41,982 bases of DNA, from the NCBI RefSeq assembly GCF_000422425.1, contig NZ_AULT01000053.1:1-41982 (forward strand), written 5' to 3'. The stretch comes from Oceanospirillum beijerinckii DSM 7166. GTDB taxonomy: Bacteria; Pseudomonadota; Gammaproteobacteria; Pseudomonadales; Halomonadaceae. Of this stretch, positions 1 to 41,982 are shown one piece after another (positions within the stretch are counted from its first letter, which is position 1; every line of letters begins with the position of its first letter). Below the pieces are notes generated by a model, which was not told the origin of the DNA, ran no database searches, and saw only the letters and a list, made by a program, of their open reading frames with translations. Position numbers and translations under genes: made by a program.

Positions 1-56
1 TAAAGCTCTTAATAAAGAGTACAGAGATATCTCGGCACGAATCTACAACCTTTTTT

Positions 57-173
57 GCTTGACGACAATAGCGTGTAGGAACCACCTGATTCCATCTCGA
101 ACTCAGAAGTGAAACTGCTCAGCGCCGATGGTAGTGTGGGGTCTCCCCATGTGAGAGTAGGACATCGTCAAGC
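57..173 (+). rRNA. rrf: 5S ribosomal RNA
   Basis: The segment carries the conserved 5S core (CGAACTCAGAAGTGAAAC, then GCCGATGGTAGTGTGGGGTC and GAGAGTAGG). Its ends GCTTGACGA and TCGTCAAGC pair to form the terminal helix. The length of about 117 nt fits a gammaproteobacterial 5S. Bases 1-56 should be the 23S-5S spacer, so the 23S gene lies just left of the window. A strong terminator follows at 203-233. Confidence 0.95.
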
Positions 174-182
174 GCTTACTTA

Positions 183-199
183 GTCTTTTTAGAAAAGAC
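183..199 (+). other. Small hairpin after 5S rRNA
   Basis: GTCTTTT and AAAAGAC pair around a 3-nt loop, just after the mature 5S end. It may take part in rRNA 3' processing. The same element recurs after the damaged 5S copy at 423-439. Confidence 0.5.
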
Positions 200-202
200 A
201 GC

Positions 203-233
203 AAACCCCGATCAGAAATGATCGGGGTTTTTT
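203..233 (+). terminator. Rho-independent terminator of the rRNA operon
   Basis: AAACCCCGATC and GATCGGGGTTT form a GC-rich stem with a short AGAAAT-like loop, followed by a T-run. It lies 30 nt after the 5S gene. Confidence 0.9.
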
Positions 234-260
234 CGTGTGGGCGAAAGAAAAGTCTGTAAG

Positions 261-289
261 AAAAGCAAAACAACGAAAAGCAAAACAAC
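261..289 (+). repeat. Two-copy tandem repeat, 15-bp period
   Basis: AAAAGCAAAACAAC occurs at 261-274 and again at 276-289, separated by one G. It sits in the spacer between the intact and the damaged 5S copies. No function is apparent. Confidence 0.7.
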
Positions 290-295
290 AAAGTA

Positions 296-413
296 GCTTG
301 CAGAACCCCCCTGATTCCATCTGCTATCTATCGCCGCAGCGCACAGAAGTGAAACGGCTCAGTGTCGATGGTAGTGTGGGGTCTCCCCATGTGAGGCTAG
401 GACACCGTCAAGC
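296..413 (+). pseudogene. Degenerate second 5S rRNA copy
   Basis: The 3' two-thirds (from ACAGAAGTGAAAC to GTCAAGC) nearly match the intact 5S gene at 57-173. The 5' part is damaged. About 15 nt after GCTTG are missing, and about 15 extra nt (within 323-343) interrupt the loop between CCATCT and CAGAAGTG. The downstream flank with the small hairpin and CAAACCC(C/T)GATCA is also duplicated, so the repeat covers gene plus flank. Helix I and the loop A region would be disrupted, so a functional 5S RNA is unlikely. Confidence 0.8.
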
Positions 414-455
414 GCTTGTTTAGTCTTTTTAGAAAAGACAGCAAACCCTGATCAT

Positions 456-477
456 AAAGCAGCTCATGGCTGCTTTT
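456..477 (+). terminator. Terminator after the damaged 5S copy
   Basis: AAAGCAGC (456-463) pairs with GCTGCTTT (69-76 of the same line, 469-476) around a 5-nt loop, followed by TTTCAG. This position corresponds to the rRNA terminator after the intact 5S, but the stem is a different sequence. Confidence 0.6.
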
Positions 478-764
478 CAGTTTCTTATGGGTATGGTCCA
501 TTTTTTGGAAGCATAGTGAATCGCCAGATAAATCACTTTTCGTACTGAATCATCTGTTGGGAACACTTTCCGCTTACTCGTGCCCTTTCTGGTTACACTG
601 TTCAGAGACTCTATCGCATTCGTCGTATAGATCGCCCTTCGGATATCCTGAGGGTAGTTAAACAGCGTATTCATATTATCCCAATGTTTCTGCCAGGAGA
701 GACTGATTTGCGGGTATTTGTCAGTATTATCCTTAACTGGGTTGGTTGTATCTATCCTCCTCAG
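477..764 (-). pseudogene. IS256-family transposase, C-terminal remnant
   Basis: The 95-codon open frame contains hallmarks of the C-terminal part of IS256/Mutator transposases: KYPQISLSWQKHWDN, FNYPQDIRRAIYTTNAIESLN, FPTDDSVRKVIYLA and KKWTIPIRN. A full transposase is about 400 residues, so at least three quarters of the N-terminal end, including most of the DDE core, is gone. The last roughly 20 residues after PIRN are missing too. The recognisable match starts near position 720; codons between 720 and 764 are not clearly transposase. There is no usable start codon for a full protein and no pair of terminal inverted repeats was found. It is a dead insertion-sequence scar next to the 5S duplication. 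Confidence 0.85.
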
Positions 765-772
765 TTACGTGA

Positions 773-789
773 GGTACAGGTTTGGTGCA
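773..789 (+). promoter_or_regulatory. NtrC-like enhancer half-palindrome
   Basis: GGTACAGGTTTGGTGCA matches the NtrC consensus TGCACYA-N3-TGGTGCA at 10 of 14 defined positions, with a perfect right half-site TGGTGCA. It lies about 220 bp upstream of the sigma54-type promoter of aapJ, a usual enhancer distance. It overlaps the region beside the IS256 scar. The assignment is inferred from the motif only. Confidence 0.4.
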
Positions 790-1008
790 TTTTTGCTGAT
801 CATGTCACTTATAGTGGCATATCTCTAAAGCTGATTTTACAAGCAAAGTCAGCTCTGCGGTGCTTTTGCTCTAATTTTTCATGTGTGTAAATTTTATTTT
901 ACATGGTTCGTCCTCCCATTTTGTCGCACTTTTGCATATGTATTTCCCGTGAACTACGTTTAGTTTTAGGTGATATAAATAATTATCCTGAAACGGCGTT
1001 TAGCAAGA

Positions 1009-1024
1009 TGGAACGTTGCTTGCT
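1009..1024 (+). promoter_or_regulatory. Sigma54-type promoter (-24/-12) of aapJQMP
   Basis: TGGAACGTTGCTTGCT matches the sigma54 consensus TGGCACG-N4-TTGCW with a single mismatch (A for C). The invariant GG (-24) and GC (-12) are present and correctly spaced. Transcription would start near 1035, giving a leader of about 65 nt before the aapJ ATG. Nitrogen control is known for the related rhizobial aap and E. coli yhdWXYZ operons, so this is plausible. Confidence 0.6.
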
Positions 1025-1099
1025 TAATGACTATTGTTTCTTGTGTAGTCATGTTATATGGCTACAGAAAACCCTGTGAACAATCGAGGAAATATAACA

Positions 1100-2119
1100 A
1101 TGAAAAAACTGGGTCTGGTAGCTGCATCCGCAGTGATCTCTGTAACGATGGCGGGTACCGCTTTCTCTTCAACCACACTGAACGCTGTTAAAGAGCGTGG
1201 CTATGTACAGTGTGGTGTGACAACCGGTGTACCTGGATATTCTAACCCGGATGATAAGGGTAACTGGAAAGGTATGGACGTGGATGTCTGCCGGGGTGTC
1301 GCAGCAGCCACGTTGGGTAATGCTGATAAGGTGAAATATATCCCGCTGAATGCCAAAGAGCGTTTTACTGCCTTGCAATCCGGTGAGATTGATATGTTGT
1401 CCCGCGTAACCACCTGGACGCTGACCCGTGACTCTTCTCTGGGCCTGAACTTTGCTGGGGTGACCTATTACGACGGCCAGGGCTTTATGATTAATAAAGA
1501 TCTGGGTGTGAAAAGTGCCCTGGAGCTGGATGGCGCTTCTCTGTGTATCCAGTCTGGTACTACCACTGAGCTGAATGCTGCGGATTATTTCCGTGCCAAC
1601 AATATGCAGTTTGAGCCGGTCGTTTTTGATACGGCTGATCAGACAGTAAAAGGTTTTGAAGCGGGTCGTTGTGATGTGCTAACTTCTGACCAATCCCAAC
1701 TCTATGCACTACGTATCAAGTTGGCCAATCCAAACGGTGCCATGGTACTGCCAGAGATTATCTCGAAAGAGCCGCTAGGTCCTGTCGTACGTCAGGGAGA
1801 TGATGGTTGGTTTAATATCGTTAAGTGGTCACTGTTCGCTATGGTTAATGCGGAAGAGATGGGGCTGACTTCCAGTAATATCGACGGCAAGATGAAAAAG
1901 CCTGATCCAGCCATTGATCGTTTTGTTGGCAAGGAAGGTATCAAGGGTTCAGGTTTGGGGCTGAGCGATGACTGGGCTTACCAGATTGTGAAACAGGTAG
2001 GTAACTATGGTGAAGCTTTTGATCGTAACCTGGGGATGAGCTCTCCCCTGAAGATTGAGCGCGGCCTGAATGCGCTGTGGAATAAGGGCGGTCTGCAATA
2101 CGCGCCACCGATCCGTTAA
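1100..2119 (+). CDS. aapJ: General L-amino-acid ABC transporter, periplasmic binding protein AapJ
   Basis: This is the solute-binding component of a polar/general amino-acid ABC importer (SBP family 3). The 339-residue length matches AapJ. Residues 1-23 form a signal peptide (MKK, then hydrophobic AASAVISVTMAG, cleaved near AFS). The mature part opens with the family-typical RGYVQCGVTTGVPGYSNPDDKG and WKGMDVDVCRGVAAA. The ATG at 1100 is preferred over the in-frame ATG at 1058 because it gives a clean signal peptide and has a CGAGGAA ribosome site in front. It is first in the aapJQMP operon, with a 132-bp gap before aapQ that may allow binding protein to be made in excess. The sigma54-type promoter lies 76 bp upstream. 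Confidence 0.95.
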   Translation: MKKLGLVAASAVISVTMAGTAFSSTTLNAVKERGYVQCGVTTGVPGYSNPDDKGNWKGMDVDVCRGVAAATLGNADKVKYIPLNAKERFTALQSGEIDMLSRVTTWTLTRDSSLGLNFAGVTYYDGQGFMINKDLGVKSALELDGASLCIQSGTTTELNAADYFRANNMQFEPVVFDTADQTVKGFEAGRCDVLTSDQSQLYALRIKLANPNGAMVLPEIISKEPLGPVVRQGDDGWFNIVKWSLFAMVNAEEMGLTSSNIDGKMKKPDPAIDRFVGKEGIKGSGLGLSDDWAYQIVKQVGNYGEAFDRNLGMSSPLKIERGLNALWNKGGLQYAPPIR

Positions 2120-2251
2120 TACGCTTTAACTGATTGGTCCGGCAGGTTCAGGGGAACTGTGCTGGCGTTATGAGAGTGTTGACTCGATTATTGTCAGTTT
2201 CTATGTAACCTGCGCCTGCTGGTGTATGTCTCTTTCTTCGGAGGTTGCTCT

Positions 2252-3451
2252 ATGCAAGATGCCGATAAGACGCCGTCCTCCTCTCTACCTGAGCAAAAGA
2301 CGCGCTTCTGGCATGATCCGGCAAAACGAGCCCTGGTGTTCCAGATACTTCTGGTGCTGGTGGTACTCGGTTTTGTTGGCATGATTGTCCAGAATACCCT
2401 GAATAATCTTGAGAGTCGGGGTATCACCACAGGTTTTGATTTCCTGTCACAACAAGCCGGTTTCGGCATTACCCAAACCCTCATCGAATACACGGAATCC
2501 AGCAGTTATGGCCGAACCTTTGTGGTCGGTTTACTGAATACCATTCTGGTGTCTGCACTAGGGGTTATCGTTGCTACCATTTTGGGTTTTCTGATTGGTG
2601 TGGCTCGCTTGTCCAATAATTGGCTGGTAGCTAAGGTCGCTTCAGCTTATGTGGAGATCTTTCGGAATATTCCACTGCTGTTACAGATTTTCTTCTGGTA
2701 TTTCGCGGTACTGCAGGCGCTGCCGTCACCGAGAAAAAGTATTGAGATATGGGATACCTTTTATCTCAATGTGCGCGGTTTTTATATGCCACAACCCTTA
2801 CCACAGGAAGGTTTTGATCTGGTTTGGATCGCCTTGTTGATTGCCGTAGTCGCCTCCTATGTACTGATCCGTTGGAACAAAAAGCGTCAGGATGCCACGG
2901 GGCAACGCTTTCCCGCTTATTGGGTTTCATTAGGCATGATTCTGGGTTTACCTCTGCTGGCATTTCTTGCCTCAGGCTCCCCGTTGGTATGGGAGCAGCC
3001 GGTATTAAAAGGCTTTAACTTCCGTGGCGGTATGGCTATTCTGCCGGAGTTAGCAGCGCTTTGGGTGGCACTCAGTATCTATACCGCTGCCTTTATCGCA
3101 GAGATTGTCCGTTCTGGTATTGAAGCGGTCTCCAAAGGCCAGACCGAGGCGGCCAGTGCCTTGGGTTTAAGCAACGGTAAGGTACTGCGTCTAGTGGTGA
3201 TTCCTCAGGCGGTGCGGGTAATTATCCCGCCGTTGACCAGTCAATATCTCAATCTGATTAAAAACTCATCCTTGGCAACGGCGATCGGTTATCCCGATCT
3301 GGTGTCGGTGTTTGCCGGGACAACGCTGAATCAGACCGGTCAGGCCATTGAAGTGATCTTTATGACCATGCTGGTTTATCTGACTCTAAGCTTGTTGGTG
3401 TCGGCCTTTATGAATTGGTTTAACAGCAAAATGGCGCTGGTTGAGCGTTAA
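2252..3451 (+). CDS. aapQ: General L-amino-acid ABC transporter permease AapQ
   Basis: This is an inner-membrane permease of the HisM/GlnP class with a long N-terminal extension, as usual for AapQ (399 residues, expected about 400). Hydrophobic segments begin at about residue 27 (ALVFQILLVLVVLGFVGMIV). The C-terminal permease core carries the EAA loop (GQTEAASALGLSNGKVLRLVVIPQA) that docks the ATPase AapP. The start at 2252 is chosen for the GGAGG site 10 nt upstream; an upstream in-frame ATG at 2222 has none. It forms a heterodimer with AapM, whose gene follows after 18 bp. Confidence 0.95.
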   Translation: MQDADKTPSSSLPEQKTRFWHDPAKRALVFQILLVLVVLGFVGMIVQNTLNNLESRGITTGFDFLSQQAGFGITQTLIEYTESSSYGRTFVVGLLNTILVSALGVIVATILGFLIGVARLSNNWLVAKVASAYVEIFRNIPLLLQIFFWYFAVLQALPSPRKSIEIWDTFYLNVRGFYMPQPLPQEGFDLVWIALLIAVVASYVLIRWNKKRQDATGQRFPAYWVSLGMILGLPLLAFLASGSPLVWEQPVLKGFNFRGGMAILPELAALWVALSIYTAAFIAEIVRSGIEAVSKGQTEAASALGLSNGKVLRLVVIPQAVRVIIPPLTSQYLNLIKNSSLATAIGYPDLVSVFAGTTLNQTGQAIEVIFMTMLVYLTLSLLVSAFMNWFNSKMALVER

Positions 3452-3469
3452 ACGGACAGGAGATATTCC

Positions 3470-4585
3470 ATGAGTGATCTGAGTAAAGTCAGACATGAGA
3501 TGCTGCCCGATCTGCCTCCGCCTGAAAATACCACAGGCCCGATCGGCTGGATGCGTCGGCATCTGTTTTCCAGTGTAACCAATACCGTTTTGACGCTGTT
3601 TACACTTTATATCCTCTACATCCTATTGGTACCGACGATCGATTGGGCTTTTCTAAAGGCTGACTGGTTTGGCGAAACCCGAGATGCTTGTACCTCAGGT
3701 GGTGCGTGTTGGGTCTTTGTGACCACTCGTTTCAGTCAGTTTCTGTATGGTTTCTACCCTGAAGATCTGACCTGGCGAATTGATCTGGCCTTTATCCTGC
3801 TGGCGGTACAGCTGGCCTGGTTAATGATTCCAAAGCTGCCATACAAGGGCATCGTTTCTGTTTTGGTACTGTTTGTCTACCCCATCGTGGCCTTTTATCT
3901 GCTTTATGGTGGCAGCTTTGGTCTGGATGTGGTGGAAACCCATAAGTGGGGAGGACTATCGCTGACGCTGGTTTTGGCGGTGATTGGTATTGTTGCGGCC
4001 TTACCATTTGGTGTGCTTTTGGCTCTGGGACGACGTTCCGAAATGCCGATTGTGAAGAGCTTCTGCGTCGTCTATATCGAGCTATGGCGGGGCGTGCCGC
4101 TGATTACCGTGCTGTTTATGGCGTCGGTGATGCTGCCGTTGTTTGTCCCCGCTGAGGTGACCTTCGATAAGCTACTGCGTGCACTGATCGGTATTGTGAT
4201 GTTTCAGTCGGCGTATATGGCTGAGGTGGTGCGTGGTGGTTTGCAGGCTATTCCCAAAGGTCAGTATGAAGCAGCGCAGGCGTTAGGTCTGAACTACTGG
4301 AAGATGATGGGCTTGGTGGTGCTGCCACAGGCATTAAAACTGATGATTCCTGGTATTGTGAATACCTTTATTGCCCTGTTTAAGGACACCAGTCTGGTAT
4401 TGATTATCGGACTGTTTGATCTGTTAGCCATCGTTCAAGCCGGTTTGACCGATCCGAAATGGTTGGGCTATTCCGTTGAAGGTTATGCCTTTGTCGCCTT
4501 TATGTTCTGGATCTTCTGTTTTGGTATGTCCAAGTACAGTCAGCATCTTGAGCGTCATTTCCATACGGGCCATGGCTCCCGTTAA
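3470..4585 (+). CDS. aapM: General L-amino-acid ABC transporter permease AapM
   Basis: This is the second permease subunit of the Aap importer, 371 residues. Several membrane segments precede a periplasmic stretch with cysteines ([12 protein letters not shown]). The conserved permease domain ends the protein, with the EAA loop [25 protein letters not shown] and [15 protein letters not shown]. An AGGAGATATTCC ribosome site precedes the ATG. It is 18 bp after aapQ and 25 bp before aapP, so it is clearly co-transcribed. Confidence 0.95.
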
Positions 4586-4610
4586 GCCCCGACAGAATTC
4601 TGGAGAGATT

Positions 4611-5372
4611 ATGAGTAATACTCGTCAGCTAGATGACACTATTATGGTAGAGATGCGTGGGGTGAATAAATGGTATGGCCAGTTCCACGTATTAAAAGAC
4701 GTTAATTTGGAGGTGCGCAAAGGTGAGCGTATTGTGATCTGCGGCCCTTCTGGTTCAGGAAAATCGACCACCATTCGTTGTATTAACCGTCTGGAGGAGC
4801 ACCAGAAAGGCGATATTGTTGTTGCGGATACGGTGTTGAATAACGACCTGAAAAATATCGAAACCATTCGGCGGGAAGTAGGCATGGTATTTCAGCACTT
4901 TAACCTATTTCCCCATCTGACTGTGCTGGAGAACTGTGCCTTAGCGCCCATTTGGGTACGTAAGACGCCCCGGGCGGAAGCAGAAGAGATCGCGATGAAA
5001 TACTTGCGCAGGGTACGTATCGAAGAGCAAGCACTGAAATATCCCGGGCAGTTATCCGGTGGTCAGCAACAGCGTGTGGCTATCGCTCGTAGTTTGTGTA
5101 TGAATCCTCAGGTGATGTTGTTTGATGAACCCACATCCGCACTGGACCCTGAGATGATTAAGGAAGTATTGGATGTGATGATCGAGCTGGCGGAAGAGGG
5201 CATGACCATGTTGTGTGTCACCCACGAGATGGGCTTTGCTAAAACCGTCGCGGATCGGGTGATCTTTATGGATAAGGGGCAGATTATTGAAGAGAACGTA
5301 CCGGATGCGTTCTTTAATAATCCGCAGTCTGAACGGACCCAGGCTTTCCTGAGTCAGATCCTGAATCACTGA
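4611..5372 (+). CDS. aapP: General L-amino-acid ABC transporter ATPase AapP
   Basis: This is the cytoplasmic ATPase energising AapQM. All ABC motifs are intact: Walker [10 protein letters not shown] (residues 45-53), Q-loop [16 protein letters not shown], signature LSGGQQQR, Walker [13 protein letters not shown] and H-loop VTHEMGFA. The 253-residue length is normal for polar amino-acid transport ATPases. The ATG at 4611 follows TGGAGAGATT. The open frame extends upstream into aapM, but that part is not part of the protein. It is last in the operon. Confidence 0.97.
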
Positions 5373-5429
5373 TCATCGTTACTGCGAATCATATGGAAAT
5401 GGTTGATTGTAGTTCTGGATAAAGGCTGG

Positions 5430-5452
5430 GCCCGACGATAATGGTCGGGCTT
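5430..5452 (+). terminator. Probable terminator of the aap operon
   Basis: GCCCGAC (5430-5436) pairs with GTCGGGC (5444-5450) around GATAATG. The T-tract is short (TTATG), so termination may be partial. A pyrimidine-rich run (CTTCTCTCTTCTC type) follows at 5461-5500. Confidence 0.6.
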
Positions 5453-5650
5453 ATGCCTTCCTTGCCTTCTCTCTTCTCTCTTCTCTTTTGCCTTCTGTCT
5501 ATACGCCGTTATAGCCTCCTATTATTCGGCTGACAGTGTTTCCCTCAAACAATAGATCCAGCGCAGTATAAAAAGCTTCAATTCCGTTTATGGCCAGTCA
5601 CTTATCTGGCTTAATAGCATAATGATTGAAGAAGGGATGGGAGAAACAAG

Positions 5651-6997
5651 ATGGTTGCTGATTTGGAACGTTCGCAGCTCAGCTTAATCGTGTCGCTATT
5701 GGCCGGAGCGGGGATCTGGTGGTTAACGGATTTGGATACGGCGCTAAAAACGGGCCTATCGATTCTAGTGGTGATTGCTTTGTTATGGATGACAGAGACC
5801 TTTCATATCACGGTGACTGCGCTTCTGGTACCGGTATTGGCGGTACTGTTTGGCGTGTTTTCTGTGAAAGAGGCGATGGCCAACTTTGCCAATCCGATTA
5901 TTTTTCTCTTTTTGGGTGGTTTTGCCCTAGCGGCAGCGCTGCATAAACAGGCATTGGATGAACGTATCGCCAGTCTGGTATTAAAAGCCGCAAAAGGTCA
6001 GATGTTATTGGCCTGTGTACTGCTGTTTTTCACTGCGGCTTTTGTCTCTATGTGGATCTCCAATACGGCGACTACTGCGATGATGCTGCCGTTAGCGTTA
6101 GGTATGTTAAGTCGTCTGCCTTATGAATCAAACCGCAACACTTACTGGTTTGTATTATTGGGTGTGGCTTATTCCGCCAATATCGGTGGTATCGGTACTT
6201 TAGTGGGTAGTCCGCCTAATGCCATTGCGGCGGCTGCAGTAGGATTGGGTTTTGCCGAGTGGATGAAGATTGGTATTCCTGCGGTATTACTGATGTTCCC
6301 AGTGATGCTGGGTTTGTTATGGCTGATTTTTCGACCGGATCTATCCTTTCAGTTTGAATTGGAAGATAAACAACAGCCGATGACATCCCGGCAATGGCTG
6401 ACATTGGGTATCTTTCTACTAACCGTGGTGCTGTGGTTATCCAGTAAACCACTGTCTCAAGCTTTGGATATCACCAAAGGCTTCGATGCCATGGTGGCGC
6501 TGCTGGCGATTATTCTACTGTGTGCCCTAAAGCTGGTGAATTGGAAGGATGTCGAACAATCCGCAGACTGGGGTGTATTGCTATTATTTGGCGGTGGTTT
6601 AACTCTGTCTGCCTTGCTTAAAGCCACCGGAACCAGTGTTTTTCTGGCGGAATCGATCAGTGCCATGTTGGAAGGTGCGCCGGTTATTTTGTTTTTGTTG
6701 GTCGTAACAGGTTTTGTGGTGATGCTGACAGAGATCGCCAGTAATACCGCCAGTAGTGCCTTGTTGATTCCGATTTTTGTCTCGATTGCTCAGGCGATGG
6801 GGCTGCCCCCGGTGATATTAGCTACCATGATTGCGGTATCGGCTTCCTGCGCCTTTATGTTGCCGGTGGCTACACCGCCTAACGCCATTGTTTTTGGCTC
6901 GGGCTATGTGCCTCAGCAGCAAATGATGCGTGTGGGTGTGGTGCTAAATATCGTGATGACTGTACTAATCGCCGTGATCGCTTGGCTGATGGTTTAG
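5651..6997 (+). CDS. SLC13/DASS-family anion (dicarboxylate/sulfate-type) transporter
   Basis: This is an inner-membrane secondary carrier of 448 residues with about 11 hydrophobic spans. Two inverted-repeat signature motifs of the DASS family are present: SNTATTAMMLPL in the first half and SNTASSALLIPI in the second. The first half also has GSPPNAIAAAA and the second ATPPNAIVFGSG. In this family these loops bind Na+ and the carboxylate substrate. The substrate cannot be read from sequence; C4-dicarboxylates are likely, sulfate or phosphate possible. The ATG follows GGGATGGGAGAAACAAG. It stands alone, 278 bp after aapP and 115 bp before the next transporter. Confidence 0.9.
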   Translation: MVADLERSQLSLIVSLLAGAGIWWLTDLDTALKTGLSILVVIALLWMTETFHITVTALLVPVLAVLFGVFSVKEAMANFANPIIFLFLGGFALAAALHKQALDERIASLVLKAAKGQMLLACVLLFFTAAFVSMWISNTATTAMMLPLALGMLSRLPYESNRNTYWFVLLGVAYSANIGGIGTLVGSPPNAIAAAAVGLGFAEWMKIGIPAVLLMFPVMLGLLWLIFRPDLSFQFELEDKQQPMTSRQWLTLGIFLLTVVLWLSSKPLSQALDITKGFDAMVALLAIILLCALKLVNWKDVEQSADWGVLLLFGGGLTLSALLKATGTSVFLAESISAMLEGAPVILFLLVVTGFVVMLTEIASNTASSALLIPIFVSIAQAMGLPPVILATMIAVSASCAFMLPVATPPNAIVFGSGYVPQQQMMRVGVVLNIVMTVLIAVIAWLMV

Positions 6998-7111
6998 TTT
7001 TGAGAACGACAAAAGCGGGGAAGCTAAGGGCTTTCTAAGAGGGATTTTTATTGAATGGTCTTTTTGAAAAAAGGGTGCAACAGTGATTGTGCTATTAAGT
7101 TGTGAGTGGTT

Positions 7112-7996
7112 ATGAGTGCACTAAGTGTTTTCCATCTGTTTAGCCTGGCGGCGATCTGGGGTGGTTCGTTTCTGTTTATGCGTATTGCCGCCCCTGTATT
7201 AGGTTCCGCCTGGTTGGTGGAGTTTCGGGTCGGCTTAGCGGCGCTGTTCTTGACACTGGTAGCCTGGTTTCTGAAAAAGCCGGTATCGTTTCGTCGCCAC
7301 TACAAGCATTTTTTGATTCTGGGTTTGTTTAATTCAGCGTTGCCATTTTGGTTCTTTAGCTATGCTGCGCAAACTTTGACCGCCTCGCTGTTATCGATCC
7401 TTAACGCGACAGCACCGATCTGGGGTGGTTTGATTATGTCATTGTGGTATCGCGAGAAGCTAACTTATAAGGCGATATTGGGTATGGCCCTTGGTGTGTT
7501 GGGTGTCTCTATTTTGGTCGGCTTTGATGGCGTGATAACGCAGCAGGGTTCTTTGTTGTCGGTATTTGCCGCGATTGGCGCGGCTTTTAGTTACGGCATA
7601 GCGACGACCTATACCCGTAGTGCTGTTTCGGTGGATGCTTTTAATAATGCTTACGGCAGTATGTGGGCGGCAACACTTTGGATTATTCCGTTGTTGGCCT
7701 TTTATCCTATACAGGGCGAGCCCGATCTAACCATCGTTTCTTCTGTGATTGCGTTGGGTGTGGTGTGTAGCGGCATTGCTTATCTGCTCTACTTCCGTTT
7801 GGTGGCGGATATTGGTGCGGCACCGACGTTAACCGTGACCTTTTTGATTCCCATGTTTGGTGTGATGTGGGGTGCTTTGCTACTGGATGAGCCTGTGGGA
7901 TGGCATACGCTGGCAGGTTCACTGGTGGTTATTACCGGTACAGCATTGGTGACAGACTTCTCGCCTAAGGTATTACTAAAGGGTTTTAATCGATAA
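7112..7996 (+). CDS. EamA/DMT-superfamily transporter (RhaT/YdcZ-like)
   Basis: This is an inner-membrane protein of 294 residues with about ten transmembrane spans arranged as two EamA repeats. The first starts with SLAAIWGGSFLFMRIAAPVLG, the second with the span around SVFAAIGAAFSYGIATTYTR. These proteins export amino acids or other small metabolites, but the substrate is unknown here. The ATG at 7112 is used; an in-frame GTG at 7106 is an alternative, and neither has a strong ribosome site. The gene ends just before a terminator that mainly serves the converging gene. Confidence 0.88.
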   Translation: MSALSVFHLFSLAAIWGGSFLFMRIAAPVLGSAWLVEFRVGLAALFLTLVAWFLKKPVSFRRHYKHFLILGLFNSALPFWFFSYAAQTLTASLLSILNATAPIWGGLIMSLWYREKLTYKAILGMALGVLGVSILVGFDGVITQQGSLLSVFAAIGAAFSYGIATTYTRSAVSVDAFNNAYGSMWAATLWIIPLLAFYPIQGEPDLTIVSSVIALGVVCSGIAYLLYFRLVADIGAAPTLTVTFLIPMFGVMWGALLLDEPVGWHTLAGSLVVITGTALVTDFSPKVLLKGFNR

Positions 7997-8065
7997 GAGT
8001 TTGAGAATTGCTACGCATTGGCAGAGGCGTTACAAGCTGCATCTGTGTTTTCCTGTTAAAAGGCT

Positions 8066-8106
8066 TAAAAAGCCCTCAGGGCTATTTTAAAAATCCTGAG
8101 GGCTTG
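8066..8106 (-). terminator. Terminator between converging genes
   Basis: AAGCCCTCAGG (8070-8080) and CCTGAGGGCTT (8095-8105) form an 11-bp perfect stem. On the minus strand it is followed by TTTTTAAG, so it best ends the oxidoreductase transcript. It may also stop reading from the left. Confidence 0.8.
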
Positions 8107-8118
8107 GGTGGCTGTGAT

Positions 8119-9156
8119 TTATAGCTTAACGATCAGCTTACCCGTATTGTCACCACTATAGAGCATATTGACACCGGCTTTGGCCGCTTCCAGCCCTTCC
8201 AGTACATGAGTACGACTCTGAATTTTGCCCTGCTGCAGATAAGGCATAATACCCGCAGCCAGTTCCTGAGCGCGGTAAAAGTGATCCGTAATCACAAAGC
8301 CTTCAATCGTTGCCCGACGCTTAATGAGGTTGATCCAACTGGGGGCAGGTGCTGGGGTGGCGCTGTGGTAATCTGCAATCAAGCCGCAGACCGCTACCTT
8401 GCCATGAGGGTTCATGCGTTCAATGACAGTGTGTTGAGCTTCACCGCCAGTATTTTCAAAAAACAGATCAATACCATCGGGTGTCGCTTCAGTCAGGGCT
8501 TCTGCTACGTTATCTGTTTTATAGTTGATCGCAGCATCAACACCCAGTTCATCTTTCAACCAGCGTACTTTATCTTCACTTCCAGCCAAAGCCACGACAC
8601 GCAGGCCGTCAGCCACAGCCATCTGCACAACGACTGAACCTACGGCTCCTGCGGCACCGGTCACTACAATCGTTTGCGGTTTGCCATTTTGCAGCTCGCT
8701 GACCTGTTGTGATTGAGTCTGACGTTGTTGCGCTTGTAATATATCGTGATAGCCCAGATAGGCCGTTAGCCCAGGCATGCCCAGTACAGACAATGCCATC
8801 TCTGCATCAACACTTTGAGGCACGATGGACAGTTCGCCCTCTTTTGCAATTAACTGTTCAGTCCAGCCGGTCATCCCTGTCACCTGAGTACCTACCGGGT
8901 AGTTTTCATTCAAAGATTCTGTCACGACGCCAAAGCCCAGCGAACGCATGACTTCACCCAGCTGTACAGGTGGGATATAGCTGCTTGGATCAGGGCTAAC
9001 CCAGCCACGCATTGCCGGGTCTAGTGACAGATGGCTGACTTGCACCCTAAACTCGCCCTGTTGCAGAGGTTGTTCATTAAAACTTTGAGTCGCAAAAGTC
9101 TCGTCATCAATCAGGGCTTCAGGGTATTGCTGCAGAACAATGGCGTTATAGCTCAT
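8119..9156 (-). CDS. NADP-dependent medium-chain oxidoreductase, CurA/leukotriene B4 reductase type
   Basis: This 345-residue zinc-independent MDR enzyme reduces alpha,beta-unsaturated ketones or aldehydes using NADPH in its better known relatives (CurA/YncB, PTGR). The N-terminal part shows LSLDPAMRGWV and the family-typical LGEVMRSLGFGVV. The nucleotide-binding fold has VVTGAAGAVGS (residues 164-174), followed by VVALAGSEDKVRWLKDELG. The usual zinc-ligand cysteines of alcohol dehydrogenases are absent. A glutamine-rich insert (residues 141-156) precedes the Rossmann fold. The ATG has CAGGAGAATCC upstream on its strand. It diverges from a LysR gene, which suggests that regulator controls it. 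Confidence 0.9.
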   Translation of the reverse strand: MSYNAIVLQQYPEALIDDETFATQSFNEQPLQQGEFRVQVSHLSLDPAMRGWVSPDPSSYIPPVQLGEVMRSLGFGVVTESLNENYPVGTQVTGMTGWTEQLIAKEGELSIVPQSVDAEMALSVLGMPGLTAYLGYHDILQAQQRQTQSQQVSELQNGKPQTIVVTGAAGAVGSVVVQMAVADGLRVVALAGSEDKVRWLKDELGVDAAINYKTDNVAEALTEATPDGIDLFFENTGGEAQHTVIERMNPHGKVAVCGLIADYHSATPAPAPSWINLIKRRATIEGFVITDHFYRAQELAAGIMPYLQQGKIQSRTHVLEGLEAAKAGVNMLYSGDNTGKLIVKL

Positions 9157-9245
9157 TCAGGATTCTCCTGGAAAATTATCTCTTAAGTTGCCAGAGATAT
9201 TAGTTCAGAATACTTTGCTGATTGAGAGGGTAATTTGCGAATCAG

Positions 9246-9283
9246 TTTTGCTAAAATTGCAAAAATATTTTTTGCTTTGCAAA
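9246..9283. promoter_or_regulatory. Probable LysR-binding repeats in the divergent promoter region
   Basis: The region holds the inverted repeats TTTTGC-N7-GCAAAA (9246-9264) and TTTGC-TTT-GCAAA (9271-9283). The first has the T-N11-A geometry usual for LysR operators. They sit between the oxidoreductase and lysR starts. The second repeat is close to the lysR start and could mediate autorepression. Confidence 0.45.
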
Positions 9284-9312
9284 TGTTCCAGCATTATCGG
9301 GGGAAGACAGCA

Positions 9313-10242
9313 TTGGACCAATTTAAAGCCATCGAATGTTTTATTGCCGTTGCAGAAACCGGTAGCTTCAGTAAAGCCGCAGAGCGTTTAAGATTACCCG
9401 TTTCCAGTGTTTCCCGTCAGGTCACCGCATTGGAATCTCAGTTAAAAGCAGAGCTGTTATTTCGTACTACCAGGCAGATTCGTTTAACCGAAGTAGGGCA
9501 GCTTTATTTGAGCCAATGTCAGGATATCAGTGAACGTTTAACCAATGCCCAAGCCTTGGTGAATAGCTATCAGAGTGAGCCCTCGGGTACTTTGACTATT
9601 AGCGCGATGACCTCTTTTGGCGAGTTGGTGCTGACTCCATTGATTGAAGAGTTCCAGCAACAGTATCCACAGATATTAATTGATGCCGAGTTTTCAGATC
9701 AGGTGCAAGACCTCACTTTGAAAGGCATTGATCTTTGCTTTCGCGGCGGGCCTTTGCCCGACAAGCGCTTAATTGCGTATAAGGTGATGGAAAACCAGTT
9801 TTATCTCTGCGCGAGTCCTGACTACCTACAGCAATATGGACAGCCAAAAAACTTAGAGGACCTGGAACAACATAAAGCTATTTACTATCGGGCTCCGATA
9901 GGTCGTGTGCCCTGGTGGATTGCCGATGATCAGGGGCATCGTCGTTGCCAGTTAGATACGGCCTTGATTACCAACTCTACCTCGCTGCTGATCAACAGCA
10001 TTGTTGCTGGCAAGGGGTTGTGCATGTTACCTATGTGGGCCATGTATCCCTACCTTGAAGCCGGTTCTCTGGTGCAGGTTGAGATGGAAAATCCACCTCG
10101 AATCAGTTTTGAAGAATCCGTTGGTATCTATCTGCTCTATCAACAAACCCGTTACCAGATTCCTAAGGTACGTTGTGCGGTAGATTTCTTTCGTCAAAAG
10201 TTAGCCCAATTAGAAAAAGGTCATGACTTAGGCAAGTCATAA
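9313..10242 (+). CDS. LysR-family transcriptional regulator
   Basis: The 309-residue protein has the LysR layout: a winged helix-turn-helix at residues 1-60 (DQFKAIECFIAVAETGSFSKAAERL, VSSVSRQVTALE) and a substrate-binding effector domain after it. A TTG start at 9313 is preferred. It gives the standard LysR N-terminus (MDQFKAIECF) and has GGGGGAAG six nt upstream. In-frame ATGs further up (9282) would add an untypical extension. It is transcribed divergently from the oxidoreductase, the classical arrangement for LysR control of a neighbour. The effector is unknown. Confidence 0.9.
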   Translation: MDQFKAIECFIAVAETGSFSKAAERLRLPVSSVSRQVTALESQLKAELLFRTTRQIRLTEVGQLYLSQCQDISERLTNAQALVNSYQSEPSGTLTISAMTSFGELVLTPLIEEFQQQYPQILIDAEFSDQVQDLTLKGIDLCFRGGPLPDKRLIAYKVMENQFYLCASPDYLQQYGQPKNLEDLEQHKAIYYRAPIGRVPWWIADDQGHRRCQLDTALITNSTSLLINSIVAGKGLCMLPMWAMYPYLEAGSLVQVEMENPPRISFEESVGIYLLYQQTRYQIPKVRCAVDFFRQKLAQLEKGHDLGKS

Positions 10243-10273
10243 TGATGGGCGATCTCAAGTGAAGCTTTGTCGA

Positions 10274-10681
10274 CTAAACCTCGATAGACAATCTTTGTGG
10301 GGGATTGGTAGCAGCATTGTGTGTCTGGCCGTCTTTGCTGTATAGGGGAAGAGGAGCAGGCTCAGGGGATACCGGTTCTATACTTGGCCTGGTTACAGAC
10401 GATGATTGTGAGTTCATTTGAACTTCGGATGTGGAGGATGCGGCTTGTACAGATTCAGAGTGCTTGATTGCTGCGCCCTCTTTTAAATCGTGGTCCGCTT
10501 TTAACCCTTGGTAGATCAGAACCTGGTTAATAACTGGGTTTTGCTGCAACTGGCTTGTGAGCTCCTCATCCGCAGGTTCAATGGCAGAGATTCTTGAGAT
10601 GGAGGAGATAGGCGTAATGGCACGCAAATGACTTAAGGTACTGATGGTAACCGGTCGGGTCAGATAATAAATGCTATTCAT
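10274..10681 (-). CDS. Unrecognised 135-residue soluble protein
   Basis: No family is recognised. The protein has no signal peptide and no membrane span. Residues 1-70 look ordered (ISTLSHLRAITPISSISRISAIEPADEELTSQLQQNPVINQVLIYQG). Residues 75-135 are low-complexity, rich in Ser, Pro, Gln and Ala, and probably disordered. The ATG at 10681 follows GGGAGAAAGAG, so translation is credible. A TATAAT (10798-10793 on the minus strand) is a candidate -10 box. It converges on lysR and diverges from the chemoreceptor gene. The architecture recalls small flagellar or anchoring accessory proteins only vaguely, so no role is proposed. Confidence 0.6.
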   Translation of the reverse strand: MNSIYYLTRPVTISTLSHLRAITPISSISRISAIEPADEELTSQLQQNPVINQVLIYQGLKADHDLKEGAAIKHSESVQAASSTSEVQMNSQSSSVTRPSIEPVSPEPAPLPLYSKDGQTHNAATNPPQRLSIEV

Positions 10682-11039
10682 CGACTCTTTCTCCCATCCA
10701 CAAACACACCATACCATTCTCTGGATCTTTAATTAGTTTACCTTCCTGCTGGTCAAATAGAGTTGTAAGCTGTCTTGGCTACACTTAGAGCTATTATAGC
10801 TTAAGTGATTAACTATAGATGATCGCTAGGTCATGATTCGTTCAGTAGGGAAAATTTGTCACAAGTCATGCATATAAGAAAAAAGTGAAAAAAAGATAAC
10901 ATGCTTACCTAATGCAGCAATAAAATATTGAAATCAAAGGAGTATTTACTCAAAATAAAAACATCTAATAAAAATGCTCTTTTACAAAAATCAGATAATG
11001 CTAACAACCTTTCATTCGGAAACCATTGATGGTGACGCT
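10682..11039. other. Divergent intergenic region before the chemoreceptor
   Basis: About 360 bp of AT-rich sequence separate the two divergent genes. It contains a perfect AGCTAT-T-ATAGCT palindrome (around 10789-10801) that overlaps the candidate -10 box of the leftward gene. No convincing sigma28 promoter was found for the chemoreceptor. Confidence 0.4.
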
Positions 11040-13172
11040 ATGTTAAATCGCCTTAGTTTTAAAGCTAAACTATTGTCAGGATACGGACTTATCCTATCGC
11101 TTATGCTGATTGTGACACTCGTTGTTTTCTTCAGCGTACGCTCCCTTGTCAACAATATGAACTGGGTAAACCATACCCATAAAGTGCTGACAAAAGCCTC
11201 GGCTATTGAAGCCGCTGCGGTTGATATGGAAACCGGTATGCGCGGCTATTTGCTGGCGGGTAAGGAAGAGTTTCTTGAACCCTATAATGGCGGTAACCAG
11301 CGTTTTGAAAGTTTGATTGACGAGCTGTCAAAAACAGTATCGGACAACCCAGCTCAGGTTGCTCTGCTAAAAGAAACCAAAGAAACCATTCAGCAATGGA
11401 AGAGCAACGTCACCGAGCCCATTATCCAGCTACGCCGTGAGATTGGTGATGGCAAGACCATGAATGATATGTCTGAAGTGATCAAGCAGGCCAAGGGCAA
11501 GCAGTTTTTTGATCAGTTCAGAGCACAGATGAACACCTTTATCGAGCGTGAAGATGTGCTGCTTAAACAGCGTCAGCAAAGAGCAAACAGTAGCTACGAT
11601 CTGAACGAAATCAGGGAGCTGAATGACTGGGTTGAGCACACGATCAAGGTGATCGCAAAGGCCAGATCTCTGGTTAGCGCTGCAGTGAATATGGAAACTG
11701 GTATGCGTGGTTTTCTACTGGCAGGTCAGGATGAGTTCCTGGCACCCTATAACGACGGTAAAAAAGAGTTTTATGCCCTGATTAAAGAACTGAGCAACAC
11801 GGTTTCTGACAATCCGGCTCAGGTTAAGTTGCTGTCAGAAAGCAAGAATACTATTGATAACTGGATCAGTCAGGTTGTAGAACAACAGATCTCTTTGCGT
11901 CGTGACATTGGCGATGCCAAAACTATGGATGATATGGCTGATCTGGTGGGGCAAGCTAAAGGTAAGGTCTACTTCGATAAGTTCCGTGGTCAGATTGAAA
12001 CTTTTAAAGACAGAGAAACTGTACTGATGGAGCAGCGCATGGGCGCACTGGCCAGTACCGAAAGTCTGGTAATCAACAGCACGATCTTTGGCACCTTGCT
12101 GGCCACTGTGATCGGTCTGTTTATTGCTCTGAAACTAACCCGTCATGTGATGCACCTACTGGGCGGTGAACCGACTTATATTGCCAAGATGGCGAAAACA
12201 GTATCTGAGGGTGATCTGGACCAAACCTACAGCGCTAAAGGTCAGGCGGAAGGCGTCTATGCCGAAATGCTGAAGATGACCCAGACTCTGCATAATAAAG
12301 CAGAACTGGCGCAGAAGATTGCTGCAGGTGAACTAAACCACAAGGTACAACTGGCCTCTGATCGCGATAGCCTGGGTCTGGCTCTTCAGCAGATGGCTGA
12401 AAACCTACATGAAGTGATGGGGCGTATTCAAAACGCCAGCCTGGAGATCTCCCAGGGCAGTAACAGTATATCGGATACCGGTATGAGCTTGTCAGCGGGT
12501 GCAGTACAACAAGCCCAGAACCTGGATGCAATATCTGTGTCTTTGAATGAGCTTACTGCTCAGATCAGCAATAACGCTGATAATGTCTCCCAGGCACAGC
12601 AGTTAACCGCTAAAGCACAGCAGGCGGCTGAATCCGGTCAACAGAAGATGGCCAGCATGGTCGAAGCAATGTCTGAGATCTCTCAGGCCAGCCAAAGTAT
12701 TGCTGAGTTTATCAGCACCATTGATGAGATTGCAGAACAGACCAACCTGCTGGCACTGAATGCAGCAATTGAAGCGGCTCGCGCTGGTGAGCAAGGGCGT
12801 GGCTTTGCCGTAGTAGCGGATGAAGTTCGTAGTCTGGCGGCCAGAAGTACCGAAGCGGCGGAACAGACCTCTAAACTGATCGCCAGCTCGGTAGAAAAAA
12901 CAAACTACGGTAGCCAGATCGCGTCTGATACTGCAGCCAGTCTGCAGGAGATCTTTACCGGCATCAGCCAAACTGCTGATCTGATGACTGAGATTGCTAA
13001 CGCATCCAATGAGCAGGCCTCTGGTGTGGAAGAGATCAACCAGGGTATTATCGAGATTGATAATGTCACTCAGCAAAACAGTAATACCGCACAGGAAAGT
13101 GCAGCAGCCTCTGAGCAATTGGCGCAACAGGCAGAAGAGATGAAGATGATGCTGGCTCGCTTTAAGCTTTAG
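11040..13172 (+). CDS. Methyl-accepting chemotaxis protein with two CHASE3 sensor domains
   Basis: This 710-residue transmembrane chemoreceptor has TM1 at residues 11-34 and TM2 near 345-366. The periplasmic part is a tandem repeat of CHASE3-like helical domains. Residues 40-184 and 196-340 align at an offset of about 155 ([12 protein letters not shown] against [23 protein letters not shown] against [11 protein letters not shown]). A HAMP region follows TM2 ([21 protein letters not shown]), with a second HAMP-like stretch ([20 protein letters not shown]). The cytoplasmic hairpin tip ([38 protein letters not shown], here described in full as the canonical tip) contacts CheA/CheW. No C-terminal NWETF-type tail is present. 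The start at 11040 gives [12 protein letters not shown]; longer in-frame starts exist at 10998 and 10974. Confidence 0.93.
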
Positions 13173-13203
13173 GCCAGAACGTTTCCTTTGCTCCAACATT
13201 CAC

Positions 13204-13236
13204 CCCCAGTTAAGAGGCTCTCTTAGCTGGGGTTTT
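13204..13236 (+). terminator. Terminator of the chemoreceptor gene
   Basis: CCCCAGTTAAGAG pairs with CTCTTAGCTGGGG over 13 bp with one G-T wobble, around a 3-nt loop, followed by TTTTAGTTT. Confidence 0.9.
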
Positions 13237-13346
13237 AGTTTATTTCCCCATAATCGTACACCAGCCTTTCTACTGTCGCTTACCCTACTACACGGGCATA
13301 ATAGCTCTGAGACAACTTCTTATCAGGCAACTCACAGGTAATAACC

Positions 13347-13598
13347 ATGAAACTCAGCGTAGAAATCAGCATGTACCCTCTGGCAGAAGATTTTAAGCCA
13401 CCAATCAAAGCCGTTATTGCTGCCTTTAACCTGTATCCTGAGCTGGAAGTGATCACCTCTGCGACCAGTACACAGATTTTTGGTGATTACGATGTGGTGA
13501 TGGATGCGCTAAAAGCCGAAATGAAGCGCTCTTATGAGCAGTATGGTCGAGCGGTGTTTGTCACCAAATTTATCAATGGGGATGTGAGAGATTTGTAA
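13347..13598 (+). CDS. YkoF/thiamine-binding-like small protein
   Basis: The 83-residue soluble protein reads KLSVEISMYPLAEDFKPPIKAVI, ITSATSTQIFGDYDVVM and YGRAVFVTKFINGD. This pattern fits the ferredoxin-like fold of the YkoF/MTH1187 small-ligand-binding families, some of which bind thiamine or hydroxymethylpyrimidine. The family is recalled from pattern, not from a search. It carries one domain, whereas YkoF has two. The ATG follows ACAGGTAATAACC. It stands alone, with no thiamine gene beside it, so the ligand is open. Confidence 0.7.
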   Translation: MKLSVEISMYPLAEDFKPPIKAVIAAFNLYPELEVITSATSTQIFGDYDVVMDALKAEMKRSYEQYGRAVFVTKFINGDVRDL

Positions 13599-13646
13599 GC
13601 GGTTATCTCAAGTAAAGCACTGATCGTTAGGTGTCTTAGTACGGCC

Positions 13647-13678
13647 AGGCCTATACACCGATACTGGAATATAGGCCT
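13647..13678. other. Inverted repeat between converging genes
   Basis: AGGCCTAT (13647-13654) and ATAGGCCT (13671-13678) form an 8-bp stem with a 16-nt loop. No T-run follows on either strand, so its role as a terminator is weak. Confidence 0.4.
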
Positions 13679-13750
13679 TACCGTCTTAATACTGCTTGTT
13701 GATACTGAGTGAATGTTCTTCCAGCTTTATCAAGATTCAGGTTTTAATTT

Positions 13751-14983
13751 TCAGCCTTTAAGCGATGTTTTAATGGCAATTTCACCTTCCAGAGTACGAT
13801 GTACAGGACAGCGATCTGCAATTTCTAACAGTCGCTGGCGCTCTTCATCACTTAGTTTTCCTACTAAAGTAATCTGACGTTCAAAACAATCGATCTTACT
13901 GCCCTTACCATTACCGTCTGAGGGTGAACAGCTGTCGCAGTCTTCAGCATGAATTTTGTCGTGAGTAACGTCTACCTGTACATGCTCTAAGGCTATTTTC
14001 TTACGACGAGCATACATACGAATAGTCATAGAAGTACAAGCCCCCAGGCCTGCGGCTACCAACTGATAAGGTGTCGCTCCGAGATAGTGACCACCATAAT
14101 CGGCTGGCTCATCGGCTACTAGATGATGACCGTCGGCGCTGATATCCTGAGTAAAGCTGTTCGGATCTGCTTCGCTGACTCTAACCACACCTTCCGGTGT
14201 ATTCATCAGTTTGGGCAGTACGCTGACATCAATATAGCGCTGCACCCAGGTTGAGATCATTTCAGCGGCATATTCCGCATCTTCAGCACGGCTGAGCAAG
14301 TGATCTGCAGAGTCCAGAGTAATAAAACTCTTCGGGTGTTTGGCCATCTGGAACAGTTGAGCCGCATTATCCAATGAGACGGTTTCATCCAAAGGCGCAT
14401 GCATAACCAGTAGTGCTTTTCTTAACTCACCTACAGACTCCTGCAAGGACTGTCCGGCAATATCATCAATAAATTGACGCTTAATGGTGAAATTGCGTCC
14501 TCCCAGCTGTACCTCAGCTTCTCCTTTATGACAGATCTCACTGACCTGTTGAGAGAAGTTATGTAAGACATGAGCAGGATCCGCAGGGGAGCCCAAGGTG
14601 ACAACGGCTTTGGCTTCTTCAACCTGTCCTGCTACTGCCAGAATAGCTGCTCCACCTAATGAGTGGCCGATCAGCAATTGAGGCGCTTGATGATGCTGTC
14701 TCAGATAATCCACCGCCAATAACAGATCCTGTACATTGGAACTAAAGCCCGTATTGGCAAACTCTCCATCGGAATGACCCAAGCCAGTAAAATCAAAACG
14801 CAGCACTGCAATACCGAGGGAGGCTAGTCGTTGGGCTATGCGTCGGGCGGCAGGAATATCTTTGGAACAGGTAAAACAATGGGCGAATAATGCATAAGCT
14901 GCGGGCTTACCGACAGGCTGATCCAGTCTGGCGGCCAGTTTTGATCCATCATGTCCGATAAACTCAATACGTTCTGATTTCAT
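13751..14983 (-). CDS. Bifunctional alpha/beta hydrolase - OsmC-family protein
   Basis: The 410-residue fusion has an N-terminal alpha/beta hydrolase (residues 1-255) with the nucleophile elbow GHSLGG (Ser108), the preceding ALFAHCFTCSKD oxyanion-side segment and a candidate catalytic His228 (DSADHLL). The C-terminal OsmC domain (about 262-410) has both redox cysteines in place: Cys316 in LGACTSMT and Cys392 in RCPVHRTLEG. OsmC proteins reduce organic hydroperoxides, so the fusion may couple ester or acyl cleavage to peroxide removal. An insert CDSCSPSDGNGKGSK carries extra cysteines. The ATG at 14983 has CAGGAAGGATATT upstream on its strand. This fusion type is known in proteobacteria; its substrate is not settled. 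Confidence 0.93.
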   Translation of the reverse strand: MKSERIEFIGHDGSKLAARLDQPVGKPAAYALFAHCFTCSKDIPAARRIAQRLASLGIAVLRFDFTGLGHSDGEFANTGFSSNVQDLLLAVDYLRQHHQAPQLLIGHSLGGAAILAVAGQVEEAKAVVTLGSPADPAHVLHNFSQQVSEICHKGEAEVQLGGRNFTIKRQFIDDIAGQSLQESVGELRKALLVMHAPLDETVSLDNAAQLFQMAKHPKSFITLDSADHLLSRAEDAEYAAEMISTWVQRYIDVSVLPKLMNTPEGVVRVSEADPNSFTQDISADGHHLVADEPADYGGHYLGATPYQLVAAGLGACTSMTIRMYARRKKIALEHVQVDVTHDKIHAEDCDSCSPSDGNGKGSKIDCFERQITLVGKLSDEERQRLLEIADRCPVHRTLEGEIAIKTSLKG

Positions 14984-15212
14984 AATATCCTTCCTGTGAC
15001 GATTGCACTGCAAAGATCACGCTTGGCAAGCGCGCGTATAAATATTCGGCATATTTGAAGATAGCTTAGGGGCTTAGAGCCGTTGTGAAAGGCCCAAGCA
15101 ATTTTAAAGGCTTTAATGAAGTACGGTGAAAAGAGGAGCTTAGATGAAAATTGATGCTTTGGAGTTCAAAACTCGAAACAGATGTGGGTTTAGCTCACAA
15201 ATTAATATGCAG

Positions 15213-15746
15213 TTACTCCCTAACCGGGCGCTTCTGTAGTTTACGCTGTAGTGTACGGCGGTGCATACCCAGTTGGCGGGCAGTGGCGGAGATATTGCCG
15301 TCGTTTTCGTTCAGAATCTTTTGAATATGTTCCCAGGTGAGGCGGTTTACGCTCATGGGTTTTTCGGCGATGGGTTGCTCTGGATTGGCTTCTTCCTGGG
15401 ATAGCGCGGCCAGCACTTCATCGGTATCAGCGGGTTTACATAGGTAATTTACCGCGCCCAGTTTGATCGCTTCTACAGCGGTGGCGATACTGGAGTAGCC
15501 GGTCAGGATGACCACTTTACAGTCCGGCACGATCTCCAGCAGTTTCGGTAGCAGCAGTAGGCCGGTTTCTCCCTCCATCTTCAGATCCAAAGTTGCCAGT
15601 TCCGGTTGGAACTCTTCCAGTAGTGGCAGGGCTTCTTCGGCAGATTCAGCGACCAGTGTCTCGTAACCCCGACGTGTCAGTGAGCGTGACAGTATGCGGC
15701 TGAAAACGGGATCATCATCAACAATCAAAAAACGTGTCTGAGACAT
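15213..15746 (-). CDS. regA: Redox response regulator of the RegA/PrrA/RoxR type
   Basis: The 177-residue protein has a receiver domain (residues 5-115) with acidic pocket VDDD, phospho-acceptor Asp54 (ATLDLKMEG) and Lys104 (CKPAD). It ends in a Fis-type helix-turn-helix, NISATARQLGMHRRTLQRKL, which is close to the highly conserved RegA DNA-recognition helix. RegA partners the RegB kinase to control respiration, carbon and nitrogen genes by redox state. RegB is encoded at 18710-19987, on the same strand but separated by purE-purK. The ATG at 15746 is used, with ACAGGTCC upstream. A RegA-box-like element lies 105 bp upstream, which suggests autoregulation. Confidence 0.93.
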   Translation of the reverse strand: MSQTRFLIVDDDPVFSRILSRSLTRRGYETLVAESAEEALPLLEEFQPELATLDLKMEGETGLLLLPKLLEIVPDCKVVILTGYSSIATAVEAIKLGAVNYLCKPADTDEVLAALSQEEANPEQPIAEKPMSVNRLTWEHIQKILNENDGNISATARQLGMHRRTLQRKLQKRPVRE

Positions 15747-15809
15747 AGTGGACCTGTATACCGATTGATCTAAAACAGAGGACAAAGCTTATAGGATAGC
15801 CTGGCGCTT

Positions 15810-15837
15810 ATTATGCCTTGTTCCTTGTTAAAACGGG
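15810..15837 (-). promoter_or_regulatory. regA promoter
   Basis: Read on the minus strand: CCCGTT (15837-15832), a 16-bp spacer, then CATAAT (15815-15810). The -35 is poor, as expected for an activator-dependent promoter. The same hexamers with the same spacer occur before regB. Confidence 0.5.
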
Positions 15838-15848
15838 AGCCCAATGGT

Positions 15849-15866
15849 CTGTAGCAAAATGTCGCA
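15849..15866 (-). promoter_or_regulatory. RegA-box-like site upstream of regA
   Basis: On the minus strand the core is GCGACATTTTGCTAC (15865-15851). It agrees with the recalled RegA/RegR box GNGRCRTTNNGNCGC at 9 of 11 defined positions. The 18-bp string CTGTAGCAAAATGTCGCA is identical to one upstream of regB at 20133-20150. It sits 13 bp upstream of the -35 hexamer. Confidence 0.6.
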
Positions 15867-16064
15867 GTGTTTTGTAGGCCTGCTTTTGTAAGCTTAGGGG
15901 AATGAGTTTTGAGATGAGCTGTCTGGTTTGCAGGTATCGCTGTTGGATTAGGCGGTGTATTGATCAAGCAGACGGATTACGCGCTGGTTAAGTTGATCTG
16001 CCCCTTTGGTCAGTGCGTAAAACCAAGAGTGATAAATACTGATGTTTGCTTGAGGAAATGACTG

Positions 16065-16652
16065 ATGCGCTCTTTTGGTTCTTGGCTTCGTTATGGAGTT
16101 ATTTTGTCTTTTGCTGTGTTGCTTAGTGCCTGTTCGGGTATGAAGCCTGAACAGTTTGCTGATGGGGAGCCTAAGCTGGTCTTGGAAGAGTACTTCGACG
16201 GTAAGGTTTATGCTTGGGGGATTTTCGAAGATCGCTTTGGTCAGGTTAAGCGTCAGTTCCAGGTGGATATTGATAGTCGTTGGGATGGCAAGCAGCTGGT
16301 ACTGGATGAGGCATTCCTGTTTGATGATGGTGAGCGTTCCCGCAGGGTTTGGACAATCACCAAGCATTCCAATGAACGCTATAGCGGTACCGCAGCTGAT
16401 GTGGTGGGTGAAGCCGAAGGGATCGCGTCGGGTAATGCTCTGAATTGGCGTTATCAGATGATGTTAAAAGTGGGTGATGGTGAGTGGCAGGTGAGCTTTG
16501 ATGATTGGATGTTCCTGCAGCCCGGCGGTGTAATGGTGAATCGTGCCGTGGTGAGTAAGTGGGGGGTTGAACTGGGACAGGTGACACTGTTTTTTACTCG
16601 TGGTGAAGCCATGAGAGATGCGCCCTTTGATCTGCAATCTGTGACTCAATGA
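16065..16652 (+). CDS. DUF3833-family lipoprotein
   Basis: The 195-residue protein starts with a lipoprotein signal ending in the lipobox LLSACSG (Cys23), so it should be lipid-anchored in the envelope. The remainder matches the DUF3833 pattern: LEEYFDGKVYAWGIFEDRFG, FDDGERSRRVWTI, DWMFLQPGGVMVNRAVVSKWG. Its function is not known. The ATG at 16065 follows TGAGGAAATGACTG. It diverges from regA, and the RegA-box-like element lies about 200 bp upstream of its start, so shared control is possible but unproven. Confidence 0.88.
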   Translation: MRSFGSWLRYGVILSFAVLLSACSGMKPEQFADGEPKLVLEEYFDGKVYAWGIFEDRFGQVKRQFQVDIDSRWDGKQLVLDEAFLFDDGERSRRVWTITKHSNERYSGTAADVVGEAEGIASGNALNWRYQMMLKVGDGEWQVSFDDWMFLQPGGVMVNRAVVSKWGVELGQVTLFFTRGEAMRDAPFDLQSVTQ

Positions 16653-16722
16653 TATAACGGGATAGATAGTCATATTATTGTAGAGGTGTTGTTTACAAGG
16701 TGTTTTGTCTGTAGACAAAAAC

Positions 16723-16756
16723 AAAAAAGCCGATAGCGTTTGCCATCGGCTTTTTT
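16723..16756. terminator. Bidirectional terminator between DUF3833 gene and purK
   Basis: AAAAAAGCCGAT and ATCGGCTTTTTT form a 12-bp stem around a 10-nt loop. It has T-runs on both strands and serves both converging genes. Confidence 0.92.
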
Positions 16757-16780
16757 GGTACAGCTCAACGATAGTCTGAA

Positions 16781-17887
16781 TTAGATATCGTCGCCGTAGA
16801 CCTGCTTGGCCAGTGCGTTCAGCTGAGCTTTCAGAGACTCGCTGTCGTCGGCTTGCAGATTGATGTGGCCCATCTTGCGGTTAGGCTTAACGGACTTGTT
16901 GTACAGGTGCAGGTAGGCGTCTTCGCCCAGCGCATCTTTAGCCGTTACATCAACACCCAGTAGGTTCACCATACCGCCTGCTTTCGCTGGCTTGGTGTTG
17001 CCCAGTGGCATACCGGTAATGGCACGCAGGTGGTTTTCAAACTGACTGGCGATACCAGCGTTCATGGTCCAGTGACCACTGTTGTGTACACGTGGAGCCA
17101 GTTCGTTAACAACCAGACCGTTTTCCGTAACAAAGCACTCCATCGCCAGTACGCCCACGTAGTTAGAGGCGTTCAGCAGGGTGGCGATCATGCGCTGCGC
17201 TTCCGCTTCCAGCTCTTCTGACAGATCAGGTGCTGGTGCTTCAGAGATCAGCAGGGTGCCACGACGGTGGTAGTTTTCAGTCACCGGATAAACAGCGACT
17301 TCACCCTTGCTGTTACGGGCTGCAATCACAGACACTTCCGTGCTGAAGTTAACCATCTCTTCCATCACGCAGTCCTGAACGCAAACGCTGTCGTCCAGGT
17401 CCTGAATATCCTGTTCGGTCTTCAGACGCCACTGGTTGTAGCCGTCGTAGCCGCCGGAGCAGGTTTTCAGAATTGCGCTGCTGCTAAAGCTGTTCAGTGC
17501 GGCGATGATGTCATCACGGTTAGCAGTAACACGGTAGTTCGCCGTAGGAATACCTTGCTCATTGATCCAGTTTTTCTCTTTACCGCGGTGGCGGCAGATA
17601 TCAATGACATCTGGGTCTGGGTAGATTGGGCAGTGCTGTTGCAGTTTGCGCAGCAGTGTGGTGTCTACCTCTTCTTTCTCAACAGTAATCACGTCAGGCT
17701 TACCCAGCGCGTCATACAGGCTGTCGATATCGGCATGGTCTTCCAGGAAGATAATATCTCCCAGACCTTCGATACAGGAGGTGTTTTCCTGCTTGCTGCC
17801 GAAAAAGGCAAAGCTGTAACCCAGAGGCCAACCTGCCAGGGCCATCATTCGGGCCAGCTGCCCGGTACCTTTAATGGCAATTCTCAT
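16781..17887 (-). CDS. purK: 5-(carboxyamino)imidazole ribonucleotide synthase PurK
   Basis: This ATP-grasp enzyme carboxylates aminoimidazole ribonucleotide with bicarbonate and ATP in purine synthesis. It is 368 residues long, normal for PurK. The N-terminus [21 protein letters not shown] replaces the usual glycine-rich loop GGGQLGRM with [12 protein letters not shown]-grasp signatures include [28 protein letters not shown], and [14 protein letters not shown]. It overlaps purE by 4 bp (ATGA), so the two are translationally coupled. Confidence 0.97.
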
Positions 17888-18369
17888 TTTACGATCTCGA
17901 ATGGTACGTTGTCGGTTTGTTTCTGACGGTATTCCTGCAGGCGCTGACGCAGTTCGTCGTCTTCAATCGCCAGCATCTGAGCGGCCATCAGACCTGCATT
18001 CAAAGCACCCGCTTCGCCAATAGCCATAGTCGCAACAGGGATGCCTCGTGGCATCTGTACAACAGACAGAAGACTGTCCATGCCTTTCAGATGACGGCTG
18101 GCAACCGGCACACCAATTACAGGTACCAGTGTTTCAGACGCTAGCATACCTGGTAGGTGAGCTGCGCCACCTGCGCCTGCGATAATGATCTTAGTTCCAT
18201 TTTCATGGGCTTTAGTCGCGAATTCCACCAGACGCTGCGGTGTACGGTGAGCAGACACAATGCCTGTCTCGTACTCAATACCCAGCTCTTCCAGTGGCTT
18301 AGTTGCGCTTTTCATTGTTTCCCAGTCAGACTGGGAGCCCATAACAATGGTAACCCTGGCAAATTTCAT
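17884..18369 (-). CDS. purE: N5-CAIR mutase PurE
   Basis: This is the class I PurE mutase that converts N5-CAIR made by PurK to CAIR. The 161 residues include the substrate loop GSQSDWETM, the catalytic SAHRTP, and [11 protein letters not shown], all intact. It is followed directly by purK with a 4-bp overlap. The ATG at 18369 follows GTGGAGAATAACGATC on the minus strand. The pair sits between regA and regB in the same direction. Confidence 0.97.
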
Positions 18370-18709
18370 GATCGTTATTCTCCACGCCCGAACAAAGCGG
18401 GTTTTATTAAGATATTAAATTTGATAGTCCACCGTCGCAGCTTTCGTTTTACATTCTACTCCTAGCACAAGAAGGTTCTGGTACATACAGGTTCTAGTAC
18501 AAACAGGAAAAAGCCTATCCGACCCAAGCATACTCATGCCTAGTCTCAAAGCTTGTTGTCTGTTGTAAAACAGGGATACTGCAGCGGCATTCGAAGCCAG
18601 TTAATGGCGTAGTATACCACTTGTTTGTGCTGCATTCAGCGCCATTTATGACACTAATGCTATCCCTATTGTTATGAAGGACGTTTTTATATCTTTTTGA
18701 TATAGAGCT
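18370..18709. other. Intergenic region between purE and regB 3' end
   Basis: This 340-bp region contains a 16-bp imperfect tandem repeat, AGGTTCTGGTACATAC (18473-18488) and AGGTTCTAGTACAAAC (18489-18504). A small AT-rich hairpin TATATC-TTTTT-GATATA (18688-18704) follows the regB stop. No clear PurR operator was recognised. Confidence 0.5.
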
Positions 18710-19987
18710 TTAACTCTGATCAGACTCAGAAAGTGTGGACAGCAATGGCAGAGTCACCTGAGTGATGGTACCACCCTCTTTCGGACTATAGAGTTTCACC
18801 GTGCCATTAAAGCGGTTGATGGTGGAATGGGTTAAAAACAGCCCTATGCCCATACCTTCTTCCTTGGTGGAGATAAAGGTTTCACCTAAACGCTCGGCCA
18901 CTTCCGGCGCAATACCAGGGCCATAATCCTTGATCTTAATGGTGACTTGAGACTGATCCCAGCTGACCGAGATATCCACCTGCTCAGGGCTGACATCGGC
19001 AGCGTTATTGAGCAGATTCAGCAGTGCCTGTTCCAGTGTTTGATCGGATTTTACCTTGGGTATCGGTGTGCTATCAGGGCTAGTAAGCTGATACTTTACC
19101 TCGGGGCGTAATACCTTCCAGTGTTCAATTACAGGGACTAGAAGATCACAGATATCCACCTGATTTTGGGACACTTGCTGATCCTTATCCGCCTGTCGGG
19201 TTAACTGCTGTAGCTTAGTCTTACAGCTATCAACTTGCTCACGCATAATGGCCAGATCTTCCTGTAGCAGAGGATCGTCGGCGTAATCCTTCTCCAGATC
19301 CTTGATCATAATCGCCAGTGTCGACAGTGGTGTACCCAGCTCATGAGCGGTACCGGCAGCCTGAGTCGCTACCGCCAGAATCTGCTCATCACGCATATGT
19401 TTTTCCCGCACTTCACCTAGAGTTTTCTCCCGATCCCGCAGGGTATGGGCCATCTTAAAAACAAATGTGGTGATAAGGCCGGTGGAGAGCAAAAAGTTAA
19501 GCCACATGCCTAACAGGTGCAGATTGATACCGACATGATTGGAATGACTGAGTTCGGGAACTGCAATATAGAACTGCATCAGAAAGGTATATGCGCTCAG
19601 CACCGCCGCCGCAATAATCCAAGTAAATATCCACGGTAAGGTGGCAGCGCTAATGGTCAGAGGGACCAGGAAATAGGAGACAAAGGGGTTATTAGCACCG
19701 CCGGAGTAATAGAAAAACAGGCTTAAACCGACCACATCGGCCAATAGATGAAACAGGTATTCTGAGTCGGTTACCGGGTAAGGTTTATGCAAGCGCCACC
19801 AAGTCAGCATATTCAGACCGGCCATGACAATAATAATGGCGATCAGAGGCACGGCCAGCAGATGAATTTTTAGTATTTCGGTGCCTGCGATCACTGCTAA
19901 AGAGAAACCGGTCCAGGCGATACCGCGCATCAGGGTCAGGCGAACCAGATTACGGCCCGGAGTGGAAAGAGGTAAAGGTTGATTCAT
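18710..19987 (-). CDS. regB: Redox sensor histidine kinase of the RegB/PrrB/RoxS type
   Basis: This 425-residue inner-membrane kinase has about six N-terminal spans. The RegB quinone-sensing motif GGANNPF (residues 96-102) is present. The H-box reads AGTAHELGTPLSTL with phospho-acceptor His215. Cys255 (QVDSCKTKL) corresponds to the redox-active cysteine of the RegB dimerisation domain. The catalytic domain has LLNLLNNAADVS, KDYGPGIAP and GMGIGLFLTHS. The ATG at 19987 gives MNQPLPLSTPGRNLVRL. Its partner regA is 3 kb away, whereas in most genomes the two are adjacent. The upstream region carries a copy of the regA promoter elements. Confidence 0.93.
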   Translation of the reverse strand: MNQPLPLSTPGRNLVRLTLMRGIAWTGFSLAVIAGTEILKIHLLAVPLIAIIIVMAGLNMLTWWRLHKPYPVTDSEYLFHLLADVVGLSLFFYYSGGANNPFVSYFLVPLTISAATLPWIFTWIIAAAVLSAYTFLMQFYIAVPELSHSNHVGINLHLLGMWLNFLLSTGLITTFVFKMAHTLRDREKTLGEVREKHMRDEQILAVATQAAGTAHELGTPLSTLAIMIKDLEKDYADDPLLQEDLAIMREQVDSCKTKLQQLTRQADKDQQVSQNQVDICDLLVPVIEHWKVLRPEVKYQLTSPDSTPIPKVKSDQTLEQALLNLLNNAADVSPEQVDISVSWDQSQVTIKIKDYGPGIAPEVAERLGETFISTKEEGMGIGLFLTHSTINRFNGTVKLYSPKEGGTITQVTLPLLSTLSESDQS

Positions 19988-20094
19988 AGGTGATCTAATC
20001 TGCAGAGCTTCTTTTAAGGCACTTTCGGTTCGGGTGTTGTTGTTTAAGTGCTGCTATTTGTGTGCCTTTATTTAGGCGTTTCAACTAGCCGAGC

Positions 20095-20122
20095 ATTATG
20101 CCTGCTCAGATCCGATAACGGG
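20095..20122 (-). promoter_or_regulatory. regB promoter
   Basis: Read on the minus strand: CCCGTT (20122-20117), a 16-bp spacer, then CATAAT (20100-20095), identical in hexamers and spacing to the regA promoter. The leader would be about 100 nt. Confidence 0.5.
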
Positions 20123-20132
20123 AGGGATAGCG

Positions 20133-20150
20133 CTGTAGCAAAATGTCGCA
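20133..20150 (-). promoter_or_regulatory. RegA-box-like site upstream of regB
   Basis: An exact copy of the 18-bp CTGTAGCAAAATGTCGCA found upstream of regA, in the same orientation to the gene. It lies 12 bp from the -35 hexamer. Confidence 0.6.
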
Positions 20151-20172
20151 CGAGGGTAGAGCCTCTTGGTTG

Positions 20173-20748
20173 TTACATAATATCCAATGATACCTGTAAG
20201 GCTTTGAGAAGCCTTCTGCTCCTTTTTGCAGCCCCCAAATCTCCCTGAATATGGGCCTGAACTATGGCCCCTTCTTTTAGCTGGCAAATCGTCTCGGTCA
20301 GTTCTTGGTGTCCTGAGGTCATCGGTAGCCGATCTACCTGTTCTCTCACTAACTCTTCAATCCGTTTCTTATGCTGTGCACATCGTTGGTGGGCTTGGTG
20401 ACTGATGTCACCAAATTCGGCGCAGGTGTTGATAAAGAAGCAGCCCTGGAAGTCCATTAGCTCTTCTGCCCGGTTATTAAACCAGTCATCCAATGCGTCA
20501 AAAATGGCCTCTAGTGCGGGTAGGCCGGGCTCGGCTTTTTGGATATAGCCACTAAACCATTCCAGAAAGACCTGGTCGCGATACTCCAGTACGGCCAATA
20601 GAAGTTGCTCTTTGCTGGTGAAGTGATGGTAAAGGGTTTTTTTTGCGATGCCGGATTCTTTCAGGATCTGATTGATGCCAACGGCGTGGATGCCGTTCTG
20701 GTAAAAAAGGCGGAATGCGGTGTTGATCGGTTGTTGGCGCTTATCCAC
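20173..20748 (-). CDS. TetR/AcrR-family repressor
   Basis: The protein has 191 residues. Residues 1-50 form the TetR helix-turn-helix (INTAFRLFYQNGIHAVGINQILKES, KKTLYHHFTSKEQLL). The ligand domain includes MDFQGCFFINTCAEFGD, with two cysteines, and RCAQHKK. Similar sequences occur in TetR proteins that sense electrophiles or small metabolites (NemR/AcuR-like); this is an analogy. A GTG start at 20748 is preferred because GAAGAGAAAAGCC precedes it; a TTG at 20772 lacks a ribosome site. It diverges from the HPP gene, over two palindromes that are its probable operators. Confidence 0.9.
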   Translation of the reverse strand: MDKRQQPINTAFRLFYQNGIHAVGINQILKESGIAKKTLYHHFTSKEQLLLAVLEYRDQVFLEWFSGYIQKAEPGLPALEAIFDALDDWFNNRAEELMDFQGCFFINTCAEFGDISHQAHQRCAQHKKRIEELVREQVDRLPMTSGHQELTETICQLKEGAIVQAHIQGDLGAAKRSRRLLKALQVSLDIM

Positions 20749-20796
20749 GGCTTTTCTCTTCTTTTGCTTCAAGGCAGTTATGCAGATCGTTTCATA

Positions 20797-20825
20797 TTGA
20801 CAAAGGTAGACAGAGTTGTCTATCT
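20797..20825 (+). promoter_or_regulatory. Sigma70 promoter of the HPP gene
   Basis: A perfect -35 TTGACA (20797-20802) is followed after 17 bp by CTATCT (20820-20825), or after 18 bp by TATCTT. The first TetR operator fills the spacer and -10. Confidence 0.7.
20806..20823. promoter_or_regulatory. TetR operator 1
   Basis: GTAGAC-AGAGTT-GTCTAT, an inverted repeat with one terminal mismatch, lies between -35 and -10. Binding here would block RNA polymerase. Confidence 0.7.
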
Positions 20826-20832
20826 TTTCGGG

Positions 20833-20850
20833 GTAGACAGATTGGTCTAC
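20833..20850. promoter_or_regulatory. TetR operator 2
   Basis: GTAGAC-AGATTG-GTCTAC is a perfect 6-6-6 inverted repeat starting at about the transcription start. Its centre is 27 bp from that of operator 1. Confidence 0.7.
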
Positions 20851-20896
20851 TTGGCTGGAGGTTGATCCAGGACTGAATTCAGAAAGAGGTCAGGTA

Positions 20897-21457
20897 ATGA
20901 TTAAAGAGGGTGATAAGCCGATTGTGCATAGCTCGGGGAGTAATGGTTTAGCAGGTTTTGCGGTATTACGTCGGTTAGGGCTTACTCGCTGGCCAGCGTT
21001 GACGGCAGGGTTGGGTGCGATGCTAACCATTTCTATATTAGCCACTTTGGAAGAGAGCGGCATCCAGCTACTGGCTCAAGATCAGATCTGGCTGATGGCT
21101 CCGTTTGGTGCAACCATGGTGCTGCTGTTTGGTCTGCCAGATAGTCCGTTGGCGCAGCCAAGGAATATTGTTGTCGGTCATATTATGACGACGGCGATTG
21201 GTTTGGCTGTGATGGGGTTAGTGGGTGTTCATGCCTGGTCATTGGGTTTGGCAGTAGGATTGGCGATCACTTTTATGATGATGACGAAAACGGTGCACCC
21301 TCCAGCAGGTGCTAACCCTTTGCTGGTGATGTTAGCGGGGGAGTCCGTGGGTTTTCTGGTGAGTCCTGTGGCTAGTGGGGTGGTGATTATTGTTCTATTG
21401 GGTTGGTTTTATCATAAGGTGTTATGCCAACGCGCTTATCCTAAACAGTGGTTTTAG
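20897..21457 (+). CDS. HPP-family membrane protein
   Basis: The 186-residue integral membrane protein has four hydrophobic spans. The family signature is clear: APFGATMVLLFGLPDSPLAQPRNIVVGH and TKTVHPPAGANPLLVM, the latter with the name-giving HPP. In cyanobacteria members of this family transport nitrite; here the substrate is unknown. It is driven by a promoter that the divergent TetR protein should repress. It has a GAAAGAGGTCAGGTA ribosome region. The NosR-like gene follows after 163 bp. Confidence 0.9.
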   Translation: MIKEGDKPIVHSSGSNGLAGFAVLRRLGLTRWPALTAGLGAMLTISILATLEESGIQLLAQDQIWLMAPFGATMVLLFGLPDSPLAQPRNIVVGHIMTTAIGLAVMGLVGVHAWSLGLAVGLAITFMMMTKTVHPPAGANPLLVMLAGESVGFLVSPVASGVVIIVLLGWFYHKVLCQRAYPKQWF

Positions 21458-21620
21458 CCTTATTTAAAGAGAGGTTTTAATTGCTTGATTAAATATACAT
21501 AGAACTAATAGGAATAAATTTTACGACTAAAGTACAGCAATAATTGCGCCCTTACGGTCATGTAGTGACTGCTTCCCCCTAAGTGATACTCAGGTATTGC
21601 TTATGAGGGAGATTGCATCA

Positions 21621-23774
21621 ATGAAAGGTTTCAGATCATTGGCGCTGTTGATGCTGTGCCTGCTACCTTGGCTGTCGGCTCAGGGGGCGTTGTATCAACC
21701 GGGCGACAACGAGATGAAGGGAATGGCGAAGCAGCTGTTTCCTGAAGCGACAGAGATTAAGGCACCCGCAGCTGGGATGCCTGCCTGGCAAGTGTATCAG
21801 GTGACTGAGGTGATCGGTTATGTCTATCTGTCCGGGGATTATATTCAGTTGCCAGGGTTTTCCGGGGCTCCCTATCAGTTAGTGGTGGGGATTGATCATC
21901 AGGGGCTGTATCGCGGGGCCTTTGTCGTCGAGCAACATGAACCCATCTTTTTACACGGTTTGGGCACCGGACCTATGCTGGATTTCGTCGCTCAGTACCC
22001 CGGTCTGGATATCCGTAAAACCATTAAGATGACCAGTGCTACGGTACGTAGCAAGCAAGCGGGCGCTAACCAATGTGTGGATGGTATTACCAAGGCGACG
22101 GTTTCGGCCATTGTATTAAATGAAACCATCATGCTGTCGGCGCAACAGGTGGCGCAGAAGATAGGAATTATTCCCCGTTTGCGTCCCCCTGCGACGGTTA
22201 AAGCGGACGTTTATGAAAAGCTGAGTTGGCAGCAATTACTGGATCAGGGCTTAGTGCAACGTCAGCGGCTGAGCCTTGAGCAGTTAGAGCAGGCGTTCTC
22301 AGATACCAGCGCTGATAGTATGGGAGATGAACCGGTCGATGATAATGGCCAGGTAGCGGATCTCTATTTTGCTTATCTTAATGTGCCGACCATTGGCCGT
22401 TATCTGCTGGGGGATGCCGGTTACCAACGCCTAATGAAGGAAGAGCTGGCCAGCGGTGAACATGCGATTGCAGTGATCTCAACAGGGCCTTATTCCGTGT
22501 TGGGTGAGGAGTTTGTGCCGGGTACGCCACCGGATCGTTTAGCTCTATATCAGAATGAGCAGCAGATCGGCCTACGAGATATCGACTTTTTGCGCGATCC
22601 AGATCGTTATATGGCACTGGAAGAGCTATTGACCGACGAAGTACCCGCATTTGAAGAATATCAGGTGTTTCGTATCAAAGCGGCAGCGACCTTTGATCCT
22701 GCATCCCCCTGGCAGTTAGCTCTGATGTTCACCCGTTCATCGGGTTATCTGCGCCCGGATGTGGTAGAGGCTTTCCCAGCGGATTATCATCTGCCTCAGC
22801 GCTTTTTCGATATTCCTGATCTGGAATCCCTTCAGCCTGAGCCTATGTGGATGCAGATCTGGCGAGATCGTCAGGAACGTGTTATCGGTTTGCTGTTAGG
22901 GTTGGCGGTGTTAACTGGAATTATCGTGTTTCATCGTCAAGTCACAGCCAATGCTTCGCTTTTTAAAGCAGTACGCTGGGGCTTTCTGGCTTACACTCTG
23001 GTGTTTATCGGTTATATCACTCAGGGGCAGCTATCGATCACTAACGTCTTTACCATTGTGCAGGTGCTGATGGGCAAGGCCGATAGCAGTATCGTGCTGC
23101 TTGATCCTATTATCTTTCTTTTATGGTGCTATGTACTGGTTACTTTGGTGATCTGGGGGCGGGGTTACTTCTGCGGCTGGCTGTGTCCTTTCGGTATCTT
23201 GCAGGAGATCTCTGCCTGGTTGGGCGAGAAGGTACTTAAACTCAAACAAAAGCGCATCCCGTTTGGCCTGCATCAGAAGTTATGGCTGTTAAAATATCTC
23301 ATCTTTATTGGTCTGGTTGTGACCTGCGCGGTTTCGACTGGTGTGGCAGAGCAGGCTGCTGAGGTTGAGCCCTTTAAAACGGCGATCACCATGGGCTTTG
23401 TCCGTGAGTGGCCATTTGTCATCTATGCAGTACTGTTGCTGGTTGTTGGTTTATATATCCATAAACCCTTTTGCCGTTATCTATGTCCGTTAGGGGCGGG
23501 CTTTGCCATATTCGGACGTTTTCATATCATGAAATGGTTGCCGCGACGCAAAGCGTGCGGTTCGCCCTGTAAGCTGTGTAATCACCGATGTGGCATTAAA
23601 GCGATCCATCCTGATGGCAAGATTAATTATCAGGAGTGTATCCAGTGCTTGGAATGCGAAGTGATCTATCGTGATGATAAACAGTGTGTTCCCCTGGTTA
23701 CTGCGAATCGTAAACGCAAAAAGGTGGAAACCGTTGAGTTAAAATCAGATCGGTTGATTGTTAAATCGAACTAA
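21621..23774 (+). CDS. NosR/NirI-like membrane flavo-iron-sulfur protein
   Basis: The 717-residue protein has a signal peptide (1-22), a periplasmic FMN-binding domain, about five membrane spans (from 421) and a cytoplasmic Fe-S end. The covalent-FMN motif is DGITKATVS with Thr160. Fe-S motifs are CGWLCPFG (518-525), CRYLCPLG (618-625), CGSPCKLCNHRC (646-657) and CIQCLEC (673-679). NosR passes electrons to nitrous-oxide reductase NosZ, but no nosZ, nosD or nosF is in view. It may therefore serve another periplasmic acceptor. The ATG at 21621 follows GAGGGAGATTGCATCA and yields the signal peptide; starts at 21597/21603 would add a few residues. Confidence 0.88.
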   Translation: MKGFRSLALLMLCLLPWLSAQGALYQPGDNEMKGMAKQLFPEATEIKAPAAGMPAWQVYQVTEVIGYVYLSGDYIQLPGFSGAPYQLVVGIDHQGLYRGAFVVEQHEPIFLHGLGTGPMLDFVAQYPGLDIRKTIKMTSATVRSKQAGANQCVDGITKATVSAIVLNETIMLSAQQVAQKIGIIPRLRPPATVKADVYEKLSWQQLLDQGLVQRQRLSLEQLEQAFSDTSADSMGDEPVDDNGQVADLYFAYLNVPTIGRYLLGDAGYQRLMKEELASGEHAIAVISTGPYSVLGEEFVPGTPPDRLALYQNEQQIGLRDIDFLRDPDRYMALEELLTDEVPAFEEYQVFRIKAAATFDPASPWQLALMFTRSSGYLRPDVVEAFPADYHLPQRFFDIPDLESLQPEPMWMQIWRDRQERVIGLLLGLAVLTGIIVFHRQVTANASLFKAVRWGFLAYTLVFIGYITQGQLSITNVFTIVQVLMGKADSSIVLLDPIIFLLWCYVLVTLVIWGRGYFCGWLCPFGILQEISAWLGEKVLKLKQKRIPFGLHQKLWLLKYLIFIGLVVTCAVSTGVAEQAAEVEPFKTAITMGFVREWPFVIYAVLLLVVGLYIHKPFCRYLCPLGAGFAIFGRFHIMKWLPRRKACGSPCKLCNHRCGIKAIHPDGKINYQECIQCLECEVIYRDDKQCVPLVTANRKRKKVETVELKSDRLIVKSN

Positions 23775-23796
23775 GCACGGCAATATAAATATTTTT

Positions 23797-23825
23797 ATCC
23801 TCATCGGCCAGCGGCCGGAGAGGAT
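23797..23825. other. Strong two-step hairpin
   Basis: ATCCTC-AT-CGGCC-AGC-GGCCG-GA-GAGGAT folds into a stable stem with one symmetric internal loop. It lies 23 bp after the NosR-like stop. No T-run follows on either strand, so it may protect the mRNA 3' end, or act as a factor-independent terminator only weakly. Confidence 0.6.
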
Positions 23826-24012
23826 GAAATGTTTAACAGGAGCCAAGTTTATCAAAATGACGTATTAGTGAAGTCTGATTCTGAGACCTATAGTTGATAT
23901 CTCCTTTGTATCACGGTAGTTAGTATACGCGATATGTTGTCTGCCATGATAATTGATACAAGTATGAGTGTAGAGCATATAGCAGACTGAAATGCCATGA
24001 TAAGGACTCCTT

Positions 24013-24798
24013 ATGTTAGTTGATAGCCATTGCCATATTGATTTCAGCGATTTTCACCACGACAGAGCCACTGTTCTGCATCAGGCAGCAAGCGCAGGGG
24101 TTAAGCAGATTGTCGTACCCGGAATAACATCCCGTTATTGGTCCCGTGTCTTATCATTAACCGGCGAGTTCTGTGGTGTTAAGCTCTATCCTGCTCTGGG
24201 CTTGCATCCTTTTTTTCTGACTGAGCATAAAAAATCTGATATTGATTTGCTGGATCAATATCTTAAACATTTTCAGGGCCAGGTCAGGGCTGTAGGGGAA
24301 ATAGGGCTGGATTTTGCTCGAAAAACGGATAAAGACGCTCAGCTGGAGTATTTTGAAGCACAGCTGGATCTGGCAGAAAAATATCAGCTACCTGTCATTT
24401 TGCATGTGGTCAAAGCCCATGAGCAGGTGTTGGCGATCCTAAAACAACGTCCCGGACTGGCTGGTATTGTACATAGCTATTCTGGCAGTGCCGCTCAGGC
24501 TAAGCAATACATTAAGCAGGGTTTTTTACTGGGAGTAGGTGGTGTGATTACCTGGCCTAAGTCCGACAAAAAACGGGATATGTTTGCTAAGTTGCCTTTA
24601 GAGTCCCTGGTGCTGGAAACAGATTCGCCCGATATGTCTCCGGCAAATATCAAGGGGGAGCGAAATACACCGGATCAAGTGGTCACTGTATTGGACGCTC
24701 TGGCGGCCGTGCGCCCCGAGTCTGCTGATGAAATTGCAAAAACGACGACAGATAACGCCAACCAGCTATTGGGCTTGGGCCAAGTTTGTTTATTGTGA
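24013..24798 (+). CDS. TatD-family metal-dependent deoxyribonuclease
   Basis: This 261-residue protein has the TIM-barrel amidohydrolase fold of TatD DNases. Metal ligands are visible in SHCHIDF (His6, His8), GEIGLDF, ILHVVKAHE, VHSYSG and the late ETDSPDM. It probably belongs to the YjjV-like subgroup from the start MLVDSHCHIDF and PGITSRYW. It acts in the cytoplasm on DNA ends or in RNA quality control in studied homologues. The ATG follows AAGGACTCCTT. It stands alone. Confidence 0.93.
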   Translation: MLVDSHCHIDFSDFHHDRATVLHQAASAGVKQIVVPGITSRYWSRVLSLTGEFCGVKLYPALGLHPFFLTEHKKSDIDLLDQYLKHFQGQVRAVGEIGLDFARKTDKDAQLEYFEAQLDLAEKYQLPVILHVVKAHEQVLAILKQRPGLAGIVHSYSGSAAQAKQYIKQGFLLGVGGVITWPKSDKKRDMFAKLPLESLVLETDSPDMSPANIKGERNTPDQVVTVLDALAAVRPESADEIAKTTTDNANQLLGLGQVCLL

Positions 24799-24910
24799 AC
24801 GGGTGCAGGCTAGTCGACAAGTAATGTGACTGCCGTGTACATCAATAGTACTTGTGAAAATAATAGCATGGGGGTAAGTTTAGCCTCTTGATTTCACAAG
24901 GATATTGGCT

Positions 24911-25222
24911 ATGGCCCGGGAAAAAGTTCAGTTTCAATCCTCTGCTTCAGCGCTGCGTGCATTAAAGGTCGGTAAACGTAATCCCAACTGGGTAGATGCC
25001 GCAGAATATCTGATTGAACGGGCATCACCAGAAGTGAAGCTGTTATTGGAAGCGGCCCAGGATATTGAACGATCAAAGTGGAGCACTGACTCTGACGTTG
25101 ATAAAAAAGTAGTGTCGACTATGTTTACCCCTTTGCAGTGGACCTTGATGCTGTTGTTGGGAGTAGCGTGTACCGGCCTGCTGATCTGGGTTGGTACTTT
25201 GCTGGGTTCTGAGATCTGTTAG
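24911..25222 (+). CDS. Unrecognised small protein with C-terminal membrane anchor
   Basis: The 103-residue protein has an amphipathic soluble part (ALRALKVGKRNPNWVDAAEYLIERASPEVKLLLEAAQDIERS) and a single hydrophobic span near the end (WTLMLLLGVACTGLLIWVGTLLG), so it looks tail-anchored. No family is recognised. The ATG at 24911 has AAGGATATTGGCT upstream; a TTG at 24905 is an alternative. It converges on the histidine kinase gene. The gene seems real from its good ribosome site and protein-like composition. Confidence 0.65.
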   Translation: MAREKVQFQSSASALRALKVGKRNPNWVDAAEYLIERASPEVKLLLEAAQDIERSKWSTDSDVDKKVVSTMFTPLQWTLMLLLGVACTGLLIWVGTLLGSEIC

Positions 25223-25259
25223 GCAAACACCCTTCTTATGTATGATGGGAGAGAGCTGA

Positions 25260-26984
25260 TCAGTGCTCAGCTCTCGGTAGGTCAATCCAAAACGTTGAGC
25301 CCTGCCCTTCTTCACTGATAAAGCCAATACCCCCGTTCATTAGCTCAACCAGGTTTTTGCATAAGGCTAAGCCTATCCCCGAGCCTTCAATATTCGAACC
25401 TTCGGCATTGAGTCTGTTAAATGGCTGAGATACCTGACCCTGCAGTTCGGCAGGAATCCCCATACCTGTATCCTGGACACTGATACGAATGCTGTCAGTA
25501 TCAATCTCTTCGATAATGACTGTGACCTTTCCATCAGGGCGGTTGTACTTAATCGCGTTTGACAGCAAGTTGATCATCACTTGTTTTAGTTTTCCGGGGT
25601 CGGCCAGTACAGGTGGCAACTTTTCACATATGGTGTTGAGTTTTAGATCAATCCCATTTTGCTCCGCCAGGTGCTTAATCATCGAAATGCTGTCTTTAGT
25701 AATCGACAGGGCATTGGTATTGATTGGAGTGAGTTGATACTGCCCGGCTTCTGCTTTGGCCAGATCCAGTACCTCATTAATCAATGCGAGCAGGTGATGA
25801 CCGCTCTGCATAATCTGCTCAGTGTATTCGTTCTGCTCTGGCGACAGAGGCAGATCCGGGTCAGACTCCAGCAGTTGAGCAAAGCCGATAATGGCATTCA
25901 GTGGTGTGCGCAGCTCATGATTCATATTAGACAGAAATTCTGAGCGTGCTTTTAATGCGCTTTCGGCCACTTCTTTTGCTTCGGACATCGCTTGGTTGGC
26001 TTGTTTGATGGAGGTGATATCTTCCTGCACAGAAACGAAGTGCGTCAGGCTGCCATGGTCGTCATACATGGGGGCGATAGAGGCGATCACCCAATAGTGG
26101 CTACCATCTTTGCGCTTGTTTTTAAACTCATCATACCAGCGGTCACCGTTGAGCAAGGTTTGCCACATTCTTTCATAATCTTCCCGGCTTTTTTCCTTAC
26201 TGCTGAAGATGCGTGGGTTTTCACCAATCACTTCCTCTTTGGTAAAACCTGTCATCTGCAGTAGTTTGGGATTGGCGTATTCGATCTCTCCAAGATGATT
26301 GGTAATCATCACCCCGGATGGACTATTACGTACAGCCAGTGACAGTTGGCGTCGCTCTTCTTCCATCTGGCGGCGTTTACTGATATCCCGCACAATACCT
26401 ACAAACACCCGCTGTCCCTGAAACAGACTTTCCTGGTAGCTCAGTTCAATAAAAATGATTTGACCACACTTTTTCTTCAGCATGGCTTCTAAGCGCTGCG
26501 AGCAATTGGGAGATTGTCGGGCATTGGCGATGCGGGTAAAGGTGATGTTATGGCGTTCCAGCAGATGCTCAGGCACCAGTATAGAGAGAGGCTGGTCTAC
26601 GAGTTCCTCCGGGCTATAGCCACTGATTGTTGCTATAGCCGGACTGGCAAACAGAATTTTGCCCTGAGTATCCACGGTCAGAATACCGTCAGCGATATTA
26701 TTGACGACAGTGCTGAACCATAAGCTGTCCTGAGACTCTTTTTGCTGCTTTCTGTGTTGGTCCCATTGACTGAATAGTGCTCCACCTGCTGTCGCAATTA
26801 AGGCGCCGATTAAGAGTTGATGCATCCGGTCTTCGATAGGGCAGAATATAGAACAGAAGGTTAGGGCTGACATTAATAGCAACAGTGCCAGATTACCGAC
26901 CGACAGGCGCTTATTGGCCTGCTGGATACGGCGATTGGCAGTCAGGGACTGATGTGTGTGTGTACTGGGCGTGGGGGAGTGCAA
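25260..26984 (-). CDS. PAS-PAS sensor histidine kinase
   Basis: The 574-residue kinase has two N-terminal membrane spans (about residues 28-45 and 56-70). Two PAS domains follow, starting near [19 protein letters not shown] and [19 protein letters not shown]; each is followed by a PAC stretch ([24 protein letters not shown]). The HisKA box is [18 protein letters not shown]. The ATPase domain has [17 protein letters not shown] and GSGIGLAL. There is no receiver domain and no response regulator next door, so it is an orphan kinase. A TTG start at 26984 is supported by GAGGTAGGG 4-8 nt upstream. Confidence 0.9.
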
Positions 26985-27131
26985 CGACCCTACCTCTACT
27001 GATCATTCAGAAAGGGGTATTTTGCATTAATTTTACCTTGTCGCGAGTTAAAGCGAGATAAGATTTCGACTAAGTCAATTGGGCAACATACTGTTACATA
27101 AAATCTTGTTCTAAAAGGGATGAATGTGTCG

Positions 27132-27166
27132 AAAAGCCAGTATTAAAGAGTAAATGCTGGCTTTTC
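27132..27166. terminator. Terminator of the RND operon, possibly bidirectional
   Basis: AAAAGCCAG (27132-27140) and CTGGCTTTT (27157-27165) pair, with further partial pairing inward. T-tracts follow on both strands. It lies 65 bp after the RND pump stop. Confidence 0.75.
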
Positions 27167-27232
27167 CTCTGCTTTTGTAGGGTTTTGTAATCTATTTTGT
27201 TAACTTATTAGGAATATTTGTCTCATTGCTTT

Positions 27233-30200
27233 TTAGTCTTGTTCGGCAATACGCTGTCGCCGTTCGATCATAACCAATACAGAGGGCACGACAAGGAGTA
27301 TCAGCACTGTGCCAAAAGCCAGTCCAAAAACAATGGCCGTGGCCATCGGAATCAAGAATTTTGCTTGCAGCGAGGTTTCAAACAGAATAGGTGTCAGGCC
27401 CGCAATAGTAGTGAGCGAGGTCAGTAAAACGGCCCGCAAACGCTGACAAGCCGCTTCTTCAATGGCGCTCAGTACATCCAGTCCTTTATCTCGCATCTTT
27501 TGGTAAAAGGTGATCAGTACGATGGAGTCGTTGATCACAATGCCGGATAAACCAAAGAAGCCAAACAGAGATAGAATAGTCAGGTCCATTCCGAGCAGCA
27601 AGTGACCAAAAATAGCCCCTGTGAGACCAAAAGGAATGGCGATCATAATGGCAAAGGGCCAGCGGTAGGAGGAAAATACCCAGGCCAGAATAATATAGAT
27701 CAGTGACAGGCCTAACAGTAGACCGGTTTTCATATCCGCCATAGTCTCCTGTTGACTGGCGGCACGACCTTCATAGCTAATGCGAACGGGATAGTTCTGA
27801 CGTATCTGCTGCAGTACGCTTGCCTCAAGCTGTTCAATAATCAGATTGGCATTAGTAATCGCATCATCTACATCGGCAGAGACAATCACCGACAGCTCGC
27901 CATCTACACGACGTAGCAGATCCAAGCCTCGACGGGATTCAAAACTCACGACTGTGGTCATCGGTATGGCATCGCCATTGGTTAGAATAATCGGAAGTTG
28001 CTCCAGATTGCTAAGGTAGTCTTTTTGCTGATCGGGCAGCTGTAGATTGACATCAATACTTTCATCGTTCAGATAGAAGCTCTGTACCTCGATACCTTCC
28101 AGGGCGTGACGCAGCTGACGTCCCACCTGACTCAGGGTTAGGCCAATGGCCTGACCTGTCGGAGTCAGTGAAAAGATCAGCTGTTGCTTACCAAAGGGCA
28201 GGTCGTCATCAATATTACTGACACCTGAATAGCTTTTCAGGTTGTCCTGAATCTGTAGGGACAGGGCCTTTAGTTGTTCAATATCGTTTCCGGCCAGTTT
28301 GACCTCAATGGGTTTGCCCGGAGGACCGGCCCTGGGCTGGCTGATAATCAGTTTTTCCAGCCCGGCAGGTTCTTCGATCTGTTCACGCCATAGCGCAATC
28401 AGGGTGGCGTTCTTCAGGTTTCGCTCTTCTGCGGGTTTCAGAGCGATGGTCAAACTGCCAAACTCATCACCATTGCTGGTGCCGCCAATACCTGCACCCA
28501 GGGCGGCTTGGTGGTGGTTGATAACAACATGCTCTACCAGCGTTTGGCCATACTCTTTTTCCGCTTGTCTAAGATCTGCTGTGATCTGATGCAGAAAATC
28601 AGTAACGGTATCAGCGGGAGTGCCAGCAGCGAACTGTACCTGGGCATTCAGGGCATCGGAATCCACTGCCGGAAAGAAGGTGAACTTTACTCGCCCTCCG
28701 GCCAGCAAACCGATGGCCAGAATCAGTAGGGCAAAGGCAGACGCTAAAGTGCTGGCACGGTGGCGTACGGCAAAACGCACGGTTTTTCTAAAGCTGTGAT
28801 CTCTGAAGTGATTAAACTTGCGATCAAACCAAATGCGCAGCTTTCCTTCTTGTGCACCCTTGGCTTTACTGAAGCTGTGGGTCAGGTGGCCTGGTAAGAT
28901 CAGAAAGGACTCAACCAGTGACGCTATGATCACGCAGGTCACTACGGTCGGAATATCCACCAGAATATTGCCTATGGTACCACCGACCAGAAACAGGGGC
29001 AGGAATGCGGCAATCGTAGTCAGAGAGGATGAGACAACCGGTGCCAGCATCCTTTGAGCACCTCCAATCGCCGCGTGCTGAGGGTCTTCGCCTTGCTGCA
29101 CATGAGCCAGAGTGTCTTCACCCACCACAATGGCATCATCGACGATAATTCCCAGCGCCATAATCAGACCAAACAGGCTGATCATATTAATGCTACCGCC
29201 AATCAGTTGCATAATCGCCAGGGTGGCCAGGAAGGAGACGGGAATACCGACAGCTACCCACCAGGCAACCCGGACATTCAGAAACAGGAATAGAATGGCG
29301 ATCACCAGAATCAGACCGCCCAGACCGTTGTTAAGTAGTAGCTGAATACGGTCACGCAGGAATTTCCAGCGTTCATTGTAGGTGATGATATCGATACCCT
29401 GAGGCAGGGTGGGCTGAACCTGTTCCAGCCACTGATTCATAATATTAGCGGACGCCAGGGTATCATCGGCAGTGGAGCGTAACAGTTGCAGCTCAACGGC
29501 TGGACGGCCTTCGTATTCAATCTCCAGCTGATCTTTTTTACCCTGCATCACAACCTGAGCGATATCACCCAGTAGTAAGTATTCACCTGAGTCATTGGCC
29601 TTAATCGGCAAGGTCAGAAAGCCCTGGACATCTCTTTGCTGGTTCAGCCCCCGAATCTGAATAGCACCGTCTTTCTTCGCTGCGATACCGGCGGGCAGGT
29701 CCAGACTGCGGCTGCGGATAATACTGGCTAATTGTTCCAGTGTCATACCCAGTTCGTGCAGCTTTTCAGCGGAGATCTGAATGCTGATCTCCTGTTCGGG
29801 CAGACCATTGATGGTGATCTTGCGAATACCCATACGCAGCAGTTCATCTTCGATATTCTGAATAAAGGGCCTGAGTTCTTCTCGGCTGTTTTGGCCGATG
29901 ATCAACAGTGTTGCGACATCTTCATAACGGGTGATCTGCTGGATCAGTGGTTCTTCTGCTTCAGCAGGGAGCGTTGTCAGGTAGGACATCTGCTGTTTGA
30001 CTTCATCCAGTACCTGATTGATATCGGCAAACTCTTCCACTTCCAGTCGGATCTGAGACACGCTACGGCGGGAATCAGCAAAGACTTGTTTGATATAGTT
30101 AACGCTTTTGAGCTGCTGCTCAATAGGAATGGTGATGCCCTGCTGCACATCCTCCGCACTGGCACCGGGCCAGGTGACTTGCACGGTGATGATATCCAGC

Positions 30201-30343
30201 TCAAAGTCCGGGAAAAACTGGGTGTTGAGTTTCTTCAGACCCAGTAAGCCCGCCAGAATCATCAAAAACATCAGTAAGTTAGCGGCCACTTTATGGGTAG
30301 CAAACAGGCGGACAAAACCGCGAATCATGCTGTATTCCTGCAT
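27233..30343 (-). CDS. RND-family efflux pump, inner-membrane transporter
   Basis: The 1036-residue protein has the AcrB/HAE-type architecture of 12 transmembrane helices with two large periplasmic loops. TM4 has the proton-relay pair in GLIMALGIIVDDAIVVGED. The second half repeats this as FGFFGLSGIVINDSIVLITF. Typical start features are FVRLFATHKVAANLLMFLMILAGL and FPDFELDIITVQVTWPGAS, as in the MMPL/YerP-like subgroup that pumps hydrophobic compounds. The substrate is unknown. It starts 3 bp after the fusion protein stop, with CAGGAGTAAACC before the ATG. No outer-membrane TolC homologue is in the window. Confidence 0.95.
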   Translation of the reverse strand: MQEYSMIRGFVRLFATHKVAANLLMFLMILAGLLGLKKLNTQFFPDFELDIITVQVTWPGASAEDVQQGITIPIEQQLKSVNYIKQVFADSRRSVSQIRLEVEEFADINQVLDEVKQQMSYLTTLPAEAEEPLIQQITRYEDVATLLIIGQNSREELRPFIQNIEDELLRMGIRKITINGLPEQEISIQISAEKLHELGMTLEQLASIIRSRSLDLPAGIAAKKDGAIQIRGLNQQRDVQGFLTLPIKANDSGEYLLLGDIAQVVMQGKKDQLEIEYEGRPAVELQLLRSTADDTLASANIMNQWLEQVQPTLPQGIDIITYNERWKFLRDRIQLLLNNGLGGLILVIAILFLFLNVRVAWWVAVGIPVSFLATLAIMQLIGGSINMISLFGLIMALGIIVDDAIVVGEDTLAHVQQGEDPQHAAIGGAQRMLAPVVSSSLTTIAAFLPLFLVGGTIGNILVDIPTVVTCVIIASLVESFLILPGHLTHSFSKAKGAQEGKLRIWFDRKFNHFRDHSFRKTVRFAVRHRASTLASAFALLILAIGLLAGGRVKFTFFPAVDSDALNAQVQFAAGTPADTVTDFLHQITADLRQAEKEYGQTLVEHVVINHHQAALGAGIGGTSNGDEFGSLTIALKPAEERNLKNATLIALWREQIEEPAGLEKLIISQPRAGPPGKPIEVKLAGNDIEQLKALSLQIQDNLKSYSGVSNIDDDLPFGKQQLIFSLTPTGQAIGLTLSQVGRQLRHALEGIEVQSFYLNDESIDVNLQLPDQQKDYLSNLEQLPIILTNGDAIPMTTVVSFESRRGLDLLRRVDGELSVIVSADVDDAITNANLIIEQLEASVLQQIRQNYPVRISYEGRAASQQETMADMKTGLLLGLSLIYIILAWVFSSYRWPFAIMIAIPFGLTGAIFGHLLLGMDLTILSLFGFFGLSGIVINDSIVLITFYQKMRDKGLDVLSAIEEAACQRLRAVLLTSLTTIAGLTPILFETSLQAKFLIPMATAIVFGLAFGTVLILLVVPSVLVMIERRQRIAEQD

Positions 30344-30346
30344 GGT

Positions 30347-31762
30347 TTACTCCTGTTCGCCGCTATTAGCTGAGTTTTGCTTTATACCAGAGCCGCTCGA
30401 ACTCTGTACGTTATTGTTTGCCTGGCTGCTAATACGTACTGAAAGACCTGAAATGGCATTAGGCAGCTGGGTTACCAGAAGTTGGCTATTTGTAGGAATA
30501 TCAGCGGCTGAAATCAGAATATGGGGTTGATCGAAGCCCTGGCTAACAGTGCCCAGCCGCTTGATCTGATGACTGACCAGTTTGTCATCCACAATGCTGT
30601 AAATACGATCCTGACCATAAAAGGCACTACCGGGCAGTGCAATGCTGTTATCAATGGCGGGCAGGTACAGGGTTAATGCAATATTTTGTCCTATAGGCAA
30701 TGTGTGCAAACCATCGCTGGTGTTATGGAGTGTAAGAGGCCGGTTAACAGGGGTTGTTTGTTGGAGTTTTTTCTCAGGATCTACACGTGTCTCAGACTGA
30801 ACTGGGAGAAAACGGAATAAACCGTCAGTGCCGCCTTGTCCTTTACTGATCTCGCCGGATAGACGATCCAGCTCCAGTTGATAACTTTGTCCATGAATTT
30901 CGGTACGAGCCTGCAGTGGTGCACGACGGTATCTGCCCTGAATCTGTTCTAACCAATGGCTGGGTAGTTGAGTTCTGACTTCCAATTGATCATAAGGATA
31001 AACCCTGGCCAGCCTGGTGCCCGGTGTCACACGATCACCAGGAGCAACAAGTAACTGGCTGATGCGGGCATTGTAAGGGGTTCTGGCCTGTGTGCGTGTT
31101 AGATCCAGTTGAGCTTGATCATATAGGGATTGCTGACGCGAGAGCTGGGCCTGTAATTGTGCCAACCGGTTGCTAAAGTTGCGAATAGACAGCTCTCGGT
31201 TCAGCACATTGATCTGCTGTCGAATAACCGCTTGTTGCGCTTCTTCCAATGCAGACTGGGATGCCGAGCCCTGCTTGTTCAGTGTGGTTAAACGTTTCAC
31301 GCTACCCTGCGTCAGTTTTAGTAACGCTTGCTCTTGCTTCAGTGCGGCTTGATTATTCTGATGCTGTAAGCGCTCACTGGAGATCTGAGCTTTAAGGTTA
31401 TCCAGTTCTGCCTGACGTTGACTCAGTAAAATCTCACTGTCTTCCGGTGACAGCTCAATCAAGAGCTGATTGCTGTTAAGCAGGTCCCCTTCTAAGGCAT
31501 GAACCCGACTGACATAGCCCGTAACAGCCGCTGTCAGGGTGCTTTGATAGGGGGATTCCACTCGGCCCAGTAACTGAATCTCAGGTGCATAACTACCCGA
31601 TTGAGCGAGTATCGCTTCTACCGGCCAACGTTTGCTGGCCACAGGCTTGGCCGGAGCTTCTGGTCGGGTGTTTTTTAAGCCAATAAAGGCCCCTATAGCC
31701 AAAGTAAGAATAAGCAGAGGGATCAGGAAAGTCTTTACCAGATTCAGTCGCTTTGTGGGCAT
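30347..31762 (-). CDS. HlyD/AcrA-type membrane fusion protein of the RND pump
   Basis: The 471-residue periplasmic adaptor has one N-terminal membrane anchor (LIPLLILTLAIGAFIGL). The lipoyl/barrel segment around VEAILAQSGSYAPEIQLLGRVESPYQSTLTAAVTGYV is typical. A long alpha-hairpin (about residues 105-240, rich in Gln, Leu, Arg) bridges to the outer-membrane channel. The C-terminal tail (after about 430) is low-complexity. It is first in a two-gene operon with the pump, with an AAGGAAACACC ribosome site. Confidence 0.92.
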   Translation of the reverse strand: MPTKRLNLVKTFLIPLLILTLAIGAFIGLKNTRPEAPAKPVASKRWPVEAILAQSGSYAPEIQLLGRVESPYQSTLTAAVTGYVSRVHALEGDLLNSNQLLIELSPEDSEILLSQRQAELDNLKAQISSERLQHQNNQAALKQEQALLKLTQGSVKRLTTLNKQGSASQSALEEAQQAVIRQQINVLNRELSIRNFSNRLAQLQAQLSRQQSLYDQAQLDLTRTQARTPYNARISQLLVAPGDRVTPGTRLARVYPYDQLEVRTQLPSHWLEQIQGRYRRAPLQARTEIHGQSYQLELDRLSGEISKGQGGTDGLFRFLPVQSETRVDPEKKLQQTTPVNRPLTLHNTSDGLHTLPIGQNIALTLYLPAIDNSIALPGSAFYGQDRIYSIVDDKLVSHQIKRLGTVSQGFDQPHILISAADIPTNSQLLVTQLPNAISGLSVRISSQANNNVQSSSGSGIKQNSANSGEQE

Positions 31763-32076
31763 GGTGTTTCCTTGTTGCCGCAGGGATTTTGCCGTAGTAA
31801 CCGTATCGCCAGTGTTACCAAAGCGTTTTCATTACAAGGGGTTATCACAAAAGAGTAAGTCTACTGCACTTATCATAGCATGCCATTCTTTTATTAGCTT
31901 TTCTTTATATTAAGATGCAGGTTGACCTAGGTTAATGCAGGAAGTGGCTATGGTAACTAATCAATTGAATAAAATTGCAGTATTTAACATTTGATATCAG
32001 AACAGCATCACGTTTTGTATTGGCTGAGGCCTTATACTTAAGGGAGTTTTAATGAATAGTGGCAAAGGGGCTCGAG
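31763..32076. other. Divergent intergenic region, RND adaptor / DUF5666 protein
   Basis: About 314 bp of AT-rich sequence. A TATACT (32033-32038) could be the -10 box of the rightward gene. No operator was recognised for the pump operon. Confidence 0.35.
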
Positions 32077-34725
32077 ATGACTGATGTAAGAAAGAAAGGT
32101 TTATTTAAAATATGTGCGCTAGCGGCAGCCATCGTTTCATCAAATTCCTGGGCGTCAGATGACACCTTCTCTGTGCAAAGGGGGATCGTAGGTAAGGGTT
32201 TGGGTAACGATACTTATGTGCTTTCTGCCAGTCTTATTGACAGTAATGCCCAGATCACGATTACAGATACTCAAGGGTTTAATAGTTTGCAGCTGATCGG
32301 CGGTTTGTCTATCACAGGTTCGATTATTGCTGAAGACACCATGAAATTAACCCTAAGCAATGGTGCTGAAATTACTATCCTGGGGGCAAGTAGTTTCAGT
32401 TATATCCTGGGTGGCGATCCTTTAGCAGGTACTGCAGGTAGCAGCAAAACCTACCAGAGTTTTGTCAGTGATGCTTTAGGAGCCTCTGTTCCTCAGTCTG
32501 GTACTATTAACGGCAATGGTTCTGAAATCAGTAGTGATGGTACAGCCGTTGTGACAGCTCCCAGTACAGGCAGTTCAAGCAAAACCGTAAGTGTTGGTGA
32601 GATTACTGCTTTTGGTAGTGTGATTGTTAACGGGGTTCACTACGACATCTCCTCAAGCAGTATTGAAACGGATGACGGCACCGGCAGCGTAACGGATCTT
32701 GAGCTGGGAATGCAGGTTACTATTGAGGGCGAAATAGACGAGTCAACAGGTGAAGGTGTAGCGACAAGTATTAACTATCATGCCACTTTGGAAGGCCCGA
32801 TAGAAAGTATTGATCTGGCTGCACAAAGTTTTGTGGTGTTAGCTCAGACAGTGAGTACCGATGAGTTGACCCAGTTTGATAATGTGACTTTTGACACCCT
32901 GATGGTGGGTAATGTCGTTGAAGTCAGCGGCCACGTTAACTCTGATGGTTCTATTCTGGCGACCCGGGTGGATAAACAGAGTGATACAGCGGCTGAAGGC
33001 TCGACAGTTTATCGTATCGCGGGTGATATCAGTAACCTTGATGTGAATGGTGAAACATTTACGATAGGTGATCTGGTTGTCGACTACTCCTCCGCTGAGT
33101 TTTTTGATCTGCCTGAGGGTGGCTTGATCGATGGTTTATCTGTAGTGATTGAGAGCATTCAAGCTCCTCAAACCGGCGTGTTGACAGCGAGTAAAGTTAC
33201 TCTTGAAGCATTAACTTCTGGCACTGAGATGACAGAAAATCAGAAGATGAATCTTGAAGGCTTTATCGATAGTTTTGTTTCCGGCGCTGAGTTTACTATC
33301 AACGATTATCCTGTGATAACCAATGACGAAACGAGTTTCCGCAATGGTAATGCTGACAACTTGATACTGGGTATCCGTATTAAGGTGAAAGGTAGTGTGG
33401 ATAGTGAAGGCCGTTTGTTGGCGAATGAAATTAACTTCCACAAGAACTCAAAGATTGAGATCGAAGGCTTGGTTGAATCCGTGGATCAGGATGAGCAAAC
33501 AGTAACGATCCTGGGAAGTACGATTAAGGTTGATCCGGATACGCGTTTTCAGGATCACTCCGATGATAAAGTGCGGGAGTTTGGTTTAGACGACATCGTT
33601 TCCGGTGATGAACTGGAGATTCGCGGATATGTCAGTGATGATGGGATTCTGGCCAGTCGAATTAAACGTCATGAAGGGGCTGCTGATATTGATGAGGAGC
33701 CTATAGAGCATGAAGTTGAGCTAAGCGGTTTTGTAGAGAGTGCTTTATTACCGGAACTGGTTGTAAACGGTGTGACCGTAACAACTACAGCAGATTCTGA
33801 ATTTGAAGATGATCAACATAATACTATCACCCAGGAAGCTTTCTTTGACTTGATCCAGGTGGATGATCTGGTAGAGATCGAAGGCTACTACGACAGTGAA
33901 GGTGATGGTCAACTGGTTGTTCAAAGCATAGAGATCAGCACTAATGATGAAACTGACAATACCGAAGTTGAGCTGGAGGGCAGTATCGATAGCTTTACTT
34001 CCCTGACTGAATTCACTGTCAATGGGCATCAGGTGACTACCAGTGACGACACCGAGTTCTCTGGCGCTGAGAGTGGAAGCTTGGCGGAAGGTGTTGATGT
34101 TGAGGTTGAAGGCACGCAGACGATGGATGGTATTATCCAGGCGGATAAAATCTCATTTGAATTCAAGAAAGAATTGCGGGTAGAAGCCACCATTGATGCT
34201 ATTGATCAGGATGCAGGAACTATAACGGTTCTGGGTATTAGTGTTTTGATTAATTCAGACAGTCACTTCACAGGTAAGAAGACTTTAGCTGACCTGGAAG
34301 AGGGGGACTTCGTGCGTATCAAAGGTTACGAAAACCCTGAACTTGCCAACCAAATAGTGGCGACGACTGTACATCAGCAGGGGAATGGTAATGGAAAGAA
34401 AAAGCTTACCCTGAAAGGCTATGCGGCAGATATTGCGTCGCCTAATTTCTCAATCCTGGGTGTTCAGGTATTCAGTACTGACTCGACAGGTTTTGAAATT
34501 GATGATGACGATATCAATCTGGCATCTTTTTTCCAAAACCTCAGTGCCGGTGATCTGGTGACCGTAAAAGGCAGCTTGTCAGAAGGTGAAGAGGCTGGTC
34601 TTCAGGCGACAAGCATAGAGCTGGAACAAGATGATAATGAAGAAGAGGGTGAGGATTCCAGCGACAGTGATACGCCTGATGATGAAGATGCAGAAGACAG
34701 TGATAATCCAGATGACGGAGAGTGA
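32077..34725 (+). CDS. Secreted acidic protein with about nine DUF5666-like repeats
   Basis: The 882-residue protein has a signal peptide (residues 1-26, cleaved near SWAS) and then a short distinct domain. From about residue 175 it consists of repeats of about 75-85 residues. Each shows a pattern like LEGxIDSxx...FTVNGxxVTTxxDTEF...LxxGDxVEVEGxxxxDGxLxAxxI. I count nine units, the last starting KLTLKGYAADI. The tail (from about 850) is almost all Asp, Glu, Ser and Pro. Such OB-like DUF5666 domains are known in extracytoplasmic proteins of unknown role. Long acidic secreted repeats suggest a Ca2+-binding or surface-adhesive role, which is inference. The ATG at 32077 follows AAAGGGGCTCGAG; a GTG at 32059 is in frame. 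Confidence 0.85.
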   Translation: MTDVRKKGLFKICALAAAIVSSNSWASDDTFSVQRGIVGKGLGNDTYVLSASLIDSNAQITITDTQGFNSLQLIGGLSITGSIIAEDTMKLTLSNGAEITILGASSFSYILGGDPLAGTAGSSKTYQSFVSDALGASVPQSGTINGNGSEISSDGTAVVTAPSTGSSSKTVSVGEITAFGSVIVNGVHYDISSSSIETDDGTGSVTDLELGMQVTIEGEIDESTGEGVATSINYHATLEGPIESIDLAAQSFVVLAQTVSTDELTQFDNVTFDTLMVGNVVEVSGHVNSDGSILATRVDKQSDTAAEGSTVYRIAGDISNLDVNGETFTIGDLVVDYSSAEFFDLPEGGLIDGLSVVIESIQAPQTGVLTASKVTLEALTSGTEMTENQKMNLEGFIDSFVSGAEFTINDYPVITNDETSFRNGNADNLILGIRIKVKGSVDSEGRLLANEINFHKNSKIEIEGLVESVDQDEQTVTILGSTIKVDPDTRFQDHSDDKVREFGLDDIVSGDELEIRGYVSDDGILASRIKRHEGAADIDEEPIEHEVELSGFVESALLPELVVNGVTVTTTADSEFEDDQHNTITQEAFFDLIQVDDLVEIEGYYDSEGDGQLVVQSIEISTNDETDNTEVELEGSIDSFTSLTEFTVNGHQVTTSDDTEFSGAESGSLAEGVDVEVEGTQTMDGIIQADKISFEFKKELRVEATIDAIDQDAGTITVLGISVLINSDSHFTGKKTLADLEEGDFVRIKGYENPELANQIVATTVHQQGNGNGKKKLTLKGYAADIASPNFSILGVQVFSTDSTGFEIDDDDINLASFFQNLSAGDLVTVKGSLSEGEEAGLQATSIELEQDDNEEEGEDSSDSDTPDDEDAEDSDNPDDGE

Positions 34726-34824
34726 TAGCGATCAGGTGGAAAGCTGATAAACCCGGGACGTAGTTTTAGAATCGTACGTCCACTTTAATAGGCGGTTGCC
34801 GTTCAGCATGAATTTTACATGTAG

Positions 34825-35055
34825 AGCGGCAGCCTCTATTTATTTGATCTTTATGCTTCGCGGTTTATTCCCTCTTGGATTCAAGTAATAAGTGCAAATT
34901 CCATTCAGCATATAAAAGACTTTCAGTTGGCAAAGGATGGCAGCGATAACAGTCAGCAGTTGCGTAAGCTGGTGTCTGAAAAATATCCTAATGCTGGTTT
35001 GCCGGTTGCTCTGAGCATAGGGGCAAAAGTGCATGAAGGTGAGATGGCGTGGTAG
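34825..35055 (+). pseudogene. Probable gene remnant (76 open codons without a start)
   Basis: A 76-codon frame runs from after a TAG at 34822 to a TAG at 35053-35055. The second half is protein-like: IKDFQLAKDGSDNSQQLRKL then VSEKYPNAGLPVALSIGAKV and HEGEMAW. There is no ATG or GTG near the 5' end and no ribosome site. No family is recognised. It may be the C-terminal scar of a decayed gene. It could also be a small gene starting at TTG near 34927. Confidence 0.35.
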
Positions 35056-35249
35056 TAAGCCTGATACGTAACTCCCCGGATTACCTGCTATATAGTCTTT
35101 CTGGACTTTGATTGCCCCTTATTTGATACCTTATGTAATATAGTGGTTGGTCGGTACGATGAGTACTTGGATTCGCAGCCCTCTCTGCTTTAAAGTGGAT
35201 CGTACTATACTTGTTTAAAGTTGTGACAGTTTCATTTGGGGAAAGTACA

Positions 35250-36218
35250 GTGTTAGACACTCGAATATGTTTATCCCGCAATCCACATCCGGCCGTTGAC
35301 TTGGAGAAGTGGCAAGTAACGGTTAATTTACTGGCGGAGATATATGATGCAGCCTGCGCAACCATTGTACAGTATCGACAGGATGAGTTTAATGCTGTAG
35401 TCACCAGTGCGAATGAGAGCAATTTTCTGGAAAAAGATATGGTCTGGCCCTGGGATACCAAAAGCTTTTGTCGGCATATCGTTGAAACCAGACAACCTTT
35501 GTATGTGAAAAATGCTATTGCGGAAAGTGAATGGAGTTGTTCTCCAGTGGTTGAAGAGGGCATAGTGCGCTCTTACTATGGCTTACCGATTCACTGGCCT
35601 AATAATGAGCCTTTTGGCACCTTGTGTGTCATTGATCGCAAGGCAACAGAGTACAATCGTACTTTGGTGCATTTGCTTGAGCAGTTCAGAGACTATGTCA
35701 ACGCAGATCTTAAGTGCATGGAGAACTTTGAACAAATACGCTCCCTGGCAATGACTGATGAGTTGACCCAGGTGTTTAATCGTCGTGGTATCTTAACTGT
35801 AGGTGAGCAGCGGATTAAAGATGCCCGACGCTTTGATCAGGATCTGGCGATTATCTACTTTGATATCGATAATTTAAAACAAACTAACGACAAGTATGGT
35901 CATGATTTTGGTGATAAAGGCCTGAAAATGTTCACAGGCATTTTAAAGGCCAATAGCCGGGATGCTGATCTGATTGCTCGTATGGGAGGTGATGAGTTTG
36001 TCATGATGCTATTGACCTCTGACCCACTGTTTATCCCGACATTCTGCGATAGAGTCGTGTCTGAATACGCGAAGATTACAGATGCTGAAGAGGGTTTGAG
36101 CCCTCTGGGTATCAGTTATGGCTATAAGTTTTTTTCATCGGATAGTGTCTTGTCACTGTCTGAGATGATTGATCAGGCTGATTTGTTGATGTTGCAGCAG
36201 AAACAGCTAAAGAAATGA
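35250..36218 (+). CDS. GAF-GGDEF diguanylate cyclase
   Basis: The 322-residue cytoplasmic protein has a GAF sensor domain (about residues 20-160; TKSFCRHIVETRQPLYVKNA and YYGLPIHWPNNEPFGTLCVID are typical) and a C-terminal GGDEF domain. Active-site residues are intact in DIDNLKQTNDKYGHDFGDKGL and RMGGDEF, so it should make cyclic di-GMP. The C-terminal part (SLSEMIDQADLLMLQQKQ) matches the end of the domain. A GTG start at 35250 is chosen because GGGGAAAG precedes it by 6 nt; a TTG at 35211 has no such site. Confidence 0.9.
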   Translation: MLDTRICLSRNPHPAVDLEKWQVTVNLLAEIYDAACATIVQYRQDEFNAVVTSANESNFLEKDMVWPWDTKSFCRHIVETRQPLYVKNAIAESEWSCSPVVEEGIVRSYYGLPIHWPNNEPFGTLCVIDRKATEYNRTLVHLLEQFRDYVNADLKCMENFEQIRSLAMTDELTQVFNRRGILTVGEQRIKDARRFDQDLAIIYFDIDNLKQTNDKYGHDFGDKGLKMFTGILKANSRDADLIARMGGDEFVMMLLTSDPLFIPTFCDRVVSEYAKITDAEEGLSPLGISYGYKFFSSDSVLSLSEMIDQADLLMLQQKQLKK

Positions 36219-36283
36219 CTTAGTCTCAGGCGTTAGCCATAAAACTATAAGTGGAGATACGCTTGAGAAATAAGGCGCAATAA

Positions 36284-36313
36284 AAAATGGTCTGCGGGTA
36301 TGCAGACCATTTT
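36284..36313 (+). terminator. Terminator of the diguanylate cyclase gene
   Basis: AAAATGGTCTGC and GCAGACCATTTT form a 12-bp perfect stem around GGGTAT, 65 bp after the stop. Confidence 0.85.
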
Positions 36314-36373
36314 CTGCTTATCAGATCCTGATTCCATTGCGATTGAAGTAGGATCTTTAGTGCTTTTCAATCT

Positions 36374-36610
36374 TTGAGTAAAGAATTTCCATCAAATACC
36401 AAACCCTGGATAACTCCCGTAGAAAAATCACTGCGACAAAATCATTCAGAAGAACTCGCAGTTTATAAGTCCAGAAGAAAAACCGTGGCCTGCGCTTATT
36501 GGAAAAACGCTAAATTTGATACGGTGGCCACGGCAACAGGGGCAGATATTATCTACGGCCTATTCGGCTGTATTACCAGCTTAGAGAAGCACCTACAGCA
36601 AACTGATTAG
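36374..36610 (+). CDS. Doubtful 78-residue open frame
   Basis: The translated frame (SKEFPSNTKPWITPVEKSLR to YGLFGCITSLEKHLQQTD) is not recognised. It has a TTG start at 36374 without a ribosome site, and its last 38 nt overlap the 3' end of the converging porin gene. The protein looks reasonably natural (VACAYWKNAKFDTVATATGAD). It may be a small gene or a remnant. It has no signal peptide or membrane span. Confidence 0.3.
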   Translation: MSKEFPSNTKPWITPVEKSLRQNHSEELAVYKSRRKTVACAYWKNAKFDTVATATGADIIYGLFGCITSLEKHLQQTD

Positions 36611-37640
36611 TGTCATCGGAGCCAGTGACAGACATTTTGTCAAACTCTGCAATCAGTTTCAGGTTGTCGTTCACATCGTAGAAAGCTGCAATAGCGTCCA
36701 GCTCAGTGGTGCTACCTGAAATATCAGTCTCACCGTGAGATAGTACCAAGCGCGTAGCACCAAAGGTATAGGAGCCTTGTAGCAGGAAGCCATCGCTGTC
36801 GGTTTCAGCATCTAACAAGCGATCAGACAGAGCTGTACTTAGACCTGTCTGGTCAAAGCCGGACAGGGTAGCTTGTAAGCCGGACACCGCTACCCGAATA
36901 CCATAAGCCACACCAGACGCATCTACACCAGTACTGTCGTTTTCACCTGATGCAACACCGACCCAAGCTGTCATATTAGCGCCGCCCAGTTCAGTGGCAT
37001 ATGTCGCTTCTGCTTCCAGACGTACAGAGTTGTCGCTATTAGGTTCTTCTGCTTCACCGCTTTGAGGGTCAAGAATAGCTGCAGCAAGCTTAAAGCCATT
37101 CATATCTGGAGTACGGTAGGTGATCTGAGCTTTAGGTACAGCGTAAGGGTAGCCGGTTGAAATATTACCAAAGGTCACACCACCAGAGTTAGCCATAGGT
37201 AAACCTGTGCCTAGCAGCAATTCATCACTAAAGATGTTGGTGCGACCATAAAGACCAAAATCCTTACCAAAAAGTACTTGGCCAAAGCTACCGTCTACTG
37301 TGGCGTAGAACTGACGCACATCGATCGCAGTATCGGTAACGTTATCGCTACCGTCGTTAATAGTGACCCAGAAAGATGAACGGCCACCCAGAGTTAGATC
37401 ACCGGCTTCTTTACTTACATTGAAGCCGATATAGTTTGGCAGGAAACCCATGCGCACGCGGCTTTGAGTTTCATCAGTGGCTTTGTTATCTGTACGGGTG
37501 AAAAAAGCGTTGAAGTGTCCGTCCGCGGAGAAACTCATGCCATCCTGATCATACAGGGTAACACCTGCATGAGCTTGAGAGGCTACTGCAACGGTGAATG
37601 CAAGCGGGCAAAGTTTTAACAGGAGGTTTTTCTTTTTCAT
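36573..37640 (-). CDS. Gram-negative trimeric-type porin
   Basis: The 355-residue outer-membrane protein starts with a signal peptide cleaved after AHA (residues 24-26: ASQAHA|GVTLYDQDG). The mature part has the alternating beta-strand pattern of general porins, e.g. FSADGHFNAFFTR, VRQFYATVDGSFGQVLFGKDFGLYG with a loop-3-like stretch afterwards. It ends in the strand NQFAVGASLSW, whose last residue is aromatic as required for outer-membrane insertion. Specificity is unknown. The ATG has GATGAGAAC upstream on its strand. It is a single-gene unit with a 790-bp region upstream that contains a dead gene. Confidence 0.92.
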   Translation of the reverse strand: MKKKNLLLKLCPLAFTVAVASQAHAGVTLYDQDGMSFSADGHFNAFFTRTDNKATDETQSRVRMGFLPNYIGFNVSKEAGDLTLGGRSSFWVTINDGSDNVTDTAIDVRQFYATVDGSFGQVLFGKDFGLYGRTNIFSDELLLGTGLPMANSGGVTFGNISTGYPYAVPKAQITYRTPDMNGFKLAAAILDPQSGEAEEPNSDNSVRLEAEATYATELGGANMTAWVGVASGENDSTGVDASGVAYGIRVAVSGLQATLSGFDQTGLSTALSDRLLDAETDSDGFLLQGSYTFGATRLVLSHGETDISGSTTELDAIAAFYDVNDNLKLIAEFDKMSVTGSDDTNQFAVGASLSW

Positions 37641-37991
37641 GTTGTTCTCATCATTGATGCCTGAACAAAAAACGCTGTGAACTTCTCAGTTTATAGCCAG
37701 GGTCAGGCTTAAAGCTGAGTCGCTTTTGTTCAGGTGCTTGTGTTGTTTTTGTTGTGCTGATTAGCAAGATGATTATTAGCAACAGAAGAGATGTTCTATA
37801 TGACGCTTTATAGTGGGTTGGTTAGCTCTTTAGAAGCAAATCGTTAGTGTTGCAAGGGTTGTAACGCTAAGGAATTAATACAGGGGTAATTAGGTGTACG
37901 ACTGGTCAGTCATACAGGTTTTCTTACATATTTATTATTGTCTATCTACTGAGATATAAGGCTGGGTCGATACTTAAGAGCAGGATCTCCC
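37641..37991. other. Upstream region of the porin gene
   Basis: 350 bp hold no gene that can be supported. The sequence is AT-rich and probably includes the porin promoter. No operator was recognised. Confidence 0.4.
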
Positions 37992-38205
37992 ATGAAAAAG
38001 CTTCCAGAACCTTTTTGTATCAAAATGGTAGAGTCTGTTTATTTTAAGCGCTTAGAACAGCGTCAGCAGGTGCGGTTTATACTTGTTTCCGTTAGCAAAT
38101 GAAGATGTCTTTATTGATCTTTTGACCGATTCCGGGGCGGTAACCATGAGTGATCGTTAGTGGACTGTCTTTATGTATATTATGAGTGCTGTTGAAGGTT
38201 AGCTG
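37992..38205 (+). pseudogene. Tryptophanase/tyrosine phenol-lyase N-terminal remnant
   Basis: From an ATG with AGGATCTCCC upstream the frame reads MKKLPEPFCIKMVESVYFKR, like the start of tryptophanases (LPEPFRIRVIEPV) and tyrosine phenol-lyases (AEPFRIKSVETV). It stops at 38100. The neighbouring frame from 38086 continues the family: PLANEDVFIDLLTDSGAVTM then SDR, TAG, W. In tyrosine phenol-lyase this reads MSDKQW, so the TAG at 38158-38160 probably derives from a CAG. A frameshift and a nonsense mutation therefore kill it. The other 80 percent of the about 460-residue enzyme is missing. Confidence 0.85.
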
Positions 38206-38376
38206 GGAGAAGAAATTCATAGGTGATGGCGATAGGGTGAAGAGAGGGTTTGGATAAGGATTATCTTATTTATTGCATTAATCAGATCGCTTATCTTGTA
38301 AGCAGTTATAGGGCTTGAGATCCTCAGGTACTTTACGGCACGTTTTAAGCAAATTTAGCGAAGATCTTACAAAAAG
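38206..38376. other. Spacer after the dead lyase gene
   Basis: 170 bp show no further recognisable lyase sequence and no other gene. The EF-G terminator follows. Confidence 0.4.
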
Positions 38377-38402
38377 AAAACCCCGGCACAAGCCGGGGTT
38401 TT
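38377..38402 (-). terminator. Terminator of the EF-G gene
   Basis: AAAACCCCGGC and GCCGGGGTTTT form an 11-bp stem with an ACAA loop. On the minus strand it ends in TTTTCTTTTT. Confidence 0.92.
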
Positions 38403-38429
38403 GGAAGCGCATCAAAAAATAATCAATGA

Positions 38430-40517
38430 TTACTTCTTAGCGTTGCGTTCTTTAACTTCAGCGATTACCTTTTCAGCAACGTTTGCTGGGCAAGCTGAGT
38501 AGTGGCTGAACTCCATAGAGAACTGACCACGACCAGAAGTAATAGTACGCAGGTGACCGATGTAACCAAACATTTCGGACAGAGGTACGTCAGCCTTGAT
38601 GCGAACGCCCATTGCACCAGCTTCCTGGTCTTTGATCATGCCACGACGACGGTTCAGGTCACCAATTACGTCACCTACGTTGTCTTCTGGAGTGAATACG
38701 TCAACCTTCATGATAGGCTCCAGCAGCTGAGGGCCAGCTTTTGGCATGGATTGACGGAATGCACCTTTAGCAGCAATTTCGAACGCGATTGCAGAGGAGT
38801 CAACTGCGTGGAAGCCACCGTCGAACAGCTCTACTTCAACATCCAGCACAGGGAAGCCAGCCAGAGGGCCTTGCTCCATCATGCTTGCAAAACCCTTCTC
38901 AATTGCAGGGAAGAATTCCTTAGGAACGTTACCACCAACAACGGTAGACACGAACTTGAAGCCAGTGCCTACTTCACCTGGCTTGATGCGGTAGTCGATC
39001 TTACCGAACTGACCAGAACCACCAGACTGCTTCTTGTGCGTGTAGCTGTCTTCGATTGGTTGAGTGATTGTCTCACGGTAAGCTACCTGAGGAGCACCTA
39101 CAACCAGTTCGATACCGAAAGTACGCTTCAGGATGTCTACTTTAATATCCAAGTGCAGCTCGCCCATACCTTTCAGAATGGTCTCACCGGAATCTTCATC
39201 AGTTTCAACCTGGAAGGATGGATCTTCTGCAACCAGTTTACCCAGTGCAACACCCAGCTTCTCAGAAGAACCTTTGTCCTTAGGAGCAACAGCGATGGAG
39301 ATTACCGGCTCAGGGAAGATCATAGCTTCCAGAGTACACTCGTGCTTAACATCACACAGAGTGTGACCGGTCTGAACGTTCTTCATGCCAACAACAGCGA
39401 TGATGTCGCCAGCCTGAGCAGACGTCAGTTCATTACGCTCATCAGCCTGCATCTCAACCATACGGCCGATACGCTCAGTTTTGCCAGTGGCAGAGTTCAG
39501 TACAGTGTCGCCTTTGTTCAGTTTACCGGAGTAGATACGAATAAAGGTCAGGGCACCGAAACGGTCGTCCATAATCTTGAACGCCAGAGCACGGAAAGGC
39601 TCGTCAACAGATACAGTAGCCACTTCGCCAGTCGGCTCACCAGTCTCTTTATCAGTCAGAGGCTGCGGGTCAACTTCTGTTGGAGATGGCAGGTAGTCAA
39701 CAACGCCGTCCAGAACCAGCTGCATACCTTTGTTTTTGAATGCAGAACCACAGAAGGTAGGGAAGAATGCCAGGTCACGAGTACCTTTGCGGATACAACG
39801 CTTCAGGTCTTCAATAGAAGGCATTTCACCTTCCATGTAAGCTTCCATCAGATCGTCATCCTGCTCTACAGCAGTCTCAACCAGCATCTCATGGTACTCT
39901 TCCAGCTTCTCTACCATGTCTTCTGGAACGTCTGTGATTTCGTAGTTGTCTGGATCACCAGAGTCATCCCAGATGTAAGCTTTCTTGGTCAGTACGTCTA
40001 CCACACCTACGAAGTCATCTTCGATACCGATTGGCAGAGTCATAACCAGTGGGTTTGCACCCAGAACGTTAGTCACCTGATCAACAGCGCGGTAGAAGTC
40101 TGCACCCATACGGTCCAGCTTGTTTACGAAGATCAGACGGGCAACTTCAGAATCGTTTGCATAGCGCCAGTTAGTTTCGGACTGAGGCTCAACACCACCG
40201 GAACCACAGAATACACCGATACCACCGTCCAGTACTTTCAGAGAACGATATACTTCAACAGTGAAGTCAACGTGCCCAGGAGTATCAATAACGTTGAAGC
40301 GGTGATCTTTCCAGAAACAACTTACTGCTGCAGACTGAATGGTAATACCACGCTCAGCTTCCTGCTCCATAAAGTCAGTGGTAGATTCACCATCGTGAAC
40401 CTCACCGATCTTATGGATTTTACCGGTCAGCTTAAGGATACGTTCTGTAGTAGTGGTTTTACCCGCATCTACGTGGGCAAAGATACCAATGTTACGATAG
40501 TGATCTAAATTTGACAT
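38430..40517 (-). CDS. fusA: Translation elongation factor G, second-copy type (EF-G1B/FusB-like)
   Basis: This 695-residue GTPase drives ribosomal translocation or, for the second EF-G of Pseudomonas aeruginosa, ribosome recycling. G motifs are intact: [25 protein letters not shown] and NKLDRMG. Domain IV has [14 protein letters not shown]. It is not in the str operon (no rpsL, rpsG or tuf beside it), so it is likely an additional EF-G paralogue like P. aeruginosa PA2071 and the Vibrio second copy. The symbol could be fusA2 or fusB. Codon bias is strong, as its long opposite open frame shows. The ATG at 40517 lies in a long leader with a hairpin. Confidence 0.93.
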
Positions 40518-40555
40518 GTTTCTACGCTATACATCAGGGTTAATTTGCGCGCCAG

Positions 40556-40575
40556 ATCAGCCAGTGACGGCTGAT
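40556..40575 (-). other. Leader hairpin of the EF-G gene
   Basis: ATCAGCC (40556-40562) pairs with GGCTGAT (40569-40575) around AGTGAC, 39 nt before the ATG. It may affect translation or transcript stability. Two TTTGCGCGC copies flank it at about 40543 and 40617. Confidence 0.5.
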
Positions 40576-40627
40576 TATTTCCATCTGAGGCAACCTGGGC
40601 TTTAAATCTGAAATCGATTTGCGCGCA

Positions 40628-40636
40628 AGTATACCA
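40628..40636 (-). promoter_or_regulatory. Candidate extended -10 promoter of the EF-G gene
   Basis: On the minus strand TGGTATACT is a TATACT -10 box preceded by the TGN extension. Transcription would start near 40620, giving a leader of about 100 nt. No good -35 was found. Confidence 0.45.
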
Positions 40637-40862
40637 AAAGTCGTTCAAGAAAATAGTCTGAAAGGCGCATTAATTAAAAGAATTTAAAGATAATTTTGCT
40701 CAAATGCCCTTTCCTTGCACTAGGTTAGGCGTCTGGACTTATCTTGCTTTCTCAACTGGGTGCACCTTGGGTCAAAACCATCCTGTGACTGTTTTATTCT
40801 GATGAAATGCAACACTGCACTGGTTATGCTGGCTCCTTTGGTCAGTATATGAGGATAGTCCG

Positions 40863-41744
40863 GTGTTGGTGGAAAGCCCAGTAGTTCCCGTGGTTGAAGT
40901 GTCAGCGTTAAATATTTATCCGGTTAAATCTCTGCGTGGTATTCAGGTCACTGAAGCGGTCGTTGGTGCCACAGGCCTTGCCTATGACAGGCACTGGATG
41001 GTAGTCGATCAGCATGGGCAGTTTGTTACTCAGCGTAATATGGCAAAAATGGCGTTGGTTGAAGTCGAGCTGACAGATGAACATCTGGTGTTGAAATATG
41101 CAGACTACTCTCCTTTGCAGATCCCTTTGCAGGTTAATCACTTACCAGAGCAGGAGTGCACAGTAATGGTCTGGGGTGATGAGTGTCGTGCTATTGATGA
41201 AGGCGCAGAGGCTTCTTTGTGGCTTACCACGGTATTAGGGCAATGGAAAGGCAGTGATCTGCGCCTGGTACGCTTTGCTGACGATTATACCCGCCCGGTA
41301 GAGCCGGATTTCCTACAAGGTGAGCAAGCTCATACCGAGTTCCCCGATGCTTATCCTTTTCTTATTGCTAATGAAGCTTCTTTGTCACTGTTAAATTGCA
41401 ACCTGCAAAAAAAAGGTTGTTTGCCCGTGAGTATGAATCGTTTCCGTCCAAATATTGTTTTAAGGGGGTTAGAGGCTTTTCAGGAGGATCAATTGGCGGA
41501 AATAGTGACTCTGGAAACTGAAAAAGGTTTTAAGATAGGTCTGCGAAAGCCCTGCCAACGCTGTAAAGTCACGTCCATTGATCAGGTCACAGGTGAAGTA
41601 AAAGAAGCAAAAGAGCCGCTGGCAACTTTGGTTCAGATGAAAACTCAGCCTGATTTGAAAGGGGCTTATTTTGGACAGAATGGCATTCTGCTGAGCGGTG
41701 AAGGGCAGGTTGTTTGTGTAGGAGACACACTCAATTATCGCTAG
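40863..41744 (+). CDS. MOSC-domain protein (YcbX-like without ferredoxin domain)
   Basis: The 293-residue protein has the MOSC N-terminal beta-barrel (VSALNIYPVKSLRGIQVTEAVV, YDRHWMVVD) and the MOSC domain with the molybdenum-ligand cysteine region KPCQRCKVTSID. Relatives (YcbX, mARC) reduce N-hydroxylated compounds with a molybdenum cofactor. The C-terminal 2Fe-2S domain of E. coli YcbX is lacking, so the electron donor must be separate. A GTG start at 40863 is supported by TGAGGATAG; TTG at 40866 is also possible. Confidence 0.9.
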   Translation: MLVESPVVPVVEVSALNIYPVKSLRGIQVTEAVVGATGLAYDRHWMVVDQHGQFVTQRNMAKMALVEVELTDEHLVLKYADYSPLQIPLQVNHLPEQECTVMVWGDECRAIDEGAEASLWLTTVLGQWKGSDLRLVRFADDYTRPVEPDFLQGEQAHTEFPDAYPFLIANEASLSLLNCNLQKKGCLPVSMNRFRPNIVLRGLEAFQEDQLAEIVTLETEKGFKIGLRKPCQRCKVTSIDQVTGEVKEAKEPLATLVQMKTQPDLKGAYFGQNGILLSGEGQVVCVGDTLNYR

Positions 41745-41876
41745 TTAAGCTATTCTATTCTTCTGGACAGTGCGAAGTTCTCGATAGAGGAAGCATAAGC
41801 TTGACGCCTCTCTAGTTTATGGTCTGGACTTAAATTCACCACAAACCAAAGTCAGGCCAAAAACCAGGAGGCGACT

Positions 41877-41982
41877 ATGAAATTATGGTGGGTGTGGTTT
41901 GCCGCTGTCCAGTCTTTAAAATCAGCTTGCTCAAGAAAACGAACATTCTTATGGTTATGCCTCGTTCTTATGGGCTTTACTG
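41877..41982 (+). CDS. Probable transposase, N-terminal part, runs off the window
   Basis: The first 35 residues read MKLWWVWFAAVQSLKSACSR then KRTFLWLCLVLMGFT. The pattern of LRPACSRxRTFLW-like sequences starts transposases of a DDE type carried by small insertion elements in marine gammaproteobacteria, as I recall. A strong AGGAGGCGACT ribosome site precedes the ATG. No inverted repeat could be tested because the right end lies outside. The assignment is tentative. Confidence 0.5.
   Translation, partial: MKLWWVWFAAVQSLKSACSRKRTFLWLCLVLMGFT

Follow-up and report, generated by a model that had tools for sequence, protein, structure and literature searches.

Twin promoter modules before the separated regA and regB genes of Oceanospirillum beijerinckii are probable copies of one autoregulatory operon promoter

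In the marine bacterium Oceanospirillum beijerinckii DSM 7166, the redox regulator genes regA and regB lie apart, and each is preceded by the same short promoter module. We propose, with a probability of roughly three in four, that these twin sites are copies of a single autoregulatory regB-regA promoter, left by a split of the operon and maintaining a feedback by RegA, which is predicted to bind both. As each gene keeps the same start-signal module, the pair would probably still switch on together. The window analysed here is a stretch of 41,982 nucleotides, and its relevant features are collected in Table 1.

Table 1. Genes and promoter elements of the split regA/regB region (window coordinates).
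Feature	Position	Strand	Details
regA-like response regulator gene (ActR/PrrA/RegA/RoxR family)	15213..15746	-	177 aa; NF033791, receiver + Fis-type HTH
regA core promoter CTCCCGTT-N14-GGCATAAT	15810..15839	-	CCCGTT 15837-15832; -10-like CATAAT 15815-15810
regA-side RegA-box-like 18-mer CTGTAGCAAAATGTCGCA	15849-15866	-	minus strand reads TGCGACATTTTGCTACAG
DUF3833 lipoprotein gene (PF12915)	16065..16652	+	divergent from regA; would mark the ancestral regBA promoter position
purK	16781..17887	-	ATP-grasp, PurK_C
purE	17884..18369	-	AIRC
regB-like redox sensor kinase gene (ActS/PrrB/RegB family)	18710..19987	-	425 aa; NF033792; apparently displaced from regA
regB core promoter CTCCCGTT-N14-GGCATAAT	20095..20124	-	CCCGTT 20122-20117; CATAAT 20100-20095
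regB-side RegA-box-like 18-mer CTGTAGCAAAATGTCGCA	20133-20150	-	identical to regA copy; minus strand reads TGCGACATTTTGCTACAG
TetR-family regulator gene (TetR_N)	20173..20748	-	start taken as GTG; adjoins the displaced regB promoter on its upstream side

With the ATG at 15746 taken as the regA start, the gap between regB and regA measures 2,963 bp and contains purE, purK and the DUF3833 gene, in line with the split described in an earlier, sequence-only reading. The top NCBIfam models are NF033791 for RegA (2.6e-54, 183.8 bits) and NF033792 for RegB (2.9e-71, 240.5 bits), with scores that stay below the equivalog cut-offs of 250 and 350 bits, respectively. Hallmarks of RegB are the quinone motif GGxxNPF, the H-box HELGTPL and a redox cysteine; the RegB translation contains GGANNPF, HELGTPL and SCKTKLQQL, the last with a candidate redox cysteine. 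RegA combines a receiver domain with a Fis-type HTH, the architecture of the family's regulators, and its recognition helix MHRRTLQR is identical to that of PrrA (1umq).

The sequence-only reading had reported that both genes carry an identical 18-mer in matching position and orientation, followed by CCCGTT, a 16-bp spacer and CATAAT. All of this holds at both sites, except that the distance from the 18-mer to CCCGTT, given as 12-13 bp, is actually 11 bases at regA and 10 at regB. The block common to the two promoters is moreover larger than reported, with CTCCCGTT and GGCATAAT each identical at 8/8 positions. Among four direct-repeat families in 14900-21600, the 18-mer is the sole exact one; the same repeat listing holds a single inverted repeat, which is terminator-like and lies at 16722-16757. 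The two copies agree at 17/17 positions in the box and 16/16 in the core, compared with 7/23 in the spacers and 5/23 in the downstream sequence, and box start and CATAAT are 50 positions apart at regB and 51 at regA. Since the elements are identical and the spacers have diverged, this pattern identifies an old promoter copy that appears to have been held by selection.

Chance does not readily produce such a pair. The 17-mer with up to three mismatches occurs twice in the window, against a mean of 0.16 in 100 shuffles, one of which reached two. A scan of the 5.33-Mb genome, which had been suggested as a check, gave exact matches to the 15-base core of the box at regA and regB only (two in total). 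Near matches were not enriched, as up to two mismatches yielded 9 matches in this genome versus 22 in the reversed control; from the seven inexact ones, the site at gap alone was taken further. Likewise, CTCCCGTT-N14-GGCATAAT is found exactly solely before regA and regB. With up to two mismatches it occurs 4 times in this genome versus 2 in controls, and 18 versus 11 times in six genomes. One-mismatch matches to TGCGACATTNTGCNNC were not enriched in the six genomes (45 versus 42 in controls); here, the follow-up was confined to recurrent neighbours, with 14 loci inspected among the matches listed.

Adjacency of regB and regA is usual in the family and not needed for function. The comparison with relatives, also suggested beforehand, covered 57 genomes. 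All 49 with a clear pair have regB and regA adjacent on one strand (36/36 other family genomes and 13/21 order-level genomes, the other eight being without a clear pair), and the pair in the window is not adjacent. In all five Oceanospirillum congeners the genes adjoin, and the promoter module occurs once per genome, before regB-regA. Compared with those of the window, the congener modules are identical at 15-16/17 positions of the box and 14-16/16 of the core, and all five place CATAAT 50 positions from the box start. In three of them (O. linum, O. sanctuarii and O. maris), DUF3833 lies divergently upstream of the regBA promoter, and purEK is encoded on the regBA strand, 13-30 kb away on the 5' side; purEK adjoins DUF3833 in none of the congeners. 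In the window, DUF3833 faces regA, which indicates that the ancestral promoter site stayed with regA and that regB was displaced and has a promoter copy of its own. The earlier suggestion that the promoter was copied when the operon broke is thus upheld as to the break in this lineage and the two copies, with the direction of the move now set by synteny with DUF3833.

Could the split be an assembly error at the common 18-mer? The draft assembly consists of 99 contigs, one of which makes up the entire window, and this leaves room for such an error. However, the common repeat is merely 18 bp long, both genes are open throughout and their leaders differ. The DUF3833-promoter arrangement is moreover the ancestral neighbourhood, and a different gene follows regB downstream, 340 bp away. 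We regard a misassembly as scarcely credible. There is also a very slim chance that regB arrived with its promoter by transfer from elsewhere and the native regB was lost, as its new site beside the TetR gene might hint. Against this, the closest relative of RegB is that of O. sediminis (82.3%), and the same is true for RegA (89.8%). The RegB tree joined the two species at 87/95; the RegA tree gave no resolution. As both proteins are nearest to O. sediminis, their relationships indicate vertical inheritance. The TetR-family gene bounds the regB promoter module and is no part of it.

A further alternative is that a promoter of the same layout evolved anew under selection after regB had moved. 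In their spacers and downstream flanks, the copies agree with each other no better than either does with the congeners (5-11/23 and 3-8/23 positions), and short-word BLAST found no duplicated flank. It also detected no leftover regB sequence ahead of regA, and no leftover regA sequence behind regB, beyond the promoter and 10-13-base matches. Nevertheless, the copies agree at 33/33 element positions, and they conform to the genus pattern with a difference in spacing of 1 bp. Retention of a copy is far more probable than an independent origin of such agreement, and we consider this convergent gain highly improbable.

We next turn to the protein that may bind the box. The box looks like a real, if putative, RegA-type site, because it is kept before regB-regA in 5/5 congeners, recurs before nqrA and shares an 11-mer with ChIP sites, and because RegA carries a PrrA-like helix. 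This 11-mer, CAAAATGTCGC, is contained in sites 17 and 27 of the R. capsulatus RegA ChIP-seq set, which are given there as RegA-activated (PMC5359404). With a matrix built from the 33 sites drawn from that source, four of the 83,936 window positions outscore the two copies, which tie for fifth place, and the score of the copies is reached in 2% of 3,000 random 200-bp window stretches.

By itself, similarity to consensus strings is weak evidence. The match of 9/11 to the RegR consensus GNGRCRTTNNGNCGC, on which the sequence-only reading had relied, was reproduced and is not significant alone: scores of 9 or more occur at 20 of the 83,936 positions of the window, compared with 40, 30, 21, 27 and 24 in five mononucleotide shuffles. 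To the RegA consensus SSGNVRDNHYSNCSS the box matches at 10/12, which 1,325 of 83,936 positions at least equal (both strings as quoted in PMC5506826). Consensus matching alone was dropped as evidence, because the RegR match is at chance level in the window. The exact RegR consensus also failed as a regulon finder, with 8 matches versus 16 in reversed controls in this genome and 2 versus 7 in O. sediminis; the eight comprise one at a promoter (nqrA), six inside ORFs and the C13 site, which has no placement. In line with this, RegA, PrrA and RegR sites are called degenerate and dissimilar in PMC5506826, and one study of R. sphaeroides PrrA is reported to have found no strong motif (PMC4263372).

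Beyond regBA, close box matches lie before nqrA in 5/6 Oceanospirillum genomes, ~40 bp before TATAAT, and O. maris has a degenerate site only. A site upstream of gap is present in 2/6 genomes and absent in 4/6. Exact GCGACATTTTGC occurs at 13 sites in the six genomes versus 8 in the reversed control; ten precede regA, regB, nqrA, gap or an MbnP-family gene, and the remaining three fall within ORFs. The predicted RegA regulon in Oceanospirillum would include Na+-NQR, plus GAPDH in two species. Outside the genus, the half-site TGCGRCA was counted within 250 bp upstream of regB in 24 of 31 family genomes (two stretches being shorter). It was found at 8/24 loci (shuffle mean 2.1; 1/1000 reaches 8). 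This is only suggestive, because six of these loci make up three pairs of genomes sharing a genus, and one of the eight lies on the opposite strand, 26 bp away from the start. A palindrome between ccoP and ccoG in congeners was rejected as a RegA site, being part of a terminator-like hairpin.

Conservation marks a regulatory site and not the protein that binds it, and the consensus match by itself is weak. The box might thus be the target of a different regulator common to regBA and nqr, which would keep the genes co-expressed without autoregulation. We think this unlikely, given the 11-mer common to the two R. capsulatus ChIP sites in PMC5359404, the PrrA-type recognition helix, nqrA as a redox target and the autoregulation described for characterised regBA operons in PMC5506826. 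RegA autoregulation remains the best reading of the twin sites.

The promoters themselves are in keeping with this reading. CATAAT matches the sigma-70 -10 at 5/6 positions, and CCCGTT matches TTGACA at 0/6 and is ruled out as a sigma-70 -35. Both promoters were absent from the listing of a promoter scan. A good -10 without a sigma-70 -35 fits an activator-dependent promoter.

By its best family models and its Fis-type HTH with the PrrA helix, the pair resembles the RegB/RegA systems (PrrB/PrrA, ActS/ActR, RegS/RegR, RoxS/RoxR), and its box resembles RegR/RegA sites. It departs from them in that purEK and DUF3833 lie in a gap of 3 kb that separates the genes, each of which has its own promoter copy, and in the sub-cut-off scores of both proteins. 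In Rhodobacter capsulatus, regB and senC-regA-hvrA are likewise separate transcription units, with RegA autoregulation. There, the units are divergent neighbours with one common intergenic region, whereas the genes in the window are co-oriented, with unrelated genes between and two promoter copies. The Acidithiobacillus ferrooxidans regBA operon, unlike the window pair, is intact, and PMC5506826 reports an unsuccessful attempt to find RegA sites in its promoters. No paper on Oceanospirillum RegB/RegA or on this split was among the best literature matches listed.

Taken together, we envisage the following course. The Oceanospirillum ancestor, as supported by the comparison, would have had a single promoter for regB-regA, consisting of the RegA box, 8-9 bp, CTCCCGTT, 14 bp and GGCATAAT. 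In the window lineage the operon would have broken, leaving regA with the old promoter beside DUF3833 and regB with a copy upstream of purE-purK. A possible route is a tandem duplication spanning purEK-DUF3833-promoter-regB, after which one copy may have lost purEK-DUF3833 and the other regB; this would yield the observed order and strands. The lack of gene remnants in the short-word BLAST, and of a purEK-DUF3833 neighbourhood in any congener, speaks against this route. RegA would bind the box, whose centre lies ~54 bp ahead of the expected start, and activate the promoter. Both genes would thus answer the same redox signal. This would be an example of a feedback circuit that outlives the break of its operon, with the promoter copied and both copies kept at the genus pattern, and would sharpen the model of the RegA box in a group whose motif is described as degenerate. 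More tentatively, and with slightly less than even odds, operon fission with a promoter duplicated in this way, through a tandem duplication and the reciprocal loss of genes, would have created a two-promoter feedback circuit. Here, selection on the 33 element positions, with the spacers drifting to background, would outline a minimal RegA-dependent promoter. The levels of kinase and regulator would become separately tunable, and read-through from regB may place purEK under redox control.

The sequence-only reading had placed an identical 18-mer, in the same orientation, before both of the separated genes, and this is borne out (see table). Gene-wards, the regA and regB copies share one layout: TGCGACATTTTGCTACAG, 8-9 bases, CTCCCGTT, 14 bases, GGCATAAT. 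The two copies are identical in the box (17/17) and in the core elements (16/16); the spacers agree at just 7/23 positions and the sequence after the -10 at 5/23. It had also been suggested that the genome be scanned for further copies. In this draft genome (5.33 Mb, 99 contigs, with the window as one complete contig, C45, of 41,982 bp), exact matches to the 15-base box core are found at the regA and regB sites only, as is the exact CTCCCGTT/GGCATAAT module. As a class, near matches of the 15-base core are not enriched in this genome (9 vs 22 in controls).

Coordinates of the promoter copies, the two genes and the nqrA box in Oceanospirillum beijerinckii
Feature	Location	Positions	Strand
18-mer CTGTAGCAAAATGTCGCA, regA copy	window	15849-15866	
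18-mer CTGTAGCAAAATGTCGCA, regB copy	window	20133-20150	
regA	window	15213-15746	minus
regB	window	18710-19987	minus
nqrA box	contig C20 of the same genome	14754-14768	

Between regA and regB lie purE, purK and a DUF3833 lipoprotein gene, the latter on the plus strand. The regB-purE interval spans 340 bp (18370-18709). A scan for terminator-like sites lists none there for the minus strand, so regB transcripts may run on into purEK.

Among relatives, the two genes are adjacent wherever a clear pair exists. In our survey of 57 genomes, regB and regA are neighbours on one strand in all 36 family members, with a widest spacing between hits of ∼375 bp; at order level, 13 of 21 genomes show this arrangement and the remaining eight have no clear pair. 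The nearest relatives of the window genome are five Oceanospirillum species (O. sediminis, O. multiglobuliferum, O. sanctuarii, O. linum and O. maris), and each carries the module once, 5' of regB-regA. Their boxes differ from that of the window at 1-2 of 17 bases and their cores at 0-2 of 16. The distance from box start to CATAAT start is 50 bases in these congeners and in the window regB copy, and 51 in the regA copy. The DUF3833 gene is the divergent neighbour of the regB-regA promoter in three congeners (O. linum, O. sanctuarii, O. maris). Because it likewise faces regA in the window, regA is, judged by gene order, the gene at the ancestral promoter site, and regB is the one that moved. 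In O. sediminis the DUF3833 gene and the promoter are on different contigs, and in O. multiglobuliferum just a distant relative (40%) is present, at another place.

How might the split have arisen? Tandem duplication of a purEK-DUF3833-promoter-regB segment, followed by reciprocal loss, would yield the order and strands of the window. This route presupposes an ancestor with purEK beside DUF3833. That adjacency occurs in none of the five congeners (where DUF3833 is in place at the promoter, in three species, purE-purK is 13-30 kb away from regB-regA, on its 5' side and on the same strand), and short-word BLAST around regA and regB found no remnants of lost genes; the route is thus a proposal. 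Horizontal transfer is unlikely, since the nearest counterparts of RegB and of RegA are those of O. sediminis (82.3% and 89.8%). The RegB tree groups the two species at 87/95; the RegA tree gives no resolution.

Is the box a RegA site? Its conservation 5' of regBA across the congeners counts in favour. Among 33 RegA ChIP-seq sites of R. capsulatus, two, each RegA-activated, share the 11-mer CAAAATGTCGC with the box. With a matrix built from these 33 sites, both copies rank joint fifth among 83,936 positions, behind four higher ones, and their score is reached in 2% of 3,000 random 200-bp window stretches, these promoters included. The RegA helix MHRRTLQR is identical to that of PrrA (1umq). 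Exact GCGACATTTTGC occurs 13 times over the six genomes vs 8 for the reversed control: five times at regA/regB, three at nqrA, once at gap, once upstream of an O. sediminis MbnP-family gene and three times inside ORFs.

Other comparisons speak against it. The consensus fit, previously taken as evidence, is 9/11 to the RegR string and 10/12 to the RegA string (as quoted in excerpts of PMC5506826), and equally good matches are common in the window. The RegR string has 8 matches in the own genome vs 16 in the control, and the Oceanospirillum box with one mismatch has 45 in the six genomes vs 42, in both cases no better than control. Excerpts of an R. sphaeroides PrrA study state that a strong motif was not found (PMC4263372).

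The -10 element CATAAT is good (5/6). CCCGTT, earlier read as a promoter hexamer, matches TTGACA at 0/6, and a sigma-70 scan lists neither the regA nor the regB promoter. A good -10 with no sigma-70 -35 match fits a promoter that would depend on an activator. Sequence, conservation and synteny are established directly; beyond these, we infer that RegA would bind the box, centred ∼54 bp 5' of the expected start. With one promoter copy per gene, the split would leave the feedback loop and co-expression intact. Autoregulated regBA is already known, and in Rhodobacter regB and regA lie in separate units. A co-oriented regB/regA split with two kept promoter copies was not among the top-ranked results of searches in open-access literature. 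The locus is of value chiefly because it illustrates cleanly how regulation can continue once an operon has been split, and because it can supply an improved RegA-box model for this group.

Recurrence of the same box upstream of nqrA likewise counts in favour of a RegA site. There it has the orientation opposite to that at regBA and lies ∼40 bp before TATAAT. It matches GCGACATTNTGCNNC with 0-1 mismatches in five of the six Oceanospirillum genomes and with three in O. maris; the own-genome and O. sediminis boxes fit the RegR string at 11/11. In the own genome the gene was verified as coding for Na+-NQR subunit A; for O. linum, O. sanctuarii and O. multiglobuliferum it was recognised by eye in the translations, and for O. 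sediminis and O. maris it was assigned from its location behind gap. The gap gene (GAPDH) is itself preceded by a second RegA-type box in the own genome (GCAACATTTTGCTGC) and O. sediminis (GCGACATTTTGCTGC), but by none in the other four genomes.

Upstream of the MbnP-family gene of O. sediminis stands a pair of RegA-type boxes separated by 28 bp; this gene is followed by one for an MbnH/MauG-like di-haem peroxidase. At the ccoP-ccoG junction (two loci, near 1501; gene names checked at one), a terminator-like hairpin includes GCGACATTATGTCGC, a perfect palindrome that makes an ideal RegA-type site and may serve as terminator, as binding site or as both. O. multiglobuliferum and O. sanctuarii have matches too. 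Beyond the genus, the palindrome TGCGACCGAGCGTCGCA lies before regB in one family member (G028), starting 93 bp 5' of the regB match.
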